A stretch of 64,000 nucleotides of DNA. Origin: Lepiota brunneoincarnata. Its lineage: Eukaryota; Basidiomycota; Agaricomycetes; Agaricales; Agaricaceae. The notes under the pieces were generated by a model. It worked only from the letters and a program-made list of their open reading frames with translations, had not been told where the DNA came from and did no database searches. The number at the start of each line of letters is the position of its first letter. Position 1 is the first letter of the stretch. Where the stretch lies: positions 62,001 through 126,000 of the forward strand of contig JAEBUN010000042.1 of NCBI GenBank assembly GCA_023014365.1, read 5' to 3'. Shown in pieces: positions 1 through 64,000 of this stretch. A program made the position numbers and the translations under genes.

Positions 1-633
1 TGGCTTCTCAAGGCCGAAACCCATGAGGGGGGGATAACCTGAAGGCCCTCCCCAGTTATCCCACCCCTTGAGGTCAGGATAGGAATGCAAACACAGTAGG
101 GTTACATTCCGGAAAGCCCAGAAGGGCGTCAAGGTCGTGGGTAAGCTGCCACATTGCATATACTCTGGACAGGAGGTGAGAATGTGAGTGCAGGTTTCAA
201 GCCGCAACCCACAAGGACAGGAGTGATCCTCCTGGGGGTGGAACCTAGCGTGGTACTCTCCTATAGGGGCGTGACTGAGTATAGTGCAGACTGTCCGTGC
301 TGTGCCAGCGACAAACATCCGAGGGCTGATTTCTCAGAGCCAAGTATCTCCGGAGAGGTACAAGGGTTGGAGAGGCTTCCCGAGGGAGTCCAATAGGGGG
401 AGGAAATTCCTACCCTGATACAAGGGCAAGCGAAACATATTCACCCACTTGTCAATGCACCCCCTCATGACCTCGGCACAGAGGGAGTTGATAGTGGTTG
501 TTGGGCGAACGCCCACCAAAACGCAAAGTTCCTTTGCCATCACGACAGCATCAGAGTGAAGTTTTGCAACAGAGCCCGCAGGCACCTGCCAGAAAGTGAT
601 GGTTTGCTGGGCCTTGGCAGACAACCAGCGATC
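1..633 (-). mobile_element. LINE A fragment (copy A1), RNase H C-terminus
   Basis: This is the end of a minus-strand LINE A copy whose 3' UTR lies left of the window. It encodes the last part of the RNase H domain and the linker to the terminal CCHC knuckle; the readable piece at 334-624 carries the family motifs ITFWQVPAGSV and GRNFLPLLDSLGKP. Reading frames are broken further downstream. It is cut at position 633 by the poly-T of copy A2. The sequence at the cut (CAGCGATC) is ordinary LINE A sequence, so A2 landed in, or was joined to, another LINE A. Confidence 0.8.
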
Positions 634-883
634 TTTTTTTTTTTTTTTGAAATCAACAATTTATAACACGGTGCTCGAACACAGTCTGCGTGCACTAGTT
701 ACGTACAAGGCAACTAATACATGGTATAACTACCAATGAAGGTAGGGAAGAGAGTCCCGCTGACTCAAAAGGCTACACTCTGTAAAGAAGTGCACGTGGG
801 TGAAGAGCTCACTACCCTGATGAAAATCGGGGCGTGACAGATGAGGGGTAGATAGGGCCAGCAGGTCCCTGCCCCTAAGGGCG

Positions 884-3705
884 TTAGGAGTCAGTTCTCC
901 GTAAATCCCTACACCTCGCAGACGAAGGCTCTAAGAGCTTCAGGTCTCCACCCCTAGGGGTATTAGGAGTCAATTCTCCATAAATCGCTACACCCCGCCC
1001 AGAAGGTGGGGGGCGAATAACTGTTGGCTCCTCGAGGCTGAAGCCTATGAGGGGGGAATAACCCAAAGGCCCTCCCCAGTTATCCCACCCCTTGGGGCCA
1101 GGATAGGAACGCAAACGTGGAAGGGTTGCATTCCAGAAAGCCCAGAAGGGTATCAAGGTCGTGGGTAAGCTGCCACATTGCATATACTCTGGACAGGAGG
1201 TGAGAATGTGAGTGCGGGTTTCAAGCCACAACCCACAAGGACAGGAGTGATCCTCCTGGGGGTGGAATCTAGTGTGGTACTCCCCTATCGGGGCGTGACC
1301 GAGTATAGTGCAGACTGCCCGCACTGTACCAGCAACAGACATCTGAGGGCCGATTTCCCAGAGCCAAGTACTACCAGAGAGGTACGAGGGTTGGAGAGGT
1401 TTCCTGAAGGAGTCCAAGAGAGGGAGGAAATTCCTACCTTGATACAAGGGCAAGCGAAACATATTCACCCACTTGTCAATGCATTCCCTTGTGACCTCGG
1501 CATGAAGGGAATCGATGGTGGTTGCTGGGCAGATACCCAGTGAGATGCAGAGCTCCTTCACCATCGCAACAGTGTTGGAGTGAAGCTCTGCAACAGAGCC
1601 CAAGGGCACCTGCCAGAAGGTGACGGTCCACTGGGCCTTGGCGGACAACCAGCAATCCAGAGACCAGCACACCTCCAGGGAATGGGCCTGGCCAGCATGC
1701 ACAGAAGGATCAACAGCTCTGCGGGCAGAGCCCGTGGAGCTGGTGTATATAAAGATGTGATTAGTTTTGGCACAATTGAAGACCATGCCTACTCCCAATT
1801 GAATGGAGTGGAGCTCCGCATCAGTGAGCAGAACCCTCCCCGTGGCCTGCCTGGCCTGCCTAACCAAGCGCCCACCTGCAAACATGCAAGCTGCTGAAAT
1901 GGCCTGCAGTCTCCCACATGGTAGCCAGTGGGCACCAGCTGCTATGCAAGCAGACAATGGGTCGGCCTGTGCCCTCCAAATAGAGGTGTGCAGTCCGTCG
2001 AGATGTCGTTGCTTTGAATCCCCCTCCGGATCAACAGCGTAAAGCATAAACTTGATCTGCTCCAAAAAGCGGTCCAAAAGTCTGAGACCTGGCCTGTTCT
2101 CGTCTGCAAACGGGCTGAACGACTCAGTAAGCTGCAGAAGCATATCTTGTACCTCCATGAGAGCACTCTTCACCGTGGGCTGAAGCACCAGGGTGAGAGA
2201 TGTGATAGAATGAGGGTGTACCGGGGCACTCCCCCTGAACTCATGGCCCAGCAAGGGCCAAAGCAGGTGACTTGCCGCAAGTGTGGCAACCCGGAATATT
2301 GTTCGGGAAGCCAGCTTCTTGAGATGCAGCCGGAAGGGCAGAAGGCCTGCAAGGGCCTCTGCCCCCCCAGAGGGGGATGTGCGGAACGCACTGATGATCC
2401 AATTGGTGGCTCGCCGCTGCATGGAGTTAAACATCTTGAGGATCCCCTTGTTACAGAAACCCTCGTGATACCACATTGCGTTGTAGGTCCCATGGAGGGC
2501 ATCCCAGAGGGAATCCATGTCGTGATACGGCACACCATTGTGCTGGCTCGCATCACACGCAGGGAGTTTGTGCTATTTAACCCAAGCCATAAGGTCCTAG
2601 GGGCGCTTGTTTGCAGAAGCAATTTCCTCAATCTTCTCATCAAAGAACTTGTGTTTGATGGCCTTAACAACGCATCGGAACCCGAACCACATGTTCCCCG
2701 AAGGAGCCATCTGGTACACCTGAATGGCTGCAGAGCACTCTTCATTCCACCATGGATTAGAGTGCCCCACTATGAACACCTCCTCGGAGAAGGCGTCCCA
2801 AGCCTGGGAGATGATATGAGCCACAGCCTGAGCCGCAGCCTCCACCTCCACAGGCATGCCTAAGGGCATCCGCATTGCGGCCAGCCCCTTGCATATCTGT
2901 GCTATGAACTTCGACTCCTTGTCACTATCAGGCTTCAGACTCGATGGATCACGCCAGTCATAAAACGAGTGACCAGGAGAACCAGGGTAAGAGGAGCATG
3001 GTCCAAAAGACCGTGCTTCTCCAGATCGATCAGGGGCCTGAGATTCGGATCTCAAGCCATTGGGAGGAAGACAAGATTGATCACTGATGGTGAAAGATTT
3101 GAATCATGTGGGAAGTGAGTCGGGCCCAGAACTACCGGTAATGCCAAGTCAAGTCCCAGATCCATCCCAACCTCCAAGAGAGATTGGGCGATCCCCAGAT
3201 GCGAGACCCGATTAGGATCCCACTGCTCTGAGTGGCAATTGAAGTCACCCACCATGTACATCATGGTGGGCAGGGAGTCCACCAGCCCCCAAAGGGCCAC
3301 AATGGCAGTGTGCCAGTCGTCTGAATAGACGTTTATGAGATTATAGGTGTGCCCCCCTTGCCACATGGACACAACCATAATGTCACAGTGGTCAACCAAA
3401 TCCCTACAGAGGGACGGCCGCAACAGCTTCAGCCTTGAGTGGACATACGCTAACACTCGTGGGGACGAATCACCTGGCTGAGGATTCCAGATACACGTCC
3501 ACTCCAGGTGGAGTAGAGCACCTACAATGCCCTCACCATTCTTGCAAACAGTAGAGGGAGCCTTATGGAGGTTTCGCCAAGGGGGTTCTTGCACAAACAA
3601 AATGTCAAAGTCATTTTTGTATAACTCAAGATAAGAGTCCAGTAAAATGTAATTACGATTTACATTTTGAGAGCATATACGTAACTCATTAAGGAACCTA
3701 AACAT
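884..3705 (-). pseudogene. LINE A ORF2 (endonuclease, deleted RT, RNase H), copy A2
   Basis: ORF2 begins at 3705. The piece 3052-3705 encodes the APE-type endonuclease start (ICSQNVNRNYILLDS, QEPPW, GDFNCHSEQWDP). The next piece, 2597-3055, holds the rest of the endonuclease in a shifted frame. The piece 884-2533 jumps from pre-RT text straight into the region after the RT thumb and then RNase H (IFIYTSSTGSARRAVDPSV) and the terminal CCHC (CPCGLWLETRTHILTSC). The polymerase motifs, including YVDD, are missing, so the product could not reverse transcribe. Confidence 0.85.
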
Positions 3706-5749
3706 TATTCTTAGACTGAGTTAGCGAGACCTTGGAGGCGGTGGGGGGATTGTGTACCTTCTGATAATGTTTCTTAGCCCAACCATCCTCAAAATGCTTG
3801 TGCCAGAACAGACACTTCTTGTCATGGGTAGCGTGGGGACCGCCACAGTTTCTACAACAGGACTGGTGGGGGCACGGAGTGCCCTCAGCAGTGCTGGCGA
3901 CCAGTGGATTTGTGTTGGGGCAGGCCTTACAGCATCCCACTATCGACCGATGATTGTCCTCGCTGTGGGGCTTGGAACAGATTGGGTAGGTAGGGAATCT
4001 CACCCTGCAAACATTAGTCAGGTGCCCCCACCGCTAGCAACGGTGGCAGAGAGATGTCCTGACCCACTGGGAGGCCACACTTATAGGGCAAGTGTGGGGC
4101 CCAACGGCCAACGACCTTCCGATCATTGACTTGGAAGAGGACCTGGTCTGCGAGTCCCAGATCTTGACCCAGATGGTCGCAGTGTCTAATTTGTTGGAGT
4201 TCCTCCAAATTCAGGGAGGGCCCTGGAGGTTTTGGAAGCCACAATGCGACGACTGCTGCATGATGTTTTCTATCCACTGACTGGTAATACAGGACCCATC
4301 AGGGGCGAAGAAGGAAACGTCCAACACTTTCATGAAGGACTTGGAGGAGGGGACCATCGCCATAGGCTTCAAACCTGCTGGGAAGAATTGGGAAGCCCAG
4401 TCCTGGATCACGTTGAGATCCGCAGTGGACACAACCGGGTCAGTTGCCAAAGACAAGCCATCGTATGCTGGGGAAGCAGATGTGACATTGAGGGAGGATT
4501 TCGCATTGAGGAGGGCTCGGTTAGCTCCTGCAACAACCTGAGACAAGTCCTTGACCGGGGGCCTAGGGCCTACAAACAGGATGATGACCTGGTGCCTTGT
4601 GGGGTCAGAGGTAGTGTTGCAAGGCCTCTTGTGGGGCCTCCCAGACGAGGGAGTAGGGGAACCCCTTCCAATGGTGTGGAGGATGTCCACAGGGGAGAGG
4701 TGGGGGAAGGCCCTCGCCATGGTAGCAATAGCCTCCGTGACCTTAGTATCGCCATCCCTAGAGACCAGTGGGGTGGCGGCCACCTGAGCAAAGGAGCACT
4801 TAGCACTCCTAGGCTTGGTGGAGAGATTGACCTTCGGCAGTGGCAGGAAAGCCTTCTGCGCATAGGACATGCCTGCTTGCGACAGGCTAGGCCCCAGAGG
4901 GTTAAACAGTGGCACAGGGGGAGGGGGGGCTTTGCCCTTGCCCTTGCCCTTGGACTTAGAGGGTTTGGCCCCACCTATCTCCACAGCCAAGGTGGCATTG
5001 GAGTCGGGGGCCGTATCCATAGGGGCTGGCACAATGGCCAGCCAGGAGGGTGGGACAGTCGCAGCAGGTTTGACCCAGCTAGGACCTCCAACTACCTCAG
5101 GGACATCTGGGATGCTGCTCCCAAAAGACTGTATCCCGTCGATAATGGACTGATGGAAGGTAGGCTCGGGGCCCCCCTTGCACTTCAATCCGTAGTCTAA
5201 GAACCTGCAATGCCCAGTGTGCTGCAAGAGTCCATTGAAAGCAAGCCAGGCCCTCTCCCATGAGGGGCCCACCATCAATGCCTCGGTGTGCTTGACAAAA
5301 TACTCCATGGCGAGATTGAACGACTCTGCTATTGCCCGAAGGTGGCCTGCTTGACTATCATTGTTGGGTTTGGCAACTAAGTCAACCCTCAGGGGGGAGA
5401 TTGCAGGGGGGACAAAGAGGGGACAACCCCCTTCACTGAAGTTACGCCTCGGTTGCTTGGAAGACGACCGAGAGTCATTAGAGAAGGCAGAGAGATGAAA
5501 TAGGGCAAGCCTGCTGCGGTGTCTCCACTGGGTTGATGGCCATCCCACAAGGTGGGGAAACCGCTGCGTACATGCTTGCCGCTGTACCGTAGCAGCTAGC
5601 AGGCTCTTGAAGAGGACTCCTAGGGGAGCCAGGGGACAGAACATCCAAAGGGTTGGTGGAGGGGGTAGGGGAGGGGCCGTGGCCTGAACCGTGGGATCCA
5701 CCATGATCCACCCCTCCTCACGCTACCTGTTAAGAGGCCAAGGAGGACA
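3698..5749 (-). pseudogene. LINE A ORF1 (Gag-like, zinc knuckles), copy A2
   Basis: ORF1 of LINE A, an RNA-binding nucleocapsid-like protein that would coat LINE RNA. The long readable stretch is 4211-5704 (497 aa), and the zinc-knuckle tail is at 3698-4003 in another frame. The tail shows CPICSKPHSEDNH and CRNCGGPHATHDKKC, CCHC-type knuckles typical of LINE ORF1 proteins. The expected start at 5749 is followed by an early TAA, and at least one frameshift separates the body from the knuckles, so this copy is dead. The stop of ORF1 overlaps the ATG of ORF2 by 8 nt (ATGTTTAG around 3698-3705). Confidence 0.8.
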
Positions 5750-5871
5750 TGTGAGGTTGCAAGTACTTCTAGTCGAATCTAACAACAGGGGTGCGCAGGA
5801 TGAGAGATAGAGCATCAAGGTGGGTGTGGCTGTGCATGTGCTGGTGAAAGTACCAGATCAAGAAGTGATGG

Positions 5872-6882
5872 TTCTGGACAGTCTCTGCTGGGGTCAGTGG
5901 ATCCCTGGCTGGTCAAAACGGGTTAGGAGTCCCCCTGGGCACGTCCTGGGTGGGTTTGCAGTGGGACAACTGCGCTCTTCATCAAGCTCTTGCGAAACCT
6001 GTAGCAAGTATGCTTTCCCCCAAATATCCCCTCGTGAGTAGGGAGTCTCCTGCTTGAAAATAAGGGCATGCCCACAAGGGACTGAGAGGATAGGGGATGG
6101 TAAGAGGGGGTATCAAGGTGAGAACAAGCTGACCGTGAGGATAGGCCACCCCCCTCCTGCATTCCAAGCAAGTAAAGCTCAGCCAGGTGCAGGACGTTAG
6201 TAGGGATCACCCAAACTCCGGGGCAGCTCTCATGCTGTGACTTCCATCCCAGTAGTGGCCCCTGCAAAACAATAAGCCTGGACAGTTATATGGGGATCCA
6301 TGCTTATCGCAGATCTGGGCAACCAGATCTCGATTACAAACTGGCTGCTGGGTAACGGGAAGGTGGTCTGGGGGTCACGCCCTGGGTAGCCACTGGGCTG
6401 TAGCAGTTCATTCAGAGAATGGCGAACCGGCTTGAGAGGTCAAGATCTGCCATTGATTGATCCCGGGTAAGATCCAGGTTTATTGGTTTGAGTTGTTACT
6501 ACGTTAGTAGTTCTAGTGTGAGTCTGTGGGGTGAGTGGTGGAGTTTAGCCCGCCTTGTACACCCTTTAGGAAGGCTTCGCACTGACCTGCTACCCCGGGG
6601 ATTACCTAGTTGGGAGGGCAATGGGTTTGGGGTGTTCTGCAATTTTGCGCCGCCTCATGTAAGTCCAGCCTGCTGGCTTTAGTGCTGCACCAATTAGGGA
6701 GGCTGTTAATGTGCTGACCCATGCCCCTGGGCGCACCACCTATAGAGGAGGCCCCCGCCTGTGTCTATAGTGAGTAAAGCTCAGTCTGGCATGGGAGTAA
6801 TAGGTGCCATAGCACTCATCTCACGCCAAGTGGACCATGTTGGGGTTACGCAGAGTTTGCCTGCAAGGAACTCTTTGGACAG
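5872..6882 (+). mobile_element. Module E, 5'-truncated and CpG-decayed copy
   Basis: This 1,011 bp segment aligns end to end with the last 1,012 bp of the full module E (9047-10058). It ends at the module's usual 3' boundary (TTGGACAG here, TTGGACGG elsewhere) and is fused to a LINE A 3' fragment at 6883. Compared with the young copies, many CpG sites have become TpG or CpA, for example CTCGCGAAA to CTTGCGAAA and GTAGCGAG to GTAGCAAG, so this is an old copy. It has no credible coding sequence. Its left edge abuts the 5' end of LINE A copy A2. Confidence 0.8.
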
Positions 6883-7161
6883 GTGCTGGGCCATGAGTTC
6901 AGGGGAAGCGCCTTGGCACACCCTCGTTCTATCGCATCTCTCACCCTGGCACTTCGGCCCAAGTTTGTCAGGGTAGCGAGCTCTTCACCCACATGCACTT
7001 CTTTACAGAGTGTAGCCTTTTGAGTCAGCAGGACTCTCTTCTCTACCTTCATTGGTAGTTATACCATGTATTAGTTGCCTTGTACGTAGCTAGTGCACGT
7101 GGACTGTGTTCGAGCACCGCGTTATAAATTGTTGATTTCAAAAATAAAAATAAAAATAAAA
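6883..7161 (+). mobile_element. LINE A 3' fragment fused behind module E
   Basis: This continues from module E without a gap. It begins in the LINE A post-RT coding region (LGHEFRGSA, then a broken frame), then jumps at about 6960-6980 to the LINE A 3' UTR, and ends with TATAAATTGTTGATTTC and an impure A tail with T every six bases (7138-7161). Together with 5872-6882 it forms an E-LINE A chimera inserted in copia C1. I cannot find a matching left TSD. Confidence 0.75.
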
Positions 7162-7568
7162 CCTGTCACTCGTCCTGTCTCCTTGCAATCACCATGAGAG
7201 GCATCTGAGTAGGTTATAAACAACTTGTCATCATCGTTCCCTTTGTAGACTAGCTTGTAGTCAGTAGTACCTTTGAGGTAACAGAAGAAGTGTTTGATAG
7301 CTGCCCAGTGCTGGAGGCCAGGATTGTGATTAAACCGCCTCAGATAAGCAACAGCAAATGCAATGTCGGGACAAGTCATGGTGGCCAAGTACTGGAGTGC
7401 ACCCACAGCACTGAGATAGGGAATAGAGCGCATCTGGTCTTGTTCTGCAGGGGAGATTGTGATGTTGGCTAAGTCAATTCCTGGACTTATAGGAGTCTTC
7501 ACAGGATTGCAGTCATCCATACCAAACTGTTTGAGCATAGAATCAATATAGTGTGATTGTGAAAGGGA
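7162..7568 (-). pseudogene. Copia C1 RNase H segment
   Basis: Encodes the start of the copia RNase H region, with the family text MDDCNPVKTP, YLSAVGALQYLATM and ITYSDASHGDCKETGR. Position MLKQFG keeps a glutamine codon where copia C2 has a TAG stop. It is cut on the left by the E-LINE A chimera and on the right by SINE Y, so the remainder of RNase H and the 3' LTR are missing here. Confidence 0.8.
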
Positions 7569-8643
7569 TTTTTTTTTTTTTTTGAAATCAACAATTTACG
7601 AGGTATAGGGCCCTCCCATGAGGGAGGACCCTATTGCTATGCGCTCTTGCGAGGCAAGCACCGGATGCACCGGACCCCGGAATCAACTTAGACTCTAACC
7701 TGGCTTAGTCAGTCAGGAGAACCGACAGAGGATTTAGTGCACTCGAGCCAGGTTGCGGGAGACTGTCCCGGCCCGCTACGGCTTACGCTTCGCCAGGGAG
7801 TTAGTATAGAGCCCCGGTTACTGGGCTTCCCATTCCCGGGCAGGTGGTTCGCTGATGCCAACTGGTGCGGATCCCCACCTGTCCTAGGTCTCTGCCTCGC
7901 CCACAGCCAACCACGTTGCACTCCCAGAGGTCCATGGACCAGTGGCGTGGAGTTGTTTCAGTACCCTAAGCCTGCGCCGCCCACTTCAGACGGAACACCC
8001 ACAGGGGATCTAACCCCAGGGCATGCCCAGATGCAGACTCACCCAGAGCTCCAAGGTCTGGGTGGCGGACCTCCCCAATTGGCAGCCCCTATGGGAGAAG
8101 CCGTGGGTAACCCCAAAGCCCCAGTGCCCCACCCTTTGCCACCCGACCGGATACCTACTACCATGGACTAACGACCGGTACTTACTTGGCTTAAGCTGGC
8201 AGCACCCGGACCAAGCATTCCCATGTGGGGGGTTACCTGGCCCCTTATTGGGACGTTCAATCTGTTTTTGTTAGAATTCCCCCACTTACCACACCCTGTG
8301 CTTTCGCTCCCTTATCAGGCACAGCCGATCTAGTCCGATCGAGATTGATCCAGATCTGCCACTTTGGGCTCCAATGATCTCTTCCCCAGATTTACCCCAG
8401 ATCGGCAATTGCCAGTCGCCAAATCGAGAACTGAGATCAAGGAGACCATTGAATTTCCTTGGAGATAGTTTACCCACCCGAAGAACCGAGCACACAGTAG
8501 TATCCGATGACAACCGCGCGACCTCTCTCCACTTCACAGGTATGGAGGATGAGAGGGAATCGAACCCCCAACCTTTCCGGCAGCCGTGCACAGCCACCTC
8601 TCCCCATCTTTAGTGATCGAAACCACTGGGCTAGAGGGGCCCT
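7569..8643 (-). mobile_element. tRNA-derived SINE with a LINE A-type 3' tail (SINE Y)
   Basis: This is a complete 1,075 bp insertion into copia C1, flanked by a 15 bp TSD (TGATTGTGAAAGGGA at 7554-7568 and 8644-8658). Reading on the minus strand it begins with a tRNA-like head, continues through a roughly 0.9 kb non-coding body, forms a strong hairpin at about 7604-7634 (12 bp stem, 4 nt loop) and ends AAATTGTTGATTTC plus poly-A (7569-7584). That tail is identical to the last bases of LINE A. Head, tail and TSD together support a SINE mobilised by LINE A. The body is unusually long for a SINE. Confidence 0.85.
8548..8642 (-). promoter_or_regulatory. RNA polymerase III internal promoter (A and B boxes) of SINE Y
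   Basis: On the minus strand the A box TAGCCCAGTGG lies at 8633-8623 and a perfect B box GGTTCGATTCC at 8566-8556, about 57 nt apart. This spacing fits a tRNA with a long variable arm or an intron. The A box starts about 10 nt from the element's 5' end, as in a real tRNA gene. The acceptor stem does not pair well, so this is a tRNA-derived promoter head and not a functional tRNA. Confidence 0.8.
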
Positions 8644-8826
8644 TGATTGTGAAAGGGAGATGGTGCGGTTGGGGATGTCCTAAGTGATCTGGATGTTGAG
8701 AAGAAAGGAGGTGAGACCAAGATCATGGAGTTTGAAGTGTTTTGACAGCTTAGCTACTGTTCTGTCCATGGCTTGATTGTTCTTGGATACAAGTGTGATG
8801 TCATTAATGAAGATGAGAACAATAGC

Positions 8827-10058
8827 GCGCTCCTTTCCCTCTTACCACCACCATCCCCCTCTTATATTATTTTCTACTCCTAATCTACAGGCAGCCGTCC
8901 CGTTCTTAGTGGGTTGTCTACACTATTCCACCTCTCTTCACCCTTCTGGAGCGTCCCGGGGCTGTCTGGGGTTGTTGGGGAGTTGGGTGCGCCCTTGGCA
9001 AAGGTGCTTAATGGCTGGGTATGCTGGCCGCCTGATGAGCTGGCGATTCTGGGCGGTCTCTGCTGGGGTCAGTGGATCCCTGGCTGGCCGAAATGGGTTA
9101 GGAGTCCCCCTGGGCACGTCCTGGGTGGGTTCGCAGTGGGACAACCGCGCTCCTCGCCAAGCTCTCGCGAAACCTGTAGCGAGTGCGCTTCCCCCAAATA
9201 CCCCCTCGCGAGTAGGGAGTCTCCCGCTTGAAAACGAGGGCACGCCCGCAAGGGACCGAGAGGATAGGGGACGGTAAGAGGGGGCATAGCCGTGAAAACA
9301 AGCCGACCGAGAGGACAGGCCACCCCCCTCCTGCATTCCAAGCGAGTAAAGCTCAGCCGGGTGCAGGACGTTAGTAGGGATCACCCAAACTCCGGGGCAG
9401 CTCTCACGCTGCGACTTCCATCCCGGTAGCGGCCCCTGCAAGACAGTAAGCCCGGACAGTTATACGGGGATCCGTGCTTATCGTGGATCTGGGCAACCGG
9501 ATCTCGATCACGAACCGGCTGCTGGGTAACGGGAAGGTGGTCCGGGGGTCGCGCCCTGGGTAGCCACTGGGCCGTAGCGGTTCGTTCAGAGAATGGCGAA
9601 CCGGCTCGAGAGATCAAGATCTGCTGTCGATCGATCCCGGGTAAGATCCGGGTTTATCGGTTTGAGTTGTTACCACGTCAGTGGTTCTAGCGTGAGCCTG
9701 TGAGTTGAGTGGCGGAGTTTAGCCCGCCTTGTACACCCTTTAGGAAGGCCTTCTGCGCCGACCCGCTACCCCGGGGATTACCTAGTTGGGAGGGCAACGG
9801 GTTTGGGGTGTTCCGCGATTTTGCGCCGCCTCATGTAAGTCCGGCCCGTTGGCTTTAGTGCCGCACCAATTAGGGAGGCTGTTAGTGTGCCGACCCATGC
9901 CCCCGGGCGCACCACCTATAGGGGAGGCCCCCGCCTGTGTCTATGGCGAGTAAAGCTCAGTCTGGCATGGGAGTAACGGGCGCCGTAGCACTCATCTTAC
10001 GCCAAGCGGGCCATGTTGGGATCACGCGGAGTTTGCCCGCAAGGGGCTCCTTGGACGG
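8827..10058 (+). mobile_element. Module E, full length (1,232 bp), copy 1
   Basis: A non-coding sequence that starts GCGCTCCTTTCCCTC and ends GGGGCTCCTTGGACGG. Two other copies in the window (31179-32410 and 42024-43255) have the same length and nearly the same sequence. It has no terminal inverted repeats and no poly-A of its own, and its three or four short frames lack domains and run on both strands. A phrase GAGTAAAGCTCAG occurs twice (about 9344 and 9948). It is joined at its 3' end to LINE B at a point beginning TCGTGCGTGGTTCC. I read it as a copy of an independent RNA captured by LINE reverse transcriptase. Confidence 0.85.
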
Positions 10059-11493
10059 GTCGTGCGTGGTTCCGATAGCCACATACGGCTTTCGTCTGTG
10101 GTATTACCGGGGCGCCAGGTGTAAGGGCGCTTTGGACCACCTCCGCCGGATGCAGCGTCGGGCTGCACTCTGGATCACCGGCGCCTTTAGGACGTCACCC
10201 GATGGGGGGGTTGGGGCCATTGCGGGCCTGATCCCCATTCACCTTCATCTCCGGAAGCTTCGCGACCGTGCCGAGTTGCGGTACGCCACGCTTGCTCCGG
10301 GCCACCCCGTTCGTGCCCTCCTTGGCTGGGGCTACAGCGGTGATCTCCGGCCTCATGTCCGGTCCATAGCCAGGCTCCCTCCCCGCGAGCTGATCAAGGT
10401 GAAGGGGCCTGTTGTCGACGCTAACCAGCGTCTTGCTGCCCTCGCTGGGCCCTTCGACGCGGTGGCGCCGGAGGCCTGGCCGGGGCGCCGTCTCCTGGAT
10501 GTGCACCCTGACCGGGTCCGCTTCCACTCTTACGACCGGGGAGCGGAGGACGCCCTCACGGCCCATGTCGCAGCTCTCGACCGGGTTCTGGCCCGGTCGC
10601 AGGCTGACCCGGGGGTTCTGGTGGCAGCGACGGACGCGAGTCTGCCGCCCCGCCGGGTCCACCAGGCGGTTTCGGCCGCCCAGGTTTTCCAGGGGCTGGA
10701 CTGCATCCACGCGGTCCGGCTTCCGGGGGGGAAGGTTACGGCTCCCGAGGCCGAGCTTTTCGCCATCCGGCTGGCGGTGTCCAAGGCAGTTTCTGTCGAA
10801 GGCGCCGCTAGTCTCGTCTTGTTCACCGACTCGATGGCCTCGGCCAGGCGGGCGGTGGACCCGTCGGTGCACTCCGCCCAGGGTCATTCCTTGGCTGTCT
10901 GCCGCCTTCTCGCCGCGTGGTTCGCCGGGGGTCCGGCCCGCTCGGTCCACTTCTGGGAGGTCCCTTCGCGCGCGAAGTGGCCTTTCCACACTCAGGTGCA
11001 CGACTTCGCCCGGTCGTTGCCTCCCGTTGGGGTAGGGGCTCGTCCCCAGGCCTCGCTTGACTACCTCCGGAAGGAGGAAGTACGGTCGTGTCAGGACCGC
11101 TGGATCGATTTGTTCCAGGATCCTGACCATCGCGGGCATGGTTTCCTCCAGCTCGCCAGGGACGACGACCGTCCCCTGCGGCCCACGTATCTCCACGGTG
11201 GTGCCTGGATCCCGCACGCTCACTCGGTGTCAGTAATGGCCCGGATGACGCGTGCTATTCTTAATCACGCGCCGATAGGGGGCTATCGGAGGCGTTTTTT
11301 CCCGCAGGAAGGTTATTCCTGTCGCTGCGGGTTTCGGGAGGAAACCCGTGAGCACGTGTTCCGGAGTTGCCCTAGGCACTCCATGGCGGGGGTCCCGGCT
11401 ACGGTCGAGGCTCTCATTGCTTTCCTCGAGGCGTCCCCGACCGCGTTCGCGTTCGCTGAGAGGGCCGGGCCCCCCCCGGGGGGTATCGGCTAG
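10059..11493 (+). pseudogene. LINE B ORF2 3' part (RNase H and CCHC), copy B1
   Basis: An open 478-codon stretch encodes the end of LINE B ORF2: the post-RT region (VVPIATYGFRLWYYRG, MQRRAALWITGAF), RNase H (VAATDASLPP, EAELFAIRLAVSKAV, LFTDSMASARRAVDPS) and the terminal knuckle CRCGFREETREHVFRSC. It stops at the TAGTAG double stop around 11491-11496. No endonuclease or polymerase is present because the chimera joins module E here. The upstream ATG at 9937 lies in module E and is unlikely to be a real start. Confidence 0.85.
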
Positions 11494-11532
11494 TAGCTCT
11501 GCCTGGCGCCCGGTTGGGTCCGGGCCGGGGCG

Positions 11533-11613
11533 TTGGTTATTCCCCCGCTGCCTTCGGGTGGCGTGTAGGGATTTGCGTGGGAATTGACCCCTAGCCCCCG
11601 ATAAGGGGGGGGA
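11533..11613 (+). promoter_or_regulatory. Structured 3' UTR module shared by LINE A and LINE B
   Basis: Just after the ORF2 stop lies GGTTATTCCCCCGCTG, then GTAGGGATTTGCG, GAATTGACCCCTAG and a C5/G5 hairpin with a GATAA-type loop, then GGACCTCG. The same succession, with a TTCG or TTAG loop, occurs twice in the LINE A 3' UTR (for example 46672-46832). Conservation between two otherwise divergent LINEs suggests an RNA structure used by the element, perhaps for RT recognition; that function is inference. Confidence 0.6.
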
Positions 11614-11875
11614 CCTCGCTCCGGTTTGGTTCCCGTGCCGCGCGCTGGGCGGCAGCCGTCTTCCCGCCTCCGTTCATTCGGGGCGGCTTCATCCTGGGCA
11701 TGGGGAAATGCATGCCCGCATCCGCGGTCACGCGTTGTATGTACAGATACCCCGTAGTGTACGGCTCGGTCGTTTGTACTGTAGTACGTTGCTGCGCACG
11801 GCCTCCCTACGCGGCCCGTGTAATAAATTGGAGATTTAAAAAAAAAAAAAAAAAAAAAAAAAGATGAGAACAATA

Positions 11876-12396
11876 ACATGAACGTCGCCCTTGCTGTAAA
11901 CATACACAGAGTTGTCTGACTTGAGCTTGGTGTAGTCCAGAGAGCTAAAGACGTCATATAGCTTCTTGTTCCACTGTCTAGCAGCCTGTTTGAGGCCATA
12001 GAGTGACTTGGTGAGCTTGCAAACATGGTTAGGACCTCCCTCGTGGTAGCCTTCAGGTTGGTGCATGTAAATCTCTTCATCCAAGTCCCCATAAGTGAAA
12101 GCAGATGAAATGTCAATAGAACGAAGTGAATAGCCTTCTTTGGCTGCCAAGGCCAGAATAAGGCGTAGGGATGCAGGGCGATATGTGGGAGCAAAGACTT
12201 CAGTATAGTCAAATCCAGGGCATTGAGAGTACCCTTTTGCGACCAACCTAGCCTTGTAGCGCTCCACGGAGCCATCAGCCTTGAGCTTGACTTGGAACAC
12301 CCAACCTGAGTTGATAGCTGTCTTGCCAGGAGGGAGCTCAACGATTTGCCAAGTGTTGTTACCCATTAAAGACATCATCTCGTCATTGCAGGCACC
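11876..12396 (-). pseudogene. Copia C1 reverse transcriptase (with 8659-8824)
   Basis: Encodes the copia RT N-terminal and palm region: NNTWQIVELPPGK, YKARLVAKGYSQ, FAPTYRPASLRLILALAA, DISSAFTYGDLDEEIYM and SLYGLKQAARQWNKKL. The remaining RT text, including the part after the catalytic loop, lies at 8659-8824 beyond the E-LINE B insertion; the insertion falls just before the FIDD catalytic loop. An in-frame TGA at 12397-12399 separates it from the integrase frame, as it also does in copia C2. Confidence 0.85.
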
Positions 12397-13264
12397 TCAC
12401 CATTGAGTCCCATCAGGTGCAGACATTGCAGCCTTGAAGGTACGGAAGCCTGGGTCCTCTGTGTTGCCAGCAAACTCAACATCTTGAAAGCCATCCTCAA
12501 CAGCTAGATCAGCTTCCTCCTCATCATCACTGTCAGGGACAGGAGGTGGAGGATCTCTGACCTTCCACCACTCACCAGGTGACTGTCTCACACGTGCAGA
12601 GCATCGTGGAGCAGTTGGGAGCAATGGTGGTACAGGAGGCGGCGCAACATCAAGAGGAGGTGCAGAAACAGGAGGAATGATAGGAGGTGGAGCAGGGAGT
12701 GGTACATCTTGAGGAGGATGAATAGGAATGGATGGAATGACTGGAGACACCCCCTCATCGTCAAGAGGTGGTACTCCCTTAGAATGTGGAGAGGAGGGTG
12801 GTAATGGAGTTGGTGCAGTGGGTGGAGGAGTAAATCCTGGATTGGAGTTGGAATGTGAGGGAAAGTTAGACGGAGCAGATGGGATAGCCAGTGGACGTGG
12901 TGCAGTCATCTGCACACTAGACAGTCCAGGGAAGTGCTGTTTGTCAAAGTCAGCTCTCTCTGAGATCACAACTTGTTTAGTCACAGAATTGTAAAACCTC
13001 CATGCCTTGTAGCCAATAGGATAGCCAATGAATATACACCGTTGCATGTGTGGTCCAAGCAATGTCCGCTTGTCTTTCTGCACATGAACATACGCGGTGC
13101 ACCCCCAGACTTGTAGGTGAGCAACATCAGGCTTACATTTGTAAAAGGCCTCATAAGGAGTGGTGTTGGGAAGGGGAGCAGTAGGGAGGCGATTCCAGAC
13201 ATGAATCATCGCAGTGAGGCATTCACCCCAAAATGAAGGAAGGAGATGGGCTTCAGCAAGCATC
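12397..13264 (-). pseudogene. Copia C1 integrase C-terminal region
   Basis: A 288-codon frame encodes the integrase end and the proline-rich linker before RT: LPSFWGECLTAMIHVWNRLPT, YEAFYKCKPDVAHLQVWGC, FIGYPIGYKAWRFYN, then a long P/S-rich stretch and an acidic DSDDEEEAD patch. It ends at a TGA (12397-12399) that copia C2 shares. The upstream integrase core continues at 23822 beyond the LINE A insertion. Confidence 0.85.
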
Positions 13265-13639
13265 TTTTTTTTTTTTTTTTTTTTTTTAAAATCAACAATT
13301 TATAATGTGGTGCTTGAACGCAGTCCGCGTGCACTAACTACAACAAAGCAACTAGTACATGGTATAACTACCAATAAAGGTAGGGAAGAGAGTCCCGCTA
13401 ACTCAAAAGGCTACACTCCATAAAGAAGTGCGCATGGGTGAAGAGTCCACTACTCCAATGGAAACTAGGGCGCAGCAGACGAGGGGTGGATAGGGCCAAC
13501 AGGTCCCCCCCCCGAAGGGGGTTAGGAGTCAGTTCTCTGTAAATCCCTACACCCTGCAGACTAAGGCTCTAAGAACTTCGGGTCGCCGCCCTGACGGGCA
13601 TTAGGAGTCAATTCTCCATAAATCACTACACCCCACCCT

Positions 13640-14302
13640 TGTCATATCCACACCAAACCTAGAGCTTAACCATTAGGCTTCGGCTTCTCGACTCCACGTG
13701 TGCTCCACACGACAACCCTATGCCCTCCGACTCGGCCCCGACTGGCTCCGACCGCAACCCTTCGCCCCGATCACGCGACCTACCTCTACACGTGCCACGA
13801 CCACCTGACCCTCGGTGCTCCCATTGTCCAGTTCTCCATTCTCCGTCCGTAATCAGAATACGTTACCAGTCTCCATACCCGTACCGGTCTCCATTCCATT
13901 CGAAATTATTCGTAATCCGCTTGTAACCATATGGGTCTCCGCTTCGCTCCGCATGTAGTCAGTACGGGTCATCATTCGTCGAGCTAGTAGTATATATACT
14001 GTAGGCACTTGGCTTGTACTCCTCAGTCTGATAATCGAATCGAGCAGCGGGCCAGCTCTCTGTTCCATATCCTCTCCTCTCTTCTGCCTCGCTCCGCTTC
14101 GGCTCCGACTTCCTGAAATACGGACTAGGACAGTAGGAGGGCACAGCACATAAGCTGAGGCCGCAAGTCCAACCCCCCGCCCGACGTACTCCGCCTCGGT
14201 CCCGAAGTCTACGTACTGACTTCGCCCTGTCCCCCGGTTACCTTATACCAAGGATACCACCCTGACCCTCCGCTTCGGTCCCGACCCGCACCGGCTCTAA
14301 CA
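13640..14302 (+). repeat. Gypsy 5' LTR
   Basis: 663 bp LTR with TG...CA ends. A TATA-like run (TATATATA at about 13990-13997) is a plausible promoter core. The sequence after it, from 14303, should contain the primer binding site; it reads GTATTATCAGACTC, at best a degenerate match to an initiator-tRNA site, so I leave the primer open. Confidence 0.95.
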
Positions 14303-14355
14303 GTATTATCAGACTCAAACTCCTCCTGTCCACCACACTCTGAATTTTTCTAACC

Positions 14356-15761
14356 ATGGTCTCTCGAACAGTTACCCGTACTCGCACTCTGGTAACTCCA
14401 GCCGCTCGCCGTAGCAAACGCATCACTCGACAACCTCCTTCCGAGGAACTGCAACCCGACTCCCCGAGGGCTTCTCGCTCTCACCAACAATCGATCGCAC
14501 CCTCGACCCCAGACCGTTTCTCTGAAGATATACAACCTTCAGTATTCCGGACTCCCGACGGCCCCGACGACGGCCCCGACCCCAATCCTGATCCCAGCGA
14601 CCCTGGTGATCCCGACGACTACCCTGACAATGGGGACGGGCCCCCGGGCGATGACGAACCATCAGACAACGGCGACAACAACAACAACATCCCACCTGGC
14701 AACACCCGAGACGACCATGATAGACTCATACTCCGAGTTTTCCAACGCATAGCCGACCAAATGGACGGCCGTGGGAACTCTCAAGCCCCACAGCCTCCTC
14801 GATCTCCCCGTACCAAAGCTCGCGAACCTGACATCTTTACAGGTTCCGACCCCGCCAAACTCAAACCCTTCCTCTTCCAATGTCGGCTCTATTTCCGTAC
14901 TAACCTGGCCCAGTTCGCTATCCCCGCCACCAGGTCAACTTCGCGTTAACGTACCTTACCGGCGTGGCCCAGCAACACTTCGAAATCGGCCTCGACGAGG
15001 CCGACAACCACGGAATAATGCACGATTGGATCGAGGACTGGGATCAGTTCACCCTGGAACTGCAGACCAATTTCGGTCCCGCGGATCCGACCGGAGAAGC
15101 TGCTGAGCAGCTTGACTCCCTCCGAATGCGCTATGACGAAAAGATCGCCGTCTACAACGTCGACTTTCTCCGTCTGGCCGGCCAACTCCGCTGGGGTGAT
15201 GAGGTATTCTGTCACCGCTACTACAAAGGCCTCCCCGACCGCATCCAGGACATTCTGTCCAATCGGCCCGACGGCAAGCCCGACACCTTCATCGAAATGC
15301 GAGCAGCAGCGATGAAGATCGATGCTCGCTACTGGGAATGCCAACGCGAGAAGGCCCGTGCCAAAGCCGCTTCGGACCCGACCGCCTCTAGGAAACCTGG
15401 AGGCAACCCATCCCCTTCCACCGCGACAAACCATCAACCTGCCGCCAAGCCTGCCAACAGTAACAACAAAGGCAGCACCCCCAGTAATAACATCTTCAAG
15501 GGCAATCCGCCCAACCCGTCCGCCGGTCAGAAATCGGCCCCGCCAAGGTCCGACCTTACTAGTAAACTTGGTAAGGACGGTAAATTAACCCCCGAGGAAC
15601 GTCAACGACGTTTCGACAATAACCTCTGCCTTGTCTGCGCAGATCCCAATCACAGGGCTGCCAACTGCGACAAGAAGAAATTCCCTGACGCCAAGGCTAA
15701 AGGCCGACAGGCTCAGATTCCCGAGACAGACGCGCCGGCTCTCCCGAGCTCGGAAAAATAG
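14356..15761 (+). pseudogene. gag: Gypsy Gag with a frameshift
   Basis: Capsid/nucleocapsid protein that would package the element RNA. The first frame (14356-14949, 197 aa) has a basic start, a D/P-rich linker and the capsid start (DIFTGSDPAKLKPFLFQC). Around 14925-14935 one base appears to be missing; the capsid text continues in the next frame (14964-15761), with the knuckle CLVCADPNHRAANC (CX2CX4HX4C) near the end. Pol starts one frame back at a GGAAAAAT run (about 15752-15759), so Gag-Pol is probably made by a -1 shift or was once one frame. Confidence 0.85.
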
Positions 15762-15762
15762 T

Positions 15763-18700
15763 CGGCGGTCCTCAGGCCTCTGCACAGACTGAGGATCGCA
15801 TTGAACTCTGCTGTGCTCCAGAGAGTTTCCGTCTCAATGCGTCCGCTCTTTCCGATCCAAACTCTCTTCATATTACATTAACTTCTCCTTTAGTTACTTT
15901 GTTACCCTCTGTTTCCGCTCCTGTACTCTCCGCTTCGGACCCGCTTTCTACAACGGACAATGTAGTTAGTTCTGACTTTTCTTCTTCTTTTTCTCCTTTC
16001 AAAGCTCTTGTTGATAGTGGTTCTACTCACTGTTTTGTGGACTCTTCTTTCATTCGTTCTCATAGTATTCCAACCTCGTCCATCCCGGCTATTGAACTTC
16101 GGTTATTTGATGGGACCTCAAACGCCTACATTACGGAACTTGCGCAACTGCCTGTATCCTTCCCCTCCGGTGAATCTATCATTTTGGACACTTATGTCAC
16201 CCAGCTCGACTCTTCCTGTTCTGTGGTCTTAGGACACAACTGGCTCACCCGCTACAATCCGTTGATTGACTGGGCTTTGGGCAGTATTACTTTCCGGCCA
16301 TCCCTACTCGAGAATCCTGCTTCCGTCTCTACCTGCGTCGCACCCGCATCGGCTCCGCCTATGGCCGCCCCTGACTCTCCTGACCTAGGTTCACCACCCC
16401 TGTCCGGGACCTCGTCCCAATCTGTCCCCCTTGCGAAACCGCACATCTCCTTGATAAACGCTCCTGCCTTTATCCGCGCTGCCAAGCTCCCTGGCTCCCA
16501 ACAATTCCGAATCAATCTTTCCGCCGCCTCCGCATCGGCTGTGTCCTCTTCTGTCTCCGAGGAACCGCCTGACCTCTCGTCTATCCCCGAGGAATACCAC
16601 GAGTTCGCTGACGTTTTCAGTAAATCGCGTGCTGACACACTTGCTCCACACCGCCCTTACGACCTCCAGATTAACCTAGAGGATGGCGGTCAGCCTCCAG
16701 TCGGTACCATTTACTCCCTTTCACAATCGGAGCTTGGAGCTCTACGTGATTTTATTGACGAACATTTATCTATTGGTTTCATCCACCCCTCCACTTCCCC
16801 TCATGGAGCCCCGGTCCTCTTCGTCAAGAAAAAGGACGGCTCCCTCCGCTTATGCGTTGATTTTAGAGGTCTCAACCGTATCACCAAGAAGGACCGCTAT
16901 CCCCTTCCGCTCATCTCCGACCTCTTAGACTCCCCTCGCAAAGCTCGCGTATATACCAAGATCGACCTCCGCCACGCCTACCATCTTGTCCGCGTTGCTG
17001 ACGGCGACGAATGGAAGACCGCCTTTCGGACCCGCTACGGCTCCTTCGAATGGATGGTTATGCCTTTCGGCCTCACCAATGCCCCCGCCACCTTCCAGTG
17101 GTTCATGAACGATATATTCAAGGACATGCTCGACGTCTGCGTTACTATCTACCTTGACGACATTCTGATATACTCCGACAACCATAGTATCCATCGTGAC
17201 CAAGTCAAGGAGGTCCTCAAGCGGCTCCGCCAACACGGTCTATACGCCCGCCCTGACAAATGCCAGTTCCACTCTGACACAGTGGAATATCTCGGCTACA
17301 TTCTCTCCCCCGACGGCCTCCAAATGGACCAGTCTAAAGTCAAGACCATCCAGGAGTGGCCTGAGCCTAAGAAAGTCAAGGACATCCAGTCCTTCTTAGG
17401 CTTCGCCAATTTCTACCGTCGCTTCATTCATGGATACTCCGACATCGTCGTTCCGCTCACTCGCCTCACCCGCAAAGACGTGAAGTGGAATTTTACTGAT
17501 GATTGTCGCGAGGCCTTTAACTCCCTGAAGGAAGCATTTATCTCCGCCCCCGTCCTCACTCCTTGGGTCCCCGACGCTCAGATCATTGTCGAGACCGACG
17601 CCTCCGACTACGCCCTTGCGGCAATCCTCTCTATCGTCACCGACGATGGGGAGGTCCATCCCGTTGCATTCCACTCCCGCACCTTTAACACGGCCGAACT
17701 CAACTATGACACTCACGACAAGGAACTCCTGGCGATATTCGAAGCCTTTCGCATCTGGCGGCACTATCTCGAAGGTGCCCCCCTTGCTATTGATGTGGTC
17801 ACTGACCACAAGAACCTCGAATACTTCTGCACCACCAAGATCCTGACTTGCCGCCAAGCTCGTTGGTCCGAGTTCCTATCCCAATTCCACCTCGTCATCC
17901 GTTTCCGACCCGGCCGCCTCGGCACCAAGCCTGACGCCCTAACTAGACGATGGGACGTCTACCCTAAAGGGGGGAATAGCGACTATGCATCAGTCAACCC
18001 GCACAACTTCCAGCCTGTGTTCACTCACGAACAGCTCGCGGCCTCCGTCCGTGCCACCACTCTTTACGCCCCTTCCCTTCGCGCAGCTGTAGTCATGGAC
18101 CTCGATCAGCTACACCGCGATATTCTCGCCGCCCTACCAGCGGATCCGACCGCTTCCGCCCATCTTGCCAGCCCAGAAGGCCGTTGGTCAGTTAATGATA
18201 AAGGTTTCCTCCTCTTAGACGACAGAATCTACGTCCCTGACACCGACAATCTCCAACTTCGGGTCCTCCAGTACAAGCATGATCACGTCCTAGCCGGCCA
18301 CTTCGGTCAGAATAAAACGCTGGAACTCATCCGGCGCGAATACACCTGGCCTAGCGTCCGCACCTTCGTCAAGGATTTCTGTAAGTCTTGCGTCACCTGT
18401 ATGAGGTCTAAACCCCAGCGCCATCGCCCCTACAGTCTCCTTAAGCAACTCCCCATCCCCGAACGCCCTTGGAATTCAATCTCCATGGACTTCATCGAAA
18501 AACTTCCCGCCTCCTCCGGCTATGACGCCATCCTGGTAATCGTTGACAGACTCACCAAGCAATCCCTCTTCATCCCGACTTATGATACCATCACCTCCTC
18601 CGACCTTGCCCGCCTATTCGTCCTCCACGTCTTCTCCAAGCACGGCGTACCCGAACATGTTACCTCCGACCGCGGCTCCGAATTCATCTCCCACTTCTTC

Positions 18701-19084
18701 CGCTCATTGGGACAAGCCCTTGACATGAAGCTACATTTCACCTCGGGCTACCATCCAGAAGGCGACGGACAAACGGAACGCACCAACCAGACCCTCGAAC
18801 AATACCTTCGGGTCTATTGTAACTACCAACAGGACAATTGGTCCGAATTACTACCCCTAGCTGAGTTTGCTTACAACAACGCTCCTAGTGCCACCACCGG
18901 TATCTCCCCATTCTTCGCTAATAAAGGATACCATCCGAACATCACAGTTCATCCTGAACGCGATCTTGCCTCCGCCCGGGCCCGCCATTTTGCTGTTGAT
19001 CTCGACGACCTACATACCACCCTGAAGTCCGAAATAGCGCTAGCCCAGCAACGTTATCAGACCTCCGCCGACGCCCGCCGACTC
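15763..19084 (+). pseudogene. pol: Gypsy Pol: protease, RT, RNase H, integrase (interrupted)
   Basis: Pol is open from just after the gag stop to the LINE B insertion at 19085. Numbering from 15899: protease DSG at residue 39; RT with KKKDGSLRLCVDFRGLN and catalytic YLDD near 418; RNase H with ETDASDYALA near 564; the integrase HHCC zinc domain near 794-835; and the integrase catalytic D, D and E near 864, 924 and 960 with exact D-35-E spacing. All visible catalytic residues are present. The frame is cut after TSADARRL by the LINE B copy; the rest resumes at 20384. The in-frame extension past 19084 is LINE B sequence, not Pol. Confidence 0.92.
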
Positions 19085-19983
19085 GGGCGCAGGCTGATCC
19101 GGGGGTTCTGGTGGCAGCGACGGACGCGAGTCTGCCGCCCCGCCGGGTCCACCAGGCGGTTTCGGCCGCCCAGGTTTTCCGGGGGCTGGACTGCATCCAC
19201 GCGGTCCGGCTTCCGGGGGGGAAGGTTACGGCTCCCGAGGCCGAGCTTTTCGCCATCCGGCTGGCGGTGTCCAAGGCAGTTTCTGTCGAGGGCGCCACTG
19301 GTCTCGTCTTGTTCACCGACTCGATGGCCTCGGCCAGGCGGGCGGTGGACCCGTCGGTGCACTCCGCCCAGGGTCATTCCTTAGCGGTCTGTCGCCTTCT
19401 CGCCAAGTGGTTTGCCGGGGACCCGGCCCGCTCGGTCCACTTCTGGGAGGTCCCTTCGCGTGCGAGGTGGCCTTTCCACACTCAGGTGCACGACTTCGCT
19501 AGGTCGTTGCCTCCCGTTGGGGTAGGGGCTCGTCCCCGGGCCTCGCTTGACTACCTCCGCAAGGAGGAAGTACGGTCGTGTCAGGACCGCTGGATCGACT
19601 TGTTCCAGGATCCTGACTATCACGGGCATGGTTTCCTCCAGCTCGCCAGGGACGACGATCGTCCCCTGCGGCCCACGTATCTCCACGGTGGTGCCTGGAT
19701 CCCGCACGCTCACTCGGTGTCAGTAATGGCCCGGATGACGCGTGCTATTCTTAACCACGCGCCGATAGGGGGCTATCGGAGGCGCTTTTTCCCACAGGAA
19801 GACTACTCCTGTCACTGCGGGTTTCGGGAGGAAACTCGTGAGCACGTGTTCCGGAGCTGCCCTAGGCACTCCATGGCGGGGGTCCCGGCTACGGTCGAGG
19901 CTCTCATTGCTTTCCTCGAGGCGTCCCCGACCGCGTTCGCGTTCGCTGAGAGGGCCGGGCCCCCCCCGGGGGGTATCGGCTAG
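19085..19983 (+). pseudogene. LINE B RNase H and CCHC end, copy B2
   Basis: Encodes the RNase H core (VAATDASLPP, EAELFAIRLA, LFTDSMASARRAVDPS) and terminal knuckle CHCGFREETREHVFRSC, open to the TAGTAG stop at 19981. The element start has no start codon of its own, so nothing is expected to be translated except as read-through of gypsy pol in another frame. Confidence 0.85.
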
Positions 19984-20322
19984 TAGCTCTGCCTGGCGCC
20001 CGGTTGGGTCCGGGCTGGGGCGTTGGTTATTCCCCCGCCATCTTCGGGCGGCGTGTAGGGATTTACGCGGGAATCGACCCCTAACCCCCGATAAGGGGGG
20101 GGACCTCGCCCTGGCCTTGTTCCCGTGCCGCGCGCTGGGCGGCAGCCGTCCTCCCGCCTCCGTTCACTCGGGGCGGCTTCGTCCTGGGCATGGGGAAACG
20201 CATGCCCGCATCCGCGGTCACGCGTTGTATGTACAGATACCCCGTAGTGTACGGCTCGGTCGTTTGTACTGTAGTACGTTGCTGCGCACGGCCTCCCTAC
20301 GCGGCCCGTGTTATAAATTGGA

Positions 20323-20368
<46 letters not shown>
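19085..20368 (+). mobile_element. LINE B copy B2, 5'-truncated, inside gypsy pol
   Basis: Inserted at the integrase C-terminus with a 15 bp TSD GACGCCCGCCGACTC (19070-19084 and 20369-20383). It begins within RNase H and ends with a roughly 40 nt poly-A (20329-20368). The tail is of the TTATAAA subfamily. It is younger than the gypsy copy that holds it. Confidence 0.93.
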
Positions 20369-20370
<2 letters not shown>

Positions 20371-20383
20371 CGCCCGCCGACTC

Positions 20384-20863
20384 CCCGCCCCAGACTTCAA
20401 GGTTGGACAAAAGGTATTCGTGAAAGCCCAATTCTTCCGCACCACCCGTCCCTCCAAAAAACTCTCCAAAAAGTACCTTGGGCCTTATGAGATCATTGCA
20501 CAAGCAGGTACTCACTCCCTTACACTCCGACTTCCCGACTCCATGCGTGGAGTACACCCAGTCTTCCATGTTTCCATGCTCGAACCAGCCACACCTAACA
20601 CCATACCCGCCCGATCGGATCCGCCGCCCGCGCCGGTTTCCATTGACGGCGAACCAGAATACGAGATTGCCCGCATCGTCGACTCTAAGATCGATCGGCG
20701 CCGCGCGTGCAAGCTCCTCTATAAAGTCATCTGGTTAGGTTACGAAGACACTGAAGAAGAGTCCTCGTGGTTGCCAGCCACCAAGCTTGAACATGCTATA
20801 GATCTCGTAGAGGCTTTTCATTCCTCTTACCCTGCAAAGCCTGGTCCTCTTCACTCACTTTGA
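20384..20863 (+). pseudogene. pol: Gypsy Pol C-terminus: GPY/F module and chromodomain
   Basis: This continues Pol after the LINE B insertion. It starts PAPDFKVGQKVFVKAQFF, carries the GPY-type motif KKYLGPYEI and HPVFHVSMLEP, and ends with a chromodomain (EYEIARIVDSKI, YKVIWLGYEDTEEESSWLP, about 20655-20820). Chromodomains on chromoviral integrases direct insertion to methylated-histone chromatin, which fits a transposon-rich location such as this. The stop is at 20861-20863. Confidence 0.92.
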
Positions 20864-20932
20864 GTTACTGACCACACATCGCACCAAGAAACAACCATGT
20901 ATTAAACAAACCAAAAAAACAACCCTGTACAA

Positions 20933-22018
20933 CTACCTATCGGTGTCGTCTCCAGAGAGCCCGGGCGACCCATTCACTTCTTCCATCAAATCCTGCACCT
21001 CCTCCTCCGAAGCGGGCCCGACACTCCCCTCCGAACCCTCCGTCTCCGAAAAATTTCCACTCGACCAATTTCCGTCCACCTGAGCCTCCCAACGCCGTAG
21101 TTGCTCGTAGCGGCCAGCAAGCGACCCCATCTTGTCGACCTTTTCCCCCAACCGAGCGATGGACCGCTCAATTCGCACCTCCAGGGTGTAGATTTTCTTG
21201 ACGGTCTCCTGGTGCCTTTCTTCGATGAGCCGTTTCAACTCTACAAGGTCCATCAATTGGCATCCATCATAATACAGGATTCCTTACTCACCTTCGAATT
21301 GCTGGCCCGACAAACCACCGGCCCCGCTCGGCTCCGTCTCCTCTTGACCCCCGCACCGTTTTTTCATTTTGCTGCACCGACGGCAACTCCTGGTGTTACT
21401 AAGAAACTATCAGTATGTAGTCCGGAAATCCTCCAAAATGACTTACCCGCCGGCCACCTCACATGGGGCCCTGTCTCGCTGGCACCTCCAGCAGGGATTC
21501 TCGCCCCCGAATACGTGCGCATGGCCCCGTCGCGGGGCCGCCCTCGCCTTTGCCTTCCCCTTACCCTTACCCCCTGAATCCCCGGAGTCCTCCTCCCCCT
21601 CTTCCTCCTCGTCCCTCGCCTCATCCCTATCCGTATATTCGGAATCCGACTCCTCCGTATCTACTTGCATCGGGTCTTCCGACAGACGGCTCGACGAGGC
21701 CCCTGTGGTCGTCGCAACGAGTCGGGCCCGAATCGCCCGACGCTCTGCCTCGGCGGTTTCCTCTTGCTGCCTCCTGATCTCCTCCGCATATCGCTCCTTC
21801 GCGCGCTCTTCCGCTTGTCGCTGGCGCAGCTCTATGAGCCGCCGTCGCTCCTCCTCTTGGCGCTCTATTGCCAGCCGCCGCTCCTCCTCCTCTCGCCGTT
21901 CCTCTTCTTCTAGCCTCTCGATTTTGAGCCGCTCTCGTTCCTCTCGCTCCGCCTTCTCTCTCAGTAATCGCACCTTGCGCTCCGTAGCGGTCGGTTGACG
22001 GGATGGCTGTCTGCTCAT
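20933..22018 (-). CDS. Antisense, spliced Zn(II)2Cys6 zinc-cluster coiled-coil protein carried by the gypsy element
   Basis: This gene lies on the opposite strand between the chromodomain and the 3' LTR, and is convergent with pol (stops 70 bp apart). I infer three exons: 22018-21447, 21398-21292 and 21240-20933. Introns are 48 nt (GTAAGT...CTGAT...TTCTTAG) and 51 nt (GTGAGT...TTGTAG). The exons total 987 nt, a multiple of three, about 328 aa. Residues about 20-125 are a highly charged E/R coiled coil, followed by an acidic and a GKGKGKAKA basic stretch. Splicing exon 1 to 2 joins CWRCQRDRAPC to CRRCSKMKKRC, giving CX2CX6CX9CX2CX6C, the fungal Gal4-type cluster. Exon 3 is a second coiled coil with an acidic tail. 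A DNA-binding or dimerising role is inference; I do not recognise a named family. Confidence 0.75.
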
Positions 22019-22064
22019 GGGGGTAGGAGGTTAAGTTGTGTCCTCTCAAATTCGAATCAGTTCA

Positions 22065-22080
22065 CCTTTTTTTTTATACC
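22065..22080 (-). promoter_or_regulatory. TATA-like element of the antisense zinc-cluster gene
   Basis: On the minus strand GGTATAAAAAAAAAGG lies about 50-60 nt upstream of the inferred ATG (22018) and just inside the 3' LTR. It is the only TATA-like sequence in the short leader and supports the antisense gene having its own promoter. Confidence 0.5.
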
Positions 22081-22140
22081 CTCGTGGAATTTTCCGGTGG
22101 GCCCCGGTCTAGACCACCTTGGGCCTCGAGGCTCGGCCCT

Positions 22141-22150
22141 AAAGGGGGGG
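22141..22150 (+). promoter_or_regulatory. Gypsy polypurine tract
   Basis: AAAGGGGGGG stands 3 nt before the 3' LTR, the usual plus-strand priming site for LTR retrotransposons. Confidence 0.85.
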
Positions 22151-22153
22151 CAC

Positions 22154-22816
22154 TGTCATATCCACACCAAACCTAGAGCTTAACCATTAGGCTTCGGCTT
22201 CTCGACTCCACGTGTGCTCCACACGACAACCCTATGCCCTCCGACTCGGCCCCGACTGGCTCCGACCGCAACCCTTCGCCCCGATCACGCGACCTACCTC
22301 TACACGTGCCACGACCACCTGACCCTCGGTGCTCCCATTGTCCAGTTCTCCATTCTCCGTCCGTAATCAGAATACGTTACCAGTCTCCATACCCGTACCG
22401 GTCTCCATTCCATTCGAAATTATTCGTAATCCGCTTGTAACCATATGGGTCTCCGCTTCGCTCCGCATGTAGTCAGTACGGGTCATCATTCGTCGAGCTA
22501 GTAGTATATATACCGTAGGCACTTGGCTTGTACTCCTCAGTCTGATAATCGAATCGAGCAGCGGGCCAGCTCTCTGTTCCATATCCTCTCCTCTCTTCTG
22601 CCTCGCTCCGCTTCGGCTCCGACTTCCTGAAATACGGACTAGGACAGTAGGAGGGCACAGCACATAAGCTGAGGCCGCAAGTCCAACCCCCCGCCCGATG
22701 TACTCCGCCTCGGTCCCGAAGTCTACGTACTGACTTTGCCCTGTCCCCCGGTTACCTTATACCAAGGATACCACCCCGACCCTCCGCTTCGGTCCCGACC
22801 CGCACCGGCTCTAACA
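22154..22816 (+). repeat. Gypsy 3' LTR
   Basis: 663 bp, the same length as the 5' LTR and almost identical to it, followed by the TSD copy ACCCT. A diverged solo relative is at 28507-29175. Confidence 0.95.
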
Positions 22817-23176
22817 ACCCTAGGGCAGGGGGCGAATAACCACCAGTCCCTTGAAACCGAAGCCGCAAGGGGGGAATAACCCAAAGGCCCTCCCCAGTTA
22901 TCCCACCCCTTGGGGCCAGGATAGGAACGCAAACGCAGAAGGGTTGCATTCCAGAAAGCCCAGAAGGGCGTCAAGGTCACAGGGCAAACCGCCACGTCGC
23001 ATGTACTTCGGACAGGAAGTGAGTATGTGGGTGCGGGTTTCAAGCCGCAACCCACAGGGACAGGAGTGATCCTCCTGGGGATGGAATCTAGTGCGGTACT
23101 CCCCAATAGGGGCGTGACCGAGTATGGTGCAGGCAGCCCTCGCTGTACCAGCAACGGACATCCAGGGGCCGATTTC

Positions 23177-23807
23177 TCAGAGCCACACACCTCCGGAGAG
23201 GTACGAGGGTTGGATTGGCTTCCCAAGGGAGTCCAGCAGGGGGAGGAAGTTCCTCCCCCTATAGAGGGGCAAGTGAAACATGTTCACCCACTCGTCGATA
23301 CACCCTCTCGTGACCTCAGCTTGGAGAGAGTTGATAGTAGTCGCCAGGCTAACGCCCAGTGACACACGAAGCTCCTTTGCCATCGCGACGGCGTCAGAGT
23401 GAAGCTCTGCAACAGAGCCCGAAGGCACCTGCCAGAAGGTAACAGTCCGCTGGGCCTTGGAAGACAGCCAGCGGTCCAGGGACCGACACACCTCCAGGGA
23501 GTGAGCCTGGCCAGCGTGCACGGAGGGATCCACAGCTCTGTGGGCAGAGCCTGCGGAGCTGGTGTAGATAAAGATGTGGTTGGTTTCTGCATGATCCAGG
23601 ACCATGCTTACTCCCAACCGAATGGAGTGGAGTTCCGCATCAGTGAGTAGAACCCTCCCCGCGGCCTGTCTGGCCTGCCTGACCAGACGCCTGCCTGCAA
23701 ACACGCAAGCTGCCGAGACAGCCTGCAGCCTCCTGCACGGCAGCCGGTGTGCACCAGCTACTATACAGGCAGACAATGGGTCGGACTGCACCCTCCAGAT
23801 GGAGGCA
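23177..23807 (-). pseudogene. LINE A RNase H region, copy A3
   Basis: Encodes the LINE A RNase H domain (CVFAGRRLVRQARQAAGRVLL, DAELHSIRLGVSMVL, IFIYTSSAGSAHRAVDPSV, TVTFWQVPSGSV); the knuckle region follows at 22898-23161 in a shifted frame. It is truncated at the 5' end by incomplete reverse transcription at 23807. Confidence 0.8.
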
Positions 23808-23821
23808 CTTCAGCAAGCATC

Positions 23822-24771
23822 ACAGTAATATGCTCACACATTGTCCGATTAGCGCGTTCAGCTAAACCATTCTGTTGGGGCCAGTTGCATGCAGAGTGTC
23901 TCTGCTCAATCCCACAGTCAGTGGTGAATTTGATGAAGGCATTAGACGTGTATTCACCCCCTTTATCGTCCTGAAGTGCGCGAATCTTGCGGGAGAGCTG
24001 GTTCTCTGCCCAAGACTTGAAAGTGCGAAATGCATCAAATGCCTCTGATTTCTTCTTTAGGAAGTAAGCTGCTCAGAATTGTATTGAGTCATCAATGAAT
24101 GTGATCCAGTACTTGTAACCTTGATTGGTAGGTGCAGGGAGTGGTCCATGAAGATCTGAGTGCACAAGATCAAGTGGCGCATACATATGATTGGTTGAGG
24201 GAGGAAATGAGGGAGCATGCATCTTGCCAGCCAAGCAAGGTTCACAAACAGGATCGGGAGGTGTCTGAGAGGTGAGAGTGAGACCAGTCACCAATTGCTG
24301 GGAGATCATCTTCTTCACATCAGCATAGTTCTGGTGGATGAGCCTTCTGTGCCAGAGTGACAAGTCAAGAGGGAGAGAGATAGAGGCTGCAGAAGTGAGC
24401 TGGGAAGCAATGGTGACTCCCTCAAGCACAGCAGTGTTGTTAGAATGGATCTTAGCACAGAACAGAGTCTTCTTATCCCTCTGGAAGTCCATAGACAAAG
24501 CAGAGATGTGTATATTAAGGCCTTTATGCCTAGTAAGGTAGAGGCAAGACAGGAGATTGCTCTGAAGCTGAGGAACATGGAGAACTTGTGAACACTGCAC
24601 TGCACTTGTCGCTTTTCCCCCTACAACTGGCTGAAACACCACAGAGCCCACCCCAGCTGAGTAAATGACTGAATCATCAGCTAACTGGATAGGAATGCGA
24701 AGGGGAGCATAGGAATGCATCCAGTGACGATGTGGGGTCATATGAGAAGTACCCCTGAGTCTGCAAGCCAA
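23822..24771 (-). pseudogene. Copia C1 protease end and integrase core
   Basis: Carries the integrase pre-domain (LWHRRLIHQNYADVKKMI, CEPCLAGK), the catalytic text DLVHSDLHGPLPAPTN, and broken frames for the DDK/E region at 23822-24070. It matches copia C2 closely but with stops and a frameshift. The 5' side holds the protease, where SGVLLI replaces the DSGATSHMT of C2 after a one-base change. Confidence 0.8.
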
Positions 24772-25697
24772 TCAACATCAGAGGAGAGCTGGGAAGGTAT
24801 GGGGGAGGTTATACTCATATTTCTAGCAAATTCTGTGGTGCTGAGCACATTTTTGGATGCAGGAGAGGGCAGGGAGTCTTGTGACACATCCTGGGCCTGG
24901 TTGGCATGGTTCCTGGGCCGTCTAGAGTGCGATTTTGACGTGTTTTCATGTGCATCCTTCTGGGCATCCAAAAAGGAGTAGCACTTGAGCAGTGTGTGGC
25001 CAGGCTTGTCACAAAATTTGCATTTCCCGGATGAAGGAGTGGGTGCAGAGCATGTTGCCAGTGCCTGGGAGGAGCCTGCAGTGTCCCCAGCACGTCTATG
25101 ATGTTGAACATCCTCTGTGACGAAGGCTTGGTGCACAGAAAAGCCTTGTCAAGCTTTGTCCATGAGCAGGAGGGAAGAGGTGAATGAGGAGAATTCCTCA
25201 GCAGGGAGGGCTCTGATGAGAGCCATAGAGGCCAGTTCTTCATCCAGCTGGGCTAGTGTGAATCCAGAGGGGCAGAGATTCACGATTTTTCAAGTATTTT
25301 CATCCACCCTGTTCATCAAAGCCTGCAGGGACTCATCCTCTTGCTTCCTGATGCTGAATAAGTCATCATATACATTAAAATGCGTCCCAGCATGCTTTTG
25401 GAGGTGTATTTGCTCTAGGGCCTTCCACATCTTCACAGGATCGTCCTGAATCAAGTTGAAATGGATCCTCTGGTCAGGTTCCACCATTAGAAACAGCCAG
25501 CCAGCTGCCTTGTCCGCTTTAGCCTCCCAAGCTTCCTTAGCCTGATATTCTTCTTTGGTGGGGGGAGATGAGAGTGAGGGACTTAGCATAGAACCAGATA
25601 CCACTCTCCACAGCCCAGAAGCTTGAAACCACGCCTCCATCTCTCCAGACCATGTGGGGTAGTTGGAAGCATTCAATTTGTCGAAATGGGGAGTGCT
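24738..25697 (-). pseudogene. gag: Copia C1 Gag (with leader at 37378)
   Basis: The Gag start MNASNYPTWSGEMEAWF (25676) precedes a UBN2-like capsid region (VEPDQRIHFNLIQDDPVKMWKAL, LFSIRKQEDESLQALMNRV) and the knuckle CKFCDKPGHTLLKC at about 25020. Frameshifts split it into at least three frames. The codons before this point lie beyond the 11.7 kb LINE A insertion, at 37378-37450. Confidence 0.8.
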
Positions 25698-26148
25698 TTT
25701 TTTTTTTTTTTTTTTTTGAAATCATCAACAATTTATAACGCGGTGCTCAAACGCAGTCCGCATGCACTAGCTACGTACAAGGCAACTAATACATGGTATA
25801 ACTACCAATGAAGGTAGGGAAGAGAGTCCCGCTGACTCGAAAGGCTGCACTCCGTAAAGAAGTGTGCGTGGGTGAAGAGTCCGCTATCCCGACGGAAACC
25901 AGGGTGCGGCAGGCGAGGGGTGGATAGGGCCAGCAGGTCCCCCCCCCCGAAGGGGGTTAGGAGTCAGTTCTCCGTAAATCCCTACACCCTGCAGACCAAG
26001 GCTCTAAGAACTTCGGGTCTCCGCCCTAGGGCGTTAGGAGTTAATTCTCCATAAATCGCTACACCCCGCCCAGAGGCAGGGGGCGAATAACCACCAGTTC
26101 CTCGAGGCCTGAGCCACAAGGGGGGAATAACCCGAAGGCCCTCCCCAG

Positions 26149-28501
26149 TTATCCCACCCCTTGGGGTTGGGATAGGAACGCAAACGCGGAAGGATTGCGT
26201 TCCAGAAAGCCCAGGAGGGCGTCGAGGTCGCGGGGTAAACCGCCACGTCGTGTATACTTTGGGCAGGAAGTGAGTATGTGAGTGCGGGTTTCAAGCCGCA
26301 ACCCACAGGGACAGGAGTGATCCTCCTGGGGGTGGAACCTAGCGCGGTACTCCCCGATAGGAGCGTGGCCGAGTATGGTGCGGGCGGCCCTCGCTGTACC
26401 AGTGACGGACATCCTGGGGCCGATTTCTCGGAGCCACACACCTCCAGAGAGGTACGAGGGTTGGATTGGCTTCCCGAGGGAGTCCACCAGGGGGAGGAAA
26501 TTCCTCCCCCTATAAAGGGGCGAGCGAAACATATTCACCCACTCGTCGATGCACCCTCTCGTGACTTCAGCTTGGAGAGAGTTGATAGTAATTGCCGGGC
26601 GAGCGCCCAGCAACACACAGAGCTCCTTCGCCATCGCGACGGCGTCAGAGTGAAGCTCTGCAACAGAGCCCGAAGGCACCTGCCAGAAGGTAACAGTCCG
26701 TTGGGCCTTGGAAGACAACCAATGATCCAGGGACTGACACACCTCCAGGGAGTGAACCTGGCCGGCGTGCACAGAAGGATCCACAGCTCTGCGGGTGGAG
26801 CCCGCGGAGCTGGTATAGATAAAGATGTGGTCGGTTTCTGCATGATCCAGGACCATGCTTACTCCCAATCGAATGGAGTGGAGCTCCGCATCAGCGAGCA
26901 GAACTCTCCCCGCGGCCTGCCTGGCCTGCCTGACCAGATGCCCGCCTGCAAACACACAAGCTGCCGAGACGGCCTGCAGTCTCCCGCACAGCAGCCGGTG
27001 GGCACCAGCTGCTATGCAAACAGACGACGGATCAGACTGCGCTCTCTGAATGGAGGCGTGCAGTCCATCAAGGTGCCGTTGCTTCGAATCTCCCTCCGGA
27101 TCAACAGTGTAGAGCATAAATTTGATCCGCTCCGAGAAGCAGTCCAAAAGACGGAGACCTGGCCTATTCCCATCCGCAAATGGGGAGAATGGCTCAGTAA
27201 GCTGCGGAAGTACTGTCTGTACCTCCATGAGAGCACTTTTCACCTTAGGCCGAAGCGCAGGGGTGAGAGACGAAATGGCCCGAGGGTGCTCCGGAGAGCT
27301 CCCCCTAAACTCATGGCCCAGCAAGGGCCGAAGCGGATGATTAGCCGCAAGAGTAGCAACCCAGAATATTGTTTGGGAAGCCAGCTTCTTAAGATGCAGC
27401 CGGAAGGGCAGAAGGCCCGCCAGGGCCTCTGCTCCCCCAGTTGGGGACGTGCGAAACGCACCGATGATCCAGTTAGCGGCTCGCCGCTGCATGGAGTTGA
27501 ACATCTTGAGGATCCCCTTGTTACAGAAACCCTCATGATACCACATGCGAAACCCATACGTGGCAATAGGAACCACGCAGGATGGTAGAGGAGGTGCTTC
27601 TGGTCAGGAAGCAATCCCCAGGTTGAATTACCAAGCATCCCCATTGCACCAACCGTGGAGAAGGCCTTGGTAGAATAGTAGTGGACATGCTCGCGAAAAG
27701 TGAGAGCGCAGTCAAAATAGAAGCCCAGGTACCACCAAAACGGCTTGGGCTTCAAGGGGGTGTCCCCTGTGTATGGATGGAAGCCCAGGTCAATGGGCAG
27801 GTTGGCATCCCTCGGGTTACGAGAGAAGTGAAAGACCTCAGACTTGGTATGCTCAAGCGTGAGGCCAAAAGAGTCAAAGAGCCCATGCACACAGCGATAG
27901 GCCGCCTGCAGGGCAGTAACGTTGTCCTCCCAGTTCTTGGTCTGGACAATAAGGGTCCCGTTGTCAACATACGAAAGCATGTCGACGCCGAGGCCGGAGG
28001 TCCACTGGTAGTATAAGTACACCAGGGGGGCGAGATACAGGGCGGACAGGACGGGGGACAGAGTGGAGCCCTGCCCTACGCCCACATCTGCCTGCCTAGG
28101 GTCCGATCGGAAAGAATTCCACAAATATGTGGTAGACCTTCCAACCAGATAAGAGCCGAAGAACCGCACCAGCTCAGGTGTGAAACCCGACCGCGACAGC
28201 ACCGCCAGAATCATATCATGATTCAGTGAAGGGAAGAACTGAGCGATGTCAAAGGCTACAATGCTAGTCCGCAATCCCTGAGCCCACCCCGCACGAACGA
28301 GATGGGTGAGGATCAACCCGGCGTCCTCAGTGGACTTCTGGCGGATACCGCCAACCTGGTTGGGATGAAACACCCCCCACTTGACACAGTCAAACTGGAG
28401 GCGGTTGGAGATCATCTTCTCCATGAGTTTGCCCAGTGTGTTAAGCAACACAATTGGCCGGAAGGCCTTGGGGGTAGAATATGAGGGCTTCCCCGGCTTA
28501 G
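26149..28501 (-). pseudogene. LINE A ORF2: RT palm/thumb and RNase H, copy A4
   Basis: RT motifs are clear at 27240-28451: VLLNTLGKLMEKMISNRLQFD, AFDIAQFFPSLNHDMIL, GVGQGSTLSPVLSALYLAP. The catalytic YVDD reads YVDN here (about 27960-27975), so the second metal-binding aspartate is lost. The same frame continues after a shift into 26149-27576: post-RT, RNase H (IFIYTSSAGSTRRAVDPSV) and terminal CCHC (CPCGLRLETRTHILTSC). The RT N-terminal part lies beyond the solo LTR at 28507-29175. Confidence 0.88.
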
Positions 28502-28506
28502 GTATG

Positions 28507-29175
28507 TGTCATATCCATGCCAACTCAGAGTCTAATCACTTAAACTTCGGCTTCTCGACTCCACGTGTGTTCCATGCAACAACCCTCTGCCCTCCGACTC
28601 GGCCCCGACTCACTCCGACCGCAACCCACTGCCCCGATCACGCGACCACCTCCACACATGCCGTGGTCACCTGACCCTCGCTGTCTCTATTTCCCAGTCT
28701 CCATTTCCCGTCCGTAGTCAAGATACGTTACCAGTCTCCATACCTGTACCAGTCTCCATACCTGTACCAGTCTCCATTTCGTTTGTAATCCGTTTATAAC
28801 CATATGGGTCTCCACTTCACTCCGTCTATAGTCAGTACAAGTCATAGTTTGTAGGACCAGAAGTATATATACCGTAGGTACTTGGCTTGTACTCCTCAGT
28901 CTGATAATCGAATCGAGCAGCAGACCAGCTCCCTGTTCCCTATCCTCTCCTCTCTTCTGCCTCGCTCCACTTCGGCTCCGACTTCCTGAAATACGGACTA
29001 GGACAGTAGGAGGGCACAGCACATAAGCTGAGGCCGCAAGTCCAATCCCCCGCCCGAAGTACTCCGCCTCGGTTCCGAAGTCTATGTACTGACTTCGCCC
29101 CATCCCCCGGTTACCTTATCTCAAGGATACCACCCTGACCCTCCGCTTCGGTCCTGACCCGCACCGGCTCTAACA
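28507..29175 (+). repeat. Solo gypsy LTR
   Basis: A 669 bp relative of the gypsy LTR (begins TGTCATATCC, ends GCTCTAACA), inserted in the LINE A RT with a 5 bp TSD GTATG (28502-28506 and 29176-29180). No internal gypsy sequence is present, so it is the remnant of LTR-LTR recombination. It is visibly diverged from the complete copy and contains a small tandem CTCCATACCTGTACCAGT duplication (about 28736-28775). Confidence 0.93.
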
Positions 29176-29180
29176 GTATG

Positions 29181-30618
29181 ACCACCGAGTTAGACTCCTT
29201 GAAATAATCCGGCCAATGCCCTGCTGTAAGGCAGGCATTGGCGAGATCAACGAACACGTGGCAGGACACGCGGTCCGCCACGATGTCCTTCAGGTACGAC
29301 CACGTAACGTGGTCGGGCCCGGGAGCAGACTTCTTCGTGCAAGAACGCAGTGCGTCCTCAAGTTCCAAAGTGGAGAAGGGGTACCACGCCCTCTCCACCT
29401 GCGTGGGGAGAGCGTCCAAAATGGAGGGATCTACAGCGCGGCCAGAGGCCGCGTTATAGGTCCCATGGAGGGCATCCCACAGGGAGCCCATATCATAACA
29501 CGGCACTCCGTCGTGCTGAATTGCGTTGCATGCCAGTAACTTGCGCTGTTTAACCCAGGCCATTAGGTCCCAGGGGCGCTTGTTCACAGAGGCAATCTCC
29601 TCAATCTTCTCATCAACGAACTTGTGTTTGACAGCCTTAGCGGTGCGCTGGAACTCATATCACGCCTCCCCCGAGGGGGAGGCTCAATACACCCTAATGG
29701 CAGTGGTGCAGTCGTCATTCCACCAGGGATTAGACCGCCCCACAATGAATACCTCCTCGGAGCAGGAGTGACCAAGGGCAGCCTCAGAGCGGCAAGCCCC
29801 TCACATATCTGAGCCATGAACTTCGACTCCTCATTGCTATCGGGCTTCAGAACATGACGGATCACTCCAGTCATAAATTGAGTGACCGGAAGAACCAAGG
29901 TAAGAGGCGCGTGGTCCGAAGGGCCATGCATCTTGAGATCGATCAGGGGCCTGAGACCAGGATCTCGAGCCATCGGGAGGAAGATGAGATCGATCACCGA
30001 AGGTGACAGATTCGTATCGTGTGGGAAGTGAGTTGGGCCCAGAACCACCGGGAGCACCAAATCAAGCCCCAGATCCATCCCAACCTCCAAAAGAGATTGG
30101 GCGATCCCCGGATGCGAGACCCGATTAGGATCCCACCGCTCCGAGTGGCAGTTGAAGTCACCTGCCATATACGTCATGGCAGGCAGGGAGTCCACCAGCC
30201 CCTGAAGGGCCAGAATGGCGGTGTGGTGGTCGTCCGAATAGACGTTCATAAGATTAAAGGTGTGTCCCCCTTGCCACAGGGACACAACCATAATGTCACA
30301 GTGATTGACCAAATCCCTACAGAGGGATGGTCGCAACAGCTTCAGCCTCAAGTGGACATAAGCCAACACTCGTGGGGACGAATCGCCCGGCTGAGGGTTC
30401 CAGATGCACACCCACTCCGGATGGAGCGGGGCGCCTACAACATCCTCACCGTCCCTAGAGACAGCAGAGGGAACCTTACGGAGGTTCCACCAAGGAGGTT
30501 CTTGCACAAAAAAGACGTCAAAATCGTTTTTATACAATTCGAGATAAGAGTCCAGCAGAATGTAATTACGGTTTACATTCTGAGAGCATATACGTAACTC
30601 GTTCAGGTACCTAGGCAT
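29181..30618 (-). pseudogene. LINE A ORF2 N-terminus: APE endonuclease and RT start, copy A4
   Basis: ORF2 starts at 30618 (MPRYLNELRICSQNVNRNYIL), overlapping the ORF1 stop by 8 nt (ATGCCTAG). The endonuclease shows QEPPW, GDFNCHSERWDP and SDHAPLTLVL, the metal and nick-site residues of the APE fold. A frameshift at about 29584-29790 leads to the second piece (NKRPWDLMAWVKQRK, SAPGPDHVTWSYLKD), the RT N-terminal extension, which runs into the solo LTR. Confidence 0.87.
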
Positions 30619-30802
30619 TACTCCTAGGCTGAGTTAGCGAGACCTTGGGGGCGGCAGGGGAACTGTGTACCTCCTGATAATGTTTCTTGGCCTAACCGTC
30701 TTCAAAACGCTTGTGCCAGAAAGGGCATTTCTTGTTGTGGGCGGCATGGGGGCCGCCACAGTTCCTACAACGGGGCTGATGAGGGCACTCCGTGCCCTCA
30801 GC

Positions 30803-30835
<33 letters not shown>

Positions 30836-31178
30836 CCAATTTATTACACGGGCCGCGTAGGGAGGCCGTGCGCAGCAACGTACTACAGTACAAACGACCG
30901 AGCCGTACACTACGGGGTATCTGTACATACAACGCGTGACCGCGGATGCGGGCATGCATTTCCCCATGCCCAGGATGAAGCCGCCCCGAATGAACGGAGG
31001 CGGGAAGACGGCTGCCGCCCAGCGCGCGGCACGGGAACCAAACCGGAGCGAGGTCCCCCCCCTTATCGGGGGCTAGGGGTCAATTCCCACGCAAATCCCT
31101 ACACGCCACCCGAAGGCAGCGGGGGAATAACCAACGCCCCGGCCCGGACCCAACCGGGCGCCAGGCAGAGCTACTAGC

Positions 31179-32410
31179 CCGTCCAAGGAGCCCCTTGCGG
31201 GCAAACTCCGCGTGATCCCAACATGGCCCGCTTGGCGTAAGATGAGTGCTACGGCGCCCGTTACTCCCATGCCAGACTGAGCTTTACTCGCCATAGACAC
31301 AGGCGGGGGCCTCCCCTATAGGTGGTGCGCCCGGGGGCATGGGTCGGCACACTAACAGCCTCCCTAATTGGTGCGGCACTAAAGCCAACGGGCCAGACTT
31401 ACATGAGGCGGCGCAAAATCGCGGAACACCCCAAACCCGTTGCCCTCCCAACTAGGTAATCCCCGGGGTAGCGGGTCGGCGCAGAAGGCCTTCCTAAAGG
31501 GTGTACAAGGCGGGCTAAACTCCGCCACTCAACTCACAGGCTCACGCTAGAACCACTGACGTGGTAACAACTCAAACCGATAAACCCGGATCTTACCCGG
31601 GATCGATCGACAGCAGATCTTGATCTCTCGAGCCGGTCCGCCATTCTCTGAACGAACTGCTACGGCCCAGTGGCCACCCAGGGCGCGACCCCCGGACCAC
31701 CTTCCCGTTACCCAGCAGCCGGTTCGTGATCGAGATCCGGTTGCCCAGATCCACGATAAGCACGGATCCCCGTATAACTGTCCGGGCTTACTGTCTTGCA
31801 GGGGCCGCTACCGGGATGGAAGTCGCAGCGTGAGAGCTGCCCCGGAGTTTGGGTGATCCCTACTAACGTCCTGCACCCGGCTGAGCTTTACTCGCTTGGA
31901 ATGCAGGAGGGGGGTGGCCTGTCCTCTCGGTCGGCTTGTTTTCACGGCTATGCCCCCTCTTACCGTCCCCTATCCTCTCGGTCCCTTGCGGGCGTGCCCT
32001 CGTTTTCAAGCGGGAGACTCCCTACTCGCGAGGGGGTATTTGGGGGAAGCGCACTCGCTACAGGTTTCGCGAGAGCTTGGCGAGGAGCGCGGTTGTCCCA
32101 CTGCGAACCCACCCAGGACGTGCCCAGGGGGACTCCTAACCCATTTCGGCCAGCCAGGGATCCACTGACCCCAGCAGAGACGGCCCAGAATCGCCAGCTC
32201 ATCAGGCGGCCAGCATACCCAGCCATTAAGCACCTTTGCCAAGGGCGCACCCAACTCCCCAACAACCCCAGACAGCCCCGGGACGCTCCAGAAGGGTGAA
32301 GAGAGGTGGAATAGTGTAGACAACCCACTAAGAACGGGACGGCTGCCTGTAGATTAGGAGTAGAAAATAATATAAGAGGGGGATGGTGGTGGTAAGAGGG
32401 AAAGGAGCGC
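31179..32410 (-). mobile_element. Module E, full length (1,232 bp), copy inside LINE B
   Basis: The same length and end points as at 8827-10058, in the same orientation as the LINE B around it. The 5' junction is GAAGTACG|GCGCTCC and the 3' junction GGACGG|GCTAGTAG. It shares variants with the copy at 42024-43255 (GTGGCCACT, AGCAGTTCG, CTGGGCCGTC) that the copy at 8827 lacks, so at least two E lineages exist. Confidence 0.88.
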
Positions 32411-35397
32411 CGTACTTCCTCCTTCCAGAGGTAGTCAAGCGAGGCCCGGGGACGAGCCCCTACCCCAACGGGAGGCAACGACCGGGCGAAGTCGTGCACC
32501 TGAGTGTGGAAAGGCCACTTCGCGCGCGAAGGGACCTCCCAGAAGTGGACCGAGCGGGCCGGACCCCCGGCGAACCACGCGGCGAGAAGGCGGCAGACAG
32601 CCAAGGAATGACCCTGGGCGGAGTGCACCGACGGGTCCACCGCCCGCCTGGCCGAGGCCATCGAGTCGGTGAACAAGACGAGACTAGCGGCGCCTTCGAC
32701 AGAAACTGCCTTGGACACCGCCAGCCGGATGGCGAAAAGCTCGGCCTCGGGAGCCGTAACCTTCCCCCCCGGAAGCCGGACCGCGTGGATGCAGTCCAGC
32801 CCCTGGAAAACCTGGGCGGCCGAAACCGCCTGGTGGACCCGGCGGGGCGGCAGACTCGCGTCCGTCGCTGCCACCAGAACCCCCGGGTCAGCCTGCGACC
32901 GGGCCAGAACCCGGTCGAGAGCTGCGACATGGGCCGTGAGGGCGTCCTCCGCTCCCCGGTCGTAAGAGTGGAAGCGGACCCGGTCAGGGTACACATCCAG
33001 GAGACGGCGCCCCGGCCAGGCCTCCGGCGCCACCGCATCGAAGGGCCCAGCGAGGGCAGCAAGACGCTGGTTAGCGTCGACAACAGGCCCCTTCACCTTG
33101 ATCAGCTCGCGGGGAGGGAGCCTGGCTATGGACCGGACATGAGGCCGGAGATCACCGCTGTAGCCCCAGCCAAGGAGGGCACGAACGGGGTGGCCCGGAG
33201 CAAGCGTGGCGTACCGCAACTCGGCACGGTCGCGAAGCTTCCGGAGATGAAGGTGAATGGGGATCAGGCCCGCAATGGCCCCAACCCCCCCATCGGGTGA
33301 CGTCCTAAAGGCGCCGGTGATCCAGAGTGCAGCCCGACGCTGCATCCGGCGGAGGTGGTCCAAAGCGCCCTTACACCTGGCGCCCCGGTAATACCACAGA
33401 CGAAAGCCGTATGTGGCTATCGGAACCACGCACGACCGATACAGAAGGCGCTTCTGGTCTGGCAGAAGCCCCCGGACGGAATTACCAAGCATCCCCATGG
33501 CCTTGACCGTGGAAATAGCCTTAGTAGAGTAGAAGCGAACATGCTCCTTAAACGTAAGGGCACGATCAAAATAGAAACCCAAGTACCTCCAATAGGTCTT
33601 GGGCCGAAGAGGGGTAGCGCCAGTGAACGGGGGAAACCCCAAGTCCACCGGGGGATTCTCACCGGAACGATCCCGTGAGAAATGGAAGAGCTCGGACTTA
33701 TCGTGCTCCACGACCAGCGCGAACCGAGTGAAGGTGTCATGGACAACCTCGTAAGATCTGCGGAGCAGGACGCAATTAGCGTCCAAGTCCCAGGCCTGCG
33801 CCACGATGGTGCCATCGTCGACGTAAGACAGGAGCGAGAGGCCCGGCTGAGGGAGCCGCCGCTCGATGATGTACATGGCTGGGGCCAAGTAGAGGCCGGA
33901 CAGGACGGGTGAGAGGGCAGACCCCTGGCCCACCCCCACCTCCGCCCGGAACGGTTCAGACAGGAAGGAGTTCCAGGCATAGCTGGTAAACCTCCCCGTG
34001 AGATAAGAAGCAAAGAACCGGCCCACACAAGGGGAAAACCCCTGCCGAGCCAGAACCGCGAGAAGCATCCCATGGTTCAGGGATGGGAAGAACTGTGCGA
34101 TATCGAAGGCGAGAACACTCGTCTTCAACCCGCGAGCCCACCCGGCACGCACAAGGTGCACGAGGTAGGCACCAGCATCTTCGGTGGATCGCTGGATCAC
34201 ACCGCCGAACTGGTTCGGATGGAACACGCCAAACTTGACAGCCTCAAACTGCAAGCGGCGCGAGATCATTTTCTCGATAAGCTTACCGAGAGTGTTAAGA
34301 AGGACGATCGGTCTGAACGCCTTCGGAGTAGCATAGGAGGGCTTGCCAGGCTTCGGTATGATAACCGACACGCTCTCCTTAAAGTGACGAGGCCAATGTC
34401 CGCACTCCATGCAGGCATCGGCGATCCGACAGACCAGACGGGCAACCGTCGGGCCCACCAGAACAGACTTGAGGTGTGTCCACGTGACGTGGTCCGGACC
34501 AGGCGATGACAAAGAGGAGCACGCGCGCAGAGCCTCGTGCATCTCCAAGTCGGAGAAGACCGGCCACTCCCGCGGTGGGAGCGGATCGATCTGATCAAGA
34601 ACCCCGACATCGACCGGGCGGTCATTGGCGGCGTTGTAAGAACCGTGGAGCCCCTCCCAGAGTTCCTCGAGAGTGTTGCAGGGGCGATCGCGATAGCGGA
34701 TCGCCTCGCAGGGAGGCAACTTGCGCGCCCTGACCCAATCCATCAGGTCCCAGGGGCGCTTGTTGGTAGAAGCAATCTCCTCGATGCGCTCATCGAAGAA
34801 CTTGCGCTTGGCGGCCTTCCAGGTCCGCTTAAACGTGCGAGCGTCCTCCCGGTCCCGAGACCGAGAGTACACCGCATAAGTGCGTGAGCACTCGTCGTCC
34901 CACCACGGCTTAGACCGCGAGACGACGCAGATCTCCCTGGAGTGGGCAAGCCACGCCTTGGAGAAGACCGCAGAGATAGCCAGGGCTACCTCGTCGATCC
35001 TGTCAGATGAGCCTAGGTCCGGAAAATCCAGCCCCATAAGCCCCGTCGAGACCTCAGCTAGGAACTCGGCCTCCTCGTCCGAGTCCCGCTTCAGTGAACG
35101 CCTGGGCACAGCCTCCTCGAAGGCTTCCAGAGGGATAACGATCCGAAGGGGGCAGTGGTCAGATTGACCCCGCAGATCGGGACACCGCGTGGGAAGCGGC
35201 AGATGGCCCGCAGTCGCCCTCGCAAACACGAGGTCGATCACGGTAGAAGCGAGTCCCTCCTCAAAGGGGAAGTGCGTGGGGCCCGGGTTCTCAGGGAGCG
35301 AGAGGTCCAGGCCCAACGAGTCCGCCGTTTCCAGCAGGGAGGCGGCAGCAGCAGGATTGTGGGGGGCCCACGGGTCCCACTGCGGCGATCGGCAGTT
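32411..35397 (-). pseudogene. LINE B ORF2: endonuclease end, RT and most of RNase H, copy B3
   Basis: About 995 codons are open. The endonuclease C-terminal part (SPQWDPWAP, LDLSLPENPGPTHF, DHCPLRIVIP) is followed by the linker (NKRPWDLMDWVRARKLP), RT (PIVLLNTLGKLIEKM, AFDIAQFFPSLNHGM, GVGQGSALSPVLSG, LSYVDDGTIV with an intact YVDD) and RNase H (VAATDASLPP, LFTDSMASARRAVDPS). It is 5'-truncated within the endonuclease and runs into module E after LDYLWKEEV. The frame also reads through neighbouring LINE A and E sequence, which is coincidental. Confidence 0.9.
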
Positions 35398-35411
35398 GCC
35401 CTCAGCAGTAC

Positions 35412-37255
35412 CGGCGACTGGTGGGTTCGCGTTGGGGCGGGCCTTGCAGCACCCCGCCATCGACCTATGATTGTCCTTGCTATGGGGCTCGGAGCAGATG
35501 GGGCAGGTCAGGAATCTCACCCTGCAGACATTAGTCGGGTGCCCCTACCGCCAGCAACGATGGCAGAGGGACGTCCCAACCCGCTGGGAGGCCGCACTTA
35601 TAGGACAAGCGCAGGGCCCAACGGCCAACGACCTTCCGATCATTGACTTGGAGGTGGACCCGGTTTGCGAGTCCCATATCTCAAACCAGACAGTCGCAGT
35701 GTCTGACTTGTCAGAGTTCCTCCTGACCCTGGGGGGGCCCTGGAGGTTAAGGAAACCTCGATGCGACGACTGTCGCATGATGTTCTCGATCCACTGACTG
35801 GTAATGTGCGACCCGTCAGGGGCAAAAAAGGGGACGTCCGACACTTTCATGAAGGACTTGGAAGAGGGGACCATGGCCATAGGCTGTGACCCCGCTGGGA
35901 AGAACCGGGAAGCCCAGTCCTGGATCACATTGAGATCCGCCGTGGATGCGACCGGATCGGTCGTGAGAGAGATGCCATCATATGCCAGGGAGGCTGATGT
36001 GATGTTGAGGGAGGACTTCGCATTGAGGAGGGCACAATTGGCCCCCGTGCCGACCTGAGACAAGTCCTTGATCGGGGGCCTAGGGCCCACGAACAGGATG
36101 ACAATCTGGCGCCTAGTAGGGCCAGCGGTAGTGTTGCGAGGCCTCCCAGACAACGGAGTGGGGGATCCCCTACCAATGGTGTGGAGGATATCTGCAGGGG
36201 AGAGGTGTGGGAAGGCCCTCACCATAGCGGCAATGGCCTCCGCAACCTTCGTATCGCCATCCCTTGAGACTGGGGGGCCAGCGGCCATCTGAGCGAAGGA
36301 GCGTTTCACGCCCCTGGGCTTAGTGGAAAGATTCACCTTAGGCGGCAGCGGCGGGACCGCTGACCGCGCATAAGATGTGCCTGCCTGTGACGGGCCTGGA
36401 CCCCTGGGGTTGGGCGGCGGCGCGGGGGGAGGGGGGGCCTTGCCCTTCCCCTTGGAGTTAGAGGACTTAGCCCCTCCAGACGGCGCGGCCGAGGAGGCTC
36501 TGGTGTCGGAGGCTGTATCCATGGGTGCCGGCATTATGGCTGGGCGAGAGGGCAGGGCACCTGCAGCAGGTTTCACCCAGCTGGGAGGCCCTACTACCTC
36601 AGGGACGTCCGAGATGTCCCTCCCAAAGGGGCGCATCCCGTCGATGATGGACTGACAGAGGGTGGACTCATTGTTCCCCTCACACTTCAACCCGTAATCA
36701 AGGAACCCGCAGCGCCCCAGTGTGCCACAGGAGTCCATCAAAAGCGTGCCAGGCCCTCTCCCAAGAGGGGCCCATCAAGAGGACCTCGGTGTGCTTCACC
36801 AAGTAGTCCGTCGCTTGATTGAACGACTCCACTATAGCCTGCAGGTGATCAGCCTGACTGTCGCTGTTCGGATCGGCGGCCAAGTCAACCCGCAGGGGGG
36901 ATATCGCAGGCAGAGCAAAGAGGGGACGACCCCCCTCGCTGGAGTTACGCCGCAGCCGCTTGGAGGACGACTGTGAGTCGTTAGAAAACGCAGAGAGGCG
37001 GGAAACAGGTCGAGCCTGCCTCGGCGTCTCCACCAGGTTGACGGCCATCCCACGAGGTGGGGAAACCGCAGTATGCATGCTTGCCGCTGTACCATGGCAG
37101 GCAGCGGGCTCTTGGAGAGGGCTCCTCAGGGAGCCGGGGGACAGGACGTCCAAAGGGTCAGTGGAGGGGGTAGGGGGGGGACCACGGCCTGAACTGCGGG
37201 ATCCGCCACAATCCGCCCCTCCTCGCGCAGCCTGTTGGGAGGCCGAGGAGGACAT
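35412..37255 (-). pseudogene. LINE A ORF1, copy A4 (tail at 30690-30793)
   Basis: Start MSSSASQQAARGG at 37255 (185 codons), a frameshift near 36700-36740, then 398 codons to 35545. The body is P/S/A-rich with a basic GKGKAPPPP stretch and an RRM-like region (DVPFFAPDGSHITSQWIENIM). The first knuckle CHRCWR is followed by TAG and then GHPTNVC, so a nonsense mutation lies inside the CCHC. The second knuckle CPICSEPH follows, and the last, CRNCGGPHAAHNKKC, lies at 30690-30790 beyond the LINE B insertion. Confidence 0.82.
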
Positions 37256-37453
37256 GTGGGGTTGCGAGTACTCCTAGTCGAATCTAACAGCAGGGGTGCG
37301 CAGGATGAGAGGTAAAGCCTCGAGGTGGGTGTGGCTGTGCACGTTGCTGGTGGGAGTACCAGATCAAGAAGCAATGGAAATGGGGAGTGCTGGAAGCCAT
37401 TGGGGGAGGCAGAGATGAGTGAAAGGGTAAAAATGCATTTTGAAGCTGTTATA

Positions 37454-37470
37454 GCCTGGGGCCCATAACC
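37454..37470 (-). promoter_or_regulatory. Copia primer binding site, half-tRNA-iMet type
   Basis: Directly next to the LTR, the minus strand reads GGTTATGGGCCCCAGGC. This complements the anticodon-arm region of initiator methionine tRNA (GGGCCCATAACC), as in Drosophila copia, where a cleaved 5' half of tRNA-iMet primes synthesis. It identifies the adjoining 37471-37615 as the 5' LTR. Confidence 0.8.
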
Positions 37471-37615
37471 TGTTGAAGCAGGAGCGTTCGGGGACTGGTG
37501 AGGAGTCCTAACAGTGAAGGAACGAGTGTATTACGCAAAGGGAACAACTAGAAACGAAAGGAACAAGCTGTGGACAGCTGTGAGAGACTGGAGTGGAGTG
37601 TAGAACTAACTACTC
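37471..37615 (-). repeat. Copia C1 5' LTR, partial
   Basis: About 145 bp matching the start of the copia C2 LTR (59880 onward), beginning TGTTGAAGCAGGAGC on the plus strand. It is cut by the poly-T of LINE A copy A5; the missing part would be expected beyond A5's 5' end but is not seen in the window. Confidence 0.88.
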
Positions 37616-38151
37616 TTTTTTTTTTTTTTTTTGAAATCAACAATTTATAACATGGTGCTCGAACGCAGTCTGCATGCACTAGCTACGTACAAGGCAACTA
37701 ATACATGGTATAACTACCAATGAAGGTAGGGAAGAGAGTCCCGCTGACTCGAAAGGCTACACTCCATAAAGAAGTGCGTGTGGGCGAGGAGTCTGCTACC
37801 CCGACAGAAACCAGGGCATGGCAAGTGAGGGGTGGATAGGGCCAACAGGTCCCCCCCCCGAAGGGGGTTAGGAGTTAATTCTCCGTAAATCCCTACACCC
37901 CGCAGACTAAGGCTCTAAGAACTTCGGGTCTCCACCCCTAAGGGCGTTAGAAGTCAATTCTCCATAAATCACTACACCCCGCCCGAGGGCGGGGGGCAAA
38001 TAACCGTCGGTCCCTCGAAACCCAAGCCACAGGGGGGGAATAACCCGAAGGCCCTCCCCAGTTATCCCACCCCTTGGGGCCGGGATAGGAACGCAAACGC
38101 AGAGGGATTGCGTTCCAGAAAGCCCAGAAGGGCATCGAGGTCGCAGGATAA

Positions 38152-39882
38152 CAGCTCCTTTATCAGCAACCATTACCATATTTGGTCAGGTTGCACCTCC
38201 TCTCGAGTTGGGAGGCCCATTCATGGCCTTCCTCTCGTCCGTTTTTCTTCTAATCCGGCATGGTAGTAGCGGCCCTGTGTGCCCTCCCATGTACCAAATT
38301 TCGAGTCGATCCGTCGAGGGGGTCACCGACAATTCGCCCTTTTTGTAGGAAACACTGTGGGGAAGGATTGGAGGCTCTGCAGGGTTCCAAATCGCTGGTC
38401 TGAGGTCTAGGTTGAAGGCAAGCACTATCAGGGTGTTCACACACCATTTCCAGTGGTTGTGCCAGGCTATGGCACCTCCACTGACACTTTGAGCATGCCC
38501 AGGCATGTCTCACCTCCTCCAGCCTCCCCCATCACTCCGGGGGGGCTACATCTTGTCCCACAGCGCCGGACTGGGTAACAAAGCGTGCACAGGAGCTCCG
38601 GACACATCCTCAGCAAGTTTCAGCTTGTTCCGAGCTGATCTCGCTGAGTTATCACACTTTTCATGTGTTTCTCCTCTGACCTCTCTGTGATCCTTAGATT
38701 GCAGGGCTCGTTCAGAGCTCGTTCCTTGGCCGTTCTGGCTGAAACTTCACAGGACTGTAGGGGTCCCTAGGCCCCTTCAGATCCCTCGCTTATACGCGGC
38801 TGCGCCCACGGGGGCAGCCTCGACGTTCGCTTCTTTGGGGGCATCCCCCCCAAGAAGCCTGTCTCCTGCGCATTTGCAGTCGTTCTGCCAGCCCCCTGGC
38901 TCGGCTGCTTCTCCCCTGCTTAGCGAAGGCTCGGGAGCATGCTCAGACCGTTCTCAGCGAGTTTCAGCCCATTCTGGGCTGATCTCGTTGATTTATCACA
39001 CCTTTTGTGGGGTGTTTTCTCTCTGACAGCCCTGCTTCTCCGGATTGCAGGGCTCGTTTAGAACTCGTTTGGCGGGCGCTTCGCCCCATATTTTACGGGA
39101 TGGTAGGGGTCCTAGTACCCCTCCTGTCCCCTTAATTGCATGTGGCTGCGCTCACGCGTTCGGCCGCAATGCCACTTTTTCGGACATGGCTCCAAATGCT
39201 CTTTAGAGTAATTGGACTGTGTGCCACATTTTGCTTGGGTGCTTGGCACCTAACCCTCTTGATTCTGTATGGGCTACTATTACAGTAGCCAGGGCTTCCT
39301 TTGATGCCCAGGTTGCCCCTCGTCACTGACATTGCAGTTGACCTTTTCCCTTCCCTTTGGGAAGTTTACCTTGCCTCCTTGGTTTTTGTCCAACTACCTG
39401 GGCATTTACGGTGAATTAACACCAACGTGCTTCGCGCATGGGGACCAGGGACCCTTGGCTATCTGGCAGGTTTCCCAACCTGCCCACCTGCATTAGGCTC
39501 CCAGGGCCTGCAGATTTTATTCCTACAGGAACTCCCTGTGGTTTGCGCTAGTGCCTTGTAGGTACTGGTATTTGTCCGGAGGGGAGTATATACTATATGC
39601 TCCCTCCTCCAGCCACTGTCCTCTGGGAAGGTGTGGTAGCAGAGTGGGCTACTTGGTGGGACCCTGTGCGTCTGGTGCCCTTCGGGTGCAGGCATGTGCT
39701 AACCACTGGGTAGATCCCCACTTGTTTTTCTGCTTCTTTTGGGCAGTTCTCTCCTGGGCTTGGGGTGACGCAAGCTCGTGTTGGCAGGCATGCCAGTATG
39801 TAGGGCGGACTTTGTAGCTACTTGCCCCCTGTAGTAGGTAGTTGCACGCGGCCTCCCATCGCGGCCCGCGTTATAAATTGTA

Positions 39883-39920
<38 letters not shown>
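38152..39920 (+). mobile_element. Element X: non-autonomous retroelement with a LINE B-type 3' tail
   Basis: A 1.77 kb plus-strand insertion in LINE A copy A5, with a 15 bp TSD GAGGTCGCAGGATAA (38137-38151 and 39921-39935) and a roughly 33 nt poly-A (39888-39920). No frame exceeds about 106 codons and none has a recognisable domain. The last ~57 bp (GTAGTAGG...CACGCGGCC...GGCCCGCGTTATAAATTG, GATTT) are homologous to the LINE B terminus, so LINE B machinery probably moved it. The 5' end has no convincing tRNA boxes. I do not recognise the body. Confidence 0.82.
38600..39165 (+). repeat. Internal tandem duplication in element X
   Basis: Two diverged units about 344 bp apart (roughly 38600-38815 and 38944-39165) share GAGCTGATCTCG or GGGCTGATCTCG, TTATCACAC, GATTGCAGGGCTCGTT and a GGCTGCGC-CACG end. 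Module E and the LINEs have no equivalent. Confidence 0.7.
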
Positions 39921-39924
<4 letters not shown>

Positions 39925-39944
39925 TCGCAGGATAAGCTGCCACG

Positions 39945-42019
39945 TCACGTGTACTTTGGACAGGAAGTGAGTATGTGAGTGCAGGTTTCAAGCTGCATCC
40001 CACAGGGACAGGAGTGATCCTCCTGGGGGTGGAATCTAGTGTGGTACTCCCCGATAGGGGCGTGACCGAGTATGGTGCAGGCAGCCCTCGCTGTACCAGC
40101 GACGGACATCCGGGGGCCGATTTCTTGGAGCCACACACCTCCGGAGAGGTACGAGGGTTGGATTGGCTTCCCGAGGGAGTCCAGTAAGGGGAGGAAATTC
40201 CTCCCCCTATAAAGGGGCGAGCGAAACATATTCACCCACTCGTCAATATACCCTCTCGTGACCTCAGCCCGGAGAGAGTTGATAGTAGTCGCCGGGCAAA
40301 TGCCCAGCGACACACGGAGCTCCTTCGCCATCGCGACAGCATCAGAGTGAAGCTCTGCAACAGAGCCCGCAGGCACCTGCCAGAAGGTAACAGTCCGCTG
40401 GGCCTTGGAAGAAAGCCAGCGGTCCAAGGACCGGCACACCTCCAGGGAATAAACCTGGCTGGCGTGCACAGAGGGATCCACAGCTCTGCAGGTGGAGCCT
40501 GCGGAGCTGGTGTAGATGAAGATGTGGTCAGTTTCCGCACGATCCAAGACCATGCTTACTCCCAACTGAATGGAGTGGAGCTCCGCATCAGCGAGCAGAA
40601 CTCTCCCCGCGGCCTGCCTGGCTTGCTTGACCAAGTGCCTGCCTGCAAACACGCATGCTGCCAAGACAGCCTGCAGCCTCCCGCACGGCAGCCGGTGGGC
40701 ACCAGCCACTATGCAGACAGACGACGGATCAGACTGCGCCCTCCGAATAGAGGCATGCAGTCCATCGAGGTGCCGTTGCTTCGAATCCCCTTCCGGATCA
40801 ACGGTGTAAAGTCTAAATTTGATCTGCTCCGAGAAGCGGTCCAAAAGACGGAGACCTGGCCTGTTCTCGTCCGCAAACGGGGAGAAGGGCTCAGTAAGCT
40901 GCGGAAGCACTGCCTGTACCTCTATAAGAGCACTCTTCACCTTAGGCCAAAGTGCAGGGGTGAGAGTTGAGATAGCTCGCGGGTGTTCCGGAGAACTCCC
41001 CCTAAACTCATGGCCCAGCAGGGGCCGGAGCGGATGATTAGCCGCAAGAGTGGCAACCTGGAATATAGTCCGGGATGCCAGCTTCTTAAGATGCAGCCGG
41101 AAGGGCAGAAGGCCCACCAGGGCCTCTGCCCCTCCGGTTGGGGACGTGCAAAATGCACCGATGATCCAGTTAGCGGCTCGCCGCTGCATGGAGTTAAACA
41201 TCTTGAGGATTCCCTTGTTGTGGAAACCCTCATGATACCACATATGAAATCCATACGTGGCAATAGGAACCACGCAGGACCGGTAGAGGAGGCGCTTCTG
41301 GTCAGGAAGCAATCCCTGGGTTGAATTACCAAGCATCCCCATCGCACCAACCGTGGAGAAAGCCTTGGTAGAATAGTAGCGGACGTGCTCGCAAAAAGTG
41401 AGAGCATGGTCGAAATAGAAGCCCAAGTACCACCAAAACGGCTTGGGCTTCAAGGGGGTGTCCCCCATGTACAGATGGAAGCCCAGGTCAATGGGTGGAT
41501 TGGCATGTCTCAGGTTACGAGAGAAGTGAAAGACCTCAGACTTGGTATGCTCAAGCGTGAGGCCAAAAGAGTCAAAGAGCCCATGTACGCAGCGGTAAGC
41601 CGCCTGTAGGGCAGTAACATTGTCCTCCCAGGTCTTGGTCTGGACTATGAGGGTCCCGTCATCAACATACGAAAGCATGTCAATATCGAGGCCAGGGGTC
41701 CGCTGGTAGTACAGATACACCAGGGGGGCGAGATACAGGGTGGACAGGACGGGGGACAGAGCAGAGCCCTGCCCAACTCCCACATCCGCCTGTCTAGGGT
41801 CAGACCGAAAGGAATTCCACATGTACGTGGTAGACCTCCCAACCAGGTAGGAGCCGAAGAACCGCACCAACTCAGGTGCGAAACCCAACCACGACAGCAC
41901 CACCAGAATCATATCATGATTCAGCGAAGGGAAGAACTGAGCGATGTCAAAGGCCACAACGCTAGTCCACAGTCCCTGAGCCCACCCCACACAAACGAGA
42001 TGGGTGAGGATCAACCCGG
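39945..42019 (-). pseudogene. LINE A ORF2: RT and RNase H, copy A5
   Basis: An open frame of about 689 codons holds the RT core (AFDIAQFFPSLNHDMI, GVGQGSALSPVLSTLYLAP, LSYVDDGTLIVQ with an intact YVDD), the post-RT region (MQRRAANWIIGAF), RNase H (IFIYTSSAGSTCRAVDPSV) and the knuckle (CPCGMQLETCTHILTSC). It is the best preserved LINE A polymerase in the window. It lacks the endonuclease and the RT N-terminus because of the break at 42019; the last residues and stop are beyond element X at 38137 and below. Confidence 0.88.
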
Positions 42020-42023
42020 TGCG

Positions 42024-43255
42024 GCGCTCCTTTCCCTCTTACCACCACCATCCCCCTCTTATATTATTTTCTACTCCTAATCTACAGGCAGCCGTCCCGT
42101 TCTTAGTGGGTTGTCTACACTATTCCACCTCTCTTCACCCTTCTGGAGCGTCCCGGGGCTGTCTGGGGTTGTTGGGGAGTTGGGTGCGCCCTTGGCAAAG
42201 GTGCTTAATGGCTGGGTATGCTGGCCGCCTGATGAGCTGGCGATTCTGGGCCGTCTCTGCTGGGGTCAGTGGATCCCTGGCTGGCCGAAATGGGTTAGGA
42301 GTCCCCCTGGGCACGTCCTGGGTGGGTTCGCAGTGGGACAACCGCGCTCCTCGCCAAGCTCTCGCGAAACCTGTAGCGAGTGCGCTTCCCCCAAATACCC
42401 CCTCGCGAGTAGGGAGTCTCCCGCTTGAAAACGAGGGCACGCCCGCAAGGGACCGAGAGGATAGGGGACGGTAAGAGGGGGCATAGCCGTGAAAACAAGC
42501 CGACCGAGAGGACAGGCCACCCCCCTCCTGCATTCCAAGCGAGTAAAGCTCAGCCGGGTGCAGGACGTTAGTAGGGATCACCCAAACTCCGGGGCAGCTC
42601 TCACGCTGCGACTTCCATCCCGGTAGCGGCCCCTGCAAGACAGTAAGCCCGGACAGTTATACGGGGATCCGTGCTTATCGTGGATCTGGGCAACCGGATC
42701 TCGATCACGAACCGGCTGCTGGGTAACGGGAAGGTGGTCCGGGGGTCGCGCCCTGGGTGGCCACTGGGCCGTAGCAGTTCGTTCAGAGAATGGCGGACCG
42801 GCTCGAGAGATCAAGATCTGCTGTCGCTCGATCCCGGGTAAGATCCGGGTTTATCGGTTTGAGTTGTTACCACGTCAGTGGTTCTAGCGTGAGCCTGTGA
42901 GTTGAGTGGCGGAGTTTAGCCCGCCTTGTACACCCTTTAGGAAGGCCTTCTGCGCCGACCCGCTACCCCGGGGATTACCTAGTTGGGAGGGCAATGGGTT
43001 TGGGGTGTTCCGCGATTTTGCGCCGCCTCATGTAAGTCCGGCCCGTTGGCTTTAGTGCCGCACCAATTAGGGAGGCTGTTAGTGTGCCGACCCATGCCCC
43101 CGGGCGCACCACCTATAGGGGAGGCCCCCGCCTGTGTCTATGGCGAGTAAAGCTCAGTCTGGCATGGGAGTAACGGGCGCCGTAGCACTCATCTTACGCC
43201 AAGCGGGCCATGTTGGGATCACGCGGAGTTTGCCCGCAAGGGGCTCCTTGGACGG
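42024..43255 (+). mobile_element. Module E, full length (1,232 bp), copy in B4
   Basis: The same start (GCGCTCC) and end (GGACGG) as the other two full copies and almost identical to them. Its variants group it with the copy at 31179-32410. It has no coding capacity that I can support. Confidence 0.88.
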
Positions 43256-44495
43256 GAAGCTTCGCGACCGTGCCGAGTTGCGGTACGCCACGCTTGCTCC
43301 GGGCCACCCCGTTCGTGCCCTCCTTGGCTGGGGCTACAGCGGTGATCTCCGGCCTCATGTCCGGTCCATAGCCAGGCTCCCTCCCCGCGAGCTGATCAAG
43401 GTGAAGGGGCCTGTTGTCGACGCTAACCAGCGTCTTGCTGCCCTCGCTGGGCCCTTCGACGCGGTGGCGCCGGAGGCCTGGCCGGGGCGCCGTCTCCTGG
43501 ATGTGCACCCTGACCGGGTCCGCTTCCACTCTTACGACCGGGGAGCGGAGGACGCCCTCACGGCCCATGTCGCAGCTCTCGACCGGGTTCTGGCCCGGTC
43601 GCAGGCTGACCCGGGGGTTCTGGTGGCAGCGACGGACGCGAGTCTGCCGCCCCGCCGGGTCCACCAGGCGGTTTCGGCCGCCCAGGTTTTCCAGGGGCTG
43701 GACTGCATCCACGCGGTCCGGCTTCCGGGGGGGAAGGTTACGGCTCCCGAGGCCGAGCTTTTCGCCATCCGGCTGGCGGTGTCCAAGGCAGTTTCTGTCG
43801 AAGGCGCCGCTAGTCTCGTCTTGTTCACCGACTCGATGGCCTCGGCCAGGCGGGCGGTGGACCCGTCGGTGCACTCCGCCCAGGGTCATTCCTTGGCTGT
43901 CTGCCGCCTTCTCGCCGCGTGGTTCGCCGGGGGTCCGGCCCACTCGGTCCACTTCTGGGAGGTCCCTTCGCGCGCGAAGTGGCCTTTCCACACTCAGGTG
44001 CACGACTTCGCCCGGTCGTTGCCTCCCGTTGGGGTAGGGGCTCGTCCCCGGGCCTCGCTTGACTACCTCCGGAAGGAGGAAGTACGGTCGTGTCAGGACC
44101 GCTGGATCGATTTGTTCCAGGATCCTGACCATCGCGGGCATGGTTTCCTCCAGCTTGCCAGGGACGACGACCGTCCCCTGCGGCCCACGTATCTCCACGG
44201 TGGTGCCTGGATCCCGCACGCTCACTCGGTGTCAGTAATGGCCCGGATGACGCGTGCTATTCTTAATCACGCGCCGATAGGGGGCTATCGGAGGCGTTTT
44301 TTCCCGCAGGAAGGTTATTCCTGTCGCTGCGGGTTTCGGGAGGAAACCCGTGAGCACGTGTTCCGGAGTTGCCCTAGGCACTCCATGGCGGGGGTCCCGG
44401 CTACGGTCGAGGCTCTCATTGCTTTCCTCGAGGCGTCCCCGACCGCGTTCGCGTTCGCTGAGAGGGCCGGGCCCCCCCCGGGGGGTATCGGCTAG
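43256..44495 (+). pseudogene. LINE B ORF2 3' part (RNase H and CCHC), copy B4
   Basis: Open from the chimera junction: LRDRAELRYATLAPGHP, RNase H (VAATDASLPP, EAELFAIRLA, LFTDSMASARRAVD) and the CRCGFREETREHVFRSC knuckle, ending at TAGTAG. The ATG at 43134 lies in module E and is not a natural LINE B start. Confidence 0.85.
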
Positions 44496-45452
44496 TAGCT
44501 CTGCCTGGCGCCCGGTTGGGTCCGGGCCGGGGCGTTGGTTATTCCCCCGCTGCCTTCGGGTGGCGTGTAGGGATTTGCGTGGGAATTGACCCCTAGCCCC
44601 CGATAAGGGGGGGGACCTCGCTCCGGTTTGGTTCCCGTGCCGCGCGCTGGGCGGCAGCCGTCTTCCCGCCTCCGTTCATTCGGGGCGGCTTCATCCTGGG
44701 CATGGGGAAACGCATGCCCGCATCCGCGGTCACGCGTTGTATGTACAGATACCCCGTAGTGTACGGCTCGGTCGTTTGTACTGTAGTACGTTGCTGCGCA
44801 CGGCCTCCCTACGCGGCCCGTGTAATAAATTGGAGATTTAAAAAAAAAAAAAAAAAAAAAAAGAGAATGCCTTGGTAGAATAGTAACGTACATGCTCGCA
44901 AAAAGTGAGAGCACGGTCGAAATAGAAACCCAAGTACTGCCAGAATGGCTTAGGTCTCAAAGGAGTATCCCCCATATATGGATGGAGGCCCGGGTCGATG
45001 GGCGGGTTGGCATCCCTCGGGTTGCAAGAGAAGTGAAAGACCTCAGACTTGGTATGCTCAAGCGTGAGGCCGAAAGAATCAAAGAGCCCATGCATGCAGC
45101 GATAAGCCGCCTGCAAGGCAGATACGTTGTCCTCCCAAGTTTTGGTCTAAACTATAAGGGTCCCGTCATCGACATATGAAAGCATATTAATGCCAAGGCC
45201 GGGGGTCCTTTGGTAATAAAGATAAACCAAAGGTGCAAGATACAAGGCCAACAAGACTAGAGACAGGGCCGAGCCCTGCCTTATGCCTACATCCGCCTGT
45301 CTGGGATCTGAACGGAAGGAGTTCCACAAGTAAGTGGTAGACCTCCCGACTAGGTAGGAAGCAAAGAATTGCACCAATTCTGGTGCGAACCCCGACCGTG
45401 ATAAAACCGCTAGAATCATTTCATGATTCAGCGAAGGAAAGAACTGAGCAAT

Positions 45453-45529
45453 AGTGTACGGCTCGGTCGTTTGTACTGTAGTACGTTGCTGCGCACGGCC
45501 TCCCTACGCGGCCCGTGTAATAAATTGGA

Positions 45530-45565
<36 letters not shown>
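45453..45565 (+). mobile_element. Very short 5'-truncated LINE B insertion (copy B5)
   Basis: Only the last ~83 nt of LINE B (AGTGTACGGCTCGG to GGAGATTT) plus about 30 A. The TSD AAAGAACTGAGCAAT (45438-45452, and after the tail to 45577) proves a retrotransposition event and not a recombination scar. Tail TAATAAA subfamily. Confidence 0.92.
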
Positions 45566-45572
<7 letters not shown>

Positions 45573-46046
45573 GCAATGTCAAAGGCAACAACACTTGTCC
45601 GCAACCCCCAGGCCCACCCTGCACAAACGAGATGAGTGAGGATCAACCCGGCATCCTCAGTGGACTTCTAGCAAATGCCGCCAACCTGGTTGGGATGAAA
45701 CACCCCCCATTTGACACAGTCAAACTGGAGGCGGTTGGAGATCATCTTCTCCACAAGCTTACCCAATGTGTTCAATAATATGATTGGCCTAAAAGCCTTG
45801 GGCATAGAGTAAGAGGGCTTCCCCGGCTTAGGTATGACCACCAAGTTAGATTCCTTGAAGTAATCTGGCCAGTGTCCTGCCACTAGGCAGGCATTGGCAA
45901 GATTGACGAACACGCGGTAGGATGCTCGGTCTGCCACGATGTCCTTCAGGTACGACCATGTAACATGGTCAGACCCAGGGGCAGACCTCTTTGCGCAAGA
46001 ACGCAGAGCATCCTTGAGCTCTAAGGTCGAGAACAGATACCATGCC

Positions 46047-46611
46047 TTCCAAGGCCCAGCGGACCGTTACTTTCTGGCAGGTGCCTGCGGGCTCTGTTGC
46101 AGAGCTTCACTCTGACGCTGTCGCGATGGCGAAGGAGCTCCATGTATCGCTGGGTGTTCACCCAGCAACTACTATTGACTCCCTCCGGGCTGAGGTCACG
46201 AGGGGGTGTATCGACGAGTGGGTGAATATGTTTCACTCGCCCTTGTACAGGGGTAGGAACTTCCTTCCCCTACTGGACTCCCTCGGGAAGCCAATCCAAC
46301 CCTCGTACCTCTCCAGAGGTGCGTGGCTCCGAGAAATCGGTCCCCGGATGTCCGTCGCTGGCACAGCAAGGGCCGCCCACACCATACTCGGTCACGCCCC
46401 TATTGGGGAGTACCGCGCTAGATTCCACCCCCAGGAGGATCACTCCTATCCCTGTGGGTTATGGCTTGAAACCCGCACTCACATACTCACCTCCTGCCCG
46501 AGGTACACGCAACGTGGCGGCTTACCCTGCGACCTCGACGCCCTTCTGGGCTTTCTGGAACACAACCCTTCCATGTTTGCATTCCTATCCCAGCCCCAAG
46601 GGGTGGGATAA
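46047..46611 (+). pseudogene. LINE A RNase H end and CCHC, copy A7
   Basis: Open for 188 codons: SKAQRTVTFWQVPAGSV, GRNFLPLLDSLGKPIQPS, SVAGTARAAHTILGHAPIGEY, then the knuckle, where one cysteine is changed (SYPCGLWLETRTHILTSC, with tyrosine where other copies have CPC). It ends QPQGVG and a stop at 46611. Confidence 0.82.
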
Positions 46612-46671
46612 CTGGGGAGGGCCTTCGGGTTATTCCCCCCCTGCGGCTTGGGTTTCGAGGGACCGACGGTT

Positions 46672-46832
46672 ATTCGCCCCCCGCCCTCGGGTGGGGTGTA
46701 GCGATTTATGGAGAATTGACTCCTAACGCCCTTAGGGGCAGAGACCCGAAGTTCTTAGAGCCTTGGTTTGCGGGGTGTAGGGATTTACGGAGAACTGACT
46801 CCTAATCCCCTTCGGGGGGAGGACCTGCTGGG
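46672..46832 (+). promoter_or_regulatory. Two structured 3' UTR modules of LINE A
   Basis: Two tandem, diverged units follow the ORF2 stop. Each has GGGGTGTAG(C/G)GATTTA, GGAGAA(T/C)TGACTCCTAA and a hairpin (CCCTTAGGGG in the first, CCCCTTCGGGG with a UUCG-type loop in the second), then GACC or GGACC. LINE B has one such unit (11533-11613, 57888-57975). All LINE A 3' UTRs in the window have both. Confidence 0.6.
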
Positions 46833-47279
46833 CCTATCCACCCCTTGTCTGCCGCGCCCTGGTTTCTGTTGGGGTAGTGGACTCCTCGCCCACGCGCACT
46901 TCTTTATGGAGTGTAGCCTTTCGAGTCAGCAGGACTCTCTTCCCTACCTTTATTGGTAGTTATATCATGTACTAGTTACTTTGTTGTAGTTAGTGCATGC
47001 AGACTGCATTCGAGCACCGCATTATAAATTGGTGATTTCAAAAAAAAAAAAAAAAAAAAAAACAGATACTATGCCCTCTCCGCTTGTGCAGAAAGAGTGC
47101 CCAACACAGAGGGATCTACAACGCGGCCAGAGGCTGCGTTGTAGGTCCCATGGAGGGCTTCCCAAAGCACCCTTCTTGGACTACAACCACTTTGATCTCG
47201 GTGCACAGCCACAAGCCTACCCCTACTCACCATCCTTTGCAATGAGCTCTCATAGTCCGATCACCAATCTTATAGTCTA

Positions 47280-49476
47280 ATGCGCATGCCTCCAAGGTCT
47301 ACTCACTCTTCTCAGGGGGCGGGAGCTCCTCCGCCGGCGGATCCTTCATCGCTGGACCCTCTTGCCATGGCTCTGACCGCACTCAGGCTGCCCCCCCCGG
47401 CACCTCCCAACCCTGCTACAGCTCTGCATCGCAGGCTGCCGCTCCTGCTCCGGCTGCTGAGGCCCCTAAAAGACCTCACGAGTCCGCCGTCTACCCGGAT
47501 GATGCCCCGGTGACCCCCCATCCCAAGTGCACCCGCACGCCCAAGCCCTCCGCCCCACTGAAGCAGGAGCTCGACCTCAAATCGGTCTCCGGTTCCTCCA
47601 GGATGGGCCGTTGACCCTAGAGCCGAGCCATCTCCTGGCCCCGCCTTCATGGAGCAGGAGGACCCCAACTTTGTCCCCACCTTCCTCGCTCTTTCCCACG
47701 ATCCTGCGGATGCAGAGGGTGAGGCTGGAATCATGGTGGACACTCTCGACATGGTGGCACTGTGGCTGGAGAGAGCCAAGCACGCTAAACTCTCTGAAGG
47801 TGGCAGCGTGGAGGTTGCCCACTCCCTGGCCAGACTCTTCCGCGAGGTGGAAGAGCATGACTGGGATGACATCCCCTTCTTAGAGGGCGAGCGCACCCAG
47901 AGGCTCCACGAATGGGCCTCCGAGGTATATGGTCCGTCCAGGCCAAGCACCCCCACCCTTGCGCAAGGGAAGGGCAAATGGCCGGACTCTGCTGCACCTG
48001 CCGCTCCTGTTGGGGTGGTGGGCAGTATGCATGCCCCCTCTCCCAGGGCCTCTGTGGCTCCTATGGAGGTGGATGGCGCTCCTCAGGCGGGTGGCTCATG
48101 CCGCATCCCTTGGGAGGATACCTCCCCCTGCCTCCTGTTCCAGCAGAGGATCTGGGGCGTTTTCCCGCTGGGTATGCACATCCTGCACCTACTCAGCAAT
48201 TCTTCAAGAACCTGGCCTGCACAGGGTTGGGTAATCCTGTTCCAGTGGCTCATAACCCTGGTGTGGGGCAGCGGCCATCTCGTATCAGGGCGGCGCGGGC
48301 CGCCCTCGTTCCTCCACTGTTGGTGGCAGACAGGGCTCAGTTGGCTGCGAGGCCGCCCCCCAGTCCCCCCCTCCACGCGTCAACTTGGCTACCAAGCCTT
48401 GTTCCCTGCCCCGCTCTTATGCGGCCGTGGCGGTCTCCTCCCTATTGGGTCTGGTCAACCTGGCACATGCTCTCCTAGAGCTGCCTTCCCACAGGGTGGT
48501 CTCGTTCCATCGGCAGGCGGCAGCCGCCTAGCAGCTACCCAAGGCTCCCAAGCCTAGGATGACTATGTCCAGACCTTCGTGCAAGCAGGTCATGCTCACC
48601 CTCGTAGGGGGCGGTCTCCCGGTTAACCTGGGCCCCGTCATCTGCGCGGAGATTCATCAGGTGGCTGCCGCTGCCCTGGCTTCTGCAGGCTTGCTCATTC
48701 GCATCGAGCGGGTCCAGCAGATGGACGTACATGTAGCATGCTACACCACCGCTGTGCCCAGTGAACTGGACATTGGCACTATCAGGAACGCAGTCCGCGT
48801 GAACTGGCCTCAGGCCGTCGTGGACACGAACCTTCCTCAGTCAAAGAGCTACCTCAAGCTCCTTGACGCGCCTATGTTCCGGGGCAGTCAGCCCTGGCTC
48901 ACGCCCGACAGGGTTGTCGAGGCTATGCAGCGTTCTGTATGGTCTGAGTATTTTGTGCTGGCCACCAGACCACGCATTGTCAAGAACTCGAGGGCCACTG
49001 ACACGGCCACCATATTCTTTGAGATCTGGGACTCCCAGCAGGGGTCTAATGCGAAGATGGTCTCACGACGCGTCATCACCATCAACAGCACTCTGTGCAG
49101 GATCATCCCTGCAAAGGCCAATCCCGGCGTCCCCCTCTGCCAGCGCTGCTGGAAGTGGGGGTACCCTTCTCTAGCCTGCCGACGTGAGGCTATCCACTGC
49201 TCTCACTGCGGCGGTCCGCATTCTCCAACTAATCATCAGGCATTTGTGTCGTGTTGCAAGGGGCAGCCTAACCACAGGCCGCCCATTGCCCCCACCCCTG
49301 CTGACCACCCCTACCCTCACGCCCCCGTTTGCATGAATTGCGGTGGCGCTCATGCTGCTTTGGCTTCGGCCTGCCCATTCTGGGCTCACTGCTTCGATCA
49401 GGAGTGGATTGAGCGCTGGTATGATTCTCCGGTAAGGGTTCATTCCCCACCGTGTCAACCTTGCTTACCCCAATGA
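47280..49476 (+). pseudogene. LINE B ORF1 (Gag-like), decayed, copy B6
   Basis: The N-terminus (MRMPPRSTHSSQGAGAPP) shifts frame near 47440 and again near 47600. The readable body 47649-48557 contains ALSHDPADAEGEAG and an acidic helix, a frameshift at about 48120 degrades the middle, and 48559-49476 is well preserved with an RRM-like region and three knuckles: CQRCWKWGYPSLAC (the CCHC histidine is replaced by tyrosine), CSHCGGPHSPTNH and CMNCGGAHAALASAC. ORF1 stop TGA and ORF2 ATG overlap as ATGA (49473-49476). Confidence 0.85.
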
Positions 49477-49674
49477 ATAGGGACCATCCGGAACCTAGGA
49501 GATTGAGGCGGGCGTGTCACATCTGGTCTCAGAATGTATTCCGTAGTTACATTCTTGTAGACTCTCTACTTGAACAGTTCAAAGATAATGTTGATATGTT
49601 CTTACTGCAAGAGCTGCCTTGGCGCTCTATCCGCCGCGTTCCGTCCTCCTCTGACCCTGACGGGGACAAGGTTG
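49473..49674 (+). pseudogene. LINE B ORF2 N-terminus (endonuclease start), copy B6
   Basis: MNRDHPEPRRLRRACHIWSQ starts at the ATGA overlap; the APE start is NVFRSYILVDSLLEQF, then LLQELPWRS. It is truncated by the A8 insertion after DPDGDKV. Confidence 0.85.
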
Positions 49675-50416
49675 TTTTTTTTTTTTTTTTTTTTTTGATC
49701 AACAATTTATAACGCGGTGCTCGAATGCAGTCCATGTGCACTAGTTACATACAAGGCAACTAATACATGGTATAACTACCAATGAAGGTAGGGAAGAGAG
49801 TCCCGCTGACTCGAAAGGCTACACTCCATAAAGAAGTGCGCATGGGCGAGGAGTCCGCTACCCTGACAGAAACCAGGGTGCAGCAAGTGAGGGGTGGATA
49901 AGGGCCACCAGGTCCCCCCCCCAAAGGGGGTTAGGAGTTAATTCTCCGTAAATCCCTACACCCCGCAGACTAAGGCTCTAAGAACTTCGGGTCTCCGCTC
50001 CTAAGGGCGTTAGGAGTCAATTCTCCATAAATCGCTACACCCCACCCGAGGGCGGGGGGCGAATAACCGTCGGTCCCTCGAAACCCAAGCTGCAGGGGGG
50101 GAATAACCCGAAGGCCCTCCCCAGTTATCCCACCCCTTGGGGCTGGGATAGGAATGCAAATGCGGAAGGATTGCGCTCCAGAAATCCCAGGAGGGCGTCG
50201 AGGTCACGGGGTAAGCCGCCACGTCATGTGTACTTTGGACAGGAAGTGAGTATGTGGGTGCGGGTTTCAAGCCACATCCCACAAGGACAGGAGTGATCCT
50301 CCTGGGGGTGGAATCTAGCGCGGTACTCCCCAATAGGGGCGTGACCGAGTATGGTGCGGGCAGCCCTCACTGTACCAGCGATGGACATCCGGGGGCCGAT
50401 TTCTTGGAGCCACACA

Positions 50417-50420
<4 letters not shown>

Positions 50421-50453
<33 letters not shown>

Positions 50454-51545
50454 TCCAATTTATAACGCGGGCCGTGTAGGGAGGCCGCGTGCAGCTACTA
50501 ACTACGGTACAACCCGAGCCGTACGCTACAGGGTATCTGTACATACAACGCATGACCGCGGATGCAGGCATGCGTTTCCCCATGCCCAGGACGAAGCCGC
50601 CCCGAGTAGACGGAGGCGGGAAGACGGCTGCCGCCCAGCGCGCGGCACGGGAGCAAAGCCGAGGCAAGGTCCCCCCCCTTATTGGGGGTTAGGGGTCAAT
50701 TCCCACGTAAATCCCTACACGCCGCCCGAGGACAGTGGGGGAATAACCAACGCCCCGGCCCGGACCCAACCGGGCGCCGGGCAGAGCTACTAGCCGATAC
50801 CCCCCGGGGGGGGCCCGGCCCTCTCAGCGAACGCAAATGTGGTCAGGGACGCCTCGAGGAAAGCAATGAGAGCCTCGACCGTAGCCGGGACCCCCGTCCT
50901 GGAGTGCCTGGGGCAGCTCCGGAACACATGCTCGCAGGTCTCCTCCTGAAACCTGCAGTGACAGGAATAATCTTCCTGTGGGAAGAAGCGCCTCTGATAG
51001 CCCCCTATCGGCGCATGGTTAAGAATAGCACGCGTCATTCGGGCCATTACGGACACCGAGTGAGCATGCAGGATCCAGGCACCACCGTGGAGATATGTGG
51101 GCCGTAGGGGACGGTCATCATCCCTGGCGAGCTGGAGGAAACCATGCCCGCGATGGTCAGGATCCTGGAACAAGTCGATCCAGCGGTCCTGACACGACCG
51201 TACTTCCTCCTTGCGGAGGTAGTCAAGTGAGGCCCGGGGACGAGCCCCTACCCCAATGGGAGGCAACGACCTTGCGAAGTCATGCACCTGAGTGTGGAAA
51301 GGCCACCTCGCACGCGAAGGGACCTCCCAGAAATGGACCGAGCGGGCTGGACCCCCAGCGAACCACTCAGCGAGAAGGTGACAGACCGCCAAGGAGTGAC
51401 CCTGGGCGGAATGCACCGATGGGTCCACCGCCCGCCTGGCCGAGGCCATCGAGTCGGTGAACAAGATGAGACTAGCAGCGCCCCCGACAGAAACTGCCTT
51501 GGACACCGCCAGCCGGATGGCGAAAAGCTCGGCCTCAGGAGCTGT
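50421..51545 (-). mobile_element. LINE B copy B7, 5'-truncated
   Basis: Minus-strand LINE B (poly-T 50421-50448) in the A8 CCHC region, with TSD GGAGCCACACACCTC (50406-50420) and GGAGCCACGCACCTC (51546-51560). It encodes RNase H and the terminal knuckle (50790-51545: EAELFAIRLAVSKAV, LFTDSMASARRAVDPS, CHCRFQEETCEHVFRSC). Its 3' terminal hairpin differs from other LINE B copies by paired changes. Confidence 0.9.
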
Positions 51546-51622
51546 GGAGCCACGCACCTCCGGAGAGGTACGAGGGTTGGATTGGCTTCCCGAGGGAGTC
51601 CAACAAGGGGAAGAGTGCTCTT

Positions 51623-52702
51623 ATGGAGGTACAGGCAGTGCTTCCGCAGCTTACTGAGCCCTTCTCCCTGTTTGCAGACGAGAACAGGCCAGGTCTACGT
51701 CTTTTGGACCACTTCTCGGAGTGGATCAGATTTAGACTCTACACCGTTGATCCGGAAGGGGATTCAAAGCAACGGCACCTCGATGGACTGTATGCCTCCA
51801 TTCGGAAGGCGCAGTCTGATCCGTCGTCTGTCTGTATAGCGGCTGGTGCCCACCGGCTGCCATGCGGGAGGCTGCAGGCTGTCTTGGCAGCATGTTTGTT
51901 TGCAGGCGGGCGCTTGGTCAAGCAAGCCAGGCAGGCCGCGGGGAGAGTTCTGCTTGCTGATGCGGAGCTCCACTCCATTTGGTTGGGAGTATGCATGGTC
52001 TTAGATCGTGCGGAAACCGAGCACATCTTTATCTACACCAGTTCTGCGAGCTCTGCCTGCAGAGCTGTGGATCCCTCTGTGCACGCCGGCCAGGTTCATT
52101 CCCTGGAGGTGTGCCAGTCCCTGGACCGCTGGCTGTGTTCCAAGGCCCAGCGGACTGTTACCTTCTGGCAGGTGCCTGCGGGCTCTGTTGCAGATCTTCA
52201 CTCTGACGCCGTCGCGATGGCGAAGGAGCTCCGTGTGTCGCTGGGCATTCGCCCGGCGACTACTATCGACTCTCTCCGGGCTGAGGTCACAAGAGAGTGC
52301 ATTGACGAGTGGGTGAATATGTTTCGCTCACCCCTTTATAGGGGGAGGAATTTCCTCCCCTTACTGGACTCCCTTGGGAAGCCAATCCAACCCTCATACC
52401 TCTCCAGAGGTGCATGGCTCCGAGAAATCGGCCCCCGGATGTCCGTCGCTGGTACAGCGAGGGCCGCCCGCACCATACTCGGTCACGCCCCTATCGGGGA
52501 GTACCGCACTAGATTCCACCCCCAGGAAGATCACTCCTGTCCCTGTGGGATGTGGCTTGAAACCCACACTCACATACTCACTTCCTGTCCGAAGTACATG
52601 CGACATGGCGGCTTACCCTGCGACCTCGATGCCCTTCTGGGCTTTCTGGAAGGCAATCCCTCCGCATTTGCGTTCCTATCCCGGCCCCAAGGGGTGGGAT
52701 AA
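51623..52702 (+). pseudogene. LINE A RNase H and CCHC, copy A9
   Basis: A clean 359-codon frame: EVQAVLPQLTEPFSLFADENRPGL, RNase H (AAGAHRLPCGRL, DAELHSIWLGVCMVL, IFIYTSSASSACRAVDPSV) and the CPCGMWLETHTHILTSC knuckle, with a stop after RPQGVG. It has no endonuclease or polymerase. Confidence 0.85.
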
Positions 52703-52803
52703 CTGGGGGGGGCCTTCGGGTTATTCCCCTCCTGCGGCTTGGGTTTCGAGGGACCGACGGTTATTCGCCCCCCGCCCTTGGGCGGGGTATAGTGATTTAT
52801 GGA

Positions 52804-54571
52804 TGCAGAGGGTGAGGCTGGGATCGTGGCGGACGCACTCGACGTCGTCGCGCTGTGGCTGGAGAGAGCCAAGCGCGGCAACCTTTCTGCAGGCGGCAGC
52901 GCGGAGGTCGCCCGCTCCCTGGCCAGGCTCTTTCGCGAGGTGGAAGAGCAGGACTGGGATGATATCCCCTTCGAGGAGGGCAAGCGCACCATGAGGCTCC
53001 ATGAGTGGGCCTCTGAGGTGTATGGTCCGTCCAGGCCGGGCACCCCCACCCCTGCGCAAGGGAAGGGCAAACGGCCGGACTCTGCTGTACCCCCCGCTCC
53101 TGTTGGGGTGGCGGGCAGTATGCACGCCCCCTCTCCTAGGGCCTCCGTGGCTCCTATGGAGGTGGATGGCGCTCCCCTGGCGGATGGCTCACGCCGCACC
53201 CCTTGGGAGGGTAACCTCCCCCTGCCTCCTGCTCCAGCGGAGGATTTGGGGCGATTTCCTGCTGGGTATGCGCGTCCTGCGCCTACTCAGCAATTCTTCA
53301 GGAACCTGGCCCGCACGGGGCTGGGCAATCCTGTCCCAGTGGCTCGCAACCCCGGTGCGGGGCAGCGGCCATCTCGTATCAGGGCGGCGCGAGCCGCCAA
53401 TGTTCCTCCGCTGTCGGCGGCGGACAGGGCTCGGCTGGCCGCGAGGCCGCCTCCTGGTCCCCCCCCTCCGCGCGTCAACTTGGCGACTAAGCCTCGTTCC
53501 CCGCCCCGCTCCTATGCGGCCGCGGCTGTCTCCTCCCCGTCGGGTCTTGTCGACCTGGCGCGGGCCCTCCCGGGGCTACCTTCTCATAAGGTGGTCTCGT
53601 TCCATCGGCAGGCAGCAGCCGCCCAGCAGCCACCCAAGGCCCCCAAGCCGAGGATGACTACATCCGGGCCTTCGCGTAAGCAGGTCATGCTCACCCTCGC
53701 GGGGGGCGGTCTCCCAGCTAGTCTGGGCCCCGTCGTCTGTGCGGAGATTCATCGGGTGGCGGCCGCCGCTCTGGCGTCTGCGGGCTCGCTCGTCCGTATC
53801 GAGCGGGTCCAGCAGATGGACTCACATGTAGCTTGCTACACCACCGCCGTGCCCAGTGAACTGGACATTGGCACTATCAGGAACGCTGTCCGCGGCAACT
53901 GGCCCAACGCCGTCGTCGACGCGAACCTTCCCCGCTCGAAGAGCTACCTCAAGCTCCTCGATGCGCCTATGTTCCGGGGCGGTCAGCCCTGGCTCACGCC
54001 CGATCGAGTGGTCGAGGCCATGCAGCGCTCTGTATGGTCTGAGTATTTCGTGCTGGCCACCAGGCCGCGCATCGTCAAGAACTCGAGGGCCACTGACACG
54101 GCCACCGTGTTCTTTGAGATCTGGGACTCCCAGCAGGGGTCCAACGCGAAGACGGTCTCGCGACGCGTCATCACTATCGACGGCACTCCGTGCAGGATCA
54201 TCCCTGCGAAGGCCAATCCCGGCGTCCCCCTCTGCCAGCGCTGCTGGAAGTGGGGGCACCCTTCTCTAGCCTGCCGACGCGAGGCTATCCGCTGCTCTCA
54301 CTGCGGCGGTCCGCATTCCCCGACTAACCATCGGGCGTTTGCGTCATGTTGCAAGGGGCAGCCCAACCACAGGCCGCCCATTCCTCCCACCCCCGCTGAC
54401 CGCCCCTGCCCTCACGCTCCTGTTTGCGTGAATTGCGGGGGTGCTCACGCTGCTTCGGCTTCGGCCTGCCCGTTCTGGGCTCACCGCTTCGATCGGGAGT
54501 GGATCGAGCGCCGGTATGATTCTCCGGTAAGGGTTCGTTCCCCACCGCGTCAACCTCGCTTACCCCAATGA
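52804..54571 (+). pseudogene. LINE B ORF1 (nucleocapsid-like), best copy, 5'-truncated
   Basis: About 588 codons open. The natural N-terminus is missing; the ATG at 52799 comes from LINE A. The first ~70 residues are helical and acidic, followed by a P/A-rich, basic region (PSRIRAARAANVPPLSAADRARL). Around residues 285-460 is an RRM-like region with SYLKLLDAPMF and FVLATRPRIVKNSRATDTATV. Three knuckles follow: CQRCWKWGHPSLAC (CX2CX4HX4C), CSHCGGPHSPTNH and CVNCGGAHAASASAC. It would bind LINE RNA in cytoplasmic RNPs. The stop overlaps ORF2 as ATGA. Confidence 0.88.
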
Positions 54572-54926
54572 ATAGGGACCGTCAGGAACCTAGGAGATTG
54601 AGGAGAGCGTGCCGTATCTGGTCTCAGAATGTATTCCGTAGTTACATTCTTGTAGACTCTCTGCTAGAACAATTCAAGGACGACGTTGATATGTTCCTAC
54701 TACAGGAGCCGCCCTGGCGCTCCATCCGCCGCGTTCCGTCCTCCTCTGACCCTGACGGGGATGAGGTTGTCGGGGCGCCCAAGCATCCGGAGTGGCTGTG
54801 TTTGTTCCGCCCTCCTTCTTCCCCGGATCGGCCTCCTCGGGTTATGGCATATGTACATAACCGGATGATGCAGCTCCGCCCCTCGCTTCGACGTGATGTC
54901 GTCGATCACCGTGACGTCATGGCCGT

Positions 54927-54927
<1 letters not shown>
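54568..54927 (+). pseudogene. LINE B ORF2 N-terminus: APE endonuclease, copy B8
   Basis: Start MNRDRQEPRRLRRACRIWSQ overlaps the ORF1 stop by 4 nt. Endonuclease text: NVFRSYILVDSLLEQFKDDVD, LLQEPPWRSI, PEWLCLFRPPSS, HRDVMAVS. It is cut at 54927 by the poly-T of B9. Confidence 0.88.
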
Positions 54928-54968
<41 letters not shown>

Positions 54969-56362
54969 TCCAATTTATAACACGGGCCGCGTAGGGAGGC
55001 CGTGCGCAGCAACGTACTACAGTACAAACGACCGAGCCGTACACTACGGGGTATCTGTACATACAACGCGTGACCGCGGACGCGGGCATGCGTTTCCCCA
55101 TGCCCAGGACGAAGCCGCCCCAAGTGAACGGAGGCGGGAGGACGGCTGCCGCCCAGCGCGCGGCACGGGAACAAGGCCAGGGCGAGGTCCCCCCCCTTAT
55201 CGGGGGTTAGGGGTCGATTCCCGCGTAAATCCCTACACGCCGCCCGAAGACGGCGGGGGAATAACCAACGCCCCAGCCCGGACCCAACCAGGCGCCAGGC
55301 AGAGCTACTAGCCGATACCCCCCGGGGGGGGCCCGGCCCTCTCAGCGAACGCGAACGCGGTCGGGGACGCCTCGAGGAAAGCAATGAGAGCCTCGACCGT
55401 AGCCGGGACCCCCGCCATGGAGTGCCTAGGGCAGCTCCGGAACACGTGCTCACGAGTTTCCTCCCGAAACCCGCAGTGACAGAAGTAGTCTTCCTGTGGG
55501 AAAAAGCGCCTCCGATAGCCCCCTATCGGCGCGTGGTTAAGAATAGCACGCGTCATCCGGGCCATTACTGACACCGAGTGAGCGTGCGGGATCCAGGCAC
55601 CACCGTGGAGATACGTGGGCCGCAGGGGACGATCGTCGTCCCTGGCGAGCTGGAGGAAACCATGCCCGCGATAGTCAGGATCCTGGAACAAGTCGATCCA
55701 GCGGTCCTGACACGACCGTACTTCCTCCTTGCGGAGGTAGTCAAGCGAGGCCCGGGGACGAGCCCCTACCCCAACAGGAGGCAACGACCTAGCGAAGTCG
55801 TGCACCTGAGTGTGGAAAGGCCACCTCGCACGCGAAGGGACCTCCCAGAAGTGGACCGAGCGGGCCGGGTCCCCGGCAAACCACTCGGCGAGAAGGCGAC
55901 AGACCGCTAAGGAATGACCCTGGGCGGAGTGCACCGACGGGTCCACCGCCCGCCTGGCCGAGGCCATCGAGTCGGTGAACAAGACGAGACTAGCGGCGCC
56001 TTCGACAGAAACTGCCTTGGACACCGCCAGCCGGATGGCGAAAAGCTCGGCCTCGGGAGCCGTAACCTTCCCCCCCGGAAGCCGGACCGCGTGGATGCAG
56101 TCCAGCCCCTGGAAAACCTGGGCGGCCGAAACCGCCTGGTGGACCCGGCGGGGCGGCAGACTCGCGTCCGTCGCTGCCACCAGAACCCCCGGGTCAGCCT
56201 GCGACCGGGCCAGAACCCGGTCGAGAGCTGCGACATGGGCCGTGAGGGCGTCCTCCGCTCCCCGGTCGTAAGAGTGGAAGCGGACCCGGTCAGGGTGCAC
56301 ATCCAAGAGACGGCGCCCCGGCCAGGCCTCCGGCGCCACCGCGTTGAAGGGCCCAGCGAGGG
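54928..56362 (-). mobile_element. LINE B copy B9, 5'-truncated, inverted within B8/B10
   Basis: Minus-strand LINE B with poly-T at 54928-54963. It covers the 3' UTR, CCHC and RNase H (frame 55308-56339: EAELFAIRLA, LFTDSMASARRAVD, CHCGFREETREHVFRSC) and stops at 56362 in the post-RT region. The flanks do not form a TSD: left is endonuclease text of B8, right is post-RT text of B10. Insertion with loss of target sequence would explain this. Confidence 0.85.
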
Positions 56363-56363
56363 A

Positions 56364-57850
56364 TTGGTAACTCCGTCCGGGGGCTTCTGCCAGACCAGAA
56401 GCGCCTTCTATACCGGTCGTGCGTGGTTCCTATAGCCACGTACGGCTTTCGCTTGTGGTATTACCGGGGCGCCAGGTGTAAGGGCGCGTTGGACCACCTT
56501 CGCCGGATGCAGCGGCGGGCTGCACTCTGGATTACCGGCGCCTTTAGGACGTCACCCGATGGGGGGGTTGGGGCCATTGCGGGCCTGATCCCCATTCATC
56601 TTCATCTCCGGAAGCTTCGTGACCGTGCCGAGTTGCGGTACGCCACGCTTGCTTCGGGCCACCCCGTTCGTGCCCTCCTTGGCTGGGGCTACAGCGGTGA
56701 TCTCCGGTCTCACGTCCGGTCCATAGCCAGGCTCCCCCCCCGCGAGCTGATCAAGGTGAAGGGGCCTGTTGTCGACGCTAACCAGCGTCTTGCTGCCCTC
56801 GCTGGGCCCTTCGACGCAGTGGCGCCGGAGGCCTGGCCGGGGCGTCGCCTCTTGGATGTGTACCCTGCGCGGGTCCACTTCCACTCTTACGACCGTGGGG
56901 CGGAGGATGCCCTTACGGCCCATGTCGCGGCTCTCGACCGGGTTTTGGCCCGGGCGCAGGCTGATCCGGGGGTTCTGGTGGCAGCGACGGACGCGAGTCT
57001 GCCGCCCCGCCGGGTCCACCAGGCGGTTTCGGCCGCCCAGGTTTTCCGGGGGCTGGACTGCATCCACGCGGTCCGGCTTCCGGGGGGGAAGGTTACGGCT
57101 CCCGAGGCCGAGCTTTTCGCCATCCGGCTGGCGGTGTCCAAGGCAGTTTCTGTCGAGGGCGCCACTGGTCTCGTCTTGTTCACCGACTCGATGGCATCGG
57201 CCAGGCGGGCGGTGGACCCGTCGGTGCACTCCGCCCAGGGTCATTCCTTAGCGGTCTGTCGCCTTCTCGCCGAGTGGTTTGCCGGGGACCCGGCCCGCTC
57301 GGTCCACTTCTGGGAGGTCCCTTCGCGTGCGAGGTGGCCTTTCCACACTCAGGTGCACGACTTCGCTAGGTCGTTGCCTCCCGTTGGGGTAGGGGCTCGT
57401 CCCCGGGCCTCGCTTGACTACCTCCGCAAGGAGGAAGTACGGTCGTGTCAGGACCGCTGGATCGACTTGTTCCAGGATCCTGACTATCGCGGGCATGGTT
57501 TCCTCCAGCTCGCCAGGGACGACGATCGTCCCCTGCGGCCCACGTATCTCCACGGTGGTGCCTGGATCCCGCACGCTCACTCGGTGTCAGTAATGGCCCG
57601 GATGACGCGTGCTATTCTTAACCACGCGCCGATAGGGGGCTATTGGAGGCGCTTTTTCCCACAAGAAGACTACTCCTGTCACTGCGGGTTTCGGGAGGAA
57701 ACTCGTGAGCACGTGTTCCGGAGCTGCCCTAGGCACTCCATGGCGGGGGTCCCGGCTACGGTCGAGGCTCTCATTGCTTTCCTCGAGGCGTCCCCGACCG
57801 CGTTCGCGTTCGCTGAGAGGGCCGGGCCCCCCCCGGGGGGTATCGGCTAG
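56364..57850 (+). pseudogene. LINE B ORF2 3' part (post-RT, RNase H, CCHC), copy B10
   Basis: Starts in the post-RT region (LVTPSGGFCQ is out of frame; VVPIATYGFRLWYYRG is in frame from 56423), then RNase H (VAATDASLPP, LFTDSMASARRAVDPS) and the knuckle CHCGFREETREHVFRSC, with a TAGTAG stop. It is the same subfamily as copy B2 in the gypsy element; they share RGLDCIHAV and ATGLVLFTDS. Confidence 0.85.
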
Positions 57851-57887
57851 TAGCTCTGCCTGGCGCCCGGTTGGGTCCGGGCTGGGG

Positions 57888-57975
57888 CGTTGGTTATTCC
57901 CCTGCCGTCTTCGGGCGGCGTGTAGGGATTTACGCGGGAATCGACCCCTAACCCCCGATAAGGGGGGGGACCTCG
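57888..57975 (+). promoter_or_regulatory. Structured 3' UTR module of LINE B, copy B10
   Basis: GGTTATTCCCCTGCC, GTAGGGATTTACGCGGGAAT, CGACCCCTAA, then the C5/G5 hairpin with loop GATAA and GGACCTCG. Compare 11533-11613 and the two LINE A units at 46672-46832. Confidence 0.6.
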
Positions 57976-58510
57976 CCCTGGCCTTGTTCCCGTGCCGCGC
58001 GCTGGGCGGCAGCCGTCCTCCCGCCTCCGTTCACTCGGGGCGGCTTCGTCCTGGGCATGGGGAAACGCATGCCCGCGTCCGCGGTCACGCGTTGTATGTA
58101 CAGATACCCCGTAGTGTACGGCTCGGTCGTTTGTACTGTAGTACGTTGCTGCGCACGGCCTCCCTACGCGGCCCGTGTTATAAATTGGAGATTTAAAAAA
58201 AAAAAAAAAAAAAAAAAATAGTGATTTATGGAGAATTGACTTCTAACACCCTTAGGGGCGGAGACCTGAAGTGCTTAGAGCCTTAGTCTGCGGGGTGTAG
58301 GGATTTACAGAGAATTAACTCCTAACCCCCTTCGGGGGGGGGACCTGTCGGCCCTATCCACCCCTCGTCTGCCACGCCCTGGTTTCCATCGGGGTAGTGG
58401 GCATCTCGCCCACATGCACTTCTTTATGGAGTGTAGCCTTTCGAGTCAGCGGGACTCTCTTTCCTACCTTTGTTGGTAGTTATACCATGTATTAGTTGCC
58501 TTGTACGTAG

Positions 58511-59062
58511 CTAGTGCACGCGGACTGCATTTGAGCACCGTGTTATAAATTGTTGATTTAAAAAAAAAAAAAAAAAAAAGTCCAACAAGGGGAGGAAATT
58601 CCTCCTCCTATAAAGGGGCAAGCGAAACATATTCACCCACTCGTCAATACACCCCCTCGTGGCCTCAGCCCGGAGAGAGTCAATAGTAGTCGCCGGGCAG
58701 ACGCCCAGCGATACACGAAGCTCCTTCGCCATCGCGACAGCATCAGAGTGAAGCTCTGCAACAGAGCCCGCAGGCACCTGCCAGAAGGTAACAGTCCGCT
58801 GGGCCTTGGAAGACAACCAGCGGTCCAGGGACCGACACACCTCCAGGGAATGAACCTGGCCGGCATGCACAGAGGGATCCACAGCTCTGCAGGCAGAGCC
58901 CACAGAACTGGTGTAGATAAAGATGTGGTTGGTTTCCACACGGTCCAAGACCATGCTTACTCCCAACCAAATGGAGTGGAGCTCTGCATCAGCGAGCAGA
59001 ACCCTCCCTGCGGCCTGCCTGGCCTGCTTGACCAGACACCCACCTGCAAACACGCAAGCTGC
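58511..59062 (-). pseudogene. LINE A RNase H, copy A8
   Basis: The RNase H core of the E-LINE A chimera: LVKQARQAAGRVLLADAELH, IFIYTSSVGSACRAVDPSV and TVTFWQVPAGSV, running to GRNFLPLLD-type text (NFLPLLD). The frame then enters the poly-T and UTR of copy A9. The true coding region is 58593-59062. Confidence 0.82.
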
Positions 59063-59879
59063 TCGTTCAAGGAGCCCCTTGCGGGCAAACTCCGCATGAT
59101 CCCAACATGGCCCGCTTGGTGTAAGATGAGTGCTACGGCGCCCGTTACTCCCATGCCAGACTGAGCTTTACTCGCCATAGACACAGGCAGGGGCCTCCCC
59201 TATAGGTGGTGCGCCCGGGGGCATGGGTCGGCACACTAACAGCCTCCCTAATTGGTGCGGCACTAAAGCCAACGGGCCAGACTTACATGAGGCGGCACAA
59301 AATCGTGGAACACCCCACACCCGTTGCCCTCTCAACTAGGTAATCCCCGGGATAGCGGGTCGGCACAGAAGGCCTTCCTAAAGGGTGTACAAAGTGGGCT
59401 AAACTCCACCACTCAACTCACAGGCTCACGCTAGAACCACTGACGTGGTAACAACTCAAACCGATAAACCCGGATCTTACCCGGGATTGATCGACAGCAA
59501 ATCTTGATCTCTCAAGCCAGTTCGCCATTCTCTGAACGAACCACTATGGCCCAGTGGCTACCCAGGGTGCGACCTCCAGACCACCTTCCCGTTACCCAGC
59601 AGCTGGTTTGTGATCAAGATCCGGTTGCCCAGATCCACGATAAGCACGGATCCCCGTATAACTGTCCAGGCTTACTGTCTTGCAGGGGCCGCTACCAGGA
59701 TGGAAGTCACAGCGTGAGAGCTGCCCCGGAGTTTGGGTGATCCCTACTAACATCCTGCACCTGGCTGAGCTTTACTCGCTTGGAATGCAGGAGGGGGGTG
59801 GCCTGTCCTCTTGGTTGGCTTGTTTTCACAGCTATGCCCCCTCTTACCATCCCCTATCCTCTCAGTCCCTTGCAGACGT
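59063..59879 (-). mobile_element. Module E, 3' 817 bp, cut by copia C2
   Basis: The last two thirds of module E on the minus strand, ending with its usual 3' boundary (TTGAACGA here) at the junction with LINE A. It is CpG-decayed relative to the young copies. It stops at 59879 where the copia C2 LTR starts; GACGT at 59875-59879 is the probable left 5 bp TSD of C2. Confidence 0.85.
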
Positions 59880-60248
59880 TGTTGAAGCAGGAGCATTGGG
59901 GGACTGGTAAGGAGTCCTAACAGCGAAGGAACGAGTGTATTACGCGAAGGGAACGACTAGAAACGAAAGGAACAAGCTGTGGACAGCTGTGAGAGACTGG
60001 AGTGGAGATAGAACTAAATACTCACCTGTGGACAGCTGTGAGAGACTGGAAGTCCCAAAAGCGTCCACAGGTGCAAGTCCATGTCTAGATCACATGACTA
60101 GCTACCAAAAGCGTCCAGGCCTATCTACAAGTCCACAAACACAACAACAAACAAGTGGGACTGTTCAGAGCACAATAAGACAAGTGCACACTGCTCACCA
60201 CAGGAGTGCATATAGCACATCCTGGCATGTCACAGGGCACTCCTAACA
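59880..60248 (-). repeat. Copia C2 3' LTR
   Basis: 369 bp, TG...CA in both readings (plus strand TGTTGAAGCAGG to CTCCTAACA). It contains a duplicated phrase, CTGTGGACAGCTGTGAGAGA, about 49 bp apart (around 59978 and 60027). Confidence 0.88.
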
Positions 60249-60259
60249 CACCCCCTTGA
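60249..60259 (-). promoter_or_regulatory. Copia polypurine tract
   Basis: On the minus strand TCAAGGGGGTG directly precedes the LTR start TGTTAGGAG. The exact LTR edge could be 2 nt earlier (TGTGTTAGG). Confidence 0.75.
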
Positions 60260-60278
60260 TCTGACAAGTCCTACTGCA

Positions 60279-61055
60279 TCAGACATACCGTCGCAGACCT
60301 AAAAGAGGTACTGTGGACTCCACAATCGACACAGGAACAGGCTTGGTGAGGATGTCGGCCAACTGCTCAGTGGTTGGTACATGCACTGGATCAATCATTC
60401 TAGCCTCCACTGCATCACGGAGCCAGTAGAGTCGAAGGTCTAGGTGCTTCATTCGTCCATGGTGTTCTGGATTCTTTGCAACCTGTATTCCTGACTTGTT
60501 GTCAACATAGAGTGTCGAAGGGAAGGAAATGATGTGTCCAATCTCTGAGAGAATGTTGCGCATCCACATGATCTCCTTGCCTGCTTCAACTGCTGCAACA
60601 TACTCAGCTTCAGTAGTAGACAGTGTTACCAATCCCTGACGCTTTGAGGACCATCCTACAGCGCCACCACACACCAGAGTTACATATCCACCTGTTGCTC
60701 GTCCTGTCTCCTTGCAATCACCATGAGAGGCATCTGAGTAGGTTATAAACAACTCGTCATCATTGTTCCCTCTGTAGACTAGCTTGTAGTCAGCAGTGCC
60801 TTTGAGGTAACGGAAGAGGTGTTTGACAGCTGCCCAGTACTGGGGGCCAGGATTGTGATTAAACCGCCCCAGATAAGCAACAGCAAATGCAATGTCGGGA
60901 CGAGTCATCGTGGCCAAGTACTGGAGTGCACCCACAGCACTGAGATAGGGAATAGAGCGCATCTGGTCTTGTTCTGCAGGGGAGATTGTGATGTTGGCTA
61001 AGTCAATTCCTGGACTCATAGGAGTCTTCACAGGATTGCAGTCATCCATACCAAA
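60279..61055 (-). pseudogene. Copia C2 RNase H
   Basis: 256 codons: MDDCNPVKTPMSPG, YLSAVGALQYLATMTRPDIAFAV, ITYSDASHGDCKETGRATGGY, GAVGWSSKRQGLVTLSTTEAEYVA, LYVDNKSGIQVAKNP, LDLRLYWLRDAV, HVPTTEQLADILTKP. These are the D, E, D and terminal D-L-TK features of Ty1/copia RNase H. It is intact in itself, but cut off from RT by TAG where C1 has CAG (a C-to-T change). Confidence 0.88.
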
Positions 61056-61784
61056 CTATTTGAGCATAGAATCAATATAGTGCGATTGGGAAAGGGAGAT
61101 GGTGCGGTTGGGGATGTCCTGAGTGATCTGGATGTTGAGAAGAAAGAAGGTGAGACCAAGATCACGGAGTTTGAAGTGTTTTGACAGCTCAGCTACTGTT
61201 CTGTCCATGGCTTGATTGTTCTTGGACACAAGTGTGATGTCGTCAATGAAGATGGGAACAATAACACGAACGTCACCCTTGCTGTAAACATACACAGAGT
61301 TGTCTGACTTGAGCTTGGTGTAGTCCAAAGAGCTAAAGACATCATGTAGCTTCTTGTTCCACTGTCTAGCAGCCTGTTTGAGGCCATAGAGCGACTTGGT
61401 GAGCTTGCAAACATGGTTAGGACCTCCCTCGTGGTAGCCTTCAGGTTGGCGCATGTAGATTTCTTCATCCAAGTCCCCATAAGTGAAGGCAGATGAAATG
61501 TCGACAGAACGAAGTGAATAGCCTTCTTTGGCTGCCAAGGCCAGAATGAGGCGTAGGGATGCAGGGCGATATGTGGGAGCAAAGACTTCAGTATAGTCAA
61601 ATCCAGGGCGTTGAGAGTACCCTTTTGCGACCAACCTTGCCTTGTAGCGCTCCACAGAGCCATCAGCCTTGAGCTTGACTCGGAACACCCAACCTGAGTT
61701 GATAGCTGTCTTGCCAGGAGGGAGCTCAACAATTTGCCAAGTGTTGTTACCCATCAAAGACATCATCTCATCATTGCAAGCACC
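61056..61784 (-). pseudogene. Copia C2 reverse transcriptase
   Basis: About 240 codons: NNTWQIVELPPGK, GWVFRVKLKADGSVERYKAR, FAPTYRPASLRLILA, VDISSAFTYGDLDEEIYMRQ, SLYGLKQAARQWNKKLHD, and the catalytic loop IFIDDITLVSKN (FIDD in place of the usual YVDD). It is separated from integrase by TGA and from RNase H by TAG, so no complete Pol could be made without read-through. Confidence 0.88.
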
Positions 61785-63992
61785 TCACCATTGAGTCCCA
61801 TCAGGTGCAGACATTGCAGCCTTGAAGGTACGGAAGCCTGGGTCCTCTGTGTTGCCAGCAAACTCAACATCTTGAAAGCCATCCTCAACAGCTAGATCAG
61901 CTTCCTCCTCATCATCACTGTCAGGGACAGGAGGTGGAGGATCTCTGACCTTCCACCACTCACCAGGTGACTGTCTCACACGTGCAGAGCATCGTGGAGC
62001 AGTTGGGAGCAATGGTGGTACAGGAGGCGGCGCAACATCAAGAGGAGGCGCAGGAACAGGAGGAATGATAGGAGGTGGAGTAGGGAGTGGTACATCTTGA
62101 GGAGGATGAATAGGAATGGATGGAATGACTGGAGACACCCCCTCATCGTCAAGAGGTGGTACTCCCTTAGAATGTGGAGAGGAGGGTGGTAATGGAGTTG
62201 GTGCAGTGGGTGGAGAAGTAAATCCTGGATTGGAGTTGGAATGTGAGGGAAAGTTAGACGGAGCAGATGGGACAGCCAGTGGACGTGGTGCAGTCATCTG
62301 CACACTAGACAGTCCAGGGAAGTGCCGTTCGTCAAAGTCGGCTCTCTCTGAGATCACAACTTGTTTAGTCACAGGATTGTAAAACCTCCATGCCTTGTAG
62401 CCAATAGGATAGCCAATGAATATACACCGTTGCATGTGTGGTCCAAGTGACGTCCGCTTGTCTCTCTGCACATGAACATACGCAGTGCACCCCCAGACTC
62501 GTAGGTGAGCAACATCAGGCTTACGTTTGTAAAAGGCCTCATAAGGAGTGGTGTTGGGAAGGGGAGCAGTAGGGAGGCGATTCCAGACATGAATCATTGC
62601 AGTGAGGCACTTGCCCCAAAATGAAGGAGGGAGATGGGCTTCAGCAAGCATCGCAGTGATACGCTCACCCATTGTCCGATTAGCGCGTTCAGCCAAACCA
62701 TTCTGTTGGGGCCAGTTGCGTGCAGAGTGTCTCCACTCAATCCCACAGTCAGTGGTGAATTTGATGAAGGCATTAGACATGTATTCACCCCCTTTATCAT
62801 CCTGAAGTGCACGAATCTTGCGGGAGAGCTGGTTCTCTGCCCAAGACTTGAAAGTACGAAATGCATCAAATGCCTCCGATTTCTTCTTTAGGAAGTAAGC
62901 TGCTCGGAATCGTGTTGAGTCGTCAATGAACGTGATCCAGTACTTGTAACCTTGATTGGTAGGTACAGGGAGTGGTCCATGAAGATCTGAGTGCACAAGG
63001 TCAAGTGGTGCGCGTGTATGATTGGTCGAGGGAGGAAATGAGGGAGCATGCATCTTGCCAGCCAAGCAAGGTTTACAAACAGGATCGGGAGGTGTCTGAG
63101 AGGTGAGAGTGAGACCAGTCACCAATTGCTGGGAGATCATCTTCTTCACATCAGCATAGTTCTGGTGGATGAGCCTTCTGTGCCAGAGCGACAAGTCAAG
63201 AGGGAGAGAGATAGAGGCTGCAGAAGCGAGCTGGGAAGCAATGGTGACTCCCTCAAGCACAGCAGTGTTGTTAGAACGGATCCTAGCACAGAACAGAGTC
63301 TTCCTATCCCTCTGGAAGTCCATAAACGAAGCAGAGATGTGTATATTAAGGCCTTTATGCCTAGTAAGGTAGAGGCAAGACAAGAGATTGCTCTGAAGCT
63401 GAGGAACATGGAGAACTCGTGAAAACTGCACTGCACTCATCGCTTTTCCCCCTACAACTGGCTGAAACACCACAGAGCCCACCCCAGCTGAGTAAATGAC
63501 TGAATCATCAGCTAACCGGACAGGAATGCGAAGGGGAGCATAGGAATGCATCCAGTGACGATGTGGGGTCATATGAGAAGTAGCCCCTGAGTCTGCAAGC
63601 CAATCAACGTCAGAGGAGAGCTGGGAAGGTGTGGGGGAGGTTATACTCGCGTTTCCAGCGAATTCTGTGGTGCTGAGCGCATTTTCGGATGCAGGAGAGG
63701 GCAGGGAGTCTTGTGACACGTCCTGGGCCTTGTTGGCACAGTTCCTGGGCCGTCTAGAGTGCGATTTTGACGTGTTTTCGCGTGCATCCTTCTGGGCATC
63801 CAAAAAGGAGTAGCACTTGAGCAGTGTGTGGCCAGGCTTGTCACAAAATTCGCATTTTCCGGATGAAGGAGTGGGTGCAGAGCGTGTTGCCAGTGCCTGG
63901 GAGGAGCCTGCAGTGTCCCCAGCACGTCTACGACGTTGAATATCCTCTGTGACGAAAGCCTGGTGCACAGAAGCCTTGTCAAGTTTGTCCAT
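61785..63992 (-). pseudogene. pol: Copia C2 Gag end, protease and integrase
   Basis: 735 codons open. Nucleocapsid knuckle CEFCDKPGHTLLKC at residues 47-60; protease WLADSGATSH near 131-140; integrase pre-domain LWHRRLIHQNYADVKK and CKPCLAGK; catalytic region with DLVHSDLHGPL, DDKGGEYMS and NGLAERANRTMGER; then the GKCLTAMIHVWNR and FIGYPIGYKAWRFYN region and a proline-rich linker with an acidic DSDDEEEAD patch. It ends at a TGA after DGTQW. The gag N-terminus is outside the window. Confidence 0.9.
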
Positions 63993-64000
63993 GAGCAGGA

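Follow-up and report, generated by a model that had tools for sequence, protein, structure and literature searches.

A 1,232-nt RNA-like unit fused to LINE-type elements in Lepiota brunneoincarnata, a probable product of reverse transcriptase template switching

The genome of Lepiota brunneoincarnata carries many copies of a unit, here termed E, that is very probably the DNA copy of one discrete non-coding RNA, reached by LINE reverse transcriptases via template switching. The reading comes from sequence comparison. It is drawn from the constant ends of E, from its fusion in the same orientation at many partner positions and from the presence of one target-site duplication (TSD) that encloses the two together; the poly-A with which the LINE part finishes, a C at -3 of the junction in both LINE families and a GG match in half of the sites lead to the same reading. 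The initial annotation had proposed a discrete RNA with fixed ends to which the reverse transcriptases of more than one LINE family jump repeatedly, in the manner of MINE elements, and the genome-wide junctions support that proposal.

The window is the whole stretch of 64,000 nucleotides that was analysed (contig JAEBUN010000042.1, positions 62,001 to 126,000). The genome searched consists of 55.6 Mb in 95 contigs, and L- and C- labels denote individual E loci or rows and contig hits across it.

Ends and copies of the E unit

All five E copies previously listed for the window are present (Table 1). The matches at 31179-32410 (minus strand) and 42024-43255 stand at 99.6% and 99.5%, those at 59063-59879 (minus strand) and 5872-6882 at 95.6% and 89.8%. 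A common 3' base had been claimed for them; the shared end is real, but it lies one base further right, at E position 1233. At 20 of 44 junction positions the chimera has G where the majority base of the partner is not G (L034 is counted among these 20 although its own last base reads T), and because this final G is kept even there, the end is placed at 1233. At the other side E begins at position 2 (CGCTCCTTTCCC), after 0-4 extra bases next to the TSD in TSD-flanked copies. The fixed length of 1,232 nt is kept, with the unit shifted by one base to 8828-10059. Of the single TSD described round E plus LINE B at 8825-11862, the one insertion stands; the duplication itself is 13-15 bp long (positions in Table 1), and poly-A may account for its first two A's.

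Table 1. Positions in the window of E copies, of the elements joined to them and of target-site duplications
Feature	Position	Strand	Length
E unit, full copy, RNA-like, ends GGACGGG	8828..10059	+	1,232 nt
LINE B, 5'-truncated, fused to E, poly-A at end	10060..11860	+	
5' TSD AAGATGAGAACAATA of the E-LINE B copy	8810..8824	+	
3' TSD AAGATGAGAACAATA of the E-LINE B copy	11861..11875	+	
E unit, full copy, middle of tripartite LINE B-E-LINE B insertion	31178..32409	-	
5'-truncated LINE B part preceding E in tripartite insertion, reaching LINE B3 coordinate 1027	32410..35396	-	
LINE B 3' part following E, beginning at coordinate 1432, poly-A	30808..31177	-	
TSD of tripartite insertion (GTACTGCTGAGGGCA on - strand)	35397..35411	-	
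TSD of tripartite insertion, 3' copy	30793..30807	-	
E unit, full copy, with junction ~195 bp deeper inside LINE B than in the 8828 copy	42024..43256	+	
E positions 221-1233, joined to LINE A 3' region; second copy elsewhere (L025)	5872..6883	+	
E from ~position 416 to 1233, fused to LINE A at reference coordinate 4208 (L015)	59062..59879	-	
SINE-like element sharing LINE A 3' tail (TAAATTGTTGATTTCAAAA)	7571..8640	-	~1 kb

A search of the flanks of the 42024 copy gave no convincing TSD. L025, on another contig, repeats the 5872 copy with the same flank and the same junction, and the 5' break of the 5872 copy at E 221 may be the edge of another element. Broken E copies border, at different E positions, on one and the same sequence, CCAGATCAAGAAG.GATG (window 5840-5871; also L024, L025 and L042), and L042 has a similar sequence on either side in inverted arrangement; this is probably the terminus of another mobile element that inserted into E, rather than a place where reverse transcription stopped. 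Within E, stretches of 15 bases (1120-1134 and 516-530) and 11 bases (418-428 and 1209-1219) are repeated, one short repeat being close to the 3' end.

How constant are the ends outside the window? The first 300 bases of E, used as query, gave 40 scored matches of 79 candidates, and in 39 of the 40 E starts at positions 1-4. The last 300 bases gave 40 scored matches of 75 candidates. A search with the whole of E listed 41 matches (40 of 107 candidates were scored), and 36 of these 41 reach E 1229-1232. The initial annotation had named many different 3' ends across the genome as an outcome that would tell against it; what was found is this shared end. Among the five short matches, two meet an oppositely oriented LINE and three stop without explanation.

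The 20-base 3' end of E, with at most 3 mismatches allowed, has 68 hits, as against 1 for a reversed control pattern. Accepted as E were 62 of these; six 3-mismatch hits (C20, C26, C52, C85, C36:542030 and C47:1227270) were set aside as probable chance, and the 5872 copy is outside the 62, as it has more mismatches in its 3' 20-base stretch. All 62 accepted ends are fused to another element and none is unfused; these ends were picked by the E 3' end itself and so cannot tell how frequent other 3' ends of E are.

In the fetched loci, 29 of 38 rows reach the 3' end. L022, L023 and L039 run into the poly-T of an oppositely oriented LINE, L037 into sequence also found at window 13639 in the region before the gypsy-type open reading frame there, and L040 into LINE A, which E 123-136 flanks on either side in the manner of a TSD; L043 is cut by the contig end. 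Five short copies without explanation constitute a point against template switching. They are the second piece of L040, which stops at E 1009, the second copy in L012 and L042, which also end short of the E 3' end, and C6:84762 and C6:35713, which break off at E 1084 and 1086 with unrecognised sequence next to them.

The pairs L022/L023, L027/L034, L030/L033, L031/L035 and, with a small gap, L032/L038 are taken as segmental duplicates because they share flanks. On contig C47, E 1-476 (L037) and E 469-1232 (L036) lie ~8 kb apart and probably represent a single E-element C copy that an LTR-type insertion has split.

Partners and jump sites

What lies beyond the constant end of E? The 61 junction rows (the 62nd E end, L080, is a repeat of L076) show LINE A as partner in 35, among them L055 with the LINE A 3' region, LINE B in 22, an element termed C in three and a SINE-like element in one. 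The joins are direct and in the same orientation, and the LINE end bears poly-A. A reverse transcriptase domain is present in LINE B and in LINE A, the latter with an endonuclease-family match as well. Element C is ~850 bp long with a LINE-type 3' tail (a copy is at window about 39183-39916); E is joined to it in L020, L036 and L017, twice at about the same position, which is perhaps the 5' end of C itself. The partner in L045 is a relative of the SINE-like element of Table 1, in which ARAGORN detects no tRNA, though its head looks tRNA-like by eye.

There are 44 distinct junction positions with readable context over the four partner types. L075, L020 and L036 are without usable upstream context, L027 was merged with its duplicate, and several rows at one position were counted once. 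Each context is the majority of up to 12 related copies, with one copy for L062 and L072 and two for L055 and L060.

Could one ancestral E-LINE fusion have spread and later been rearranged internally? Recurrent positions are consistent with this, as is the divergent class formed by nine old rows. Seven LINE positions are reused, each by rows beyond a mere duplicate pair; among them, LINE B 1432 occurs in four rows and LINE A 4759 in five, the latter reduced to three once its two duplicate pairs are counted singly. A simulation of 52 uniform jumps, a rough count of independent events, over 2,000-5,000 positions gave a mean of 0.26-0.66 reused positions and a maximum of 5 in 5,000 runs. However, the LINE parts of copies sharing LINE A 4759 are only ~84% alike, no closer than to other LINE copies, and the 44 positions with their four partner types are each joined to the same E base and come with separate TSDs. 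The initial annotation had named such a fusion as a result that would undo its reading, and these findings speak against it. A single fusion as the origin of the whole set is thus extremely improbable, while an ancestral fusion may hold for copies that share a position. Reuse may otherwise mark a hot spot, or common descent for close pairs such as L013 and L049. A truncated LINE B flanked by a TSD of its own (GACGCCCGCCGACTC) is present inside a gypsy-type open reading frame at window 19084 and starts within ~3 bases of the E-LINE B junction position of L050.

A TSD of 13-16 bp surrounds E, partner and poly-A in 13 of 38 rows, or 12 after removal of the L031/L035 duplicate; with the tripartite insertion described below, there are 13 distinct insertions in which one TSD encloses E and partner. 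The script that proposed TSDs required an A-rich tail, and its proposal for L014 was rejected as no poly-A precedes it. The 25 of 38 rows that have no accepted TSD, partly from nested insertions and from the cut of the fetched stretches, are a second point against template switching.

The junctions follow a sequence rule. With E taken to end at 1233, C is found at -3 in 38 of the 44 positions (background 0.30, P 1e-14): in 21 of 24 for LINE A, in 14 of 17 for LINE B and in 17 of 20 where the last base is not G. GG at -2,-1, which matches the terminal GGG of E, is present in 22 of 44 (background 0.10), and CGG occurs at 19 junctions against 1.1 expected. The commonest contexts are CGG, CGA, CCT and CCA. 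Ordinary LINE 5' truncations served as control and have C at -3 in 2 of 8 (Fisher P 0.001), a small sample that includes the head of the tripartite insertion. These stem from 25 TSD-flanked insertions, of which 12 start in E and 8 of the other 13 were usable; of the five that were dropped, two had no reference match, and the rest were a SINE-like head, a duplicate and a 30-base piece. Hairpins at the jump sites (38 positions) are in weak excess, on the 3' side only (P 0.013), and were left out of account. The rule might reflect a pause or a cut in the LINE RNA marked by C. A third point against template switching is that C at -3 is without an established mechanism and is not the motif seen in Magnaporthe.

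A fixed E 3' end with variable acceptor positions is also what a spliced leader would give; in that case E would be a leader exon spliced in cis or in trans onto LINE RNA, ahead of its reverse transcription. Yet AG, the splice acceptor, ends only one of the 44 LINE contexts (L047), the rule being instead C at -3, and the LINE B-E-LINE B insertion places E inside a LINE. Splicing seems a very improbable origin of the fusions.

The initial annotation had listed the E copy of that tripartite insertion at 31179-32410 but overlooked that LINE B flanks it on both sides, all inside one 15-bp TSD; base 32410 is common to the upstream LINE B piece and E position 1. The insertion is without ~400 LINE B bases, between coordinates 1027 and 1432, and this stretch was not found next to it. 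Its LINE A flanks match contiguous LINE A copies elsewhere.

How would template switching give rise to such structures? A LINE reverse transcriptase would copy its own RNA during target-primed insertion, jump from inside the LINE RNA to the 3' end of the E RNA, and complete the cDNA on the latter. The terminal GGG of E may help to capture the cDNA end. In the tripartite case, represented by one insertion, the jump to E might have been followed by a second jump, from the E 5' end back to LINE B RNA.

Identity and source of the E RNA

E contains no Rfam family at the gathering score. At a relaxed threshold the window gives three weak matches, far below the cut-off and none of them a spliceosomal snRNA; U6 is about ten times shorter than E. 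Telomerase RNA was considered and rejected, as E has no sense-strand stretch of at least 7 bases matching a CCCTAA, CCCTAAA or CCCCTAA repeat. The longest stop-free stretch within E is 173 codons and antisense, and Pfam has no match for 104 residues of one 166-residue open stretch. Motifs common to E and the rest of the window amount to chance-length matches only.

More can be read from how the copies differ. Differences among 30 E copies are mostly C>T and G>A and amount to 17-19% per site at CpGs versus 0.3-3.6% elsewhere, on both strands. This CpG-specific decay suggests CpG methylation of mobile elements in Lepiota brunneoincarnata. The majority sequence has 91 CpGs, and all 91 are kept in L011 and L012. 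Transversions from the majority are at 0-0.38% in young and middle-aged copies and at 0.25-1.2% in the nine oldest. A tree of 21 copies is near-star in form: 13 arise directly from one unresolved fork, a further four, near-identical and from one contig, form a clade that springs from the same fork, and the four oldest diverge below it; support is good for 3 of 18 inner branches. The fused LINE parts are 0-3.7% different from their nearest other copy, and the E distance is the smaller one in 17 of 22 rows, equal in one (L011) and higher in four (L012-L014 and L027), L011 to L014 being the youngest copies, a rough comparison, as the two distances were measured differently and the LINE distance holds the decay of two copies. 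The near-star tree, the CpG decay and the few E transversions argue for one nearly unchanging RNA copied over a long time; the E copies seem to be retrocopies of one almost invariant, CpG-rich source.

Does E then act as a parasite, as the initial annotation had it? A selfish non-autonomous element would have its chimeras transcribed and the RNA cut at E 1233, with new copies made from old ones. The copies are numerous, all 62 read ends are fused, and the clade of four from one contig would be expected of such an element. But most copies radiate from one nearly invariant source, with the 13 of 21 at a single fork and the four oldest below it, and CpG decay makes up most of what sets them apart; the copies lose CpGs, but outside CpGs the source has hardly changed. 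E also usually changes less than its fused LINE part, and cleavage at the E-LINE boundary is needed in addition. In view of this radiation and of the CpG decay, E copies do not seem to beget copies, and the notion of a parasite is not supported. A selfish element is an unlikely reading; the decay pattern fits a conserved RNA better.

Where is the gene for this RNA? In the 55.6 Mb assembly, no unfused E locus was found among the 62 read 3' ends (at most 3 mismatches). A source gene split by introns was also looked for and not found: the 14 listed mid-E matches of at least 97%, from a search in which 40 of 82 candidates were scored, are all in chimeric copies. E may represent a conserved cellular RNA whose gene is missing from the assembly. 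As no gene for the E RNA was found, 'cellular RNA' is here an inference; the gene may reside in an unassembled array, a ribosomal DNA spacer being one suspected place.

An RNA replicon or other extrachromosomal RNA, with no nuclear gene at all, would equally leave no unfused 3' end in the 95 contigs and only chimeric mid-E matches, and its source would be the nearly invariant, CpG-rich sequence described above. A gene hidden in an unassembled array or gap would account for these facts too, however. A viral relative was sought in IMG/VR, where the E 3' 21-mer has no exact match, and the E RNA fold is no more stable than shuffles (z +1.1, 25 shuffles), a result that does not favour template switching to E either. 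An extrachromosomal origin therefore appears quite improbable.

Template switching to the E RNA might be carried one step further. E could be a natural template-switching RNA whose GGG catches cDNA ends of several LINE reverse transcriptases that have stalled three bases beyond a C, and which may hand the enzyme back to LINE RNA; the RNA would be kept going without a nuclear gene in the assembly, and each DNA copy would be the record of a jump, none of them a parent. In this full form the proposal is speculative, and the chance that it holds is low.

Comparison with known chimeric elements

The nearest parallel is with the MINE elements of Magnaporthe, in which WEIRD, a non-coding RNA of 1,113 nt, is fused to 5'-truncated MGL LINEs (PMC2104539). 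E chimeras appear MINE-like in mechanism and anatomy but are not filed as MINE itself, because their junctions do not show the GCC^A/U motif; the likeness is one of mechanism and anatomy. Both systems have a full-length non-coding RNA of the ~1.1 kb class with constant ends on the 5' side, variable LINE junctions of which some are reused, and a 5'-truncated LINE joined directly in the same orientation. In both the TSD encloses the whole chimera (10-20 bp in MINE, 13-16 bp in E chimeras), and both include a fusion to a SINE or SINE-like element and a tripartite insertion and have no unfused copy in the assembly (PMC2104539). The differences are in length (1,232 nt for E), in the jump motif (C-S-N^ with a GG match to the E end in half of the sites, as against GCC^A/U with no microhomology), in the partners, which for E are two LINE families, element C and a SINE-like element, and in the tripartite copy, where E is in the middle (LINE-E-LINE) and WEIRD at the 5' end (PMC2104539). 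Among the literature matches listed, with subscription journals mostly outside their scope, there is no other fungal case.

With E there is one more extensive MINE-like set, built on a non-coding RNA in the size class of WEIRD; at least two LINE families have this one RNA as their apparent jump target. Dozens of junctions yield a sequence rule, C at -3 with a GG match, that is testable in vitro. The LINE-E-LINE insertion points to the possibility of a return after a jump. A nearly invariant source with no gene in the assembly, as is also reported for WEIRD (PMC2104539), makes the identity of such RNAs a question.

In vertebrates, U6 snRNA forms chimeras with L1, L2 and RTE LINEs. As in E chimeras, an RNA is joined by template switching to a 5'-truncated LINE inside one TSD, and internal initiation on U6 is reported as never seen in U6/L1 chimeras (PMC4476161). 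The 5' part there is an snRNA, whereas E is without an Rfam match at the gathering score. LINE-1 insertions carrying non-coding RNAs, Alu or mRNA fragments are also described (PMC13174262). Those mammalian chimeras involve several RNA species, while here one RNA was followed through several LINE-type partners.
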